Source of the DNA: Methanocalculus taiwanensis
GTDB taxonomy: Archaea > Halobacteriota > Methanomicrobia > Methanomicrobiales > Methanocorpusculaceae
Length of the DNA stretch: 43,886 nucleotides
Direction of reading: 5' to 3'
Assembly: GCF_024372745.1 (NCBI RefSeq)
Contig: NZ_VOTZ01000021.1
Coordinates: 1-43,886 of the forward strand
Made by a program: the position numbers and the translations under genes. Below the pieces are notes generated by a model. It did not search any database. It saw only the letters and a program-made list of their open reading frames with translations, and was not told the origin of the DNA. This document shows positions 1-43,886 of the stretch, one piece after another (position 1 is the stretch's first letter; each line of letters starts with the position of its first letter).

Positions 1-93
1 CCAAATATCTATTAATCTCTCATTATATAAGGATCTATCGGTCATACGGGCGTATTTTCCGAAAAGTGGGGGTGTGTGATGTGAGTTAAGGAG

Positions 94-118
94 AGGTCAG
101 GAGAGGGGGTGCTGACCT
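94..118 (-). terminator. Hairpin just past the ABC permease stop codon
   Basis: A perfect 7-bp inverted repeat (AGGTCAG at 94-100, CTGACCT at 112-118, 11-nt loop) starts a few bases beyond the stop codon of the minus-strand permease gene. It is placed as a 3' end hairpin or terminator of the ABC operon. No long U tract follows on the minus strand, so it may act as an RNA-stability hairpin instead. Bases 1-93 hold no supported gene. Confidence 0.4.
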
Positions 119-124
119 GTTACC

Positions 125-829
125 TCACGCAATTGTCCTGACAATCCGCTCTTTTGAGAGCTTTCCTGCCCATCTCCTTCCAGACAGAAGCAGCACGATC
201 CCGAGAACCAAAAAGAAGAGTTCGGTCTGGATTGTGATCCCGCCTTCGGGGGAGATGAATGCCTGGAGCGAAAAGATCAGGAAGATGAAGAGAAAGACAA
301 AGCCCATCCCGAGGAACTGGTTCTCCCGCATCCCGAGGTAGAGCTGTGCAGATCCGATTATGCCAGCGGATGCTCCGGCATATAGAGGGAGGATGATTAC
401 GAGATGCACCAGAAGAAGCCAGGGAAGGGTGATCCCGATAGGTGAGAAGGCGAAGGCGACTGCGAAGGTGATCAGGACAGAGAGGAGGGTCATCCCATAT
501 GCAGCTGTTGCGACGCCGAGGACTTTCCCCTCCCAGATCTGCCGGAGGGAGACGGGGGCACAGAGGAGGGTCAGGATTGTTCCGTCCTTCTTCTCGCGGA
601 AGAAGGCGTCTGAAGAGAAGAGGTATCCCATAAAGATCGCAAGCACAACAGAGAGATTTGCGAGATGGCCGGCAAGCGCCGTGCCGGGATCGCCGGAGAT
701 GCCCGCCAGAATACCAAGGGTGGTGAAGACCGGGAACCAGATCGCAAAGATGAACGCAGCAATCAGTACCCCTTTGTTGGTGATCGCCTGGAAGAACTCC
801 TTCCGTGCGATCGTGCGCAGTTCGTTCAT
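125..829 (-). CDS. ABC-2 type transporter permease
   Basis: A 234-aa integral membrane protein forming the channel half of an ABC exporter with the ATPase encoded just upstream. The N-terminus (MNELRTIARKEFFQAITNKG) is the cytoplasmic amphipathic start usual for ABC-2 permeases. It is followed by about six hydrophobic segments (near residues 20-45, 55-75, 105-130, 135-160, 172-192 and 203-218). The charged loop with FFREKKDGTILTLLCAP is the part that normally contacts the ATPase in the NatB/YhaP-type group. Its start overlaps the end of the ATPase gene by 4 bp, so the two are surely co-transcribed. The substrate cannot be read from the sequence; Na+, drug or peptide export are all known for such pairs. 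Confidence 0.88.
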   Translation of the reverse strand: MNELRTIARKEFFQAITNKGVLIAAFIFAIWFPVFTTLGILAGISGDPGTALAGHLANLSVVLAIFMGYLFSSDAFFREKKDGTILTLLCAPVSLRQIWEGKVLGVATAAYGMTLLSVLITFAVAFAFSPIGITLPWLLLVHLVIILPLYAGASAGIIGSAQLYLGMRENQFLGMGFVFLFIFLIFSLQAFISPEGGITIQTELFFLVLGIVLLLSGRRWAGKLSKERIVRTIA

Positions 830-1758
830 GATGCCTCCTCCCCCGAATGGACATACCTGAGATAGATCTCCTCAAGGTTCGCAGATCGCTTCTTTGCCTC
901 CTCGATCCGGTACCCCGCCGCAACCAGGGCGGAGATGAGATCGGCGGCACTCCCCTCTCCGGTTAGGGTGCAGGTGACTCCTCCGTCTTCGGGATCTGCC
1001 CTCCGAACCACCGGGTTTGACCGGATGGACGCAAGGGCATCACCAGGTACCACTCCCCCTTCAAAGGCGATCCAGACAGTACGCTCCTTTCCGGAGGCAG
1101 TGAGCCGTGCAATAGAATCCTCTGCCCGGATCCGCCCTCTGGCAAGGATCGCGACACGGGTGCAGATCCGCTGCACCTCGTCGAGATGATGCGAGTTGAT
1201 AAAGACGGTCATCTGATCCGATTCAGAGAGGGAGAGGATCAGGTCACGCACCATCCGCTGGGCATCCGGGTCGAGGCCGGATGATGGCTCGTCAAGGAAG
1301 AGTACCTCGGGCTTGTGGAGGATCGCACGCGCGATCCCGAGCTTCCGCTTCATCCCGGTTGAGAATGTGCCAACCGGATCATATGCACGGTCGCTCATGC
1401 CGATCATCCCGAGCAGCTTATCGATCCTCCCCTCAGGATCTTCGATCCCATAGAGATTCGCAAAGTACCTGAGGTTCTCGTAGGCACTCTGCCGTTCTGA
1501 AAAGCCGTTATTCTCAAAGAGCACCCCGATCCGCCGCCGCGCCTCGTCATCAGAACCGAGGTCGGCGCCGTTTACCGTAGCGGTCCCGCCATCGGGGGTG
1601 AGGAGTCCGAGGAAGAGATTGATCGTGGTTGTCTTTCCTGCACCGTTTGGCCCGAGATACCCAAAGATCTCTCCCTTCTCAACAGAGAATGATACATTGT
1701 CCAGAACCGCCCGTCCATCAAAGGATTTGGAGAGGTTCTCTGCCCTGATCGCCTGCAT
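826..1758 (-). CDS. ABC transporter ATP-binding protein
   Basis: A 310-aa cytoplasmic ATPase that powers the permease encoded immediately downstream. Visible motifs are Walker A GPNGAGKTT (about residues 37-45), the ABC signature FSTGMKRKLGIARA, Walker B VLFLDEPSSGLDPDA and a switch histidine in NSHHLDEV. The roughly 80-residue C-terminal extension is typical of the CcmA/NatA-type ATPases paired with ABC-2 permeases. The ATG at 1758 is preceded by AAGGTG at a short spacing. A palindrome (1770-1789) covers the likely TATA region, so expression is probably controlled by a repressor. Family assignment is firm; the substrate is unknown. Confidence 0.92.
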   Translation of the reverse strand: MQAIRAENLSKSFDGRAVLDNVSFSVEKGEIFGYLGPNGAGKTTTINLFLGLLTPDGGTATVNGADLGSDDEARRRIGVLFENNGFSERQSAYENLRYFANLYGIEDPEGRIDKLLGMIGMSDRAYDPVGTFSTGMKRKLGIARAILHKPEVLFLDEPSSGLDPDAQRMVRDLILSLSESDQMTVFINSHHLDEVQRICTRVAILARGRIRAEDSIARLTASGKERTVWIAFEGGVVPGDALASIRSNPVVRRADPEDGGVTCTLTGEGSAADLISALVAAGYRIEEAKKRSANLEEIYLRYVHSGEEAS

Positions 1759-1769
1759 GGTGCACCTTG

Positions 1770-1789
1770 ATGTAAAAAAGTATTTACAT
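1770..1789 (-). promoter_or_regulatory. Palindromic putative operator before the ABC exporter
   Basis: The sequence ATGTAAA-N6-TTTACAT (1770-1776 and 1783-1789) is a perfect inverted repeat with 7-bp arms. It lies 12 bp upstream of the ABC ATPase start and overlaps the AT-rich stretch that would serve as its box A. In archaea a palindrome covering the TATA element usually marks repressor binding. No regulator gene is adjacent, so the binding protein is unknown. The site also touches the stop codon of the upstream helicase gene. Confidence 0.5.
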
Positions 1790-4065
1790 TATTTCATTAT
1801 GAATTCATCGGATCTGGTGCTTTCAATAGTGTCCCGCAGGGTTTGGAGCAGCACAGCCGCACCACTTTTATCGAGCGGCTGATTGTCGTTCCCGCACTTT
1901 GGCGAGAAGATGCAGGCGGGGCAGCCGTCTATGCACCGGCACTCGCTTAGAATCGCTTCTGCAAGTGAGACGACCCGGAAAACGAGATCATATGCCTTCT
2001 GAGAGAGCCCTGCTCCCCCGATGTAGCCGTCATAGATGATGATCGCAGGCCCTCCGGTTGCAGGGTGGCAGGCAGTAGAGATACCGCCGATATCATACCG
2101 ATCGCAGATAACAACACCCGGCATTGCCGCAATCAGTGTGTGTTCGGCTGCATGGAGGGTGCCATCAGGATCACCGATGCTTCCATCTGCTAAGATATTC
2201 TCATCAATTTCGATCAGAAGCCCCTGTGTCGGGAAGGAGAGAGGGGGTGCATCGACCTCGGCAGATCCGATCACCCGGTCATACCTGACGATCCGGTAGC
2301 CATAGAGCTCTTCGGTGACGGTCACTTCGGCAGATGAGATCGTGAAGCCTCGGTATGAAGTGCTCCTTTCGATTGTACCGACGTCGACACTTTTCTTCAT
2401 CAGGGGGCGGGTATGATAATCGACATCGGCTGCCTCAACCCGGATCAGGCGATCCTCATGGTTCACCGACCGCACGATGTAGCTCTCTCCCTGGTGGAGG
2501 ATGATCGCACCCGGATATCCCTCGCGATATGCCTGTGAATCATCCATCGTCTCGATCAGATGCCCGTTATGGGTGATCCGGTATCCCCCTGATGCCGATC
2601 CCGAGAGGGAGACGAGCTCAGATGCCCGTGATGATCCGGCATAGACGATCCCACTCTTCGTTTTTGCCAGGATCTCCTGAGCAGTAAGGGCTGCAAGATA
2701 GTCGTTCATTTCTGCTCCGAAATACCGGCTGTCAGAGTCCCGTATCGGCACCTCCGCTGCCGCACAAAGGAGATGTCCCGAGAGGGCGATCGGGTTTCTA
2801 CAGTCGATTGCCGCATGCTCATATGCGCTCTCAAAGAACCGTTCCGGGTGGTGCATGTAGTACTGGTCAATTGGATCATACCGGGCTACCATCGCAACGA
2901 TGCTCTCCTTCCCGCTCCTTCCTGCACGGCCCGCCTGCTGCCAGAAGGAGAGGGTGGTTCCGGGGTACCCTGCCATCACCACCGAGTCGAGTGTGCCGAT
3001 ATCCACGCCGAGCTCAAGTGCATTTGTTGATACAATGCCCCTGATCTCACCATTTTTTATTGCAGCTTCCATCTCCCTCCGCTCTTCAGCAAGATACCCT
3101 GCACGGTAAGCACAAACCGCCGTCCCCTGAGATTGATCTGCCGTGAACTCCTCACGTGCCCTCAGTGCGATCACCTCGGCAAGCCGCCGGGACGGTGAAA
3201 AACAGATCGTCTGGTATCCGTGCCGGATTGAGGCTGAGAAGAGATCCTTTGTCTCGGAAACAAGAGATGCTGTCGGATCGCGGGCATAGGGGTTATAGAA
3301 GAGGATTGTACGCTCATTCTGCGGGGAACCGTCCTCGGCGATGAGGCGGCAGGCTCTTCCGGTCAGCTGCTCACCGAACTCCTCCGGGTTTCCGAGTGTG
3401 GCTGTTGCCAGGATGAATGCGGGATCTGCATCATAGAATGCAAGGACACGCAGAAGACGCCGGATCAGGAGGGCGATATGCGAGCCAAAGACGCCTCTGT
3501 ACCGGTGCGCTTCATCGATCACAATGAAGGAGAGCCCTGCGAAGAAATCGGCCCACTGCCGCCGCCAGGGTAGGATATGGTGTATCTCATGCATATTCGA
3601 GATGATGATACGCGAATGTGCCCTGATACCGGGACGGGCATCGCGCGGAGTATCGCCATCATAGACTGCGGGCCGCATCCCCGCTCCTGTTGCCGAATCG
3701 ATCTCCTGAAATGCCCTGAGCTGATCGCGGGCAAGCGCCTTTGTAGGATAGAGCAGAAGGGCACGGGCGTCGGAATCGGTGAGGAGGCGGTCGATGATCG
3801 GGAGGGCAAACGCGAGGGTCTTGCCTGATGCGGTTGGTGTGGCAAGGATGATATCCTCGCCATCAGCGAGGGCATCATATGCAAGAGCCTGGTGGATATA
3901 GGGTTTGATCCCCGATCCGGCAAGATACTCTTTCAGGCGGGGGTGAAGCCGATGTGGCACCTCCGCATACTGCGCCTCCCGTCCCGCCAGCGTTTTGATG
4001 AAGAGTGCATCATCCGGGTACCCGTACCGTTCCTGAAAGGATCTGAGGAGCGGGGATGTACTCAC
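1789..4065 (-). CDS. DEAH-box helicase with DUF1998 domain, MrfA/YprA-like
   Basis: A 758-aa superfamily 2 DNA helicase. Walker A is ATPTASGKT (residues 75-83) and the Walker B box is DEAH (184-187) in FIVIDEAHRYRGVFGS. The motif VI region reads QQAGRAGRSGKES. The C-terminal region carries the DUF1998 cysteine cluster (C-R-C...GCPAC...C near residues 705-725), the four-cysteine signature of Bacillus MrfA (YprA) and yeast Hrq1-like helicases. The gene starts inside the end of the exonuclease gene (4-bp overlap), so the two are translationally coupled. In Bacillus, MrfA acts with the exonuclease MrfB to repair mitomycin C lesions; the same role here is inferred from domains and pairing. Confidence 0.9.
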   Translation of the reverse strand: MSTSPLLRSFQERYGYPDDALFIKTLAGREAQYAEVPHRLHPRLKEYLAGSGIKPYIHQALAYDALADGEDIILATPTASGKTLAFALPIIDRLLTDSDARALLLYPTKALARDQLRAFQEIDSATGAGMRPAVYDGDTPRDARPGIRAHSRIIISNMHEIHHILPWRRQWADFFAGLSFIVIDEAHRYRGVFGSHIALLIRRLLRVLAFYDADPAFILATATLGNPEEFGEQLTGRACRLIAEDGSPQNERTILFYNPYARDPTASLVSETKDLFSASIRHGYQTICFSPSRRLAEVIALRAREEFTADQSQGTAVCAYRAGYLAEERREMEAAIKNGEIRGIVSTNALELGVDIGTLDSVVMAGYPGTTLSFWQQAGRAGRSGKESIVAMVARYDPIDQYYMHHPERFFESAYEHAAIDCRNPIALSGHLLCAAAEVPIRDSDSRYFGAEMNDYLAALTAQEILAKTKSGIVYAGSSRASELVSLSGSASGGYRITHNGHLIETMDDSQAYREGYPGAIILHQGESYIVRSVNHEDRLIRVEAADVDYHTRPLMKKSVDVGTIERSTSYRGFTISSAEVTVTEELYGYRIVRYDRVIGSAEVDAPPLSFPTQGLLIEIDENILADGSIGDPDGTLHAAEHTLIAAMPGVVICDRYDIGGISTACHPATGGPAIIIYDGYIGGAGLSQKAYDLVFRVVSLAEAILSECRCIDGCPACIFSPKCGNDNQPLDKSGAAVLLQTLRDTIESTRSDEFIMK

Positions 4066-5138
4066 CCTGCCATCTCCCGGTAGAATCGGAGGAGTTCGAT
4101 GAGCGAGAGGACATCCTGCCGGTTATGTTTCAGCACCGGGAGAAGGGGGCCCGGATTCTTTGTCCTCCGGTAGATGTCGTAGAATTCGGGAACAAGCGCC
4201 CCCGGAAGATCAGATTCCCTGCATATCCCGAGCACCTCCTCTTCAACAGTGGCGAGGCGGCAGTCGGTAAGCCAACTCCTGTGTAGCCTTCGGGTGATAT
4301 GGAGGAGATCGATCTGATCGGAAAAGATCCCAGAATCGATCCCGTAATAGGCGAACCGGTCTGCCAGGTACGGAAGGTCAAAGGATCTCCCGTTATAGCT
4401 GATGATAGTCGCATCCGGGGGTACCGAATCTCTCCAGGCAAGGAGAGCAGGGAGTTCCTCATCGATATCGCGGGCAAGGAACTGGTGGAAGCGGATCTGC
4501 CCACATGTCAGCTCAGCCGATCCGATCAGAAAAACCGGACGGGAGAAGACCCCGAGCGTCTCGATATCCAGAAAACAGAACCGCTCATCCGGCGAGAAGG
4601 CGGATGCCGTGATGATATCGGGGTGTGCCCGCCCCATCCGCCCTGCAATCAGTGCTGCAACAGATCCAAAGTCGCATCCTTCGATTACCTGAAGCACCTC
4701 TCCCGCACTTTTCTGAAACCGCCTGATATGGAGGAGATCATGGATTGTCCTGCACCCCTTCCTGAAAAGCAGCCGCTCTGTGGCAGGCCCTATTCCTGGC
4801 ACGAGCCTGAGCCTTCTGATCAACACCCCTTCTGCCTCTTCCGGCTTCAGAGGGAGCTGCCGATGTTCCCGCTCTTCAGTGATCCTGAGGCATATCCCCT
4901 CTTCTGTCTCCACCTCGGTTCCATGGCAGATATCCGTAAGCGCTGATCCGGCATAGGTATGCATGAGCGTGTTGCGAGCGTCGATACAGTTCTGGTATGC
5001 GGATGCAAAGACCGAAGATCGCGCGACATTCGCCCGGAACCGGTTATCATGTCTGATGACAGAATAGCCGGGTGCGTCATTGATCCTCTGCCGCCAGAAG
5101 GTACCTGCATCCAGAAAGGCCCCCGCAGATCGTCCCAT
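4062..5138 (-). CDS. RNase H-like DEDD exonuclease, MrfB/YprB-like
   Basis: A 358-aa protein with an RNase H-like (DnaQ-type) exonuclease domain. The acidic residues D191 and E193 (FLDIETLG), D254 (SYNGRSFDLPYL) and D342 with H338 (KHNRQDVLSL) form a complete DEDD set. A helix-hairpin-helix-like element, LVPGIGPATERLL, lies at residues 112-124 and suggests DNA binding. It has the architecture of the YprB_RNaseH_2 family. It comes first in the operon and overlaps the helicase gene by 4 bp; in Bacillus the helicase gene comes first. Start ATG at 5138 is the first in-frame ATG before the conserved part. The preferred nucleic-acid substrate is not evident. Confidence 0.88.
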   Translation of the reverse strand: MGRSAGAFLDAGTFWRQRINDAPGYSVIRHDNRFRANVARSSVFASAYQNCIDARNTLMHTYAGSALTDICHGTEVETEEGICLRITEEREHRQLPLKPEEAEGVLIRRLRLVPGIGPATERLLFRKGCRTIHDLLHIRRFQKSAGEVLQVIEGCDFGSVAALIAGRMGRAHPDIITASAFSPDERFCFLDIETLGVFSRPVFLIGSAELTCGQIRFHQFLARDIDEELPALLAWRDSVPPDATIISYNGRSFDLPYLADRFAYYGIDSGIFSDQIDLLHITRRLHRSWLTDCRLATVEEEVLGICRESDLPGALVPEFYDIYRRTKNPGPLLPVLKHNRQDVLSLIELLRFYREMAG

Positions 5139-5167
5139 ATGTACTCATCCGGGTGATCTCAGATAAA

Positions 5168-5198
5168 TCCCGTGAGCGGAGCGTGAAAGTGAACGGGA
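5168..5198. other. Hairpin with conserved 19-nt loop motif, copy A
   Basis: TCCCGT (5168-5173) and ACGGGA (5193-5198) pair perfectly and enclose the 19-nt GAGCGGAGCGTGAAAGTGA. A near-identical 19-mer (17 of 19 identical) recurs at 17027-17045, there also between complementary arms, but of different sequence. It lies in the divergent region between the exonuclease and HAD genes, so the strand is uncertain. It could be a small structured RNA or a protein-binding site. Confidence 0.4.
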
Positions 5199-5283
5199 AA
5201 CGGCTTATTGGAGAAGAGGGAAAGAGTATCTTCATGGCATTTCTCATCTCTTTCCGTGAACAGAGAGGTACAGGGGGTATTTC

Positions 5284-6054
5284 ATGCCTATACAGGCACT
5301 TCTCATAGATATTGACGGGGTGCTGGCAGTTGGCGGAGTGCCGATCCCCGGTGCACCCGGAGCGATCCGGTGGATTGAAGATCAGGGAATCCCTCATCGT
5401 TTTGTCTCAAATTCAACCCAGCGGAGCAGGCGGCAGATTGCGGAACGGCTCAACCAGGCAGGCTTTGCAATCAGCGAGGATCAGATCACAACACCGATCG
5501 TTTCTGCGCTACGGCTTCTTGAAGAGAAAGGTATCAGCGTATGCCGCCTCCTGATGACTGATGCCGCCAGATCGGAATTTTCTGAAGCGGGTATCACCGA
5601 ATCTTCGGGTGGCGCAGAAGCCATCATCATAGGGGATGCGGGATCGGGTTTCACCTTCAGCGTGCTGAATGAGGCGTTCCGCCAGATCAATGACGGCGCC
5701 CTCTTCATCGCCCTTGAGCGGGATCGGTACTGGATGTCTGGAGATGGCCTTACTCTTGCTGCCGGGCCGTTTGTCGCGGCACTTGAGTACGCCACCGGAA
5801 GAGATGCGGTGGTTCTGGGGAAGCCCTCGCCTGACGCCTTCCTTTCAGCCTGTGCGATGATGGGTGTAGAGCCGGAACATACTGCAATGATCGGGGATGA
5901 TATCAGGACAGATGTTGGGGGTGCACAGGCTGCGGCCCTCGTCGGGGTGCTGGTGAAGACAGGCAAGTATTCCTGGTCCGCCCTGAAAGAGTCAGGGGTC
6001 AAACCGGATATGATCCTGCCTTCAATAGCATCTGTGAGAGAGTTATTCGGGTGA
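5284..6054 (+). CDS. HAD-superfamily IIA phosphatase, LHPP-like
   Basis: A 256-aa cytoplasmic hydrolase of HAD subfamily IIA. Motif I is LLIDIDGVLA with nucleophile D9 and D11, motif II is VSNSTQRSRRQ, and the motif III/IV region is LGKPSPDAFLSACAMMGVEPEHTAMIGDDIRTDVGGAQ. The layout and length match the phospholysine/phosphohistidine inorganic pyrophosphate phosphatase-like group, which hydrolyses small phosphate esters. The start ATG at 5284 follows GGGGGT at a suitable distance. It is followed by its own spacer and a strong TATA before the glycogen cluster, so it is probably transcribed alone. The substrate is not predictable. Confidence 0.85.
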   Translation: MPIQALLIDIDGVLAVGGVPIPGAPGAIRWIEDQGIPHRFVSNSTQRSRRQIAERLNQAGFAISEDQITTPIVSALRLLEEKGISVCRLLMTDAARSEFSEAGITESSGGAEAIIIGDAGSGFTFSVLNEAFRQINDGALFIALERDRYWMSGDGLTLAAGPFVAALEYATGRDAVVLGKPSPDAFLSACAMMGVEPEHTAMIGDDIRTDVGGAQAAALVGVLVKTGKYSWSALKESGVKPDMILPSIASVRELFG

Positions 6055-6060
6055 TTAGTC

Positions 6061-6081
6061 CTATAAAATAGTATATATACT
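6061..6081 (+). promoter_or_regulatory. Box A (TATA) promoter of the glycogen operon
   Basis: The AT-rich run CTATAAAATAGTATATATAC (6061-6080) lies about 25-40 bp upstream of the first glycogen-operon ATG at 6103. This is the archaeal box A spacing for a transcript with a very short leader. No Shine-Dalgarno motif is seen before 6103, consistent with a near-leaderless message. Confidence 0.6.
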
Positions 6082-6102
6082 CAACTCTCCTTATCCCTCA
6101 TC

Positions 6103-7560
6103 ATGCCCGGTGATGTCTCAGGCGTTCCACAGGTCTGCATGAGCTTAGTCCTTCGACATCAGCAGCTTGTGGATTCCCCTCATGCCAGAAGAGTGGTGAA
6201 GAGAGGTGAAAAAGATCCTTCTCCATTCCCTTCCCAGGATGAAGAGAGACGGATCCGGCACCTTTCGGCCTCCTGCTATACACCGGCAACAGAATGCCTG
6301 ATCCGGATGATGGATGAAGGCTTCAGCTGTGGCCTGCTGTTATCCGGTGTCCTCCTTGAATGCCTGGAGGGATATGAGCCGGATCTCTATGATCTTATCC
6401 GTGAGGCAGCCACCCACAGGCATGCAGAACTCCTTACCGAATCGTACTTCTGCTCAGTTGTAGCTCTATTCGGGGAAGCTGAGGAGTATCAGCACCAGGT
6501 TGAGATGCACCAAAGAGCGATGGAGGATCTCTTCGGGCGAAGGCCTTCGGTCCTGGTTGCAACCGATTCGATATTCAACTGGACTGTGATCACAGCAGCA
6601 CGGAAGATGGGCATCTCCGCTGTCTATACCGATGTGTTTGGGAAAAATACTCCCTTAATAAATCCCCTGAAGAGCTACCAGGCAGGCGGTCTGCCAGTTT
6701 TCATCAGGCACTGCGAACTCTCCGATGATATTGCCCTTCGGTACGGGGAAGTGGACTGGGTACATCACCCTCTCTCTCCTGGCACCTATGCCGGCTGGCT
6801 CTCTGCAATCAGGGATGGCATCGCCCATGTTATGATCAATATGGAGGTTTTTGGCGGCCGTTTCCATCAGGAAACCGGTATATTGTCATTCCTTGAAGGC
6901 CTGCCCGCTGCATTCCATGATACTGGCGTCTGCAGTATCCTGCCTTCTGAGGCGGCCGTACAGGCCAGTTCACCTGATCAGATCCCGGATGAACTGATCG
7001 AAAGCGCATCGGCTGCATGGCCGGTGAATATGATGCAATGCACGGCTCTTGAGGCTCTCAAGGCAGCGGGACGGTGGGTTCCGGACAGAACAACCCTCCG
7101 GCGTTTCCAGGCACGGGATCACTTCTCGCAGATGGCAGCCACATCAGGATCATGCGGGATGCTGACAGATTACAGGACACAGTCAGATGCATACCAGTAC
7201 TTCTCTGATTATTTTGCGGCTCTTTGCAGGTTTGAGGGTGATCAGATCGGTTCTGTCAGGGCAAAGAGCGCAGCCCGAATTCTCCGCTGCATTCCCCCAA
7301 AACTTGCATTCCATTTCTGCACTCCTTATCACAGGGAGGGATTCTCTGCCCATTCACTGGAAGAGTTTGTCAAGCTTCTCAATGTGGCAACTGATGAATG
7401 CATTCTCCACCATTGCAAACGCCTGGATTTTGAACACTGGATACGGGATGTAATCAATGATCCAAAACTTGCTGACGAGATTCACCCCCTGACGGATCGT
7501 GAGGATATACAGAAAGCAGTTATAAAGAGGGTTCAGTTCTTATGGAATCGCTTAAAATAG
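6103..7560 (+). CDS. GH57-family protein with altered catalytic residues (predicted pseudoenzyme)
   Basis: A 485-aa protein aligning along its length with archaeal GH57 alpha-amylases: it keeps the LLTESYF, VEMHQRAMEDLFGRRPSV and CELSDDIALRY blocks. The catalytic positions differ. The nucleophile motif, usually R-N-T-E, reads A-T-D at residues 153-155. The acid/base motif, usually M-D-Y-E-T-F-G-E-H, reads I-N-M-E-V-F-G-G-R (245-253), so the Asp has become Asn and the following E-H is G-R. The N-terminal H-Q-P reads H-Q-Q. As first gene of the glycogen operon, overlapping the synthase gene by 19 bp, it may bind glucan or regulate rather than hydrolyse. Start ATG 6103 fits the TATA spacing. Confidence 0.8.
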   Translation: MPGDVSGVPQVCMSLVLRHQQLVDSPHARRVVKRGEKDPSPFPSQDEERRIRHLSASCYTPATECLIRMMDEGFSCGLLLSGVLLECLEGYEPDLYDLIREAATHRHAELLTESYFCSVVALFGEAEEYQHQVEMHQRAMEDLFGRRPSVLVATDSIFNWTVITAARKMGISAVYTDVFGKNTPLINPLKSYQAGGLPVFIRHCELSDDIALRYGEVDWVHHPLSPGTYAGWLSAIRDGIAHVMINMEVFGGRFHQETGILSFLEGLPAAFHDTGVCSILPSEAAVQASSPDQIPDELIESASAAWPVNMMQCTALEALKAAGRWVPDRTTLRRFQARDHFSQMAATSGSCGMLTDYRTQSDAYQYFSDYFAALCRFEGDQIGSVRAKSAARILRCIPPKLAFHFCTPYHREGFSAHSLEEFVKLLNVATDECILHHCKRLDFEHWIRDVINDPKLADEIHPLTDREDIQKAVIKRVQFLWNRLK

Positions 7561-8687
7561 CTTTTTTTGCCTGGGAATCCGTGTATACGGAGAAGGTTGG
7601 GGGGCTTGCTCCGGCTGCAACATACCTTGCCGAAGAGCTCGCTAAGACGCACGAGGTTCACTACTTTACAAGGGGTAAAGAGGATTTTACAAGGAATGGC
7701 GTACACTTCCACTGCCTCTCCCCTGAACAGACAGAAATCCTCTCTCTTTGCAATGAGATGAGCGAAGAGGCAATAGGCCGGTTTCACGAGTTTGACGACC
7801 CCCCCTTTGACCTGCTCCATTTCCATGACTGGCATTTTTACCTGGCACTTCGGCAGTTCCAGGATCGCGTAACTGTTCTCACGTTCCATTCAACAGAGTA
7901 TGGAAGAAATGGGGGTTATTATGGCGAATGGAAGGAATTTATTGAGATATCCGGGATCGAACGTTCGATGGCAGCCCTTGCCCGCGAGATCATAACCGTC
8001 TCAAAAGTGATGAAAGTGGAGCTGATGTGGCTCTATGATGTTCCTGATTGGAAGATATCTATCATCCCGAATGGAACAGATCCTTCTCTGTACATGCTGG
8101 ATGTCGCACCCGGGCTTATCAAGAAACGGTATGGAATTCATAAGCTTGCTCCTCTCGTCCTCTTTGTCGGCCGGATTGGATGGCAGAAAGGCCCTGACAT
8201 CCTGCTTGATGCAATCCCGCATGTGCTTGCCAGGAGGGAGGATGTGCGGTTCATCTTCGCAGGCAAAGGCGATATGCTGGCTGCCCTGCAGGAACGATCA
8301 CGTGGGCTTCCGGTACAATTCACCGGCTATGTCTCTGATATAGAGCATCTTGAACTCCTGAATGCAGCGGATCTGATCTGTATCCCGAGCAGAAACGAAC
8401 CCTTTGGTCTCGTGCTCACCGAGGCATGGAGTGCTGGCAAAGGAGTGGTTGCGTCTGATGTGGGCGGGCTCTCGATGAATATCGAGAACCTTGTCGACGG
8501 GATCAAGGTCCCCCCGGCACCCGAGCCGATTGCATGGGCGATCTGCTACTCACTCAACAACCCGGACTTCCTAACTTCAATGGGGATTGCCGGCAGGCAG
8601 AAGGTGCTGGATCAGTTTAACTGGAAGAAGGTTGCAGAGAAGCTCAATCATGTCTATGTGAAGGTGCTCAAGCCTCCACTCTGCTGA
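7542..8687 (+). CDS. Glycogen synthase-type glycosyltransferase (GT4-like)
   Basis: A 381-aa GT-B fold glycosyltransferase. The N-terminal domain has the acceptor loop KVGGLAPAATYLAEEL (residues 18-33). The C-terminal domain has FVGRIGWQKGPDILLDA and the donor-binding E-x7-E motif EPFGLVLTE (286-294). Such short archaeal enzymes extend alpha-1,4-glucan from a nucleotide-glucose donor. The context (branching enzyme, GH57, GH77 and phosphorylase downstream) supports glycogen synthesis rather than surface glycan assembly. The ATG lies within the end of the GH57 gene, suggesting coupling. Whether UDP- or ADP-glucose is used cannot be told. Confidence 0.85.
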   Translation: MESLKIAFFAWESVYTEKVGGLAPAATYLAEELAKTHEVHYFTRGKEDFTRNGVHFHCLSPEQTEILSLCNEMSEEAIGRFHEFDDPPFDLLHFHDWHFYLALRQFQDRVTVLTFHSTEYGRNGGYYGEWKEFIEISGIERSMAALAREIITVSKVMKVELMWLYDVPDWKISIIPNGTDPSLYMLDVAPGLIKKRYGIHKLAPLVLFVGRIGWQKGPDILLDAIPHVLARREDVRFIFAGKGDMLAALQERSRGLPVQFTGYVSDIEHLELLNAADLICIPSRNEPFGLVLTEAWSAGKGVVASDVGGLSMNIENLVDGIKVPPAPEPIAWAICYSLNNPDFLTSMGIAGRQKVLDQFNWKKVAEKLNHVYVKVLKPPLC

Positions 8688-8700
8688 TCCTGGGAGGACT

Positions 8701-10599
8701 ATGGTCATGGACGGGAGAAACCTGACCGATTATGATATCTACCTCTTTAAGGAGGGATCACATGCACGCATCTATGAGTGCCTCGGCTCTCACCCCTCAC
8801 AGGATGGGATGCACTTTGCCGTCTGGGCTCCAGAAGCCCGTAGTGTCTCAGTTGTAACAGATAAGAACAGCTGGATACCCGGGATTGATCCCCTTTTCCC
8901 TCGCTGGGACAGCTCGGGAATCTGGGAAGGTTCTGTTGATGAAATTGAGATCGGCTCGACCTACAAGTATGCAATAGAAACGCCCTCCGGGAACATGCTC
9001 TTCAAAGGCGATCCTTTCGCGTTCCAGTGGGAAGAGCCCCCAAAGACTGCTTCCAGGATCAACACCCTCTCCTATGTCTGGGGGGATCGGGCATGGATAG
9101 AGGAGCGCATCTCCGCAAATGCTCTTGATGCACCCCTCTCAATCTATGAACTCCATATTGGATCATGGCGGCGTGTTCCCGAAGAAGGTGGGCGGATGCC
9201 AGGGTACCGGGAGATTGCCCCTCTTCTTACTGACTATATCCATGAGATGGGTTTTACCCATGTCGAGTTCCTGCCGGTAATGGAGCATCCGTTCTATGGA
9301 TCGTGGGGATACCAGACAACCGGATACTTCGCGCCAACAGCCCGATATGGCCCACCCGAGGATCTGATGTACCTGATTGATATCCTTCACCAAAACAGAA
9401 TCGGCGTCATTCTGGACTGGGTGCCATCTCATTTCCCTTCGGATTCACATGCCCTTTCCCTCTTTGACGGGTCACACTGTTATGAACATGCCGACCCGAA
9501 ACAGGGTTTCCACCCGGAATGGAAGAGCTGCATCTTTAATTATGGCCGGAACGAGGTTCGCTCGTTCCTCCTCTCCAGTGCCGGATTCTGGCTTGACTGC
9601 TATCATGCGGATGGCCTGAGAGTGGATGGGGTTGCATCCATGCTCTACCTCGATTATGCCCGGCCTTCAGGCGAATGGGTGCCGAATACCTTTGGCGGAA
9701 AGGAGAATCTGGAGGCAATCCGGTTTCTGCGATCACTGAATGAGACGATCTATGCCGCGTTTCCTGATGTACAGGTGATCGCTGAGGAATCAACTGCATG
9801 GCCGATGGTCACCCGTCCAACCTTTGCAGGGGGGCTTGGGTTCGGCCTGAAATGGAATATGGGATGGATGCATGATACGCTTCAGTACATGAAGCGAGAT
9901 CCGATCCACCGGCGGCACCATCATGATAACCTGACATTCTCTATCATCTATGCATTCACTGAAAATTATCTGCTCCCGCTCTCGCATGATGAGGTGGTCT
10001 ATGGCAAGGGGTCGCTTATCAAAAAAATGCCCGGAGACTGGTGGCAGCAGTTTGCTAATCTCAGGCTTCTCTATGGGTATATGTATACGCACCCGGGTCG
10101 AAAGCTCCTTTTTATGGGAGGTGAATTTGCACAGTGGAGTGAATGGGATCATGAATCAAGCCTCGACTGGCACCTCCTCTCTGGTGAGATGCACAGGGGG
10201 GTCATGAAACTGGTGGCGGATCTGAACCATCTCTACAGGAGTGAACCCTCGCTTCATCGTGCTGATGACAGAAGCGAAGGATTCACATGGATCGATCACG
10301 GCGACTGGGAGCAGAGCGTGATTGCATATCTCAGGCGGGCCGATGGCGGATCTTTGGTTGCCTGTATCTGCAATTTTACACCTGTTCCCAGGTACGGATA
10401 CCGGATCGGCGTGCCTCAGGAGGGATTGTGGGATGAGGTGATCAACACTGATTCCGGCTGCTATGGTGGGAGCAACTGCGGGAATAACGGTTCTGTGATA
10501 GCAGAAGACTGGCCGTGGCATGGTTTTGCATACTCACTCTCCCTTACTCTTCCGCCACTTGGAGCCATAATCCTCAGGCAACAGAGAGGCAGATCATGA
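8701..10599 (+). CDS. glgB: 1,4-alpha-glucan branching enzyme
   Basis: A 632-aa GH13 branching enzyme that cuts alpha-1,4 chains and re-attaches them as alpha-1,6 branches. An N-terminal CBM48-like domain (HFAVWAPEARSVSVV) is followed by the catalytic barrel with ELHIGSWRR, nucleophile D309 (GLRVDGVASMLYLDY), acid/base E362 (VIAEESTAWP) and the third acid D430 (LPLSHDEVVYGKGS). All key residues are present. The ATG at 8701 is preceded by GGGAGG at ideal spacing. Its stop overlaps the start of the next gene as ATGA. Confidence 0.96.
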   Translation: MVMDGRNLTDYDIYLFKEGSHARIYECLGSHPSQDGMHFAVWAPEARSVSVVTDKNSWIPGIDPLFPRWDSSGIWEGSVDEIEIGSTYKYAIETPSGNMLFKGDPFAFQWEEPPKTASRINTLSYVWGDRAWIEERISANALDAPLSIYELHIGSWRRVPEEGGRMPGYREIAPLLTDYIHEMGFTHVEFLPVMEHPFYGSWGYQTTGYFAPTARYGPPEDLMYLIDILHQNRIGVILDWVPSHFPSDSHALSLFDGSHCYEHADPKQGFHPEWKSCIFNYGRNEVRSFLLSSAGFWLDCYHADGLRVDGVASMLYLDYARPSGEWVPNTFGGKENLEAIRFLRSLNETIYAAFPDVQVIAEESTAWPMVTRPTFAGGLGFGLKWNMGWMHDTLQYMKRDPIHRRHHHDNLTFSIIYAFTENYLLPLSHDEVVYGKGSLIKKMPGDWWQQFANLRLLYGYMYTHPGRKLLFMGGEFAQWSEWDHESSLDWHLLSGEMHRGVMKLVADLNHLYRSEPSLHRADDRSEGFTWIDHGDWEQSVIAYLRRADGGSLVACICNFTPVPRYGYRIGVPQEGLWDEVINTDSGCYGGSNCGNNGSVIAEDWPWHGFAYSLSLTLPPLGAIILRQQRGRS

Positions 10600-13001
10600 G
10601 CCACTTTGTCTGTATCCATGGACACTTCTATCAGCCCCCACGCGAGAACCCGTGGTTTGAGAAGATCGAGGTCCAGGATTCAGCGTATCCGTATCATGAC
10701 TGGAACGAGCGGATCACTGTTGAATGCTATGCCCCGAATTCCGCTGCAAGAATTCTCGATGAAGAAGGCCTGATCACGAGTATAGTGAACAATTATTCCA
10801 TGATCAGCTATAATGCAGGTCCCACACTCCTCTCATGGCTTGAGGATAATCACCCAAATACCTATCTTGCATTCATTGAAGCTGATCGAATTGGTTCGAA
10901 CCGTTTCAGGGGGCATGGCCCTGCAATCGCCCAGTGCTATAATCACATGATCATGCCGCTTGCAAACGAGCGCGATAAAAAAACCCAGGTCCGCTGGGGC
11001 ACAGAGGACTTCCTTGACCGGTTTGGAAGGGAGCCTGAAGGGATGTGGCTCCCTGAAATGGCGGTTGATATGGAGACGCTCCGTATCATGGCAGGAGAAG
11101 GCATCCGGTACGTGATCCTGGAGCCCCACCAGGTGGCCAGGGTGAGGGGACTGGACGGCATGTGGACCTCTCTTCCAGATGGATGGATCGATCCGAAGGT
11201 GCCTTACCGTGTGGATCTGGGTGAAGGGCAGGATATTGCGGTTTTCCTCAATGATGTTGGCATTGCCCATGAGGTGGCATTTGGCAACCTTCTTGTGGAC
11301 GGGCACTGGCTTTCGGCCCGTCTTGCCGGGTCATTTGACGGAAGGGAAGAGGATCAGCTCGTACACTTTGCAATTGACGGGGAGACCTATGGGCATCACT
11401 TCCGTTTCGGCGAGATGGCGCTTGCTTACTGCCTTTCACGGCTCAGGGAAGAGGGCGTACATCTGACAGTCTATGGCGAATACCTCTCACTGCATCCCCC
11501 TCTTCAGGAGATAGAGATAAAGGAGAATACCGCATGGAGCTGTCCGCATTCACTCTCCCGATGGAAAGGTGGATGCACCTGTTCAACGGGCGCCCATCCC
11601 GGCTGGTCATTTGAGTGGAGAATGTATCTCCGACGTGCATTCGATCTCCTCCGCGATCGTGCCTGCATCCATTATGAGCGTGTTGCATCCCCGCTCCTCC
11701 AGGATCCCTGGGTTGCGAGGAATGAATACATCAGTATCATCAATGACCGGAGCCCGAAGATGCGGGGGTATTTCCTTGAAAAACATGCTTCCCGCTCCCT
11801 GGATTGCGAAGAGCAGGTTCTTCTGCTCGAACTCCTTGAGATGCAACGAAACCTGATGCTGATGTATACCAGCTGCGGTTGGTTCTTTGATGATATCGCC
11901 GGAATAGAGGCGGTACAGGTGATGTGGTATGCGGCACGTGCACTTCAGCTCTATCGTTCAACAGGAGGTGACGATCCCAATGATGATCTCCAACAGATCC
12001 TTGCTGAAGCGAAATCGAATACCACCGGCTTTTCCGATGGTGTTTCGGTATGGCAAAGCCGTGTTCTTCCGCATGTAACGGATCTGAGAAAGGTGTGCGG
12101 CCAGTATGCACTCACGTCGCTCTTCTGCCCCTATCCCGATACAAGTATGCACGCAATCTACAGGGTAGATCGGTTTTTGGATTGCCAGGAGCAGGAAGAG
12201 CGGCGGCGTATTGCTGTCGGTGCAGCCAGAGTACAGTCACTCCTGACATGCGAATCAAAGGAATTCATCTATGCGGCAGCCTATCCCGGCGGCCCGAATC
12301 TTCTTGCAGGTGTTTTGCCATATAAGAGCGAGAAGGAGTTCTGCGAGATCCGCGATGCGGTATGTGCTGCCTGGCATGATCCGGCATCTTCATTCTATGA
12401 TGAGCTCACGCGCTGGTTTGGCGAGGGGTGTATCCGGGGGACAGATCTTCTCCGCGATGAAGCCCGCACAATAGTCAGTCTGATCTTAAAAAATAGTATC
12501 GGGAGGATTGAAGGTTCATTTCAGGATATCTACAGCCGCTATCTCCCGCTGATGGAGGCGATGCATATGCTGGAGATGCCAATTCCTCCCGCAATAGCAG
12601 TTCCGGTAGGGCATATTTTGAACCGCGATCTTATCGTAGCCCTTGAGAGCGATTTCCCTGATCCAGTGGAGATGTCCCGCATCTCCGATGCCATGCAACG
12701 TTTTGCAATCCCTCCTGAAAAGGAGAAGATATCCATGGTTGCTGGATCCCGCCTCTGTATTCTCCTTCAGGATCTCCTGGGCAGTCCCGGAGATGCCTCC
12801 ATTATGGCATCGATACTTGGCATTCTGAATGTCATTGTGTCCCTCTCCCTCTGCCCGTCTCTCTGGGAGGCTCAGAACGCTTTTATTCAATTGAGGGATG
12901 CATATATGCCGATACGGAATGGAAAACCAGGAGATCGCCGTTACCATTCGCTTCCCGAACAGATAGAGGATATCGGGCGGTTCCTCGGGGTGAAGATATG
13001 A
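10596..13001 (+). CDS. GH57 glycoside hydrolase with DUF3536 domain
   Basis: A protein of 801 aa with an N-terminal GH57 catalytic domain (FVCIHGHFYQPPRENPW at the start) and a long DUF3536-type C-terminal region. Unlike the first gene of the operon it keeps both catalytic residues: nucleophile E154 in GMWLPE and acid/base D261 in FAIDGETYGHH. It probably hydrolyses or transfers alpha-glucans, for example as amylase or debranching activity for glycogen turnover. The ATG at 10596 is chosen because it gives the conserved N-terminus and overlaps the glgB stop as ATGA; the frame is open further upstream (10515), but that part reads as glgB in another frame. Confidence 0.88.
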   Translation: MSHFVCIHGHFYQPPRENPWFEKIEVQDSAYPYHDWNERITVECYAPNSAARILDEEGLITSIVNNYSMISYNAGPTLLSWLEDNHPNTYLAFIEADRIGSNRFRGHGPAIAQCYNHMIMPLANERDKKTQVRWGTEDFLDRFGREPEGMWLPEMAVDMETLRIMAGEGIRYVILEPHQVARVRGLDGMWTSLPDGWIDPKVPYRVDLGEGQDIAVFLNDVGIAHEVAFGNLLVDGHWLSARLAGSFDGREEDQLVHFAIDGETYGHHFRFGEMALAYCLSRLREEGVHLTVYGEYLSLHPPLQEIEIKENTAWSCPHSLSRWKGGCTCSTGAHPGWSFEWRMYLRRAFDLLRDRACIHYERVASPLLQDPWVARNEYISIINDRSPKMRGYFLEKHASRSLDCEEQVLLLELLEMQRNLMLMYTSCGWFFDDIAGIEAVQVMWYAARALQLYRSTGGDDPNDDLQQILAEAKSNTTGFSDGVSVWQSRVLPHVTDLRKVCGQYALTSLFCPYPDTSMHAIYRVDRFLDCQEQEERRRIAVGAARVQSLLTCESKEFIYAAAYPGGPNLLAGVLPYKSEKEFCEIRDAVCAAWHDPASSFYDELTRWFGEGCIRGTDLLRDEARTIVSLILKNSIGRIEGSFQDIYSRYLPLMEAMHMLEMPIPPAIAVPVGHILNRDLIVALESDFPDPVEMSRISDAMQRFAIPPEKEKISMVAGSRLCILLQDLLGSPGDASIMASILGILNVIVSLSLCPSLWEAQNAFIQLRDAYMPIRNGKPGDRRYHSLPEQIEDIGRFLGVKI

Positions 13002-14488
13002 ACTCCCGCCGAAGAAGCGGAGTACTCCTTCCGGTATCTGCTCTCCCTTCCCCACATGGTATCGGTGACTTTGGCCCTGCTGCAACCGGCTTTATCGATC
13101 ACCTCAGGTGTGCCCGCATGGGGATCTGGCAGGTTCTTCCCCTGCACCCGGCTGGCCCCGATGGATCGCCATACTATGCGAACTCCTCATTTGCAGGAAA
13201 TCCGCTCCTGATCAGCCTTTCGGCTCTTGCGGATCAAGATCTGATATCCGGGGAAGAATGCAGATCTGCTGCACTTCCATCTGGCCAGGTCAGTTATGGA
13301 GAAGCAGGAAGAATCCGAAAGCTGCTCCTTGGCCGGGCAGTGGAACGGGTGCTCAGAGAAGGATACAGGGGAGACGTGGATGAATTCGCAGCCCGCAACA
13401 GTGAATGGTTATCTGATTATGCACTCTTTTCAATCCTGAAAGAACGCCACAATGACCTGCCCTGGAACCTGTGGGATCGCCCGTACCGGTTAAGGGACAT
13501 CTCCTCACTTAAGGAGGCAGAATGGAGGTATAGAGATAAAATACAGGAGATAGAGGTTATCCAGTGGCTATTTAACAGGCAATGGGATGCGCTTCGTTCT
13601 CATGCAGGATCAAATGGGATCCAACTTCTGGGAGATATGCCCATATACCCGACCCACGACAGTGCGGATGTATGGGCACATCAACACCTCTTCTGCCTGG
13701 ATGCGGATGGTACACCGATCGATGTTGCCGGTGTTCCTCCCGATTATTTCAGCAGAACCGGGCAGCGCTGGGGCAATCCCCTCTACCGCTGGGAAGAACA
13801 CCAGCAAGAGGGATTTTCCTGGTGGCTATCAAGGATTGGGCGGGCGCTCTCCCTCTACGATCTGGTGCGGATTGATCACTTCCGTGGGCTTTCGGCATAC
13901 TGGGCAATACCGAATGAGTACCGGACTGCTGCAGGTGGCCGCTGGATAGCTGCACCGGGAGAAGCGCTCATTGATGCCATCAGGAAGAGATTTGGGGGTG
14001 ACAATCTGATCGCTGAGGATCTGGGGGTGATCGATCAACCGGTTCGCACGCTGATGGAGAGGGCGCAGATACCGGGCATGCGGGTTCTCCTCTTTGCTTT
14101 TGGCGGAGACACGGACAATCCCCATCTCCCTTTTAATCATCCTGAGAATGCGGTTGTCTATACCGGCACCCATGATAACCCTCCGGTGAAAGGCTGGTTT
14201 ATTGATGAGGCGACTGTGGCTGAGCGTTCATACCTCAAACGCTATGCAGGCAGGGATATTGGAAAAGATGAGGTATCAGATCTCTTTATAAGGCTCGCAT
14301 TCTCGTCAGTTGCCAGATACGCGATCATTCCCGTACAGGATCTCCTCAACCTCGGATCGGAGGCACGCATGAACCGTCCCGGAACACAAACCGGCAACTG
14401 GCTCTGGCGTCTTCATAGCGACTGGCCTGCTGAAGAGGTCCAAATACGCCTGCGCCAGTATGCTGAAACTTATGGCCGTGTGGAATGA
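12998..14488 (+). CDS. malQ: 4-alpha-glucanotransferase (amylomaltase, GH77)
   Basis: A 496-aa GH77 disproportionating enzyme. The N-terminus shows the family block GVLLPVSALPSPHGIGDFG followed by YYANSSFAGNPLLISL. Catalytic residues are nucleophile D293 (VRIDHFRGL), acid/base E340 (IAEDLGVI) and D393 (YTGTHDN). It shuffles maltodextrins between chains, feeding phosphorylase with longer substrates. It overlaps the GH57 gene by 4 bp (ATGA) and has the normal length of single-domain bacterial MalQ. A roughly 50-bp gap separates it from the phosphorylase. Confidence 0.96.
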   Translation: MNSRRRSGVLLPVSALPSPHGIGDFGPAATGFIDHLRCARMGIWQVLPLHPAGPDGSPYYANSSFAGNPLLISLSALADQDLISGEECRSAALPSGQVSYGEAGRIRKLLLGRAVERVLREGYRGDVDEFAARNSEWLSDYALFSILKERHNDLPWNLWDRPYRLRDISSLKEAEWRYRDKIQEIEVIQWLFNRQWDALRSHAGSNGIQLLGDMPIYPTHDSADVWAHQHLFCLDADGTPIDVAGVPPDYFSRTGQRWGNPLYRWEEHQQEGFSWWLSRIGRALSLYDLVRIDHFRGLSAYWAIPNEYRTAAGGRWIAAPGEALIDAIRKRFGGDNLIAEDLGVIDQPVRTLMERAQIPGMRVLLFAFGGDTDNPHLPFNHPENAVVYTGTHDNPPVKGWFIDEATVAERSYLKRYAGRDIGKDEVSDLFIRLAFSSVARYAIIPVQDLLNLGSEARMNRPGTQTGNWLWRLHSDWPAEEVQIRLRQYAETYGRVE

Positions 14489-14537
14489 GAGGATATGTAC
14501 GATCACATAAGTACATGAATCGATCAATAGAAGGCTG

Positions 14538-16706
14538 ATGACCCATGGTGAATTGACAGGTGAGCGGCTCTTCACTCTTCCGGATCGAATTTCCGGCCTG
14601 GGGGAACTTGCCTATAATCTCTGGTGGAGCTGGCATCCCGAGGCCAGAATGCTCTTTAAACAGCTGAATCGGGAGGCATGGCGTGAAAGCGTGCATAATC
14701 CCGTCCGGATGCTTCGGGAGATTCCATACAGGTATCTTGAAGCCGCAAGTAAAAATCCCAGGTATCTTCGTGAATATGATATTATCATGGCCAGGCTTGG
14801 CTCTTATATGCGCCAGAGTCAGGGCTGGTTTGGGGAACATTACCAGAAAGGCCCGTTCAATGTCGCATACTTCTCAGCCGAGTACGGGCTACACCATTCG
14901 CTTCCCTTTTATGCCGGTGGACTGGGTTTTCTCGCAGGCGATCACCTGAAGGAGTGTTCTGACCTTAATGTGCCGGTTGTCGGGATTGGGTTTATGTACT
15001 CACAGGGATACCTCCATCAGCATATCCGGGTTGATGGATGGCAGGAGGAGATTACCCTCCCAACAAACCGCGATCTCGCACCGATCAAGCGTGTGCGGGA
15101 TGAAAACGGGAGGCACCTGATTGTTAAGGTGCCTGACATCGATCCGGCGATCTATGTTGCCGTATGGCGAGTCGATGTCGGGAGGGTTCCGCTCTATCTT
15201 CTTGACACCGATATATCAAAGAATGATCCAAAGAGACGCAGTATCTCCTCACACCTCTATACAGGTGACAGGGAGATGCGGCTCTTACAGCAGATTGTTC
15301 TTGGCATTGGCGGACGCCATGTTCTCAGGATGCTTGGAATTAACTTTTCAGGAATCCATCTGAATGAGGGGCACTCTGCGTTTGCTCTTCTCGAACTTGC
15401 ACGTGAACATGTAGAAGAGGGCATACCTGTGCACGAAGCCTTTGAAAAAATCCGCGGGCTCACTATCTTCACCACCCATACGCCTGTTCCGGCAGGACAT
15501 GATATCTACGATCCTGTGCTGGTTGAACGTCATCTGGGCCACTACATTGAGGCGCTTGGTATCACGCGGGAGGAGTTCCTGGCGCTGGGCAGGCACCCGG
15601 TTCGTTCGAATGAGGGTTTTAACATGACTGCCCTTGCACTCCGGCTCTCCAGGTTCCATAATGCAGTTTCACGGCGGCATGCCGGGGTGACACGGGAAAT
15701 GTGGAGATCCTGCTGGCCGGATCGGAATGATGACGAGATACCCATTGACGCAATCACAAACGGGGTTCATCTTCCAACCTGGCTCAACCCCAGGATGGAG
15801 ATGCTCCTAAACGGCTATTTCACCCGGATATGCCCTCACTGGCAGCATGAACATGATAACAGGGAGATATGGGAGGTTGTCGATGAGATCCCCGATCGTG
15901 AACTATGGGAGCTGCATATGCGGCTGAAAATAAAACTCTTCAACAGGATACGAGAATATAAACGGAGAAAATGGGCGCAGGGGGTAGAGGAACCTGAGAA
16001 CCTTGTGGCTGAAGGGATGCTCCTTAACCCGAGTGTTCTCACAATCGGGTTTGCCCGCCGCTTTTCGACCTATAAAAGGGCTGATCTCCTCCTTCATGAT
16101 CTATCCCGCCTTTCCAGCATCCTGAATAATCCCTGGTATCCTGTCCAGATCGTATTTGCCGGAAAAGCGCATCCGGATGATAAAGAGGGGAAGAAGATCC
16201 TGCAGAGGATCTATCAGCTTGCTGAAAAACCTGAAATAGCCGGGAGGATTGCCGTCATCGAAAATTATGGCGAGCAGATTGCACAATATATGGTACATGG
16301 CGTTGATCTCTGGCTGAACACCCCAGTCCCACCGATGGAAGCTTCAGGAACGAGCGGAATGAAGGCGGCAATGAATGGGGTGCTGCACTGCAGTATCCTG
16401 GATGGATGGTGGTGTGAAGGGTATAACGGCAGAAATGGCTGGGTGTTCGGAGCAGGCGAGATAAAGGGGGATCGCACCGTACAGGATGCAGAAGAACTCT
16501 ACCGGCTTATTGAGAGCGATATAGCGCCGCTTTATTATACGCAGTCCATGGATGGCATACCTCATGGATGGGTTGCGATGATGAAGGAGTCAATGAAGAC
16601 TATACCCCCGCTCTTTTCAGCACGCCGGATGGTGAAAGAATATGTCCATAATTATTACCCGCTGATGGTGGCATGTGCAGAGAAGAATCTCTGTAATATT
16701 CGCTGA
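14538..16706 (+). CDS. glgP: Alpha-glucan (glycogen) phosphorylase, GT35
   Basis: A 722-aa GT35 phosphorylase releasing glucose-1-phosphate from glycogen ends. The opening (LGELAYNLWWSWHPEARMLF) marks the short archaeal/bacterial type of phosphorylase rather than the 800-plus-residue classical type. Further landmarks are SAEYGLHHSLPFYAGGLG, HLNEGHSAFALLEL, TTHTPVPAGHD and the pyridoxal phosphate site EASGTSGMKAAMNG with K609. It is last in the glycogen operon; a short T run follows at 16767. The start ATG 14538 has AAGG shortly upstream (GAAGGCTG). Confidence 0.95.
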   Translation: MTHGELTGERLFTLPDRISGLGELAYNLWWSWHPEARMLFKQLNREAWRESVHNPVRMLREIPYRYLEAASKNPRYLREYDIIMARLGSYMRQSQGWFGEHYQKGPFNVAYFSAEYGLHHSLPFYAGGLGFLAGDHLKECSDLNVPVVGIGFMYSQGYLHQHIRVDGWQEEITLPTNRDLAPIKRVRDENGRHLIVKVPDIDPAIYVAVWRVDVGRVPLYLLDTDISKNDPKRRSISSHLYTGDREMRLLQQIVLGIGGRHVLRMLGINFSGIHLNEGHSAFALLELAREHVEEGIPVHEAFEKIRGLTIFTTHTPVPAGHDIYDPVLVERHLGHYIEALGITREEFLALGRHPVRSNEGFNMTALALRLSRFHNAVSRRHAGVTREMWRSCWPDRNDDEIPIDAITNGVHLPTWLNPRMEMLLNGYFTRICPHWQHEHDNREIWEVVDEIPDRELWELHMRLKIKLFNRIREYKRRKWAQGVEEPENLVAEGMLLNPSVLTIGFARRFSTYKRADLLLHDLSRLSSILNNPWYPVQIVFAGKAHPDDKEGKKILQRIYQLAEKPEIAGRIAVIENYGEQIAQYMVHGVDLWLNTPVPPMEASGTSGMKAAMNGVLHCSILDGWWCEGYNGRNGWVFGAGEIKGDRTVQDAEELYRLIESDIAPLYYTQSMDGIPHGWVAMMKESMKTIPPLFSARRMVKEYVHNYYPLMVACAEKNLCNIR

Positions 16707-17176
16707 ATTGTACAGGAGTAGTGACAGAGATCGAATCCGGGGGATCAACAAGGCGCCTGCCTGCACTTTTTTGGACAGGCCCCCTCTTTTCCTTCAGGTC
16801 TCCTCAATGGAGGGTGCAGAGAGTGCCCAAATCAGGCGATGATAATTCTGCTGTTCTCATTCCGGTGCATTCCTGATCCTGCACCCGCTCTCAGCATAAT
16901 GTTCTTTTCCTGCCGTTTTCGTCCCTCACGGAGTATCATGGCATTTTCCTCGGCTCGTGCAGTGAGGTAGCTGAATGTTCTCGATTGCATGATGAACAAT
17001 TCAAAGCCTGGTATGAATACCCTTTCGGGCGCAGCGTGAAAGTGAAGGTATATCGGCAATCCTTCTCCATAGGGTGTATTATGCCATTCAAATCAAAAAA
17101 TGGGTTGTTTATATCCTCATTGCTCCCTCGAAACAAGCCTTTTTCATCCTGCATACCGAATATATCCTGATTTCAA
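16707..17176. other. 470-bp intergenic region between glgP and sufC
   Basis: No convincing protein gene is seen. It begins with a T6 run (16767-16772) and C/T-rich sequence that could end the glycogen transcript. A minus-strand reading frame (16832-17059, 75 codons) shows no recognisable family. The region also contains copy B of the 19-nt motif (17027-17045) and, nearer sufC, a box A candidate TTTATATC at about 17107-17114. Confidence 0.5.
17017..17051. other. Hairpin with conserved 19-nt motif, copy B
   Basis: The 19-mer GGGCGCAGCGTGAAAGTGA (17027-17045) matches copy A at 5174-5192 in 17 of 19 positions. Complementary arms ATACC (17017-17021) and GGTAT (17047-17051) enclose it; inside, CTTTC (17022-17026) can alternatively pair with GAAAG (17038-17042). 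The arms differ in sequence from those of copy A. It lies 131 bp upstream of sufC. Confidence 0.4.
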
Positions 17177-17908
17177 ATGCTCATAATAGAAGACCTTCAT
17201 GTCGAGGTTGAGGGGAGAGAGGTGCTCCATGATATCAACCTTACAATTAATGAGGGAGAGACGCATGTCCTGATGGGGCCAAATGGATCGGGGAAGACGA
17301 CACTACTCCGCGCAATCATGGGGTTTGGCAGCTCACGAATCACGGAAGGCTCGCTCATTTATAAGGATCATGATATCACCCATGTCCCGATCCATGAAAG
17401 GGCACGCCTTGGGATCGGCCTCCTCTTCCAGCGCCCCCCGACTGTCTCGGGACTAAAACTCGGGAAGCTTCTTGCGGTCACTTCAGGTGGCGACAGTGAG
17501 CGTATCGATGAATATGCACGGCATATGAATATGGATACCTTTCTCGAACGGGATATTAATAAGGGGTTTTCCGGCGGCGAGATCAAGCGGAGCGAGGTAT
17601 TGCAGCTGATGATCCAGAAGCCCGATCTTGTCATGCTCGATGAGCCTGAGAGCGGTGTTGATCTCGAGAATATGTCGCTTGTTGGCAACGCCATTGCAGC
17701 CCTTGTCGAAAAAGATCAGCATATCATTAACCGGAAAAAAAGCGGCCTGATCATCACCCATACCGGATATATACTCGATTATATTGATGCTGATTTTGGG
17801 CATGTGATGTGTGACGGGACCTTCAAATGCCATGGCAACCCGCGTGAGATCCTGAAGATGGTGCAGAGCAAAGGCTACAAGGAGTGTATCGCATGCCAGA
17901 GAGTATGA
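17177..17908 (+). CDS. sufC: Fe-S cluster assembly ATPase SufC
   Basis: A 243-aa ABC-type ATPase of the SUF iron-sulfur assembly system. Walker A is GPNGSGKTT and the SufC-specific signature FSGGEIKRSEVLQL is followed by PDLVMLDEPESGVDLENM. It acts in the cytoplasm as partner of the SufB-like protein encoded next; methanogens commonly carry only this two-gene minimal form without SufD, SufS or SufE nearby. The stop overlaps the beginning of the next gene. The C-terminus ends with a Cys pair (CIACQRV). Its promoter is probably the TTTATATC element about 65 bp upstream. Confidence 0.95.
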   Translation: MLIIEDLHVEVEGREVLHDINLTINEGETHVLMGPNGSGKTTLLRAIMGFGSSRITEGSLIYKDHDITHVPIHERARLGIGLLFQRPPTVSGLKLGKLLAVTSGGDSERIDEYARHMNMDTFLERDINKGFSGGEIKRSEVLQLMIQKPDLVMLDEPESGVDLENMSLVGNAIAALVEKDQHIINRKKSGLIITHTGYILDYIDADFGHVMCDGTFKCHGNPREILKMVQSKGYKECIACQRV

Positions 17909-19005
17909 AAGGCTACTCTGATCTCGGGGAAGAAGATCGCAGGCGTATTGAGATGACCGGTCTTCAGACCGAATCCCTTGAAGGGCGATCCGGGAGCTTC
18001 CTCCAGGTGGATGAACATATCCACCATGCACAAACCGACTCAAAAGGTATTGAGATCCTTGCCCTGTCAGACGCGCTTGAGAAATATACGTGGCTTGAAG
18101 ACTATTACTGGAAGGCGGTGCCGCGTGACAAGGATGAGATCACACAGTACATTGCTGCCCGTGAGCCGAAGGGCTACGTCCTGATCGCCCGGAAAGGCAG
18201 CCAGACAACCTTCCCACTCCAGACCTGCCTATTTTTGGCAAAAGATGACATCCAGTACGTCCATAATATCATTATCGCCGAGGAGGGTGCCGAGCTTCAC
18301 CTCATCGCCGGCTGTGCCAGTTCGATGAAGACGAAGAAGGGGGCGCATTACGGCGTAACAGAGATCTATGTCGGAAAGGATGCAAAAGTCACTTCAACGA
18401 TGATCCATACCTGGGGCGAATCGATCGAGGTCTATCCCCGTAGTGTGACGGTCATCGAGGAGCGGGGGATCTTCCTCTCCAACTATGTCTGCATGGTACC
18501 GGCTAAAAAGGTGCAGATGTATCCGACAGCAGAACTGAGGGGAGAAGGGGCGGTTGCACGGTTCTCAAGCATCATACTTGCCACACCCGGCTCATATCTT
18601 GACACCGGATCGCGTGCCATCCTCTCTGCCAAAGGTGCGACGGCTGAGCTGATCACCCGTGCCATAACAACCGGGGGCACCATCATCTCACGGGGGCATA
18701 TCCTCGGATCAGTGAAAGATACAAAAGGCCATATCGAGTGCCGGGCGCTCATCCTGAAGGATGGAACCATTCATGCCATCCCCGAGATTGAAGGTCGGGT
18801 TGTTGACTGTGAACTCTCCCATGAGGCCGCAGTCGGAAAGATTGCACGGGATGAGATCGAATACCTGATGGCACGGGGCCTCTCTGAGGATGAAGCGACT
18901 GCAACAATCATACGGGGATTCCTTGATGTGAAGATCAGCGGCCTGCCCGAGAGTCTCCAGACACAGATCGATGCTGCAATCGATGCGGCAGAGAAAGGAT
19001 TCTGA
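17893..19005 (+). CDS. sufB: SufB/SufD-family Fe-S scaffold protein
   Basis: A 370-aa SufBD-core protein, the scaffold half of the archaeal SufBC complex. The C-terminal family block is clear: the cysteine in HIECRALIL, ELSHEAAVGKIARDEIEYLMARGLSEDEA and IRGFLDV. It is shorter than bacterial SufB (about 495 aa) because the N-terminal region is reduced, as usual in archaea. ATG 17893 is preferred because AAGGAG (17879-17884) lies 8 nt upstream; GTG 17884 and ATG 17905 are alternatives. It overlaps sufC by 16 bp and is followed by pcm after 2 bp. Confidence 0.93.
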   Translation: MPESMKGYSDLGEEDRRRIEMTGLQTESLEGRSGSFLQVDEHIHHAQTDSKGIEILALSDALEKYTWLEDYYWKAVPRDKDEITQYIAAREPKGYVLIARKGSQTTFPLQTCLFLAKDDIQYVHNIIIAEEGAELHLIAGCASSMKTKKGAHYGVTEIYVGKDAKVTSTMIHTWGESIEVYPRSVTVIEERGIFLSNYVCMVPAKKVQMYPTAELRGEGAVARFSSIILATPGSYLDTGSRAILSAKGATAELITRAITTGGTIISRGHILGSVKDTKGHIECRALILKDGTIHAIPEIEGRVVDCELSHEAAVGKIARDEIEYLMARGLSEDEATATIIRGFLDVKISGLPESLQTQIDAAIDAAEKGF

Positions 19006-19007
19006 CG

Positions 19008-19655
19008 ATGAACGACCTGTTTGTCCACCTGCGGAGATCGATGGTCAATGACCAGATCAGATCCCGTGGTATCACCGACGAACGGGTTCTTCTAGCTATG
19101 GAAGAGGTAGAGCGGCACCTCTTTGTCCCGCATGATCTGGAGAGGGAAGCGTATCATGATTCCCCTCTTCCAATCGGGCACGGCCAGACCATCTCCCAGC
19201 CGTATATTGTTGCAGAGATGACCGCGCTTCTCCGGTTGAGACCAGGCGACTCTGTCCTCGAGGTCGGCACCGGCAGCGGGTACCAGGCGGCGCTGCTTGC
19301 CATAATTTCCGGAAGGGTCATCTCAATCGAGCGGATCCCGGAGGTTGCAAGAAGGGCAGAAGAGAATCTCAGGCGGGCTGGTGTTGAAGGTGTCCGGATC
19401 TTTGTCAGTGACGGGACTGCCGGATATCCGGAAGCAGCACCCTATGATGCAATTCTGGTGACAGCAGCTGCCCCCTCCGTTCCCACACCCCTCTTCTCAC
19501 AACTTGCAGACGGAGGGAGGCTTGTTGCGCCTGTTGGAGATAGAAACATACAGCATCTTGTAAGGATCACGCGCCAGGGTGATGAATTCCTTCAGGAATG
19601 TTTTGAGCCGGTCAGGTTTGTTCCATTGATCGGAGAATATGGGTGGCAGGAATGA
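19008..19655 (+). CDS. pcm: Protein-L-isoaspartate O-methyltransferase
   Basis: A 215-aa SAM-dependent methyltransferase repairing isoaspartyl residues in damaged proteins. Motifs: the substrate loop PLPIGHGQTISQPYIVAEM, SAM motif I VLEVGTGSGYQAALLA, and motif II region YDAILVTAAAPSVPTPL. Length is as expected for the family. The start ATG 19008 lies 2 bp after the sufB stop and the stop overlaps the next gene as ATGA, so it is part of the same transcript. Confidence 0.95.
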   Translation: MNDLFVHLRRSMVNDQIRSRGITDERVLLAMEEVERHLFVPHDLEREAYHDSPLPIGHGQTISQPYIVAEMTALLRLRPGDSVLEVGTGSGYQAALLAIISGRVISIERIPEVARRAEENLRRAGVEGVRIFVSDGTAGYPEAAPYDAILVTAAAPSVPTPLFSQLADGGRLVAPVGDRNIQHLVRITRQGDEFLQECFEPVRFVPLIGEYGWQE

Positions 19656-20257
19656 AGATCTATGATGCAACCCATCCTCTTTCTGAAGAAATCTATACCT
19701 ATCAGGGCGACCCCCCGGTTGTATTCGAACCGGAAGAGGATGGTGGCATCCGTATAACCGGAATCAGAATGGGGAGCCATTCGGGCACCCATATCGACGC
19801 ACCCCTCCATTATATCCCGGAAGGAACGTCTATTGACCAGATCCCTCCGGACGCCTTCATTGGATCCTGCATTCTGCTGAATGTTCCAAAGGGTCAGGTT
19901 CCGGAGAGTGCCATGGCTGCCTCGATCTCCGTCACGCCCCGCCTGATAATCCGATCCGGATGGAAACCTTCAGTGCCGGACGAATATGGGTACCTGACCG
20001 AAGAAGAGGCCCGGTTTCTGGTGAAGCAGGGCATATCCCTGATCGGAACCGATGCCCCGTCCATTGAATTGCCGGGGAGTGATGGCTCGGCTCACCGGTT
20101 CCTCCTTCACGCCGGGGTGGTTGTAATCGAGCTCCTCTCTCTGGAATCCATCCCGGAAGGGGTATATACGATAATTGCCCTGCCTCTACCATTGAAAGGT
20201 GTCGATGGATCACCTGCACGGGTGATTTTCATTGAATCTGAAGATGTGATGCTATGA
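19652..20257 (+). CDS. Cyclase-family metal hydrolase (kynurenine formamidase-like)
   Basis: A 201-aa protein of the cyclase superfamily (KynB-like). It has the metal-binding block GSHSGTHIDAPLHY near residues 45-58, the usual opening DATHPLSEEIYTYQGDPP, and a C-terminal GVYTIIALPLPLKGVDGSPARVI typical of the fold. These enzymes hydrolyse N-formylkynurenine or other small amides and esters; no tryptophan-degradation gene is nearby, so the substrate is open. ATG 19652 is chosen because it overlaps the pcm stop (ATGA); GTG 19643 would add three residues. Confidence 0.85.
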   Translation: MKIYDATHPLSEEIYTYQGDPPVVFEPEEDGGIRITGIRMGSHSGTHIDAPLHYIPEGTSIDQIPPDAFIGSCILLNVPKGQVPESAMAASISVTPRLIIRSGWKPSVPDEYGYLTEEEARFLVKQGISLIGTDAPSIELPGSDGSAHRFLLHAGVVVIELLSLESIPEGVYTIIALPLPLKGVDGSPARVIFIESEDVML

Positions 20258-20859
20258 CAGTCATTCACGATGCAGTAAAAAAACTCAAAGAAAGGCTTGA
20301 AGGGAGCGGATGTGACGACGGTGTCGTCTCTCTCTGGATAACCACCGATGTTCCGATCTGCCAGTATCCAAAAGGCGTCTGCCTTGAGGCTGTGTATGGC
20401 GGGAGGACTGCAGAGATGGTGACAACCACACCATTTGAGGGTAAGACGAAGATATCATTCCTCTATGGGGCTCCCCTGAAGAAACAGATGACGAGAGCCG
20501 CAGCAGCTGCGATCATCAATGTTGTCACAGGTTTTGCGTGCATCTCGCGTAAGCTGCATTCCTGTTCTCCCTCGGATCGAATGGAATGCCAGGCACTTCT
20601 CACAAGATTTTATGATAACGGTAAGATCTATGTCGTTGGGGATCTCAGTGTGATACCGGATCTCTTCCGGAACAGGATTGTTGAGAAGCCGGAGGATGCA
20701 GATATCATCTTTATCGCCGGAGACGGTTTTGTAACCGATGAGGGTATAGCTATACAGAAGGATTTCCTTCTGACAAAAGAGATTGTCTATCTCGGTCCTT
20801 CAACTGCGGGCACTGCCTCCCTCCTTGGTCTTAAGCACTGGTGTCCGTTTGGCAGATGA
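20254..20859 (+). CDS. Hypothetical protein, DUF364-like C-terminal half
   Basis: A 201-aa protein not firmly recognised. The C-terminal half (EDADIIFIAGDGF, then EIVYLGPSTAGTASLLGLKHWCPFG) follows the pattern of the DUF364 putative heavy-metal chelation domain (A-D-hydrophobic-T/A-G..., then hydrophobic-G-P-S-T). The N-terminal half has several cysteines (C20, C37, C43) and GFACISRKLHSC. The start overlaps the cyclase stop as ATGA, so it belongs to the suf-pcm transcript; glmM follows after 34 bp. The relation to DUF364 is by eye and weak. No function is proposed. Confidence 0.6.
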   Translation: MTVIHDAVKKLKERLEGSGCDDGVVSLWITTDVPICQYPKGVCLEAVYGGRTAEMVTTTPFEGKTKISFLYGAPLKKQMTRAAAAAIINVVTGFACISRKLHSCSPSDRMECQALLTRFYDNGKIYVVGDLSVIPDLFRNRIVEKPEDADIIFIAGDGFVTDEGIAIQKDFLLTKEIVYLGPSTAGTASLLGLKHWCPFGR

Positions 20860-20893
20860 GTAACCATAATACCATCCCAATCACATCTTCAGT

Positions 20894-22150
20894 ATGCTAT
20901 TTGGTTCATCCGGAATCAGGATGCAGTTTGGGCGGACACTCCTCGATCTCTCCCTCCGTGTGGGAGCTTCAATCGGAGCTGGCAGAAAGAGCGTGGTTCT
21001 TGGGAGTGATACCCGAACCACACGTCATATTCTAACAGAATCCCTTATTTCAGGCATTCTCTCCTCAGGGGCAGATGTCATAGCAGGAGGTATCGCACCA
21101 ACCCCGACAGTTGCCTATGCAGCACGTATCGCGGATGCGGGATGTATGGTGACCGCATCGCATAATCCTGAGCTGTATAACGGGCTGAAGGTATTCAACC
21201 CGGACGGCTCGTCATTCACCCTTCATCAGCAGAAAAATGTGGAAGAGACCCTTGAAACCCCGTGCTGGAAGGATTGGAGAGGCCTGGGATTCAGGAGAGA
21301 TGCGGATATCATCACGCCCCATCGGGATGCAATCCTTGCCTCTGTCCGCCCGCACGAAGGCATGACGGTGGTGCTTGATTGTGGAGGCGGGGCAGGCTCC
21401 CTGATCACCCCCTCTCTCCTTCAGGAAGCAGGTGTCCGGAGCATCGCCCTGAACTGTGACGCAACCGGCACCTTCCCCCGCCCATCTGAACCGCTACCTG
21501 AAAATCTCTCGCATATGCCCGCAATCATCAGGCGATCGGGTGCTGCATGTGGTATTGCCCATGATGGCGATGCGGATCGCTGCGTTGCGTTTGATAATCA
21601 GGGCAGGTTTATTTCAGGGGAACATCTCCTGATGCTCTTTGCGCGATATCTCGATCTCAATGAGGTGGTGACGACTGTTGATGCCTCGATGGCGATCGAA
21701 GAGGTTGCCAAAGTCAGGCGGACACCTGTTGGCGATAGCTATGTCTCTGAAGCCCTCCTTTCATGGGGAAGCCTCGGTGGTGAGCCCTCGGGAAGCTGGA
21801 TCTTCCCATCACACTCCCTCTGCCCTGATGGCATCTATGCAGCCGCACTCTTCTGTGAGATTGCCGGTGAATGGGATATAGCAGCGGAGGTCGATACGAT
21901 GCCGGCATATCCGATCCTGCGTTCATCTCTAAAGACCTCAAATGGCGACTCTGCGCTTCGATTGCTTGGTGCGGAGGTGCCGACCGATGGCATCAGGGTT
22001 GAGAAAGAAGACGGCTGGTACCTGATCCGGGCAAGCGGGACTGAACCAAAGGTGAGGGTGACAGCAGAAGGAAAAACCACGGGTATTGCAGAAAAACTCC
22101 TCTCTGAAGGAGAAGATCGACTGAAAAAAGTACTAAAAGAGGTCTCATGA
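20894..22150 (+). CDS. glmM: Phosphoglucosamine mutase (alpha-phosphohexomutase family)
   Basis: A 418-aa alpha-D-phosphohexomutase converting glucosamine-6-P to glucosamine-1-P. Landmarks are the N-terminal MLFGSSGIR, the phosphoserine loop TASHNP with S89, the Mg-binding DGDADR (224-229), the sugar loop GEPSGSW and the phosphate-binding RASGTEPKVRV near the end. The clustering with glmU and glmS picks the glucosamine substrate over glucose or mannose, though archaeal members can be bifunctional. At 418 aa it is slightly short for the family (about 440-450). It overlaps the next gene by ATGA. Confidence 0.9.
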   Translation: MLFGSSGIRMQFGRTLLDLSLRVGASIGAGRKSVVLGSDTRTTRHILTESLISGILSSGADVIAGGIAPTPTVAYAARIADAGCMVTASHNPELYNGLKVFNPDGSSFTLHQQKNVEETLETPCWKDWRGLGFRRDADIITPHRDAILASVRPHEGMTVVLDCGGGAGSLITPSLLQEAGVRSIALNCDATGTFPRPSEPLPENLSHMPAIIRRSGAACGIAHDGDADRCVAFDNQGRFISGEHLLMLFARYLDLNEVVTTVDASMAIEEVAKVRRTPVGDSYVSEALLSWGSLGGEPSGSWIFPSHSLCPDGIYAAALFCEIAGEWDIAAEVDTMPAYPILRSSLKTSNGDSALRLLGAEVPTDGIRVEKEDGWYLIRASGTEPKVRVTAEGKTTGIAEKLLSEGEDRLKKVLKEVS

Positions 22151-23364
22151 TGGAACCGGTAACAGAATGCATACTTCTTGCGGCAGGTGAGGGGAAGCGG
22201 ATGCGCCCCCTGACAACCAGCCGGCCGAAGGTGATGATTCCCCTGGCAAACCGCCCGATGCTCGAGCATCTCATCCTTGCTGGAAAGGAGGCCGGCATAC
22301 AGCGTTTTATCATTGTTGTAGGCTATGGGGAGCAGGCTATCAGGGAATATTTTGGTGACGGGAGCCGCATCGGTGTTGAGATCGACTATGTTGTTCAGAG
22401 AAAGCAGCTTGGAACAGCCGATGCGCTTCGTTCGGCAGAGGGACTGGTATCCGGGAACTTCCTGATGATGAACGGGGATATGCTCCTTTCGGCTGATGAG
22501 ATTGCTGAGTTCTGCAGGATGCCGATCCCTGCGCTCGCTGTCTCGGAGACGGATCATCCCGAGGATTACGGGGTTGTTCTCCTTGAAGGTGACCGGGTTG
22601 TCAATTTGGAGGAGAAATCAAAGAACCCCAAAAGCCGGTTGATCAATGCGGGTGCGTACCTCTTTTCACTTGAGATCTTCGAGCGGATACAGATGATCGG
22701 CCTTTCACGGAGGGGGGAGTACGAGCTGACAGATGCGCTTATGGGGTATATCAATGAAGGCTCTCTCTTTGCGTTCTGCCTCCGATCATGGATGGATGTC
22801 GGGTATCCCTGGGATATTCTGGCGGCACACGAGCTTTTTCTCGATGCATTGCAGGCAGAAAACCTTGGGACTGTTGAAGAGGGAGTTGTCATCAAAGGAA
22901 CAGTTGCCATAGGAGAGGGGACAATTATCAGATCCGGGAGCTATATCGAAGGCCCCTGTATCATAGGGAAGGATTGTATCGTTGGTCCCCATGCATATAT
23001 CCGGCCGCGGACTTCGATCGGGGATATGTGCCATATAGGGAATGCGGTTGAGATAAAGAACTCTGTTATCCTGAATAAAACGAAGATCCCCCATTTCAAT
23101 TATATAGGAGACAGTGTTATCGGGTCAGGGTGCAACTTCGGGGCTGGGACAAAGATAGCCAACCTCAGGCACGATTATACGGTTGTTCATGTCGGGGGTA
23201 TCCGAACCGGGAGAAAGAAATTCGGCGCGGTCATAGGGGACAATGTCCTCTTTGGGATCAACTGTTCGGTAAATACCGGGTCTCTCATCGGATCCGGGTG
23301 CAGGATTGCACCACATTCGTTCGTTGACGGGGTATATGACGACGAAACGATCATATCGAGGTGA
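22147..23364 (+). CDS. glmU: Bifunctional GlcN-1-P acetyltransferase / GlcNAc-1-P uridylyltransferase, archaeal GlmU
   Basis: A 405-aa protein with an N-terminal nucleotidyltransferase domain (LLAAGEGKRMRPLTTSRPKV, then GTADALRSAEG and MNGDMLLS) and a C-terminal left-handed beta-helix of hexapeptide repeats (from about residue 240: VVIKGTVAIGEGTII through IGDSVIGSGCNFGAGTKIANL). This is the layout of Methanocaldococcus MJ1101-type enzymes, which make UDP-GlcNAc from GlcN-1-P, acetyl-CoA and UTP. It sits between glmM and a second nucleotidyltransferase. Two start ATGs in tandem are present at 22147. Confidence 0.9.
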   Translation: MMEPVTECILLAAGEGKRMRPLTTSRPKVMIPLANRPMLEHLILAGKEAGIQRFIIVVGYGEQAIREYFGDGSRIGVEIDYVVQRKQLGTADALRSAEGLVSGNFLMMNGDMLLSADEIAEFCRMPIPALAVSETDHPEDYGVVLLEGDRVVNLEEKSKNPKSRLINAGAYLFSLEIFERIQMIGLSRRGEYELTDALMGYINEGSLFAFCLRSWMDVGYPWDILAAHELFLDALQAENLGTVEEGVVIKGTVAIGEGTIIRSGSYIEGPCIIGKDCIVGPHAYIRPRTSIGDMCHIGNAVEIKNSVILNKTKIPHFNYIGDSVIGSGCNFGAGTKIANLRHDYTVVHVGGIRTGRKKFGAVIGDNVLFGINCSVNTGSLIGSGCRIAPHSFVDGVYDDETIISR

Positions 23365-23370
23365 ATTGAG

Positions 23371-24534
23371 ATGCAGGCAGTAATTCTGGCCGGGGGCGAG
23401 GGATGGCGTCTTCGTCCATTAACAAAGAACCGCCCAAAGGCACTGATACCTGTCGGGAACCGTCCATTAATCGACTATTGTATTGAAGCCCTTCTGGAAT
23501 CGGGGATTCGCGATATCATCGTTGTTGTCGGATACAGGAGAGAGCGGGTGATCCGGCACTTAAATACTCTCGATCACGAGGTGAAGGTGGTTGTACAGGA
23601 GAAACAGATTGGATCTGCGAATGCGCTTGCCTGTGCATCACACCTGATTCATGACACAACGCTCGTCCTCTCCGGAGATAACTATCTGGATGCAGGTTCA
23701 ATCGAAGCGATTGGAACCTCCGGGAACGCAATAATGGTGACCGGCTCACTCTCGCCCTCCCATTACGGGGTTGTTCAGGTGCAGGATGGTCTTGTTACCT
23801 CTTTGATGGAGAAGCCTGATGAAAAGGGCCCATGCATGGTGAGCAGCGGGCTGTACCTCTTCACCCCGGAGGTGATTAAAAGCATCAGGGAGTATGATAT
23901 GTCAGATCTCGTCATACGCCTGATCAACGATGGTATACCGATACGGGCTGTCTATGGCGGGGATTGGTACGATGCGATCCATTCCTGGGATCTCCTCGGC
24001 CAGAACCACCACCTGCTCCAGACGAATGTATCCAAACGGAGCGGGACGATCAGCAGGTTTGTAACGGTAAATGGCAGGGTCTCTATCGGGGCCCGGAGCA
24101 TCATCGGTCCCGGGTGCACTATAACCGGTCCGGTCAGGATAGGGGAAGATACGACAATTGGTCCTAATGTCATCATCGGACCTGATGTGAGTGTGGGAGA
24201 CCGGGCTTCAATCGAGCCGTTTACAGTTATTGCAAACAGTATTATCCTGGATGATGTCTGTATCGGATCTCATTCAAGGATCAAAGATTCGGTTATCGGG
24301 GAAGGATGCAGCATCTCAGATCATCTCTCAACGATCACAACTGAAGGGTTTTATTCACTTGGTGAAGGAGATGGGAAGATGCTTCACCGTGGAACCTTCG
24401 GTGCAATTCTCGGCGAGCGGGTGTCATTAGAGTCATCTGTTGTGCTTAAAGGGTGTATCCTCGGCAATGATTGTCAGGTGCAATCTGGCAGGCGGCTTGA
24501 AGGAGTGATTCCTGATGGCTCCCGGGTGATCTGA
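23371..24534 (+). CDS. Second sugar-phosphate nucleotidyltransferase with hexapeptide repeats
   Basis: A 387-aa paralogue of the preceding GlmU-like protein. It has the nucleotidyltransferase signature LAGGEGWRLRPLTKNRPKALIPVGNRP, the QIGSANALACA block and a metal-binding-type SGDNYLD motif. The C-terminal beta-helix starts near residue 225 (VNGRVSIGARSIIGPGCTI) and is more degenerate than in GlmU. It may split the uridylyl- and acetyltransferase jobs with GlmU or activate another hexose-1-phosphate such as glucose-1-P for glycogen. It starts 6 bp after glmU, and glmS begins directly at its end. The sugar specificity cannot be read. Confidence 0.85.
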   Translation: MQAVILAGGEGWRLRPLTKNRPKALIPVGNRPLIDYCIEALLESGIRDIIVVVGYRRERVIRHLNTLDHEVKVVVQEKQIGSANALACASHLIHDTTLVLSGDNYLDAGSIEAIGTSGNAIMVTGSLSPSHYGVVQVQDGLVTSLMEKPDEKGPCMVSSGLYLFTPEVIKSIREYDMSDLVIRLINDGIPIRAVYGGDWYDAIHSWDLLGQNHHLLQTNVSKRSGTISRFVTVNGRVSIGARSIIGPGCTITGPVRIGEDTTIGPNVIIGPDVSVGDRASIEPFTVIANSIILDDVCIGSHSRIKDSVIGEGCSISDHLSTITTEGFYSLGEGDGKMLHRGTFGAILGERVSLESSVVLKGCILGNDCQVQSGRRLEGVIPDGSRVI

Positions 24535-26283
24535 ATGTGCGGGATTGTAGGGTATATCGGCCGCAGGCAGGCAGCACGCATCATTATTGATGGCCTGAAG
24601 AAGCTTGAATACCGGGGATATGATTCTTTTGGGCTGGCCACTCTGAATGGCGACATATCCCTCGCTAAAAAGGGTGGCAGGATCTCTGATGCAGGATCCA
24701 ATACTGCCGGGCTCTCCGGGAGGATCGGTATCGGCCACACCCGCTGGGCAACCCATGGCATCCCAAACGATCAGAACGCACACCCCCACCTCGACTGTAC
24801 CGGGAAAATTGCTGTTGTGCATAACGGGATCATAGAGAATTATGCAGAACTGAGGCGCGATCTCACTGCCCGGGGCCACACATTCCGTTCAGATACCGAC
24901 ACGGAGGTGATCTCACACCTGGTGGAGGAACACTTCCAGGGCGATCTCTCTTCTGCGGTTGCTGAAGTGCTGCCACTGCTTGAAGGCTCATATGCAATTC
25001 TTGTGATTGCCGAGGGGGATGACCGGATCATAGCTGCCCGGAAGGCAAGCCCGCTTGTGATCGGAATTGGAGATCGGGAGTTGTTCTGTGCATCGGATGT
25101 GACGCCGCTCATTGATCATACACGAAGAGTGATCTACCTCGATGATGGTGATTGTGCAGTTCTGAGCTGCTCAGGATGTTTGATCACAACTGGAGGAGAG
25201 CAGGTTTCCCGTCCTGTGGAAGAGGTGGACTGGGATATAATGGATGCCAGAAAAGGGGGTTTTGCCCATTACATGCAGAAGGAGATCTTCGAGCAGCCTC
25301 AGGTCTTCTATAATACTGTCCATGCAGTCAGGGAATCTCCTGAAGCCCTTGCCTATTTTGTTGGAAGCAGGATGAGCTTAATGATAGTTGCCTGCGGCTC
25401 GTCCTATCATGCCGCACTTCTGTATAAATATCTCATCGAGTCATACTGCGACATCCCCGTGAGGGTGGAGATCGGATCTGAATTCAAATACTACGCCCCT
25501 CCTTTAACAGTTCCGGTGATCGGTATCACCCAGTCGGGAGAGACTGCAGATACCCTGGCAGCCCTGAAGATGGCAAAAGCATGGGGGTGCCCGACGATCG
25601 CCATCACCAATGTGGTCGGATCGTCAGTGACGAGAATTGCCGATGCGACGATTTATACCCGTGCGGGTCCTGAAATGAGTGTTGCTGCGACAAAATCGTT
25701 CATCGCACAGCTGGCGGCAGGTCTGCAGATCACCGCATTCCTCTCTGATAATACTGCACTTGAGATGGAACTCAACCGTGTTAATATCATGATCGAGGAT
25801 ACCCTGACTATTGAGGTTGAAGATGCGGTTGCACTCTGTTGTACGGCACAATCAATCTTCTTCATCGGCCGTGGCCTCTATTATCCTGTGGCACTTGAGG
25901 GTGCGCTGAAGATGAAGGAGATCTCCTACATTCATGCAGAGGGATATGCGGCTGGGGAGTTAAAGCATGGTCCCTTCGCCTTACTTTCACCGGATACTCC
26001 GGTGATTGCTCTGGCAATGCCCGGAAAAACGTATCCTGTCATGATCTCGAATATCAAGGAGATCAAAGCCCGGGGAGCGCCGGTGATAGGAATCGGGATT
26101 GCCGGGGATAGTGAACTGCCGGAGATCGTGGATCTCTTCATCCCGCTTCCCCCCTGTAATGAGGTGGCGGGGATTGCTATGGCATCAGTCATGCTCCAGC
26201 GGCTTGCATACTATGTTGCAGATGGACTTGGATGCGATATCGACAAGCCGAGAAATCTTGCCAAGAGCGTTACGGTGGAGTGA
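24535..26283 (+). CDS. glmS: Glutamine--fructose-6-phosphate aminotransferase (isomerizing)
   Basis: A 582-aa enzyme making glucosamine-6-P, the entry step to UDP-GlcNAc. The N-terminal glutaminase begins MCGIVGYIG with catalytic Cys2 (exposed after Met removal) and contains GHTRWATHG and HNGIIENY. Two SIS domains follow, with ITQSGETADT and SYIHAEGYAAGELKHGP, and the C-terminus ends in LAKSVTVE as in the family. It directly follows the nucleotidyltransferase gene (no gap) and ends the glm block, with a hairpin at its stop codon. Confidence 0.96.
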   Translation: MCGIVGYIGRRQAARIIIDGLKKLEYRGYDSFGLATLNGDISLAKKGGRISDAGSNTAGLSGRIGIGHTRWATHGIPNDQNAHPHLDCTGKIAVVHNGIIENYAELRRDLTARGHTFRSDTDTEVISHLVEEHFQGDLSSAVAEVLPLLEGSYAILVIAEGDDRIIAARKASPLVIGIGDRELFCASDVTPLIDHTRRVIYLDDGDCAVLSCSGCLITTGGEQVSRPVEEVDWDIMDARKGGFAHYMQKEIFEQPQVFYNTVHAVRESPEALAYFVGSRMSLMIVACGSSYHAALLYKYLIESYCDIPVRVEIGSEFKYYAPPLTVPVIGITQSGETADTLAALKMAKAWGCPTIAITNVVGSSVTRIADATIYTRAGPEMSVAATKSFIAQLAAGLQITAFLSDNTALEMELNRVNIMIEDTLTIEVEDAVALCCTAQSIFFIGRGLYYPVALEGALKMKEISYIHAEGYAAGELKHGPFALLSPDTPVIALAMPGKTYPVMISNIKEIKARGAPVIGIGIAGDSELPEIVDLFIPLPPCNEVAGIAMASVMLQRLAYYVADGLGCDIDKPRNLAKSVTVE

Positions 26284-26298
26284 GTAATCTTACTCACT
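26279..26298 (+). terminator. Hairpin overlapping the glmS stop codon
   Basis: AGTGAGTA (26279-26286) and TACTCACT (26291-26298) form a perfect 8-bp stem with a 4-nt loop, spanning the TGA at 26281-26283 and followed by TTT. It probably marks or protects the 3' end of the glm transcript. Confidence 0.45.
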
Positions 26299-26325
26299 TT
26301 GCAGTAGAGATGGAAAGTTATTATC

Positions 26326-26346
26326 ATACAATGAGAGAGATTGTAT
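26326..26346 (+). promoter_or_regulatory. Inverted repeat directly before the deacetylase-family start codon
   Basis: ATACAAT (26326-26332) and ATTGTAT (26340-26346) form a perfect 7-bp inverted repeat with loop GAGAGAG, ending 4 nt before ATG 26351. As DNA it could be an operator near the transcription start; as RNA it would hide the start region. No Shine-Dalgarno sequence is visible here. Confidence 0.4.
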
Positions 26347-26350
26347 CATA

Positions 26351-27328
26351 ATGCCGAAAACCTCCGCGGTATCAGGGGAGATCTTCTTCCTTCACCACCT
26401 CGATAACCATCCGGAATGTGCTATCCGCCTTGATACGCTCAGGGACTGTATTCCGGAGGGGGTGGTGATTCATTCCCCGGTTCTGGCGGAAGTAAACGAT
26501 CTCGAGCTGGTCCATACTCCTGAACATGTGATGATGATCCGCCAGCTCTCCGAATTCGGGGGGGTGAGGTTCATCAATCCGGATACCTATGTCACCTCGC
26601 ATTCATATGAGGTGGCATCGTATGCGGCTGGTTCGGCGATCTTTGCCGCGGAACGCGCTATGGATGGTGAACGGTCGTTTGCCCTTGTCCGCCCCCCGGG
26701 ACACCATGCCGAACCGGATCGTGCAATGGGGTTCTGCCTCTTCAACAGCGCCGCTATTGCAGCAGCCTCCCTTCTTAAGGAATGTGATCGGGTTGCCATT
26801 CTAGACTGGGATGTGCACCACGGGAACGGGACACAGAAGGCGTTCTATACCAGTGACCGGGTCCTGGTGATGTCAATCCATCAGAGCAACAGTTTTCCAA
26901 GGACCGGGTGGATTGATGAGATCGGCTCTGGTGCCGGGAAGGGATATAACCTGAATGCGCCAATCCTCCCGGGCTGTGGATTAACCGATTATCGCTACCT
27001 CATCAGTGAGGTATTCATCCCCGCAATGCTCCGTTTCAGGCCGGAAGCCCTGATCATCTCTGCTGGACAGGATGGGCTGAGCGATGATCCACTCGCAGGG
27101 ATGCGCCTTCTCCCCGGAGATTTCGGCCTGCTGACACGAACAATTACCGATGCTCTCGATCTGCCGATCGCCCTTGTGCTTGAAGGCGGATATGGCCCGT
27201 CTATGGGAAAGTCCATATATTCGATCTTCTCAGCACTGAAGGGCGATACGCTCCATGAACCTGGGATCACTACCCCGCATGCGGGTACACTCAGGATAGC
27301 AAAACTCCTGCAGAGGGTACAGATCTGA
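26351..27328 (+). CDS. Histone deacetylase-family (Zn-dependent) amidohydrolase
   Basis: A 325-aa class II-type deacetylase-fold protein. Motifs: FALVRPPGHHAEPDRAMGFCLFNSAAIAA with the tandem catalytic histidines, VAILDWDVHHGNGTQKAFY with zinc-binding Asp and His, and SAGQDGLSDDPLAGM with the second zinc Asp. Members deacetylate lysines, acetylpolyamines or other small amides; in an archaeon with Alba or histone chromatin any of these is possible. It has a 67-bp spacer after glmS with two inverted repeats, so it is likely transcribed separately. The residue set looks complete. Confidence 0.88.
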   Translation: MPKTSAVSGEIFFLHHLDNHPECAIRLDTLRDCIPEGVVIHSPVLAEVNDLELVHTPEHVMMIRQLSEFGGVRFINPDTYVTSHSYEVASYAAGSAIFAAERAMDGERSFALVRPPGHHAEPDRAMGFCLFNSAAIAAASLLKECDRVAILDWDVHHGNGTQKAFYTSDRVLVMSIHQSNSFPRTGWIDEIGSGAGKGYNLNAPILPGCGLTDYRYLISEVFIPAMLRFRPEALIISAGQDGLSDDPLAGMRLLPGDFGLLTRTITDALDLPIALVLEGGYGPSMGKSIYSIFSALKGDTLHEPGITTPHAGTLRIAKLLQRVQI

Positions 27329-27374
27329 TTGGAACTGCCAATACCTTTATGGGGGATGGTATCAACAATCGGCT

Positions 27375-27662
27375 ATGGCAAGTGAGATCATGCCGGGGCA
27401 GGCAGTGCGGTATGGGAGAACCGGTACCGTCGGCACTGTTACCCGGATAGAGGATATCGGGGGCATTCTTTTTGGCTGTATTGATACAACCAATCTCCTC
27501 TACCGGATTGATCTCCTCACTCCAGTGGAGCTGAGAGAAGGGAAGGTTGTGAAGGTGAAGAGAGATGCACGAGACGCCATTACAGAAGAACGTCTTCGTG
27601 AAACTGTCGCCGCAGAAAGTGCCTGGCTCAATGTTGATGGTGCCTGTGAAGGCGGAGGATGA
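27375..27662 (+). CDS. DUF2098 family protein
   Basis: A 95-aa protein with the pattern of the methanogen DUF2098 family: GQAVRYGRTGTVGTVTRIEDIGG, then FGCIDTTNLLYRIDLLTPVE. It is probably a small beta-barrel of unknown function found mostly in methanogens. ATG 27375 lies about 28 bp after a box A candidate (ACCTTTATG, about 27343-27351), so the transcript may be nearly leaderless. It converges with nikR, whose end is 8 bp away. Confidence 0.75.
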   Translation: MASEIMPGQAVRYGRTGTVGTVTRIEDIGGILFGCIDTTNLLYRIDLLTPVELREGKVVKVKRDARDAITEERLRETVAAESAWLNVDGACEGGG

Positions 27663-27670
27663 TTTCCCTC

Positions 27671-28099
27671 TTAAACTCTGTCTTTTACGGGAATCGTTGT
27701 CAGTTTCACTGACTCTACACCTTTCTGGGCCATCAGCCGTTCAGCGATGGCTTTGAGATTTCCGCCATCCCCTCTGACCAAAATGACCTCAAGGCACCGT
27801 TCATGGGTGACATGTGAGTGCAAAGATGCCTGAATCACATTCATATATTCATGCTGTATCTCGGTCAGCGTCTGGATCAGCCCCCGGTGTTCATGATCGT
27901 ACACCATGGTGATGACGCCCTGCCGCTCCCCTTTTACATCCGACATCCACTGGTAATAGGTGATGTAGCTTCTGATCGCATCCCTGATCCCTTCAGATCT
28001 GGATGAGTATCCACGCATGTTAATGATGTCATCAAACGTGTCGAGAAGATTTTTTGGGAGCGATATTCCAATTCGGGATAATTCAGAGTCTCCTGTCAT
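27671..28099 (-). CDS. nikR: Nickel-responsive transcriptional regulator NikR
   Basis: A 142-aa ribbon-helix-helix DNA-binding protein with a C-terminal ACT-like nickel-sensing domain. The N-terminal RHH region reads RIGISLPKNLLDTFDDIINMRGYSSRSEGIRDAIR. The square-planar Ni site is complete: H83, H94, H96 and C102, with the same spacing (11, 2, 6) as H76/H87/H89/C95 of E. coli NikR. It likely represses nickel uptake, important for Ni-dependent methanogenesis and hydrogenases. ATG 28099 is chosen over the more upstream 28129 because a GTAGGA-type ribosome site lies just before it. No nickel transporter is present in the window. Confidence 0.93.
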   Translation of the reverse strand: MTGDSELSRIGISLPKNLLDTFDDIINMRGYSSRSEGIRDAIRSYITYYQWMSDVKGERQGVITMVYDHEHRGLIQTLTEIQHEYMNVIQASLHSHVTHERCLEVILVRGDGGNLKAIAERLMAQKGVESVKLTTIPVKDRV

Positions 28100-28257
28100 A
28101 ATGTTCCTACTTCTATCTATTGCATTCAACGATATTACTATTTCGGAAAAAAACCCATAGTACTGGCATACATTGTATCTACATCCGCCCGGATACAGAG
28201 GAGTGTTTCTGTGATGAGGATTCCCCGGTGCACTGAGATATTATCTATGAGAAGAAC

Positions 28258-28278
28258 GATTATATAGGCTAAGGAGGT
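28258..28278 (+). promoter_or_regulatory. Promoter and strong ribosome binding site before aIF2 gamma
   Basis: Box A ATTATATAGG (about 28259-28268) is followed by AAGGAGGT (28271-28278), one of the strongest Shine-Dalgarno matches in the window, 10 nt before a TTG codon at 28289. In-frame TGA at 28280-28282 excludes any earlier start. If transcription began about 25 nt after this box A, the Shine-Dalgarno would be lost, so another promoter further upstream may also be used. Confidence 0.55.
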
Positions 28279-28288
28279 TTGAGTTTCT

Positions 28289-29524
28289 TTGCATGATCCA
28301 ACAATACCAAGTGTCAATATAGGCGTCGTCGGCCACGTCGACCACGGGAAGACGACGCTCGTCTCCGGGATTACCGGTACATGGACCGATCGCCACAGTG
28401 AAGAATTAAAGAGGGGGATATCGATCCGCCTTGGGTATGCCGACGCGACCTTTTATCGGTGCCTTTCCTGTGCTGAGGGGGATTCATACTCCGTATCAGC
28501 AACATGCCCTGAATGTGGCGGGAAAACGGAGCCTGTTCGTTCGGTCTCTTTTGTGGATGCACCGGGTCACGAGACTCTTATGGCGACGATGCTGTCTGGT
28601 TCTGCTATTATGGATGGTGCCATGCTCATCATCGCAGCCAATGAGCCATGTCCTCAACCCCAGACAAAAGAGCACCTGATGGCACTTGAACTGACCGGCA
28701 TTACGCGCATCGTGATAGTGCAGAATAAGATTGATGTCGTCACACAGCAGGCGGCTCTTGAAAATTATAAACAGATAAAAAAGTTCATTAAAGGCACTGT
28801 TGCAGAGAATGCACCAATCATTCCGGTATCCGCCCAGAAAAAAATTAACTTTTCATCCCTGATCGCTGCCGTAAATGAGACGATCCCTGAGATTGAAGGG
28901 GATCCAAACAAACCTCCGGTTCTCCTTATCGCCCGTTCATTTGATATCAACAAGCCGGGCTCGAAATGGAAGGATATACGAGGCGGGGTTATCGGAGGCT
29001 CCCTTATCAGGGGTCTGCTTCATGACGGCGATGAGATTGAGATCCGGCCCGGACGTCAGCATACTATCGAGAATAAGACAAAATGGGAGCCTATCCGGAC
29101 AAAGGTCAGTTCAATGCACATGGGCTCGAAGAAGATTGCTGTTGCAACGCCCGGCGGACTGACCGGCATCGGAACAAAGCTTGATCCTGCGATCACGAAG
29201 AGCGACACCCTTGTCGGGCAGGTCGCCGGCCATCCTGACCAGCTGCCTCCGGTCTGGGACAAACTGAAATTTGATGTCACCCTGATGGAGCGTGTCGTCG
29301 GCGCCACCTCTGAACAGCTGATCGAGCCGCTGAAGCATAAAGAGCCACTGATGCTCTCTGTCGGAACTGCGGTCACTGTGGGTGTTGTCACCGGGACGAA
29401 GAAGAACTCCGTCGAGGTAGTCCTCAAACGGCCTGTATGTGCGGAGGTCGGGTCCCGTATTGCTATCTCAAGACAGGTAGGTGGACGGTGGCGGCTTATC
29501 GGAATGGGGGTTCTGACAGAGTAA
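28289..29524 (+). CDS. eif2g: Translation initiation factor aIF2, gamma subunit
   Basis: A 411-aa GTPase, core of the aIF2 complex that brings initiator Met-tRNA to the small ribosomal subunit. G motifs: [14 protein letters not shown] (G1), [12 protein letters not shown] (G3) and VQNKIDVV (G4). A zinc knuckle (C-L-S-C ... C-P-E-C) lies near residues 52-72, followed by the EF-Tu-like beta-barrel domains. The start is a TTG: the conserved protein begins directly after it, no ATG or GTG is in frame, and a strong AAGGAGGT stands upstream. It heads the conserved euryarchaeal operon running to at least 33.8 kb. Confidence 0.96.
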
Positions 29525-29901
29525 TAGTCCTCCTTGATACGAATGCACTTCTTATCCCTTCACGATCAGGTGTTGATATCTTCAACGGCCTGCAGGAGAT
29601 CTTCGGTGCATTCGAGCCGGTTGTGCCGGCCGAGGTGGTGGATGAATTGCGGGCACTTTCGCAAGGGAGGGGTAAATCTGCGGCAGCAGCCCGTTTTGGT
29701 CTTGCCCTCCTGCCACAGTGTCGTATTCTTCCGGCACAGGATACTCCGGCGCCGGTTGATGAGATTGTTGCCCGTTCGGCGGAAATTCTTTCTGCTCCGG
29801 TTGTAACAAATGACAGGAAACTAAAAGATGATCTCCTTCACAAGGGCATCCCGGTATTAATATTAAGAAACCAGAAACGATTGGAACTGATCAGAAAGTA
29901 G
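29488..29901 (+). CDS. PIN-domain protein (start uncertain)
   Basis: A PIN-fold putative ribonuclease; the conserved part begins [19 protein letters not shown] and has acidic residues in [13 protein letters not shown] and [13 protein letters not shown]. It is the archaeal PIN type regularly found after aIF2 gamma and may act in RNA processing. No antitoxin partner is present, so it is not a typical VapBC toxin. GTG 29488 is the nearest standard start but adds about 12 non-conserved residues; the natural beginning (I-V-L-L-D) would be an ATA at 29524, overlapping the TAA of the upstream gene and preceded by GGGGGT. Confidence 0.75.
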
Positions 29902-29910
29902 GTATGGGAT

Positions 29911-30492
29911 ATGTATTACAAGCTGAAACTAGCCGATAAGGTTCGGGTCCCCGCTAACCGCCTTGGTGAGGATCTCCGTGTTGTTCTCCTTGATGTACTT
30001 CAGGAGCAGCTCGAAGGGAGTATCGATAAGGAGATCGGGATATTCATCGTCGTCACTGATATCGATGAGATCGGGGAGGGAGAGATCATCCCCGGTGATG
30101 GGGCGGTATACTATGACGTCACCTTCGAGGCGCTTGCGCTCCGGATTGCCCTTCAGGAGATTATCGAGGGTATTGTCGTCGAAACGACAGGATTTGGTGC
30201 GTTTGTAAGCCTTGGCCCGATTGATGCGATGTTGCATGTGAGCCAGATCTCGGATGATTACATCAACCACGATGAGAAAAACTCACGTCTGGTCTGCCAG
30301 CAGACAAACCGGACGATTGGTGTTGGCGATGTTGTCAGGGCTCGTATCGTCTCACTCTCATTAAACGAGCGCGAGCCTCGTGAGAGCAAAATAGGGCTGA
30401 CGATGCGCCAGGCAGGCCTTGGAACCGCACAGTGGCTCGAAGACGACCATAATAAGGAGATCGGCCAGAGGAGTGTCGATGCCCGTTCGTAA
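29911..30492 (+). CDS. rpoE1: DNA-directed RNA polymerase subunit Rpo7 (RpoE')
   Basis: A 193-aa stalk subunit of archaeal RNA polymerase. The N-terminal tip domain (MYYKLKLADKVRVPANRLGEDL) is followed by the S1/OB RNA-binding domain (EGIVVETTGFGAFVSLGPIDAMLHVSQISDDYI, residues about 82-115). With Rpo4 it forms the stalk that aids promoter melting and binds emerging RNA. It follows the PIN gene by 9 bp and overlaps spt4 by 14 bp. Confidence 0.95.
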   Translation: MYYKLKLADKVRVPANRLGEDLRVVLLDVLQEQLEGSIDKEIGIFIVVTDIDEIGEGEIIPGDGAVYYDVTFEALALRIALQEIIEGIVVETTGFGAFVSLGPIDAMLHVSQISDDYINHDEKNSRLVCQQTNRTIGVGDVVRARIVSLSLNEREPRESKIGLTMRQAGLGTAQWLEDDHNKEIGQRSVDARS

Positions 30493-30685
30493 GAAGCAGG
30501 ATCAGGTCTGCAGGCAGTGCCACCGGGTGCTTGATGGAGATAAGGAGGCATGCATCATCTGTGGTGATGCCAACCTCTCCACAGACTGGCAGGGATATGT
30601 CGTCATCATCGATCCGAAACATTCAGAGATCGCAGAAAAGATGAATATCGACCTTCCCGGACGATATGCACTGAAGGTTCGTTAA
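30479..30685 (+). CDS. spt4: Transcription elongation factor Spt4 (RpoE'')
   Basis: A 68-aa zinc protein, partner of Spt5 in processive transcription. Zinc ligands are C11-x2-C14 (VCRQCHRVL) and C25-x2-C28 (ACIICGD), followed by LSTDWQGYVVIIDP and the C-terminal PGRYALKVR typical of the family. ATG 30479 gives the standard N-terminus; the frame is open further upstream but that part is the rpoE1 3' end. Its stop TAA overlaps the next ATG. Confidence 0.93.
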   Translation: MPVRKKQDQVCRQCHRVLDGDKEACIICGDANLSTDWQGYVVIIDPKHSEIAEKMNIDLPGRYALKVR

Positions 30686-31188
30686 TGCTCCGGCTCCAGG
30701 ATGAGTTCCGCGACCTCTTCAGGAGGCCGTTTGGAACACTCTTCTCTGATATAAGCAAGGTAATCCCACTCCTCCCGGGGAAGGTCGTTTATTCTGTCGG
30801 GGACGTTGTCACCGACTCTCTCCTCTCGCGCGGCATCTATCCTGATATTGCTGTTATTGATGGTTATACGATGCGGTCGCCTTTTCTTAAAACGCCGCTC
30901 TATGCAGGAGCGCGGCAGATCAGGGTCGTAAATCCTGCTGGAATGATCACAGCAGATCTCATCTCCGGACTCAATGAAGCGATCACACATCCGCCCGCAC
31001 TGGTTTTTGTCGAAGGTGAGGAGGATCTGGCGGTGATACCGCTTGTCATTGCAGCCCCAAATGGCGCTCTTGTTCTCTATGGGCAGCCGGGCGAAGGGGT
31101 TGTACTCAGGGAGATTGATGATTCTGCCAGGGAAGATGCGCGGATCCTCCTCTCGTATTTCACCAGTGAGAACGCCAGTATTAAATAA
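30685..31188 (+). CDS. GTP-dependent dephospho-CoA kinase (DUF359)
   Basis: A 167-aa DUF359 protein. Members were shown in Thermococcus to phosphorylate dephospho-CoA with GTP, completing archaeal CoA synthesis. Recognisable blocks are RRPFGTLF, VYSVGDVVTDSLLSRGIYPDIAVIDGYTMR, VVNPAGMIT and VFVEGEEDLAVIPLVIAAPNGALVLYGQPGEG. It overlaps spt4 by one base (TAATG), matching the usual euryarchaeal order spt4-DUF359-S24e. Confidence 0.92.
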   Translation: MLRLQDEFRDLFRRPFGTLFSDISKVIPLLPGKVVYSVGDVVTDSLLSRGIYPDIAVIDGYTMRSPFLKTPLYAGARQIRVVNPAGMITADLISGLNEAITHPPALVFVEGEEDLAVIPLVIAAPNGALVLYGQPGEGVVLREIDDSAREDARILLSYFTSENASIK

Positions 31189-31216
31189 CTACCCTGATAA
31201 TAATTCTGGGATACCG

Positions 31217-31510
31217 ATGGAGATTCAGATTACAGCCAATACAAGAAATGAACTCTTGCTCCGAAATGAAGTAGAGTTTACCCTGACGTTTGAAGGCGCA
31301 ACCCCTTCAAGAAAAGAGATCATTGGAAAGCTCGGTGCTCTTCTGAATGCACATGAAGAGAAGATGGCGCTTGATTCCATCAAAACCCAATACGGTTCAC
31401 GTATCGGAAAGGGTCTTGCCAGAATCTATGACACGCCTGAAGCGCGTGCACGAACCGAGCGCGAATACATCATCTCCCGTGGCCAGCCAAAGGCAGAAGC
31501 GGAGGAGTAA
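31217..31510 (+). CDS. rps24e: Ribosomal protein S24e
   Basis: A 97-aa small-subunit ribosomal protein. The opening [23 protein letters not shown] and the block [17 protein letters not shown] are typical, as is [23 protein letters not shown] near the end. ATG 31217 lies 28 bp after the DUF359 stop. S27ae follows after 2 bp. Confidence 0.95.
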
Positions 31511-31512
31511 TA

Positions 31513-31668
31513 ATGGCAGACGGACGCTTTAAGCATTATACAATCGAAGGCGATAAGGCGGTTTCCCAGAAACGCCACTGCCCGCGTTGCGGACCAGGCG
31601 TTTTTCTCGCAACACATGCGGATCGCGTATCGTGTGGCAAGTGCGGATTTACTGAATTCAACAAGTAA
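31513..31668 (+). CDS. rps27ae: Ribosomal protein S27ae
   Basis: A 51-aa zinc ribosomal protein: [15 protein letters not shown], then zinc ligands C23-x2-C26 ([17 protein letters not shown]) and C41-x2-C44 ([10 protein letters not shown]). It is only 52 codons long. ATG 31513 is preceded by GGAGGAG at the S24e end. In eukaryotes this protein is fused to ubiquitin; here it stands alone, as normal in archaea. Confidence 0.95.
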
Positions 31669-31675
31669 TTGATAC

Positions 31676-33244
31676 ATGCCTCGTGTCGGGCAGGTACTGG
31701 GGATTGAGGGGACAGCATGGAACCTCAGTGCCGCTGTTTTTGATGAGGATCTTGTTAGCCTGTCGTCATCTGCCTATTCGCCCCCAAAGGGGGGTATCCA
31801 TCCCCGTGAGGCTGCCCAGCATCATGCAGCAGTCCTGAAGGATGTGATTACATCTGCGCTTGCAGATGCGGATGAGATCGCCGGTGTGGCCTTTTCACAG
31901 GGTCCGGGACTTGGCCCCTGCCTCCGGACCGTTGGAACCGCAGCACGCTCACTGGCACTCAGCCTTGGTGTTCCGTTGATCGGTGTCAACCACTGTGTTG
32001 CGCATATCGAAATCGGGCGATTTGCTACAGGTTTTGCCGATCCGATTGTGCTCTATGCGAGTGGTGCCAATACGCAGGTGCTCGGGTATCTCAATGGAAG
32101 ATACCGGATCTTTGGGGAGACACTTGATATCGGGATAGGAAACGCGCTGGATAAGTTTGCGAGGCACCATGCCCTCCCCCATCCCGGAGGGCCTGTTGTC
32201 GAGGAACTGGCACGGAAAGGGTCGTATATTCCCCTCCCCTATACGGTAAAGGGAATGGATCTCGCTTTTTCAGGGCTTGTATCTGCTGCAAAAGATTCCG
32301 CTGCGCCGCTTCCCGATGTCTGTTACAGCCTGCAGGAGACGGCATTTGCGATGTGTGTCGAGGTTACCGAGCGGGCCCTAGCCCATACCGGCAAGGATGA
32401 GGCGATCCTGGTCGGTGGTGTAGGGGTAAATTCCCGTCTTCAGGAGATGCTCTCGGTGATGTGCGGAGAGCGCGGTGCATCGTTTTCAGTGCCCGAGCGA
32501 AAATATATGGGTGACAATGGTGCGATGATCGCCTATACCGGGAGGATCATGCTGGAAAGCGGGCAGACAATTTCGATCCCGCAATCCCGTGTGAACCCGG
32601 CATACCGATCAGATCAGGTTGAGGTTACCTGGAGGAGGGAAGCAGGATCGGTCTTTGATCGAAGACAGTCCGATGAGATGCTTCGGGGAGCAGAAGCAGA
32701 GGTGGAGCTCTCCGGGGATGGTGCCCGTAAACGCCGCCTGAAGAAGGGGTATCGCCATCCTATCCTTGATTCCGAACTGATTCGGGAAAGGACCCGTGCC
32801 GAAGCACGCATAATCGCTTCAGCACGCCGCGCGGGTGTTCCGACCCCGGTGATCATGGATGTTACCCGTGATACCATCCTGATGGAGGAGATCAGGGGAG
32901 ATATCCTGAAGTATGTCCTTGATCCCGCTTCTGCTGAAGAGGTGGGTGCGACGATCGGAAAGCTGCATGGTGCAGGGATCGCACATGGCGACCTGACGAC
33001 AAGCAATATGATCAAGAGAGGGGATCAGATCGTCCTGATTGACTTTGGGCTGTCACAGATCACCTCTGAGATTGAGGCGCGGGGTGTGGATATCCATGTG
33101 ATCTTCCAGACACTTGAGAGCACCCGGCCGGATGCTGACTTATTGAAGGAGGCGTTTGTGAAGGGGTATTGTAATGCGTTCCCCGGAGCAGGTGATGTCC
33201 TTGTCCGGGAGCATGAGATTGAGCTGCGGGGGCGGTATCTCTGA
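31676..33244 (+). CDS. kae1-bud32: tRNA t6A synthesis fusion protein Kae1-Bud32
   Basis: A 522-aa fusion of two KEOPS subunits. Residues 1 to about 325 are Kae1/TsaD: VLGIEGTAWNLSAAVFD, metal-binding histidines in GVNHCVAHIEIG, GNALDKFARHHALPHPGG and AILVGGVGVNSRLQEML. The rest is the Bud32 atypical kinase/ATPase: ARKRRLKKGYRHPILDSELIRERTRAEARI, catalytic HGDLTTSNMI and LIDFGLSQI. The complex transfers threonylcarbamoyl to A37 of ANN-decoding tRNAs. The fusion is common in euryarchaea. Its TGA overlaps the presumed start of the next gene. Confidence 0.96.
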   Translation: MPRVGQVLGIEGTAWNLSAAVFDEDLVSLSSSAYSPPKGGIHPREAAQHHAAVLKDVITSALADADEIAGVAFSQGPGLGPCLRTVGTAARSLALSLGVPLIGVNHCVAHIEIGRFATGFADPIVLYASGANTQVLGYLNGRYRIFGETLDIGIGNALDKFARHHALPHPGGPVVEELARKGSYIPLPYTVKGMDLAFSGLVSAAKDSAAPLPDVCYSLQETAFAMCVEVTERALAHTGKDEAILVGGVGVNSRLQEMLSVMCGERGASFSVPERKYMGDNGAMIAYTGRIMLESGQTISIPQSRVNPAYRSDQVEVTWRREAGSVFDRRQSDEMLRGAEAEVELSGDGARKRRLKKGYRHPILDSELIRERTRAEARIIASARRAGVPTPVIMDVTRDTILMEEIRGDILKYVLDPASAEEVGATIGKLHGAGIAHGDLTTSNMIKRGDQIVLIDFGLSQITSEIEARGVDIHVIFQTLESTRPDADLLKEAFVKGYCNAFPGAGDVLVREHEIELRGRYL

Positions 33245-33789
33245 TCATCACGGTCGTAACCGGCAACCCTCACAAGGTAGATGAGATCGCCTCCTTCTTC
33301 ACCGGAATTGCAGAGATTGAGCACCTCGATCTTGATATTCACGAGATCCGGCATGACGATGTCTCTTCTGTTGCCTATGAAAAAGCAAGCGCTGCATGGG
33401 ATAAACTGAAAAAACCGTTGATCGTCGATGATACGGGTTTATTCATAGCTGGGCTGAACGGGTTCCCCGGTACCTGTGCTGCATACTGCATGAAGACGAT
33501 CGGGAATGGCGGGATCCTCAGGCTGATGGAAGGTATCACCGATCGATCGGCATATTTTGAGACAGTGATTGCCTATGCATCGGATGAAGGGATCAGGGTT
33601 TTCTCAGGCAGAATCGAGGGGAAGATCCTGGAAGCTCCACGGGGGAGTGAGGGATTTGGGTATGATCCGATATTTTTTGTTGGTGACCGGTCGCTTGCTG
33701 AACTTCCACTTTCTGAGAAGAGCGCTGTCTCACACAGGGGAAAGGCACTTGCTGCATTCCGGGACTGGTTCGTCTCTTTGAGATCCTGA
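33241..33789 (+). CDS. XTP/dITP pyrophosphatase (Ham1/RdgB family), non-standard start
   Basis: A house-cleaning NTP pyrophosphatase of about 182 aa removing ITP and XTP. The N-terminal substrate loop VVTGNPHKVDEIASFF, the LIVDDTGLFI block with catalytic Asp, and SEGFGYDPIFFV and SHRGKALAAF near the end are all present. No ATG, GTG or TTG lies between an in-frame stop (33220-33222) and the conserved VTGNPHK, so the start must be CTG 33241 or ATC/ATC at 33244/33247, overlapping the Kae1-Bud32 stop. A G-rich GCGGGGGCGG precedes it. The first standard start, TTG 33418, would remove the active-site loop. Confidence 0.85.
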   Translation: MIITVVTGNPHKVDEIASFFTGIAEIEHLDLDIHEIRHDDVSSVAYEKASAAWDKLKKPLIVDDTGLFIAGLNGFPGTCAAYCMKTIGNGGILRLMEGITDRSAYFETVIAYASDEGIRVFSGRIEGKILEAPRGSEGFGYDPIFFVGDRSLAELPLSEKSAVSHRGKALAAFRDWFVSLRS

Positions 33790-33852
33790 ATACAACAATG
33801 GTTAAGAGATCAAAACGTCCACTAATAAGAAGCATATCTCTTGGTGTTTACT

Positions 33853-33999
33853 ATGGCACGTTTTCCAGAAGCTGAAGCACGACTGCTTAACGTCAAAATC
33901 TGCATGAAATGCAATTCCCGAAACGCAATCCGCGCAACTACCTGCCGGAAGTGTGGTTCAAACCAGCTTAGAACGAAGAACAAGGAACGGAAGGCATAA
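33853..33999 (+). CDS. rpl40e: Ribosomal protein L40e
   Basis: A 48-aa zinc-binding large-subunit protein. It opens [20 protein letters not shown] and has two CxxC pairs (C17/C20 and C31/C34), then a basic tail TKNKERKA. It lies 63 bp after the XTPase gene, and a T7 run follows, so it probably ends the operon or has its own promoter in the AT-rich spacer. Confidence 0.95.
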
Positions 34000-34017
34000 T
34001 CTCTTCCGCTCTCACTA

Positions 34018-34024
34018 TTTTTTT
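34018..34024 (+). terminator. Oligo-T terminator after L40e
   Basis: A run of seven T (34018-34024) lies 18 bp past the L40e stop, at the convergent junction with the DUF1917 gene. Oligo-T is the usual intrinsic termination signal in archaea. Confidence 0.5.
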
Positions 34025-34682
34025 ATGCATTATAATACGTGACTCTTTTTCCGGCAGAGCTGTACTCTCCGGCAAATGTCTCGATATTACGCTTGTACCC
34101 TATCCTGTCGGTGATACCGAAGCTCTTCAGCCTCTCACGAACCCGCATCACCTCGTCGACGTCTTTCCAGTCTCTTGTATATACATAGATGACGAGCCGC
34201 TCATCCCGTGACTGTGGATTCTCTTTGATAGTGCTCACTTTTGCAGATATGCCGAGAGTTCCTTCCCAGGTGGCATCCCGGATCTGTGACCAGACTGCAT
34301 CTGCCTGATCCTGTGGAAGGAAGATGAGCCATTTTCCGGCCTCCTCCTCATTGACAGAATCCGGATGGATGCCAGGTGCATCCTGGATGATCCAGTGCAT
34401 TTTATGGGTTTCTGATGGAAGGATGCCCTCTCCCATCTGGTAATGGCAGCATATCTCATCGCACCCTCCAATACTGGAGTGGATCGCCCCGGCAAGCGGC
34501 GGGTATTCTTCACAAAACCGGGCAAATGTCTCCTGGCAGGCCTTTAACAACTCGCTTTCATTGGAAAGAAGCAAAAAAAGAGGTCTCTTGGTCTCTTCCA
34601 TGGCTTTTCCAAAGTATATTGTAAAGATGCCAAAGGCAAGATCTGCAATCTCCTCGTCTATTTCCGGTTCTGTTAACTCCAT
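34023..34682 (-). CDS. DUF1917 family protein (Bles03-like)
   Basis: A 219-aa protein with the DUF1917 (Bles03/C11orf68-like) pattern in its second half: GKWLIFLPQDQADAVWSQIRDATWEGTLGISAKVST, then LVIYVYTRDWKDVDEVMRVRERLKSFGITDRIGYKRN. The family is shared by some archaea and eukaryotes and is sometimes named putative phosphothreonine lyase-like; no activity is shown. The N-terminal 90 residues (MELTEPEIDEEIADLAFGIF and CDEICCHYQMGE) are not recognised. It lies 15 bp downstream of thi4 on the same strand and is probably co-transcribed with it. Confidence 0.75.
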   Translation of the reverse strand: MELTEPEIDEEIADLAFGIFTIYFGKAMEETKRPLFLLLSNESELLKACQETFARFCEEYPPLAGAIHSSIGGCDEICCHYQMGEGILPSETHKMHWIIQDAPGIHPDSVNEEEAGKWLIFLPQDQADAVWSQIRDATWEGTLGISAKVSTIKENPQSRDERLVIYVYTRDWKDVDEVMRVRERLKSFGITDRIGYKRNIETFAGEYSSAGKRVTYYNA

Positions 34683-34697
34683 AATTTCATACCTCCC

Positions 34698-35465
34698 TCA
34701 CAACCGCCCAAGAGATTCACGGGCAAGCACTGCTGCATGCTCCCCTGAGAGTAGCATCCCTCCAAAAACGGGTCCCATACGCGCCTCGCCTGCAACCGCA
34801 TTCGCCGCCATTCCGCAGGCGATGAGGCCAGGGAATATCTCACGGGTATGGCTGATGATGTTTGTCTCTGCCCGTTCAGCCCACATGAATCCCTCTCCGT
34901 GGATGAAAAGATCGCCTCCCTTGTTCCGGACACAATGGGCTACAATCGCATCATGGCCGGTTGCATCGACGGTGATCTTTGCTGCGAGCGTCAGTGGGTC
35001 CACATGGAGCCCTGTCATTTCCACAGGTGATGAGGTGATCACAAGGCCCGATACCCGTCCATCCCCCTTTACGACGACATCCTCGACAGAGGTGAGGTTA
35101 AAAAATTCTGCTCCTGCATCACAGGCTGCGGCGGTCAGTTTCGCAACCGCCTCAATTGAACTCGCGACGAAATAGCCGGATCCGTACTCAGTGTAGCGGA
35201 TTCCAAACTGATCCAGAAGGCGCCGTGCCTCCTCCTGAACTACTATTCGTGGAAATGTCATTCCACCTCCCCACATGCCTCCGCCGACAGAGAGTTTCTT
35301 CTCGATGATGGCGACCTTCCTCCCGTCTCCCGCAGCGAGGGCGGCACAGACAAGGCCGGAGGGTCCGCCACCTACGATGGCAATGTCGAGATCGAGGTAT
35401 CCCGAAAAGATCTCCGCATGTGTTTTGAGGATTGCCCTGCTGATCGTCACTTCATCGAGTTTCAT
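34698..35465 (-). CDS. thi4: Sulfide-dependent thiazole synthase Thi4
   Basis: A 255-aa FAD/NAD-fold protein making the ADP-thiazole precursor of thiamine. The nucleotide site is DIAIVGGGPSGLVCAALA, followed by VGGGMWGGGMTFPRIVV and VDATGHDAIVAH; the C-terminal block ARMGPVFGGMLLSGEHAA is typical. The position of the sulfur-donating cysteine of yeast Thi4 is H154 here (TGLHVDPLTL), so the enzyme should be a true catalyst using free sulfide, as in Methanocaldococcus. ATG 35465 is chosen because GAGGA lies just upstream; TTG 35477 would add four residues. No thiamine riboswitch was recognised. Confidence 0.93.
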   Translation of the reverse strand: MKLDEVTISRAILKTHAEIFSGYLDLDIAIVGGGPSGLVCAALAAGDGRKVAIIEKKLSVGGGMWGGGMTFPRIVVQEEARRLLDQFGIRYTEYGSGYFVASSIEAVAKLTAAACDAGAEFFNLTSVEDVVVKGDGRVSGLVITSSPVEMTGLHVDPLTLAAKITVDATGHDAIVAHCVRNKGGDLFIHGEGFMWAERAETNIISHTREIFPGLIACGMAANAVAGEARMGPVFGGMLLSGEHAAVLARESLGRL

Positions 35466-35506
35466 CTGATTCCTCAATCGTATTAGGTGCGCTGATCTTA
35501 CTAATA

Positions 35507-35522
35507 TTCTCTTTATTTATAG
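35507..35522 (+). promoter_or_regulatory. Box A candidate for htpX
   Basis: The AT-rich TCTCTTTATTTATAGT (about 35507-35522) lies in the divergent thi4/htpX spacer and contains the only TATA-like element ahead of htpX. Expected transcription start is around 35540-35545, so the ATG at 35531 would be lost and 35552 or 35579 used. Confidence 0.45.
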
Positions 35523-35578
35523 TACGGATAATGGTGTTGTTCGCAGGTATTATGAATGCCAAAGGCAAAGATAAGGGT

Positions 35579-36460
35579 ATGAAATGGAAGCGCGACTATG
35601 GCCTCACCATGAGGATGATCTTCACCTGGGCACTGCTGCTCCTTGTGTACCTCATCTTCCTCACCGTGCTACAGGCGGTTCTGGGGCTGTCCCTTCAGCT
35701 TCTGATCGGGATTGCCTTTGTAATGGCCTTCTCACAGTATTTCTTCTCAGACAAGCTGGTGCTGATGAGTACCGGTGCAAGGGTGGTTGCAGAAGATGAG
35801 TACCCCGAACTCCACCGGATGGTTGAGCGGCTCTGTGCGACAGCTGATCTCCCAAAGCCGAGGATTGCCATTATGCAGTCTCCCGTGCCAAATGCGTTTG
35901 CAACCGGGCGAAGCCCAAAGCACGGCGTCGTTGCGGTGACTGATTCGATCATGCGAATTCTCTCAAAGGAGGAGCTTGAAGCGGTTATTGCGCACGAACT
36001 CTCACATATCAAGAACCGTGACGTGATGACACTGACAATTGCCAGTTTCCTTGCAATGGTGGCTTCCCTGATCGTCCAGAACGCACTCTTTGCCTCCCTC
36101 TTTGACAGGCGGGACGGAAACCCCTGGATCATCGCATGGATCGTTGCTATCCTGGTATGGGTGGCGGCAACGCTCCTTATCAGGACGCTCTCGCGGTACC
36201 GTGAGTTTACCGCTGACCGGGGTGCGGCATATATCACGAATAATCCAAAAGCACTCCAGACTGCGCTGCTGAAGATCAGCAACAGGATGGATACAGTGCC
36301 ACGGCAGAAGAAGCAGGAAGTGGAGGGTGCAAATGCCTTCTTCATCATCCCTGCCCTTTCAGGTCAGTCCTTAATGGAGCTCTTCTCGACCCATCCGCCT
36401 CTTGAGAAGCGGATTGCGGCATTAGAGAAGCTGAATGAGGAGATCAGGGGTGGCTGGTAG
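35579..36460 (+). CDS. htpX: HtpX-type membrane zinc metalloprotease (M48B)
   Basis: A 293-aa membrane protease for quality control of misfolded membrane proteins. Two hydrophobic segments near the N-terminus (FTWALLLLVYLIFLTVL and LLIGIAFVMAF) precede the catalytic HELSH in AVIAHELSHIKNRD. Two more hydrophobic segments follow, then the third zinc Glu in YREFTADRGAAYIT. The family N-terminus (M-x-W-K-R-D-x-G-L) points to ATG 35579; ATG 35552 and 35531 would add 9 and 16 residues, and 35552 has an AGGT nearby. It is flanked by the thi4 divergent promoter and tRNA-Gly. Confidence 0.92.
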   Translation: MKWKRDYGLTMRMIFTWALLLLVYLIFLTVLQAVLGLSLQLLIGIAFVMAFSQYFFSDKLVLMSTGARVVAEDEYPELHRMVERLCATADLPKPRIAIMQSPVPNAFATGRSPKHGVVAVTDSIMRILSKEELEAVIAHELSHIKNRDVMTLTIASFLAMVASLIVQNALFASLFDRRDGNPWIIAWIVAILVWVAATLLIRTLSRYREFTADRGAAYITNNPKALQTALLKISNRMDTVPRQKKQEVEGANAFFIIPALSGQSLMELFSTHPPLEKRIAALEKLNEEIRGGW

Positions 36461-36500
36461 CCCCTCTGTTTCCTCCCCAATTGGGATGCAATTACGTAAT

Positions 36501-36510
36501 CCTTAAATCT
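36501..36510 (+). promoter_or_regulatory. Box A candidate of the tRNA-Gly gene
   Basis: CCTTAAATCT (36501-36510) lies about 33 bp upstream of the mature tRNA-Gly 5' end, the normal archaeal tRNA promoter spacing. Confidence 0.5.
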
Positions 36511-36537
36511 CTTCAAAGAGAACATAAAAGACGCATC

Positions 36538-36608
36538 GCATCGATGGTCTAGTGGTATGACTTTGGCCTTCCAAGCCAATAGCCCGGGTTCAATTCCCGG
36601 TCGATGCA
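36538..36608 (+). tRNA. tRNA-Gly (anticodon TCC)
   Basis: A full cloverleaf of 71 nt can be drawn. The acceptor stem GCATCGA/TCGATGC (36538-36544 with 36601-36607) is followed by discriminator A36608. The anticodon arm is TTGGC-CTTCCAA-GCCAA with anticodon TCC, and the T arm is CCGGG-TTCAATT-CCCGG. CCA is not encoded. It reads GGA and, with wobble, other glycine codons. Confidence 0.95.
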
Positions 36609-36666
36609 CTTCGTTCTCCTTTTAAAATCGTTATCTTTTTCGCTTCTTCTCCCCGATCATCATATA

Positions 36667-37656
36667 ATGAAATACTGGATAGTGGGTCTTTGTTTGGTGT
36701 TACTGCTCGCCTGTGCGGGCTGTGTTGCTGAAGAGGGTGCGAAACCTTTGGTTGAATCTCCCGGCGATGAGCCCACTCCTCCATCTGAAGAGGAGCGGTA
36801 TGCTTCAATGGTGATGGCGGCATTGGAGTCATATATGCAGGATGCAGCTTCCTATGCGGCAGTCGCTGGGAAAGAAGAGGCGCTGGCCGCATTTGGTGAT
36901 CCTTCCGGTGATTTCACTTTTGATGGATACTACATCTATGCCTATGATAACGACTGTATTCTGCTTGCCCATCCGTATGAGCCTGAAAGTATCGGGCTCA
37001 ATCGATCCGGGTGGACAGACAGCCGGGGTATGCCGGTGATCCGGATGGCCCGCGATATCGCTCTTGCGGGTGGGGGATTCATCACCTATCTCTATCCAAA
37101 GCCCTCTGATGGCGGAATTGATGAGGCGGCATATGCAACCTATGAGCCGAAGCTTGGATATGTTATACCGGCAGGCGAGGGCTGGTGGATCGGATCCGGT
37201 GTTGCCCTCGCCGATCTCAGTCCGGTTGAGGGGTATCCGGGGGTTGTTGGCGATATGATTGACCTTGTCGGGGACGGAGTTGCGTATGCACTGGCTGAGG
37301 GAGATGAGGCGGCCCTTGCAGAAATCTCAGACCTTGATGGACGGTTTGTGAATGCCAACGGCCATTATCTGTATGCATACAAGTATGACGGCACCCTGAT
37401 TGGGCATCCCTATCTCCCTGAGAAGATCGGATCGAACCTCTATGATCGTGTGGATATGTACGGGATGCGGAATATCGAAGCCCTTGCCACAACTGCTGCT
37501 CGGGGTGGCGGCTTTGTCGTCTTCATCTGGCCAAACCCTGATGAAGGGAACCGCGAGGAACTGAAGATAGGGTATGTCCTCCCGGTGAATGATGAGTGGT
37601 GGCTGGGATCAGGCGTGTACCTGAGCGAGGTAACCGGAGAGTATACGCCGCTCTGA
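36667..37656 (+). CDS. Secreted lipoprotein with two Cache domains
   Basis: A 329-aa predicted lipoprotein. The signal peptide MKYWIVGLCLVLLLACAGC ends in a lipobox with Cys19 as likely lipid site. Two Cache-like units follow: residues about 50-190 (KEEALAAFGDPSGDF, YYIYAYDNDCILLAHPYEPESIG, GGFITYLYPKP, GWWIGSGV) and about 195-325 (YLYAYKYDGTLIGHPYLPEKIG, GGGFVVFIWPNP, EWWLGSGVYLSEV). Cache domains bind small ligands outside the cell, usually joined to kinases or chemoreceptors, but no signalling domain is present. A paralogue lies on the other strand at 39381-40301. ATG 36667 is chosen because it starts the signal peptide; a reading frame from 36604 would run through the tRNA. Confidence 0.88.
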   Translation: MKYWIVGLCLVLLLACAGCVAEEGAKPLVESPGDEPTPPSEEERYASMVMAALESYMQDAASYAAVAGKEEALAAFGDPSGDFTFDGYYIYAYDNDCILLAHPYEPESIGLNRSGWTDSRGMPVIRMARDIALAGGGFITYLYPKPSDGGIDEAAYATYEPKLGYVIPAGEGWWIGSGVALADLSPVEGYPGVVGDMIDLVGDGVAYALAEGDEAALAEISDLDGRFVNANGHYLYAYKYDGTLIGHPYLPEKIGSNLYDRVDMYGMRNIEALATTAARGGGFVVFIWPNPDEGNREELKIGYVLPVNDEWWLGSGVYLSEVTGEYTPL

Positions 37657-37672
37657 GGGGTGGCATCCCCTC
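37655..37672 (+). terminator. Hairpin after the Cache lipoprotein gene
   Basis: GAGGGG (37655-37660) and CCCCTC (37667-37672) form a 6-bp stem with a 6-nt loop at the stop codon of the lipoprotein gene, followed by a T/C-rich stretch. A probable 3' end signal. Confidence 0.45.
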
Positions 37673-37710
37673 TCTGTTCCGGGTTGAATCTACTCCATCT
37701 CACTTTTGAA

Positions 37711-37720
37711 AAGCCTTATC
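37711..37720 (+). promoter_or_regulatory. Box A candidate of the tRNA-Val gene
   Basis: The element AAGCCTTATC (37711-37720), preceded by the A-rich TTTTGAAA, lies about 35 bp upstream of the tRNA-Val 5' end, the expected position for an archaeal tRNA promoter. Confidence 0.45.
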
Positions 37721-37751
37721 CCCGAGGATGAAGAATAGATTAAGGGTACAG

Positions 37752-37825
37752 GGACTCGTGGTCTAGCTGGTTATGACGCCGCCTTCACACGGCGGAGATC
37801 TCGTGTTCGAATCACGACGAGTCCA
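37752..37825 (+). tRNA. tRNA-Val (anticodon CAC)
   Basis: A 74-nt cloverleaf. The acceptor stem GGACTCG/CGAGTCC (37752-37758 with 37818-37824) is followed by discriminator A37825. The anticodon arm is CCGCC-TTCACAC-GGCGG with anticodon CAC reading GTG, and the T arm is TCGTG-TTCGAAT-CACGA. CCA is not encoded. Confidence 0.95.
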
Positions 37826-37837
37826 CTCATTTTCAGC

Positions 37838-37846
37838 TTTTTTTTT
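37838..37846 (+). terminator. Oligo-T terminator after tRNA-Val
   Basis: Nine consecutive T (37838-37846) begin 12 nt after the tRNA 3' end, a strong archaeal termination signal. Confidence 0.65.
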
Positions 37847-37866
37847 GAATTCTATACTCATTGTGA

Positions 37867-37877
37867 GGTTTATATGC
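37867..37877 (+). promoter_or_regulatory. Orphan TATA-like element before the ATPase 3' end
   Basis: GGTTTATATGC (37867-37877) has box A character on the plus strand, but no plus-strand gene follows. Transcription from it would run antisense into the 3' end of the DUF4143 ATPase gene. It may be a chance match or the promoter of an antisense or small RNA. Confidence 0.25.
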
Positions 37878-37933
37878 AGGCCAAAATCCATTTTCATAGA
37901 GTTTGATCGATCTCAATTGCGGTTACGTCTGCT

Positions 37934-39238
37934 TCACAAGATCTGACCATTCCGGGTGAGCCATGTATAACATGGAATGACATGAATTCTTCTTCCGTCA
38001 GTTTCGATCTCATCTGACTCATACTCGGTAATGATGGTTCCCTCCGGCAGGCCGTAGGTCTCCATCGCTTCTGAGAGACCCCTGATCTCCCTCTCCCTTG
38101 TTTTTGGTTCTTTCAGGGATTGTGTCACCTGAACGGCATGGGTGATCTGCCTGTCCACACTCACCAGGAAGTCACATTCGTACTGGCCTTTATGATAGTA
38201 TATTGATTCATACGCTCGTTTGAGGGTCATGAAGATGACATTCTCAATCAGCCTGCCTCTGTTCTCTGAGAACGCAAACGAAACAGCGTTGATAAGACCC
38301 GGATCTATCGCATAGATCTTCTTTGGATTTGCAAGCTGCTTCTTTAGTGAGTAGTCATACTTCATCAGTGTGGAGAGGAGGAACGCGTTCTCCGCATACT
38401 CGATATATTCCCGGACGGTGTCTGTGGAGATCTGTAAGGTTTCTGCGATTTTATTGTACGAGAGGAGGGTTCCGGTATGTGAGATCAGATAGTAGAGGAG
38501 ATCGATGATCTCGCTATTCTTCCGGATTCTGTTTGGAAAGATGATATCCTTGAGATAGATCGTCTCATAGTAGTTCTTCAGGATCTCCATCTTCATGCTC
38601 TCATCGGGTTCAAGGACGACACGAGGAAAACCGCCGTACTTCAGGTATTTACCAAATGCCTCCCTCATCTGCATAATGGTGGGGTACTCAGTCTTCTGAA
38701 AACCGAGGCATTCCGCAAATGTGAGGGGATACACAGTTATGGAGAAGTGACGCCCGGAGAGGCGCGTACTCATCTCCTGTTTGAGAAGTGTTGATACCGA
38801 ACCGGTAAGGATACACTTGATAGTGCTCTTTGTATCATACAACGTCTTTATGGCAGGAGCCCAGTAGGAATAGTTCTGGATCTCATCAATACAAAGATAG
38901 AGGCGTTGTATCTTTCTTCCATGGCGGGCGAGATGTCCTTCAACAATAGAGCTGAGCAGGGTTGGGTCATCTGCCATTGAGAGGAAGAGGGGCTCATCAA
39001 GATTGATGTAGAGGATTGCTTCTCTCCCGACACCCTGATCAAGGAGAGATCGGATTATCTGATAGACGAGGGTCGACTTTCCGGTTCTTCGTGCACCGAC
39101 GATAAGAAGAACCTCCTGTATATTCAGATATCGCTCGATCTGAGGGAATCTGAAGAGGCGGTCGACTCCTGTTTCAAACTCTCCAGAAGACCACCATGGA
39201 TTCTGGCTCTCCAGTGCGATCTCCATTCTCTCATCCAT
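37934..39238 (-). CDS. AAA ATPase with DUF4143 domain
   Basis: A 434-aa P-loop ATPase of the archaeal/bacterial AAA_14-DUF4143 family. Walker A is GARRTGKST (residues 48-56), Walker B is YLCIDEIQ (about 114-121), and sensor-type ILTGSVSTLLKQE is followed by LSGRHFSITVYPLTFAECLGF. A wHTH-like middle section (LLSYNKIAETLQISTDTVREYIEYAENAFLL) and the C-terminal nuclease-like DUF4143 region (YHKGQYECDFLVSVDRQITHAVQVT) follow. The family is abundant in mobile gene pools and its function is unsettled. Two 12-bp direct repeats (39239-39250, 39271-39282) flank its likely TATA, and the upstream one touches the ATG. Confidence 0.9.
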   Translation of the reverse strand: MDERMEIALESQNPWWSSGEFETGVDRLFRFPQIERYLNIQEVLLIVGARRTGKSTLVYQIIRSLLDQGVGREAILYINLDEPLFLSMADDPTLLSSIVEGHLARHGRKIQRLYLCIDEIQNYSYWAPAIKTLYDTKSTIKCILTGSVSTLLKQEMSTRLSGRHFSITVYPLTFAECLGFQKTEYPTIMQMREAFGKYLKYGGFPRVVLEPDESMKMEILKNYYETIYLKDIIFPNRIRKNSEIIDLLYYLISHTGTLLSYNKIAETLQISTDTVREYIEYAENAFLLSTLMKYDYSLKKQLANPKKIYAIDPGLINAVSFAFSENRGRLIENVIFMTLKRAYESIYYHKGQYECDFLVSVDRQITHAVQVTQSLKEPKTREREIRGLSEAMETYGLPEGTIITEYESDEIETDGRRIHVIPCYTWLTRNGQIL

Positions 39239-39282
39239 CTGTCGATTATAGTAGATGATATATGATAAAACTGTCGACTATA
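39239..39282 (-). promoter_or_regulatory. Direct repeats flanking the ATPase promoter
   Basis: On the minus strand TATAATCGACAG (39250-39239) ends directly before the ATPase ATG and TATAGTCGACAG (39282-39271) lies upstream; 11 of 12 bases agree and the offset is 32 bp, close to three helical turns. The TATA-like TTTTATCATATATC between them would place transcription start at the ATG, giving a leaderless message. The repeats probably bind a regulator. Confidence 0.5.
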
Positions 39283-39335
39283 ATTGACATATATGGCGTT
39301 TAGACAATCCGGAATCTCTTCCAATGAAAGATTAA

Positions 39336-39360
39336 GAGAGGGGATATCTTCTTCCCTCTC
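39336..39360 (-). terminator. Hairpin after the minus-strand Cache lipoprotein gene
   Basis: GAGAGGG (39336-39342) and CCCTCTC (39354-39360) pair over 7 bp with an 11-nt loop, 21 bp past the stop codon of the lipoprotein gene ending at 39381. It separates that gene from the ATPase gene. Confidence 0.45.
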
Positions 39361-39380
39361 CCAAAACGCACTTTGAAAAC

Positions 39381-40301
39381 TCAGTTCCGGAGGACGATCT
39401 GGCCCGGTTCGATATACTGGCCGCAACCGATCAGCCAGGTGCCATCGACATCTGTTACATAACTGATCTTCAGATCGGTCTTGTTCGTGAACGGGTTCAC
39501 TGAATAATAATCTACCATTCCACCGCCCCGACCAGCCGTATCGATGAATGCCTGTATATGGTGGCTGCCCATCGGATCGGTGGCATTGATCCGGTTTACG
39601 CCGATCATATCGGGGCGATATGGCCAGGCAAGGACTGTCCCGTCATAATCGTAGGCGAAGATGTACAGTTCACCGTCAATAAACTCCCCCTCTTCGCTGT
39701 TGAATGCCGCCAGGGCTTTGTCTTTCCCCCTTTCAAGTGCAAATTCTTTAGCCACGTCAACGAATCTCCGGAGTTCGGGAGTGATGAGGAGATTCTCATC
39801 AGTATAGACTCCTGCCCCGATCCAGTAGGTTTCATCGACCGGACGGACATAGCTGATCTTTTGCCTGCTCGGCTGATCCCCGGCAGGATAGGGATAATGG
39901 TACAGAATATATCCGCCCCCCTCTTTTGCAAGCATAATCTCAACCTTTGTATAGGGCTTCCCGGAGGCGTCCAGAATGGGCATGAAATCTTCACCGACCA
40001 TCTCCGGCTGGAAGGGGAGGGCAAGAGCGATACCGTTATAATCGAGTGCATAGATGTAGATGTCCTCGTTCACAAACGGGCCGGAGGGATCACCAAATGC
40101 TGAGAGTGCCGTATCCTTGCCATTCTCCAATGCCCAGGCGGCCCCAGAATCGACATATTCTTTAATTTCAAGTGATGTCTGCGGTGTCTCAAGGGTCGGA
40201 TAGGCTGTTTTATGTATTTCGTTCTCCGGTGCCGCTCCAGTACATCCGGCTCCAAGAATGAGGATGGCAAGAATTACGATCACTGATACTTTATGATGCA
40301 T
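39381..40301 (-). CDS. Secreted lipoprotein with two Cache domains (paralogue)
   Basis: A 306-aa predicted lipoprotein. The signal peptide MHHKVSVIVILAILILGAGC has lipobox LGAGC with Cys20. Two Cache-like units follow: about residues 45-175 (KDTALSAFGDPSGPF, IYIYALDYNGIALALPFQPEMVG, GGGYILYHYPYPAG, YWIGAGVYTDENL) and 180-305 (KDKALAAFNSEEGEF, LYIFAYDYDGTVLAWPYRPDMIG, GGGMVDYYSVNPF, TWLIGCGQYIEP). It shares architecture and several motifs with the plus-strand gene at 36667. Like that one it lacks any kinase or chemoreceptor part, so it may be a substrate-binding partner for a receptor elsewhere. Confidence 0.87.
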   Translation of the reverse strand: MHHKVSVIVILAILILGAGCTGAAPENEIHKTAYPTLETPQTSLEIKEYVDSGAAWALENGKDTALSAFGDPSGPFVNEDIYIYALDYNGIALALPFQPEMVGEDFMPILDASGKPYTKVEIMLAKEGGGYILYHYPYPAGDQPSRQKISYVRPVDETYWIGAGVYTDENLLITPELRRFVDVAKEFALERGKDKALAAFNSEEGEFIDGELYIFAYDYDGTVLAWPYRPDMIGVNRINATDPMGSHHIQAFIDTAGRGGGMVDYYSVNPFTNKTDLKISYVTDVDGTWLIGCGQYIEPGQIVLRN

Positions 40302-40680
40302 ATAAGCTCAATTCTCAACTCAACATCTTTAATCTGCCGAATTGATGTCATATCTTCTGTGCTTCTGTTTACAATGGTTCAGCCGGCACCTGTTCTCATG
40401 CATCTGGATGAAACCAATCCGGCCGGTTATTGATCTGTTGAGATTTTAATGAATGCGGGTTCTTTTTGTTGTATGTCATCTGTGTCCCACAATCTGATTT
40501 GTAGGACATATTATTCTTTTTATGTCCCACTAACTTCTTTATGGATCGTAGATGACCCACAACGTATCCCGGCGGCTGGCTTTTCGAGATAATCTGGTGG
40601 CTGAAAAGGTGTCTGGGATAAGAACTGTTTCATTCTGTATACAAGCAGGTACGGTGATCGTGAATACTATCATTCTCTTT
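40302..40680. other. 379-bp spacer between the Cache lipoprotein and Fic genes
   Basis: No confident gene. On the minus side it holds the upstream region of the lipoprotein gene. It also contains a cluster of TGTCCCAC-like repeats (40483-40560), a palindrome centred on a TATA-like element (40504-40527) and the start of a 44-codon plus-strand frame at 40552 that runs into the Fic stop region. Confidence 0.5.
40483..40560 (+). promoter_or_regulatory. TGTCCCAC repeat cluster with TATA-centred palindrome
   Basis: TGTCCCAC occurs at 40483-40490 and 40523-40530, TGACCCAC at 40553-40560, and an inverted version GTAGGACA at 40501-40508. GGACATA (40504-40510) and TATGTCC (40521-40527) form a 7-bp palindrome whose 10-nt centre holds the T-rich box A candidate TATTCTTTTTATG. 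The last repeat overlaps the ATG at 40552. The arrangement looks like a multi-site operator. Confidence 0.45.
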
Positions 40681-40686
40681 TTATAA
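40552..40686 (+). CDS. Possible small protein of 44 aa, unknown
   Basis: An open frame starting MTHNVSRRLAFRDNLVAEKV with a basic N-terminal half and a hydrophobic end (AGTVIVNTIILFL) that might associate with membrane. It is listed only because ATG 40552 stands about 30 bp after a TATA-like element framed by a palindrome, the spacing of a leaderless archaeal transcript. It overlaps the Fic gene end by 6 bp on the opposite strand. No family is recognised; it may be a chance frame. Confidence 0.2.
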   Translation: MTHNVSRRLAFRDNLVAEKVSGIRTVSFCIQAGTVIVNTIILFL

Positions 40687-41793
40687 TCTGTCTCCTTCGG
40701 TGATGGCAATAAGCCGGGGGAAGAGATAGGTTGTAGCGCGACGCCCGCTTCCCTCAGCCAGGATGGTAATGATCTCCTGTTCCCGAAGTTGTTGTAATAT
40801 CCGATTCCCTGTCTTCTTTGGGATCCCTGTTTGATCATAAAATTCAGATGGAGTGAAGATGGGTGTTCTGAAGAGGGCATCGATTGCGGCAACGGCATAC
40901 TGCGATCGTGTTATCTCCGGAATTGTCTGTTTCATCTCATTATGGAGATCCAGAATTTCCCTTGCTTTTCGGCCGTTTGTTCCCGCCTGCTCCTCAATGG
41001 CATGGAGAAAGAATGAAATCCACCCGTTCCAGTCCCGATCCCGTGAAATGGCTAGGAGCCGTTCATAATAGAGTGGTCTGTGTATCTCAAGATAGTCACT
41101 GATGTAGAACATAGGATTTCCTATGAGCCCTTTCTTGTAAAGAATCAGCGGGACAAGCATTCGTCCAATACGTCCGTTCCCATCGGAGAATGGGTGTATG
41201 AGCTCGAATTGCGCTTTTAGTAGTGATAACTGGACCAGAACATCCTTCTCTTCATGTTGCAGATACTCTACCCAGTCGGCAAGGGCTCCCGGTACACTAT
41301 CTGCTGAAGGTGGGACAAAGATCGCATGCTCAATATGTGCGTCCCGCCCGATGAAGTTCTGGATTGCGCGGATACATCCCGGTTCACGGTTCATGCCACG
41401 GCTGCCTGTTAAGAGTATCTTGTGCAGCTTGCAGATAAGCGGGAGATCAAGACGTTGGGATTTGAGGGCATCCACCGCTGTGCGAAGTGCTTCCCGATAA
41501 TTGATGATCTCCTGGATATCAGCAAGGCTTGCATCGCTGATCGGATCTTTTGGGTTTGCCTCAAACTTCATGACATCCTTAAGCGATGCCTGTGTGCCCT
41601 CGATTCGCGATGAGATCACTGCCTCCTGTGTCAGGAGTGGGGAAAGGAGCAGTTCCGGATTTGGGATCGCGTTAAGAATGCCGTCGTACCTGGCAAGAGC
41701 ACGGTTTGCTGATGCTATCTGCGGGATATGGCTCTCCCAGTTGATTGTATCGGGAGGCAATTCTTCGGGGATATATGGCTGGACTGTCATCAT
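40681..41793 (-). CDS. Fic-domain protein (probable AMPylase) with C-terminal wHTH
   Basis: A 370-aa Fic/DOC protein. The catalytic loop HPFSDGNGRIGR (residues 200-211) is the full HxFx(D/E)GNGRxxR motif. An N-terminal inhibitory helix, ISSRIEGTQAS with S61-x3-E65-G66, marks a class II self-inhibited Fic. After the Fic core, the C-terminal part (ALFRTPIFTPSEFYDQTGIPKKTGNRILQQLREQEIITIL) is a winged helix. Such proteins transfer AMP to targets and are often accessory or stress-related. It lies next to the DUF4143 ATPase and Cache genes, all minus strand but with separate promoters. Targets are unknown. Confidence 0.92.
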   Translation of the reverse strand: MMTVQPYIPEELPPDTINWESHIPQIASANRALARYDGILNAIPNPELLLSPLLTQEAVISSRIEGTQASLKDVMKFEANPKDPISDASLADIQEIINYREALRTAVDALKSQRLDLPLICKLHKILLTGSRGMNREPGCIRAIQNFIGRDAHIEHAIFVPPSADSVPGALADWVEYLQHEEKDVLVQLSLLKAQFELIHPFSDGNGRIGRMLVPLILYKKGLIGNPMFYISDYLEIHRPLYYERLLAISRDRDWNGWISFFLHAIEEQAGTNGRKAREILDLHNEMKQTIPEITRSQYAVAAIDALFRTPIFTPSEFYDQTGIPKKTGNRILQQLREQEIITILAEGSGRRATTYLFPRLIAITEGDRL

Positions 41794-41959
41794 CTCAAGG
41801 GGTTATCTACAATAGTCCAGATGCCGGGGGTGATTGCAATTGCCGCTCGACGGACTTTGTATTCTCTAATGCTGAAGATACTTGCTAATTGTTATTGAAA
41901 ACCTTTATGTTTTTGCTGTATTCAAAGGAGTGGTTTCACCCATTCCTGCCCTACCTCCT

Positions 41960-42985
41960 TCACCCCCGCCTACACGCAAACACCGCCATGACAAAAAGAG
42001 CCGCGAGGCTTGCATAGAGGAGCGGGCTCTTCTCAGGCTCAGGCTCAGGTGTAGGTGTCGGGATCTCCGGCTCGTCTATGGATGGCGTTGGTGCCGGGGG
42101 TACTACAGCCGGTTCTTCTGCCGGCGGCTTCCCCTCGATCACAGTGAGGGTGGTGGTGGCCACCTGATCTGTCTTCAGCGACGTAATCTTGATCGTATAC
42201 TCATCAGGGAGGAACGCAGCCGGGTCAACCTCAAAGAAGAACCTCTGTGAGAAGGCGTCGCCCGGAACCACCTTTGTTATCCCGGAGGCTCCTGAGAATG
42301 GCTCCGGTTTTGTCTTGCTGGTGTGTCCAAATGCTGATGATACAACCTCGACGAGGAGATCATTTCCAACAGCCAGGTTCGTTCTTCCCGTGATCATAAA
42401 CCTCTCTGCAGTGTATGTAGTACGTATCGTATCAATCTCAATCCGGGGTTCTTCGATGAGAAACGTCGTTCTCATGTACGTATCGTCGATATTCTGGCTG
42501 TCCAGAAGGCGAATGAGGGCCTCAGCTGCATTGGATCCCTGGAGCCGCCCGGGTCCTGCAGCTATGAAGACATCGGCACCTGATGTTGCCACACTGCCTC
42601 TCATCCGCACGTAGGTTGTCCCGGCTGTCGTCGTTGTATCCTCGATCACATCGAACCGGTTATTCGCCATCGGATGCTGGACAACTGCAAAATACTGCCC
42701 CGGTGCCATCAGGCTTGTTCGTGAGCCGGTGAGTTCATACGAAAAGCCTGCATCGGACTCAACAGACTGTGTATCCCGGAAGTAGTAGTTGTTCCCGAAG
42801 ATCCAGACTGCAACGCCCGCACTCGGGCTCCCATACGCATATCCTTCGATGAAGACGCTATCGCCCTTTGCTGTCGAATGGAGTGATCCCGACATGGAGG
42901 CGGCGGCAGCTGCGGGTATGCCCAGGATCGCAATCAGCACGATCAATATGGTAAGTATTCTCTGCTTTCCTCTCTTCTTTCTCAT
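41960..42985 (-). CDS. Secreted, C-terminally membrane-anchored surface protein
   Basis: A 341-aa surface protein not assigned to a named family with certainty. The signal peptide is MRKKRGKQRILTILIVLIAI...AAAAAS. A beta-rich ectodomain follows (GSLHSTAKGDSVFIEGYAYG, VWIFGNNYYFRD, PGQYFAVVQHPM and repeated DVFI/DLLVEV units). Then comes a Pro/Glu/Thr-rich stalk (EEPAVVPPAPTPSIDEPEIP and PTPTPEPEPEKS), one membrane segment (LLYASLAALFVMAVFA) and a basic end CRRG. The layout resembles S-layer-like or DUF3821-type proteins of Methanomicrobiales. ATG 42985 is chosen because GGAG lies just before it and a signal peptide starts there; the frame stays open to 43282 without support. Confidence 0.78.
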   Translation of the reverse strand: MRKKRGKQRILTILIVLIAILGIPAAAAASMSGSLHSTAKGDSVFIEGYAYGSPSAGVAVWIFGNNYYFRDTQSVESDAGFSYELTGSRTSLMAPGQYFAVVQHPMANNRFDVIEDTTTTAGTTYVRMRGSVATSGADVFIAAGPGRLQGSNAAEALIRLLDSQNIDDTYMRTTFLIEEPRIEIDTIRTTYTAERFMITGRTNLAVGNDLLVEVVSSAFGHTSKTKPEPFSGASGITKVVPGDAFSQRFFFEVDPAAFLPDEYTIKITSLKTDQVATTTLTVIEGKPPAEEPAVVPPAPTPSIDEPEIPTPTPEPEPEKSPLLYASLAALFVMAVFACRRG

Positions 42986-43084
42986 TCTGGATTCTCCTTT
43001 CAAGCCGGATATCATCGATTCAAAGGTTTCGTGAGCGCAAAAAATTTCCTCTCCCGGATCTCTCATCATAAAGAATGTTGTTAA

Positions 43085-43714
43085 GTGTCTGGAACCGAAC
43101 TGACTGAATGTCTTCAGCAGGATTATCTCCATCCACTCAAAAACGGGATCTGCGGAGGCGTTCATATCAATCCAAAGGTGCTTCAGAGAAAGATCGAACG
43201 GGCTGAGATCGCCCTGAATGCAGGGAAATATGTAGAGGCTCTTCTTATTTATGATGAAATCCTGAAGAAGAGGCCGGATCATGCCGGATTCTGGATGAAG
43301 CGTGCGGCCGCCCTTGTCTGCCTCGAGCGTGATCAGGAGGCGCTTGAGTCGTTTGACCGCTCAATTGCGATACATCCGCTTGATGCCGCGGCCTGGATCA
43401 GCCGTGGCGTCCTCCTTCATGAGATGGGCAGGGATGAGGAAGCGGAAGCCTCACTTGCGAAGGCAGAGGAGATCGATTCCGATCATCCTGCCCTTCGAAA
43501 TGCAACGGAACGGCTGAAGAAACCAGTAATCTCTTCACTCTCTCCACCACAAACCGATCAGGATTCACGAAATTCCAGGAGAGAATACCTTCTCCGGTGT
43601 GATTCCCTGAAACAGGCCCGGCGTTTCGAGGAGGCGCTCAGGGCGGCAGAGGAAGGCCGGAAGAGATGGCCGGGCGATCTGAATTTCCAGAATCCCAAAC
43701 TTTTCCACACATAG
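43085..43714 (+). CDS. TPR-repeat protein
   Basis: A protein of up to 209 aa with at least three tetratricopeptide repeats: IALNAGKYVEALLIYDEILKKRPD, AALVCLERDQEALESFDRSIAIHP and GVLLHEMGRDEEAEASLAKAEEIDSD, and a fourth near the end (QARRFEEALRAAEEGRKRWP). TPR units mediate protein contacts; no enzyme domain is present. The start is uncertain: GTG 43085 gives a non-conserved leader of about 30 residues, GTG 43178 would begin right at the first repeat, and a GGAGG at 43154-43158 favours neither. It is divergent from the surface protein gene. Confidence 0.8.
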   Translation: MSGTELTECLQQDYLHPLKNGICGGVHINPKVLQRKIERAEIALNAGKYVEALLIYDEILKKRPDHAGFWMKRAAALVCLERDQEALESFDRSIAIHPLDAAAWISRGVLLHEMGRDEEAEASLAKAEEIDSDHPALRNATERLKKPVISSLSPPQTDQDSRNSRREYLLRCDSLKQARRFEEALRAAEEGRKRWPGDLNFQNPKLFHT

Positions 43715-43772
43715 GGCATAATCTCTTCACATAGCACTCTTTTCATCAAACCAAGGCCGCACGACCAAAAGA

Positions 43773-43782
43773 TCTATATATT
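43773..43782 (+). promoter_or_regulatory. Box A candidate of the last gene
   Basis: TCTATATATT (43773-43782) lies 21-31 bp upstream of ATG 43804, so transcription should begin at or near the ATG and give a leaderless message. Confidence 0.55.
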
Positions 43783-43803
43783 ATTATTCCCTAATATTAT
43801 TAC

Positions 43804-43886
43804 ATGGAAGACTGGGCGGAAGAGTGGCTTGCTAAACAGCGCGAGATGGGAAAGAAGTGCCTTGAGATCAAGTACATCCAGGGGAA
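43804..43886 (+). CDS. Unknown protein, cut by the window end
   Basis: Only 27 codons are visible: MEDWAEEWLAKQREMGKKCL followed by EIKYIQG. It begins with an acidic, tryptophan-rich helix-like stretch. No family can be assigned from this piece. The promoter just upstream and the absence of stops support a real gene start. Confidence 0.5.
   Translation, partial: MEDWAEEWLAKQREMGKKCLEIKYIQG

Follow-up and report, generated by a model that had tools for sequence, protein, structure and literature searches.

Members of family GH57 that belong to the alpha-amylase branch and lack catalytic residues form an already published class, the alpha-amylase-like (AAMY-like) proteins (Janecek & Blesak 2011; PMC6037648), for which the latter article gives 126 sequences, 60 of them archaeal, some retaining both catalytic residues. 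A catalytic GH57 enzyme is defined there by a Glu nucleophile in conserved sequence region (CSR) 3 and an Asp proton donor in CSR-4, and a GH57 alpha-amylase by Glu or Gln at the first position of CSR-1 and a CSR-5 ending in Tyr-Tyr (PMC6037648). The sole characterised alpha-amylase in the same article is the GH57 enzyme of Methanocaldococcus jannaschii, which is catalytic, as the protein studied here very probably is not, and which, having the same motifs, presumably serves as the functional reference for the intact homologues termed type A below. Like the AAMY-like proteins as described, the protein studied here has the GH57 fold, belongs to the alpha-amylase branch and lacks catalytic residues (one or both in that class). 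To that description the present analysis adds the link to GlgB, the C-terminal module and the order of losses; the main text of PMC6037648 makes no mention of a glycosyltransferase or of Methanoculleus. Three of the results below were not met with in the literature searched and seem to be new: the operon rule, the sequence of the losses and the constraint shift.

Two further strands of earlier work bear on the locus. In Methanoculleus bourgensis, a GT4 encoded between glgB and a GH57 gene was suggested to be an uncharacterised glycogen synthase (PMC11046441), and a 2024 review posed the question of an unrecognised archaeal glycogen branching enzyme; a literature search on glycogen in Methanocalculus gave nothing useful. 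A possible analogue is plant ISA2, a noncatalytic glucan-enzyme paralog held in the polymer-shaping ISA1/ISA2 complex (PMC12510319), although ISA2 is a eukaryotic GH13 protein whose partner is its own paralog ISA1, so that the likeness would be one of role, not of family.

Organization of the locus

The window, meaning the whole stretch of 43,886 nucleotides of Methanocalculus taiwanensis DNA that was analysed, contains the following features.

6060..6085, + strand: TATA-like, A/T-rich stretch cctataaaatagtatatatact, which may be the unit's archaeal promoter (by eye)
6103..7560, + strand: opening gene of the unit, for a 485-aa GH57 protein that is very probably an alpha-amylase-like pseudoenzyme (ORF call, Pfam, predicted fold)
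6142..6177, + strand: eroded CSR-1 region, SLVLRHQQLVDS replacing GFEVHQPFRLNR (alignment)
6430..6459, + strand: eroded CSR-2 region, LLTESYFCSV replacing ILGQTYYHSI (alignment)
6565..6567, + strand: nucleophile column, Asp155, codon GAT (alignment, codon check)
6838..6840, + strand: acid/base column, Asn246, codon AAT (alignment, codon check)
6856..6861, + strand: GEH motif, Glu-His replaced by Gly252-Arg253 (alignment, codon check)
7108..7134, + strand: eroded CSR-5 region, QARDHFSQM replacing QTSDHFYYM (alignment)
7258..7557, + strand: DUF5752/OrfY-like module at the C terminus (residues 386-485), candidate for docking (profile, Pfam, fold, conservation)
7542..7560, + strand: stretch of 19 nt shared by the pseudoenzyme and GT4 genes (equal offset in most loci, in both operon types)
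7542..8687, + strand: GT4 glycosyltransferase, presumed glucan synthase (profile matches)
8701..10599, + strand: GlgB, GH13 branching enzyme (profile matches)
10596..13001, + strand: GH57-DUF3536 protein, catalytic motifs intact (Pfam, motif check)
12998..14488, + strand: MalQ, GH77 4-alpha-glucanotransferase (profile matches)
14538..16706, + strand: alpha-glucan phosphorylase (profile matches)

The first gene is a single open frame with an ATG start and zero internal stops, as the sequence-only reading had it when describing a gene without frameshift, and its product matches Pfam GH57 (PF03065) over residues 19-287 (E 1.8e-37; 129.7 bits against a cut-off of 21.2). That reading also placed an intact GH57 in the same operon, which is found in the DUF3536 protein with its LPE (E181) and IDGETYGHH (D288) motifs. 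The start of the DUF3536 gene, which the ORF tool sets at a GTG (10515), is probably instead the ATG at 10596, which overlaps the glgB stop. A third GH57-profile match of the genome (C6:90541-90924, loci L003 and L026), lying downstream of an aminotransferase-like gene, was discounted as a possible backup amylase, as it has none of the alpha-amylase motifs by eye.

Erosion of the active site

At the positions that define a catalytic GH57 enzyme, the window protein has Asp155 and Asn246. The three substitutions pointed out from the sequence alone hold at the residue level: the nucleophile Glu is Asp (A153-T154-D155, also at the codon level), the acid/base Asp is Asn (N246, codon AAT) and the Glu-His of the GEH motif is G252-R253. 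The CSR-4 register is secured by a gap-free alignment of LDYETFGEH with INMEVFGGR in the window protein. For the nucleophile, a profile made mostly of intact homologues places their N-T-E column on the L-T-E-R-V-W of the Thermococcus litoralis 4-alpha-glucanotransferase (1k1w), the Glu of which we take to be the TLGT nucleophile E123; a PDB search with the single sequence gave no match, and the matches came via the profile search. Across the sequence alignment, no intact Glu/Asp pair was found elsewhere in the protein.

Erosion extends well beyond these residues. Alignment with intact homologues shows EVHQP changed to VLRHQ in CSR-1, GQTYYH to TESYFC in CSR-2 and the CSR-5 tyrosines YY to SQ, so that the first position of CSR-1 and the end of CSR-5 (...FSQ) both depart from the GH57 alpha-amylase pattern; the WADxEKDxSAW loop, conserved across the intact homologues, is gone. 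The fold itself appears retained: the AlphaFold model (pLDDT 91) has a predicted GH57-type (beta/alpha)7 barrel, and its best Foldseek matches in the PDB are GH57 enzymes (1k1x, E 2.8e-10, TM about 0.5). The earlier statement that the rest of the fold blocks are kept thus stands for the fold and fails for the sequence fingerprints of CSR-1, CSR-2, CSR-5 and the SAW loop. In the catalytic sense, the window protein is very probably a pseudoenzyme. The least robust part of the reported damage is N246, this Asn being private to one assembly while all four other Methanocalculus species with the gene have Asp.

Distribution and history of the losses

A homologue is present in 115 of the 232 genomes of the order. 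Motifs and neighbours were scored at loci from most of these 115 genomes (119 loci, reduced to 118 by exclusion of L206 as too partial). Intact homologues account for 65 of the 118, none with an adjacent GlgB, and eroded homologues with GlgB in the operon for 48, every GlgB-adjacent homologue being eroded; this 48-to-65 split must not be counted as 113 independent observations, since the GlgB rule is close to N = 1. The remaining five (5/118) are eroded with no GlgB visible: L088 and L092 belong to the eroded clade and lie on contigs that end too early to show GlgB, and L058, L065 and L091 are eroded second copies in genomes that also hold an intact one. Wherever contig or stretch length suffices, the order of the GlgB-type operon is GH57-GT4-GlgB-GH57/DUF3536-MalQ.

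At the genome level, GlgB above the curated cut-off occurs in 55 of the 232 genomes. It coexists with an intact copy in three genomes of genus g14, where GlgB is on another contig, and in G214, which has both the intact and the eroded kind. Within Methanocalculus, three of eight genomes are without the pseudoenzyme, GlgB and a close GT4. The C-terminal domain of GH57 branching enzymes (PF09210) was found in 0 of the 232 genomes, which rules out a GH57-type branching enzyme as a replacement. Another pairing of an enzyme with a possible pseudoenzyme is seen in families f8 and f30 (L150-L153), where two GH57 genes without the C-terminal module stand in tandem, one intact and the other motif-changed (e.g., LNYTSLCFHQ).

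In a tree whose outgroups are other families of the phylum, and which covers these homologues without the characterised GH57 enzymes, the GlgB-linked group (type B) is a single clade (support 100/99) nested among intact proteins that carry the alpha-amylase motifs EVHQP, DYETFGEH and YY, type A and type B being separated by one deep split. Because the eroded clade arose once, the GlgB association amounts to approximately one event plus three minor ones. The active site is eroded throughout the 21 sampled type B proteins, and the whole clade is without the CSR-4 Glu-His, the SAW loop and the CSR-5 tyrosines. Scored as Glu or not Glu, the nucleophile column requires five changes over the tree. 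The type B clade has long branches, and the position of some of its members is uncertain. Asp is common at this column within the clade, and other members have Gly or Trp. Both Glu and Asp are kept in L030, L060 and L084, and in L030, also from Methanocalculus, Glu-His and CSR-1 are lost as elsewhere. The simplest history would begin with a single early loss, of Glu-His, the loop and the tyrosines, after which the nucleophile drifted repeatedly; on such a history, even members in which Glu and Asp persist are probably inactive.

Selection and the shift of constraint

Compared with its two nearest species (dS 0.35-0.37), the window gene has an omega of about 0.2 overall and of 0.15-0.4 in each of four regions, so it is not a neutral pseudogene and is under purifying selection. 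In the same comparison, omega is 0.085-0.10 for GT4, roughly half that of the pseudoenzyme, 0.08-0.10 for GlgB, 0.14 for the DUF3536 protein and 0.175 for MalQ. This omega, the clade-wide erosion and the five nucleophile changes support the earlier proposal of a selected pseudoenzyme.

Constraint has moved from the barrel to the C-terminal module. With 18 intact sequences set against 18 eroded ones, mean column identity drops from 0.56 in type A to 0.39 in type B over residues 50-386 (barrel and helices) and rises from 0.42 to 0.48 over residues 387-485, the module (permutation p 5e-5, a generous value in that columns are taken as exchangeable). A safer statement comes from sliding windows, in which the largest relative gain coincides with the module, the best 99-residue windows beginning at 372-378.

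The C-terminal module

Fifty-one of 54 homologues match DUF5752 (PF19027) at a permissive E <= 5, with a best value of 1.2e-8; the window protein alone scores 12.3 bits (E 0.11), below the cut-off of 23. A literature search found no paper on DUF5752. By profile, the module resembles OrfY of Thermoproteus tenax (PDB 4cso; E 4.3e-5), to which it also has a weak fold likeness (prob 0.99, TM 0.52, E 0.12). OrfY differs in having two stretches of the DUF5752-like module and no GH57 barrel. Conserved positions of the module in the window protein include H437, D442 and W446. The module recurs in L154-L156, three genomes from a different family of the phylum, at the C terminus of a different protein (hhalign 99.1%, E 9.6e-19), encoded 0.3-0.4 kb upstream of a related GT4 on the same strand. 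The three frames that bear it there (basis: Pfam/profile) are as follows.

L154:5882-7333: nucleotidyl-transferase, NDP-sugar pyrophosphorylase type (Pfam)
L156:2796-4181: nucleotidyl-transferase, NDP-sugar pyrophosphorylase type (Pfam)
L155:6920-8434: module carried by a comparable frame in the corresponding position

Since two unlike proteins carry the module beside related GT4s, it may bind the synthase; its distribution suggests that the C-terminal module docks the GT4.

Association with the presumed GT4 synthase

In the window, the end of the pseudoenzyme gene and the beginning of the GT4 gene share exactly 19 nt, as is the case at most loci of both types, A and B. The gene had been described as overlapping glycogen synthase: the overlap is real, and the identity of the synthase is presumptive, as the GT4 falls below every curated GlgA cut-off. 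It is nevertheless the only candidate synthase found, because no GT3 or GT5 synthase scores above cut-off in the genome, and its assignment as the probable synthase agrees with the suggestion made for M. bourgensis (PMC11046441). Between L030 and the window, silent sites diverge strongly across the pseudoenzyme and GT4 genes and the first GlgB block (6103-9060) and less on both sides. This suggests, for a single case, a joint exchange of pseudoenzyme, GT4 and the beginning of glgB as one block.

The association is not strict. Many genomes of the order have a second, unpaired GT4 without a module partner (e.g., L159-L165), 51-54% identical to the window GT4. In L157 (genome G099), a deleted and frame-broken GH57 remnant at 1-850, made up of scattered frames with the overlapping C-terminal end still readable, precedes an intact GT4-GlgB-DUF3536 series, and in L158 (genome G111) the GH57 gene is absent with GT4-GlgB-DUF3536 present. 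The pseudoenzyme is therefore not obligatory and can be lost; these two loci and the unpaired GT4 copies rule out a GT4 that always needs the module.

Interpretation

The reading that we favour, giving it an even chance, is that the pseudoenzyme was retired from catalysis after the arrival of GlgB and kept as a GT4-associated subunit. By alignment and tree, the type B clade descends from intact GH57 proteins encoded just upstream of the same GT4. GlgB would have taken over the glucan-acting step, making GH57 catalysis dispensable, and the protein would have been retained because it serves the overlapping GT4 in a structural or regulatory way, attached to it by the DUF5752/OrfY-like C-terminal module and affecting GT4 stability, localisation or activity. 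Displacement by GlgB may or may not have caused the catalytic loss, the odds being balanced, and the chances are likewise level that a GT4 partnership is the reason the protein was kept. Homologues are intact without GlgB and eroded with it, and PF09210 is absent from the order, as one would expect had GlgB taken over the function. A scaffolding or regulatory role, proposed in the sequence-only reading, is favoured by the constraint shift, the shared module and the conserved overlap, with binding to the GT4 itself presumptive and the losses in L157 and L158 speaking against it. A precedent is the TPSP of T. tenax, which is activated by its GT partner (PMC3634074).

Other readings account for parts of these data. 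The gene could be a relic on its way out, its frame kept mainly for translational coupling of GT4 at the 19-nt overlap and its protein mattering little. The L157 remnant, the absence in L158, the long branches with repeated nucleophile change and the strictness of the overlap would all fit; however, omega is low in all four regions, the C-terminal module gained in relative conservation, and coupling alone would not keep 485 residues across many genera, which makes a relic unlikely. Less likely still is a glucan-binding lectin, in which the eroded cleft would hold glycogen or a primer and deliver it uncleaved to the synthase: the retained fold of the predicted model and the glucan pathway neighbourhood agree with it, but the CSR-1 His, the CSR-2 Tyr-His, the CSR-5 Tyr-Tyr and the SAW loop are lost as well, and the barrel is the very region that lost constraint. 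Glucan binding had been among the roles proposed for the protein; in the cleft it is not supported, since the CSR residues just named, presumably part of the substrate site, are gone together with the loop; glucan might be bound at surface sites outside the cleft.

Continued catalysis, in which Asp155, a carboxylate, would work with a different acid, for instance Glu248, and specificity might have changed, is a more remote prospect than either. In its favour, Asp is common at the nucleophile column in the clade and L030, L060 and L084 retain Glu and Asp; against it stand the Gly or Trp found at that column in other members, the joint erosion of CSR-1, -2, -4 and -5, and the Asn at the acid/base position of the window protein. 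A bolder extension of the favoured GT4-subunit reading, rather doubtful at present, would make the intact GH57 encoded before GT4 in GlgB-less methanogens an unrecognised branching enzyme of archaeal glycogen; the window protein would be the form left over once GlgB had replaced that enzyme, serving today as a non-catalytic subunit docked to GT4 via the module shared with the NDP-sugar pyrophosphorylase.

Because active-site erosion tracks GlgB across the order, the question of which enzyme branches archaeal glycogen becomes testable, and the pattern names the protein pairs for assay. The C-terminal module, for its part, is a concrete candidate for the means by which such proteins are attached to the synthase.
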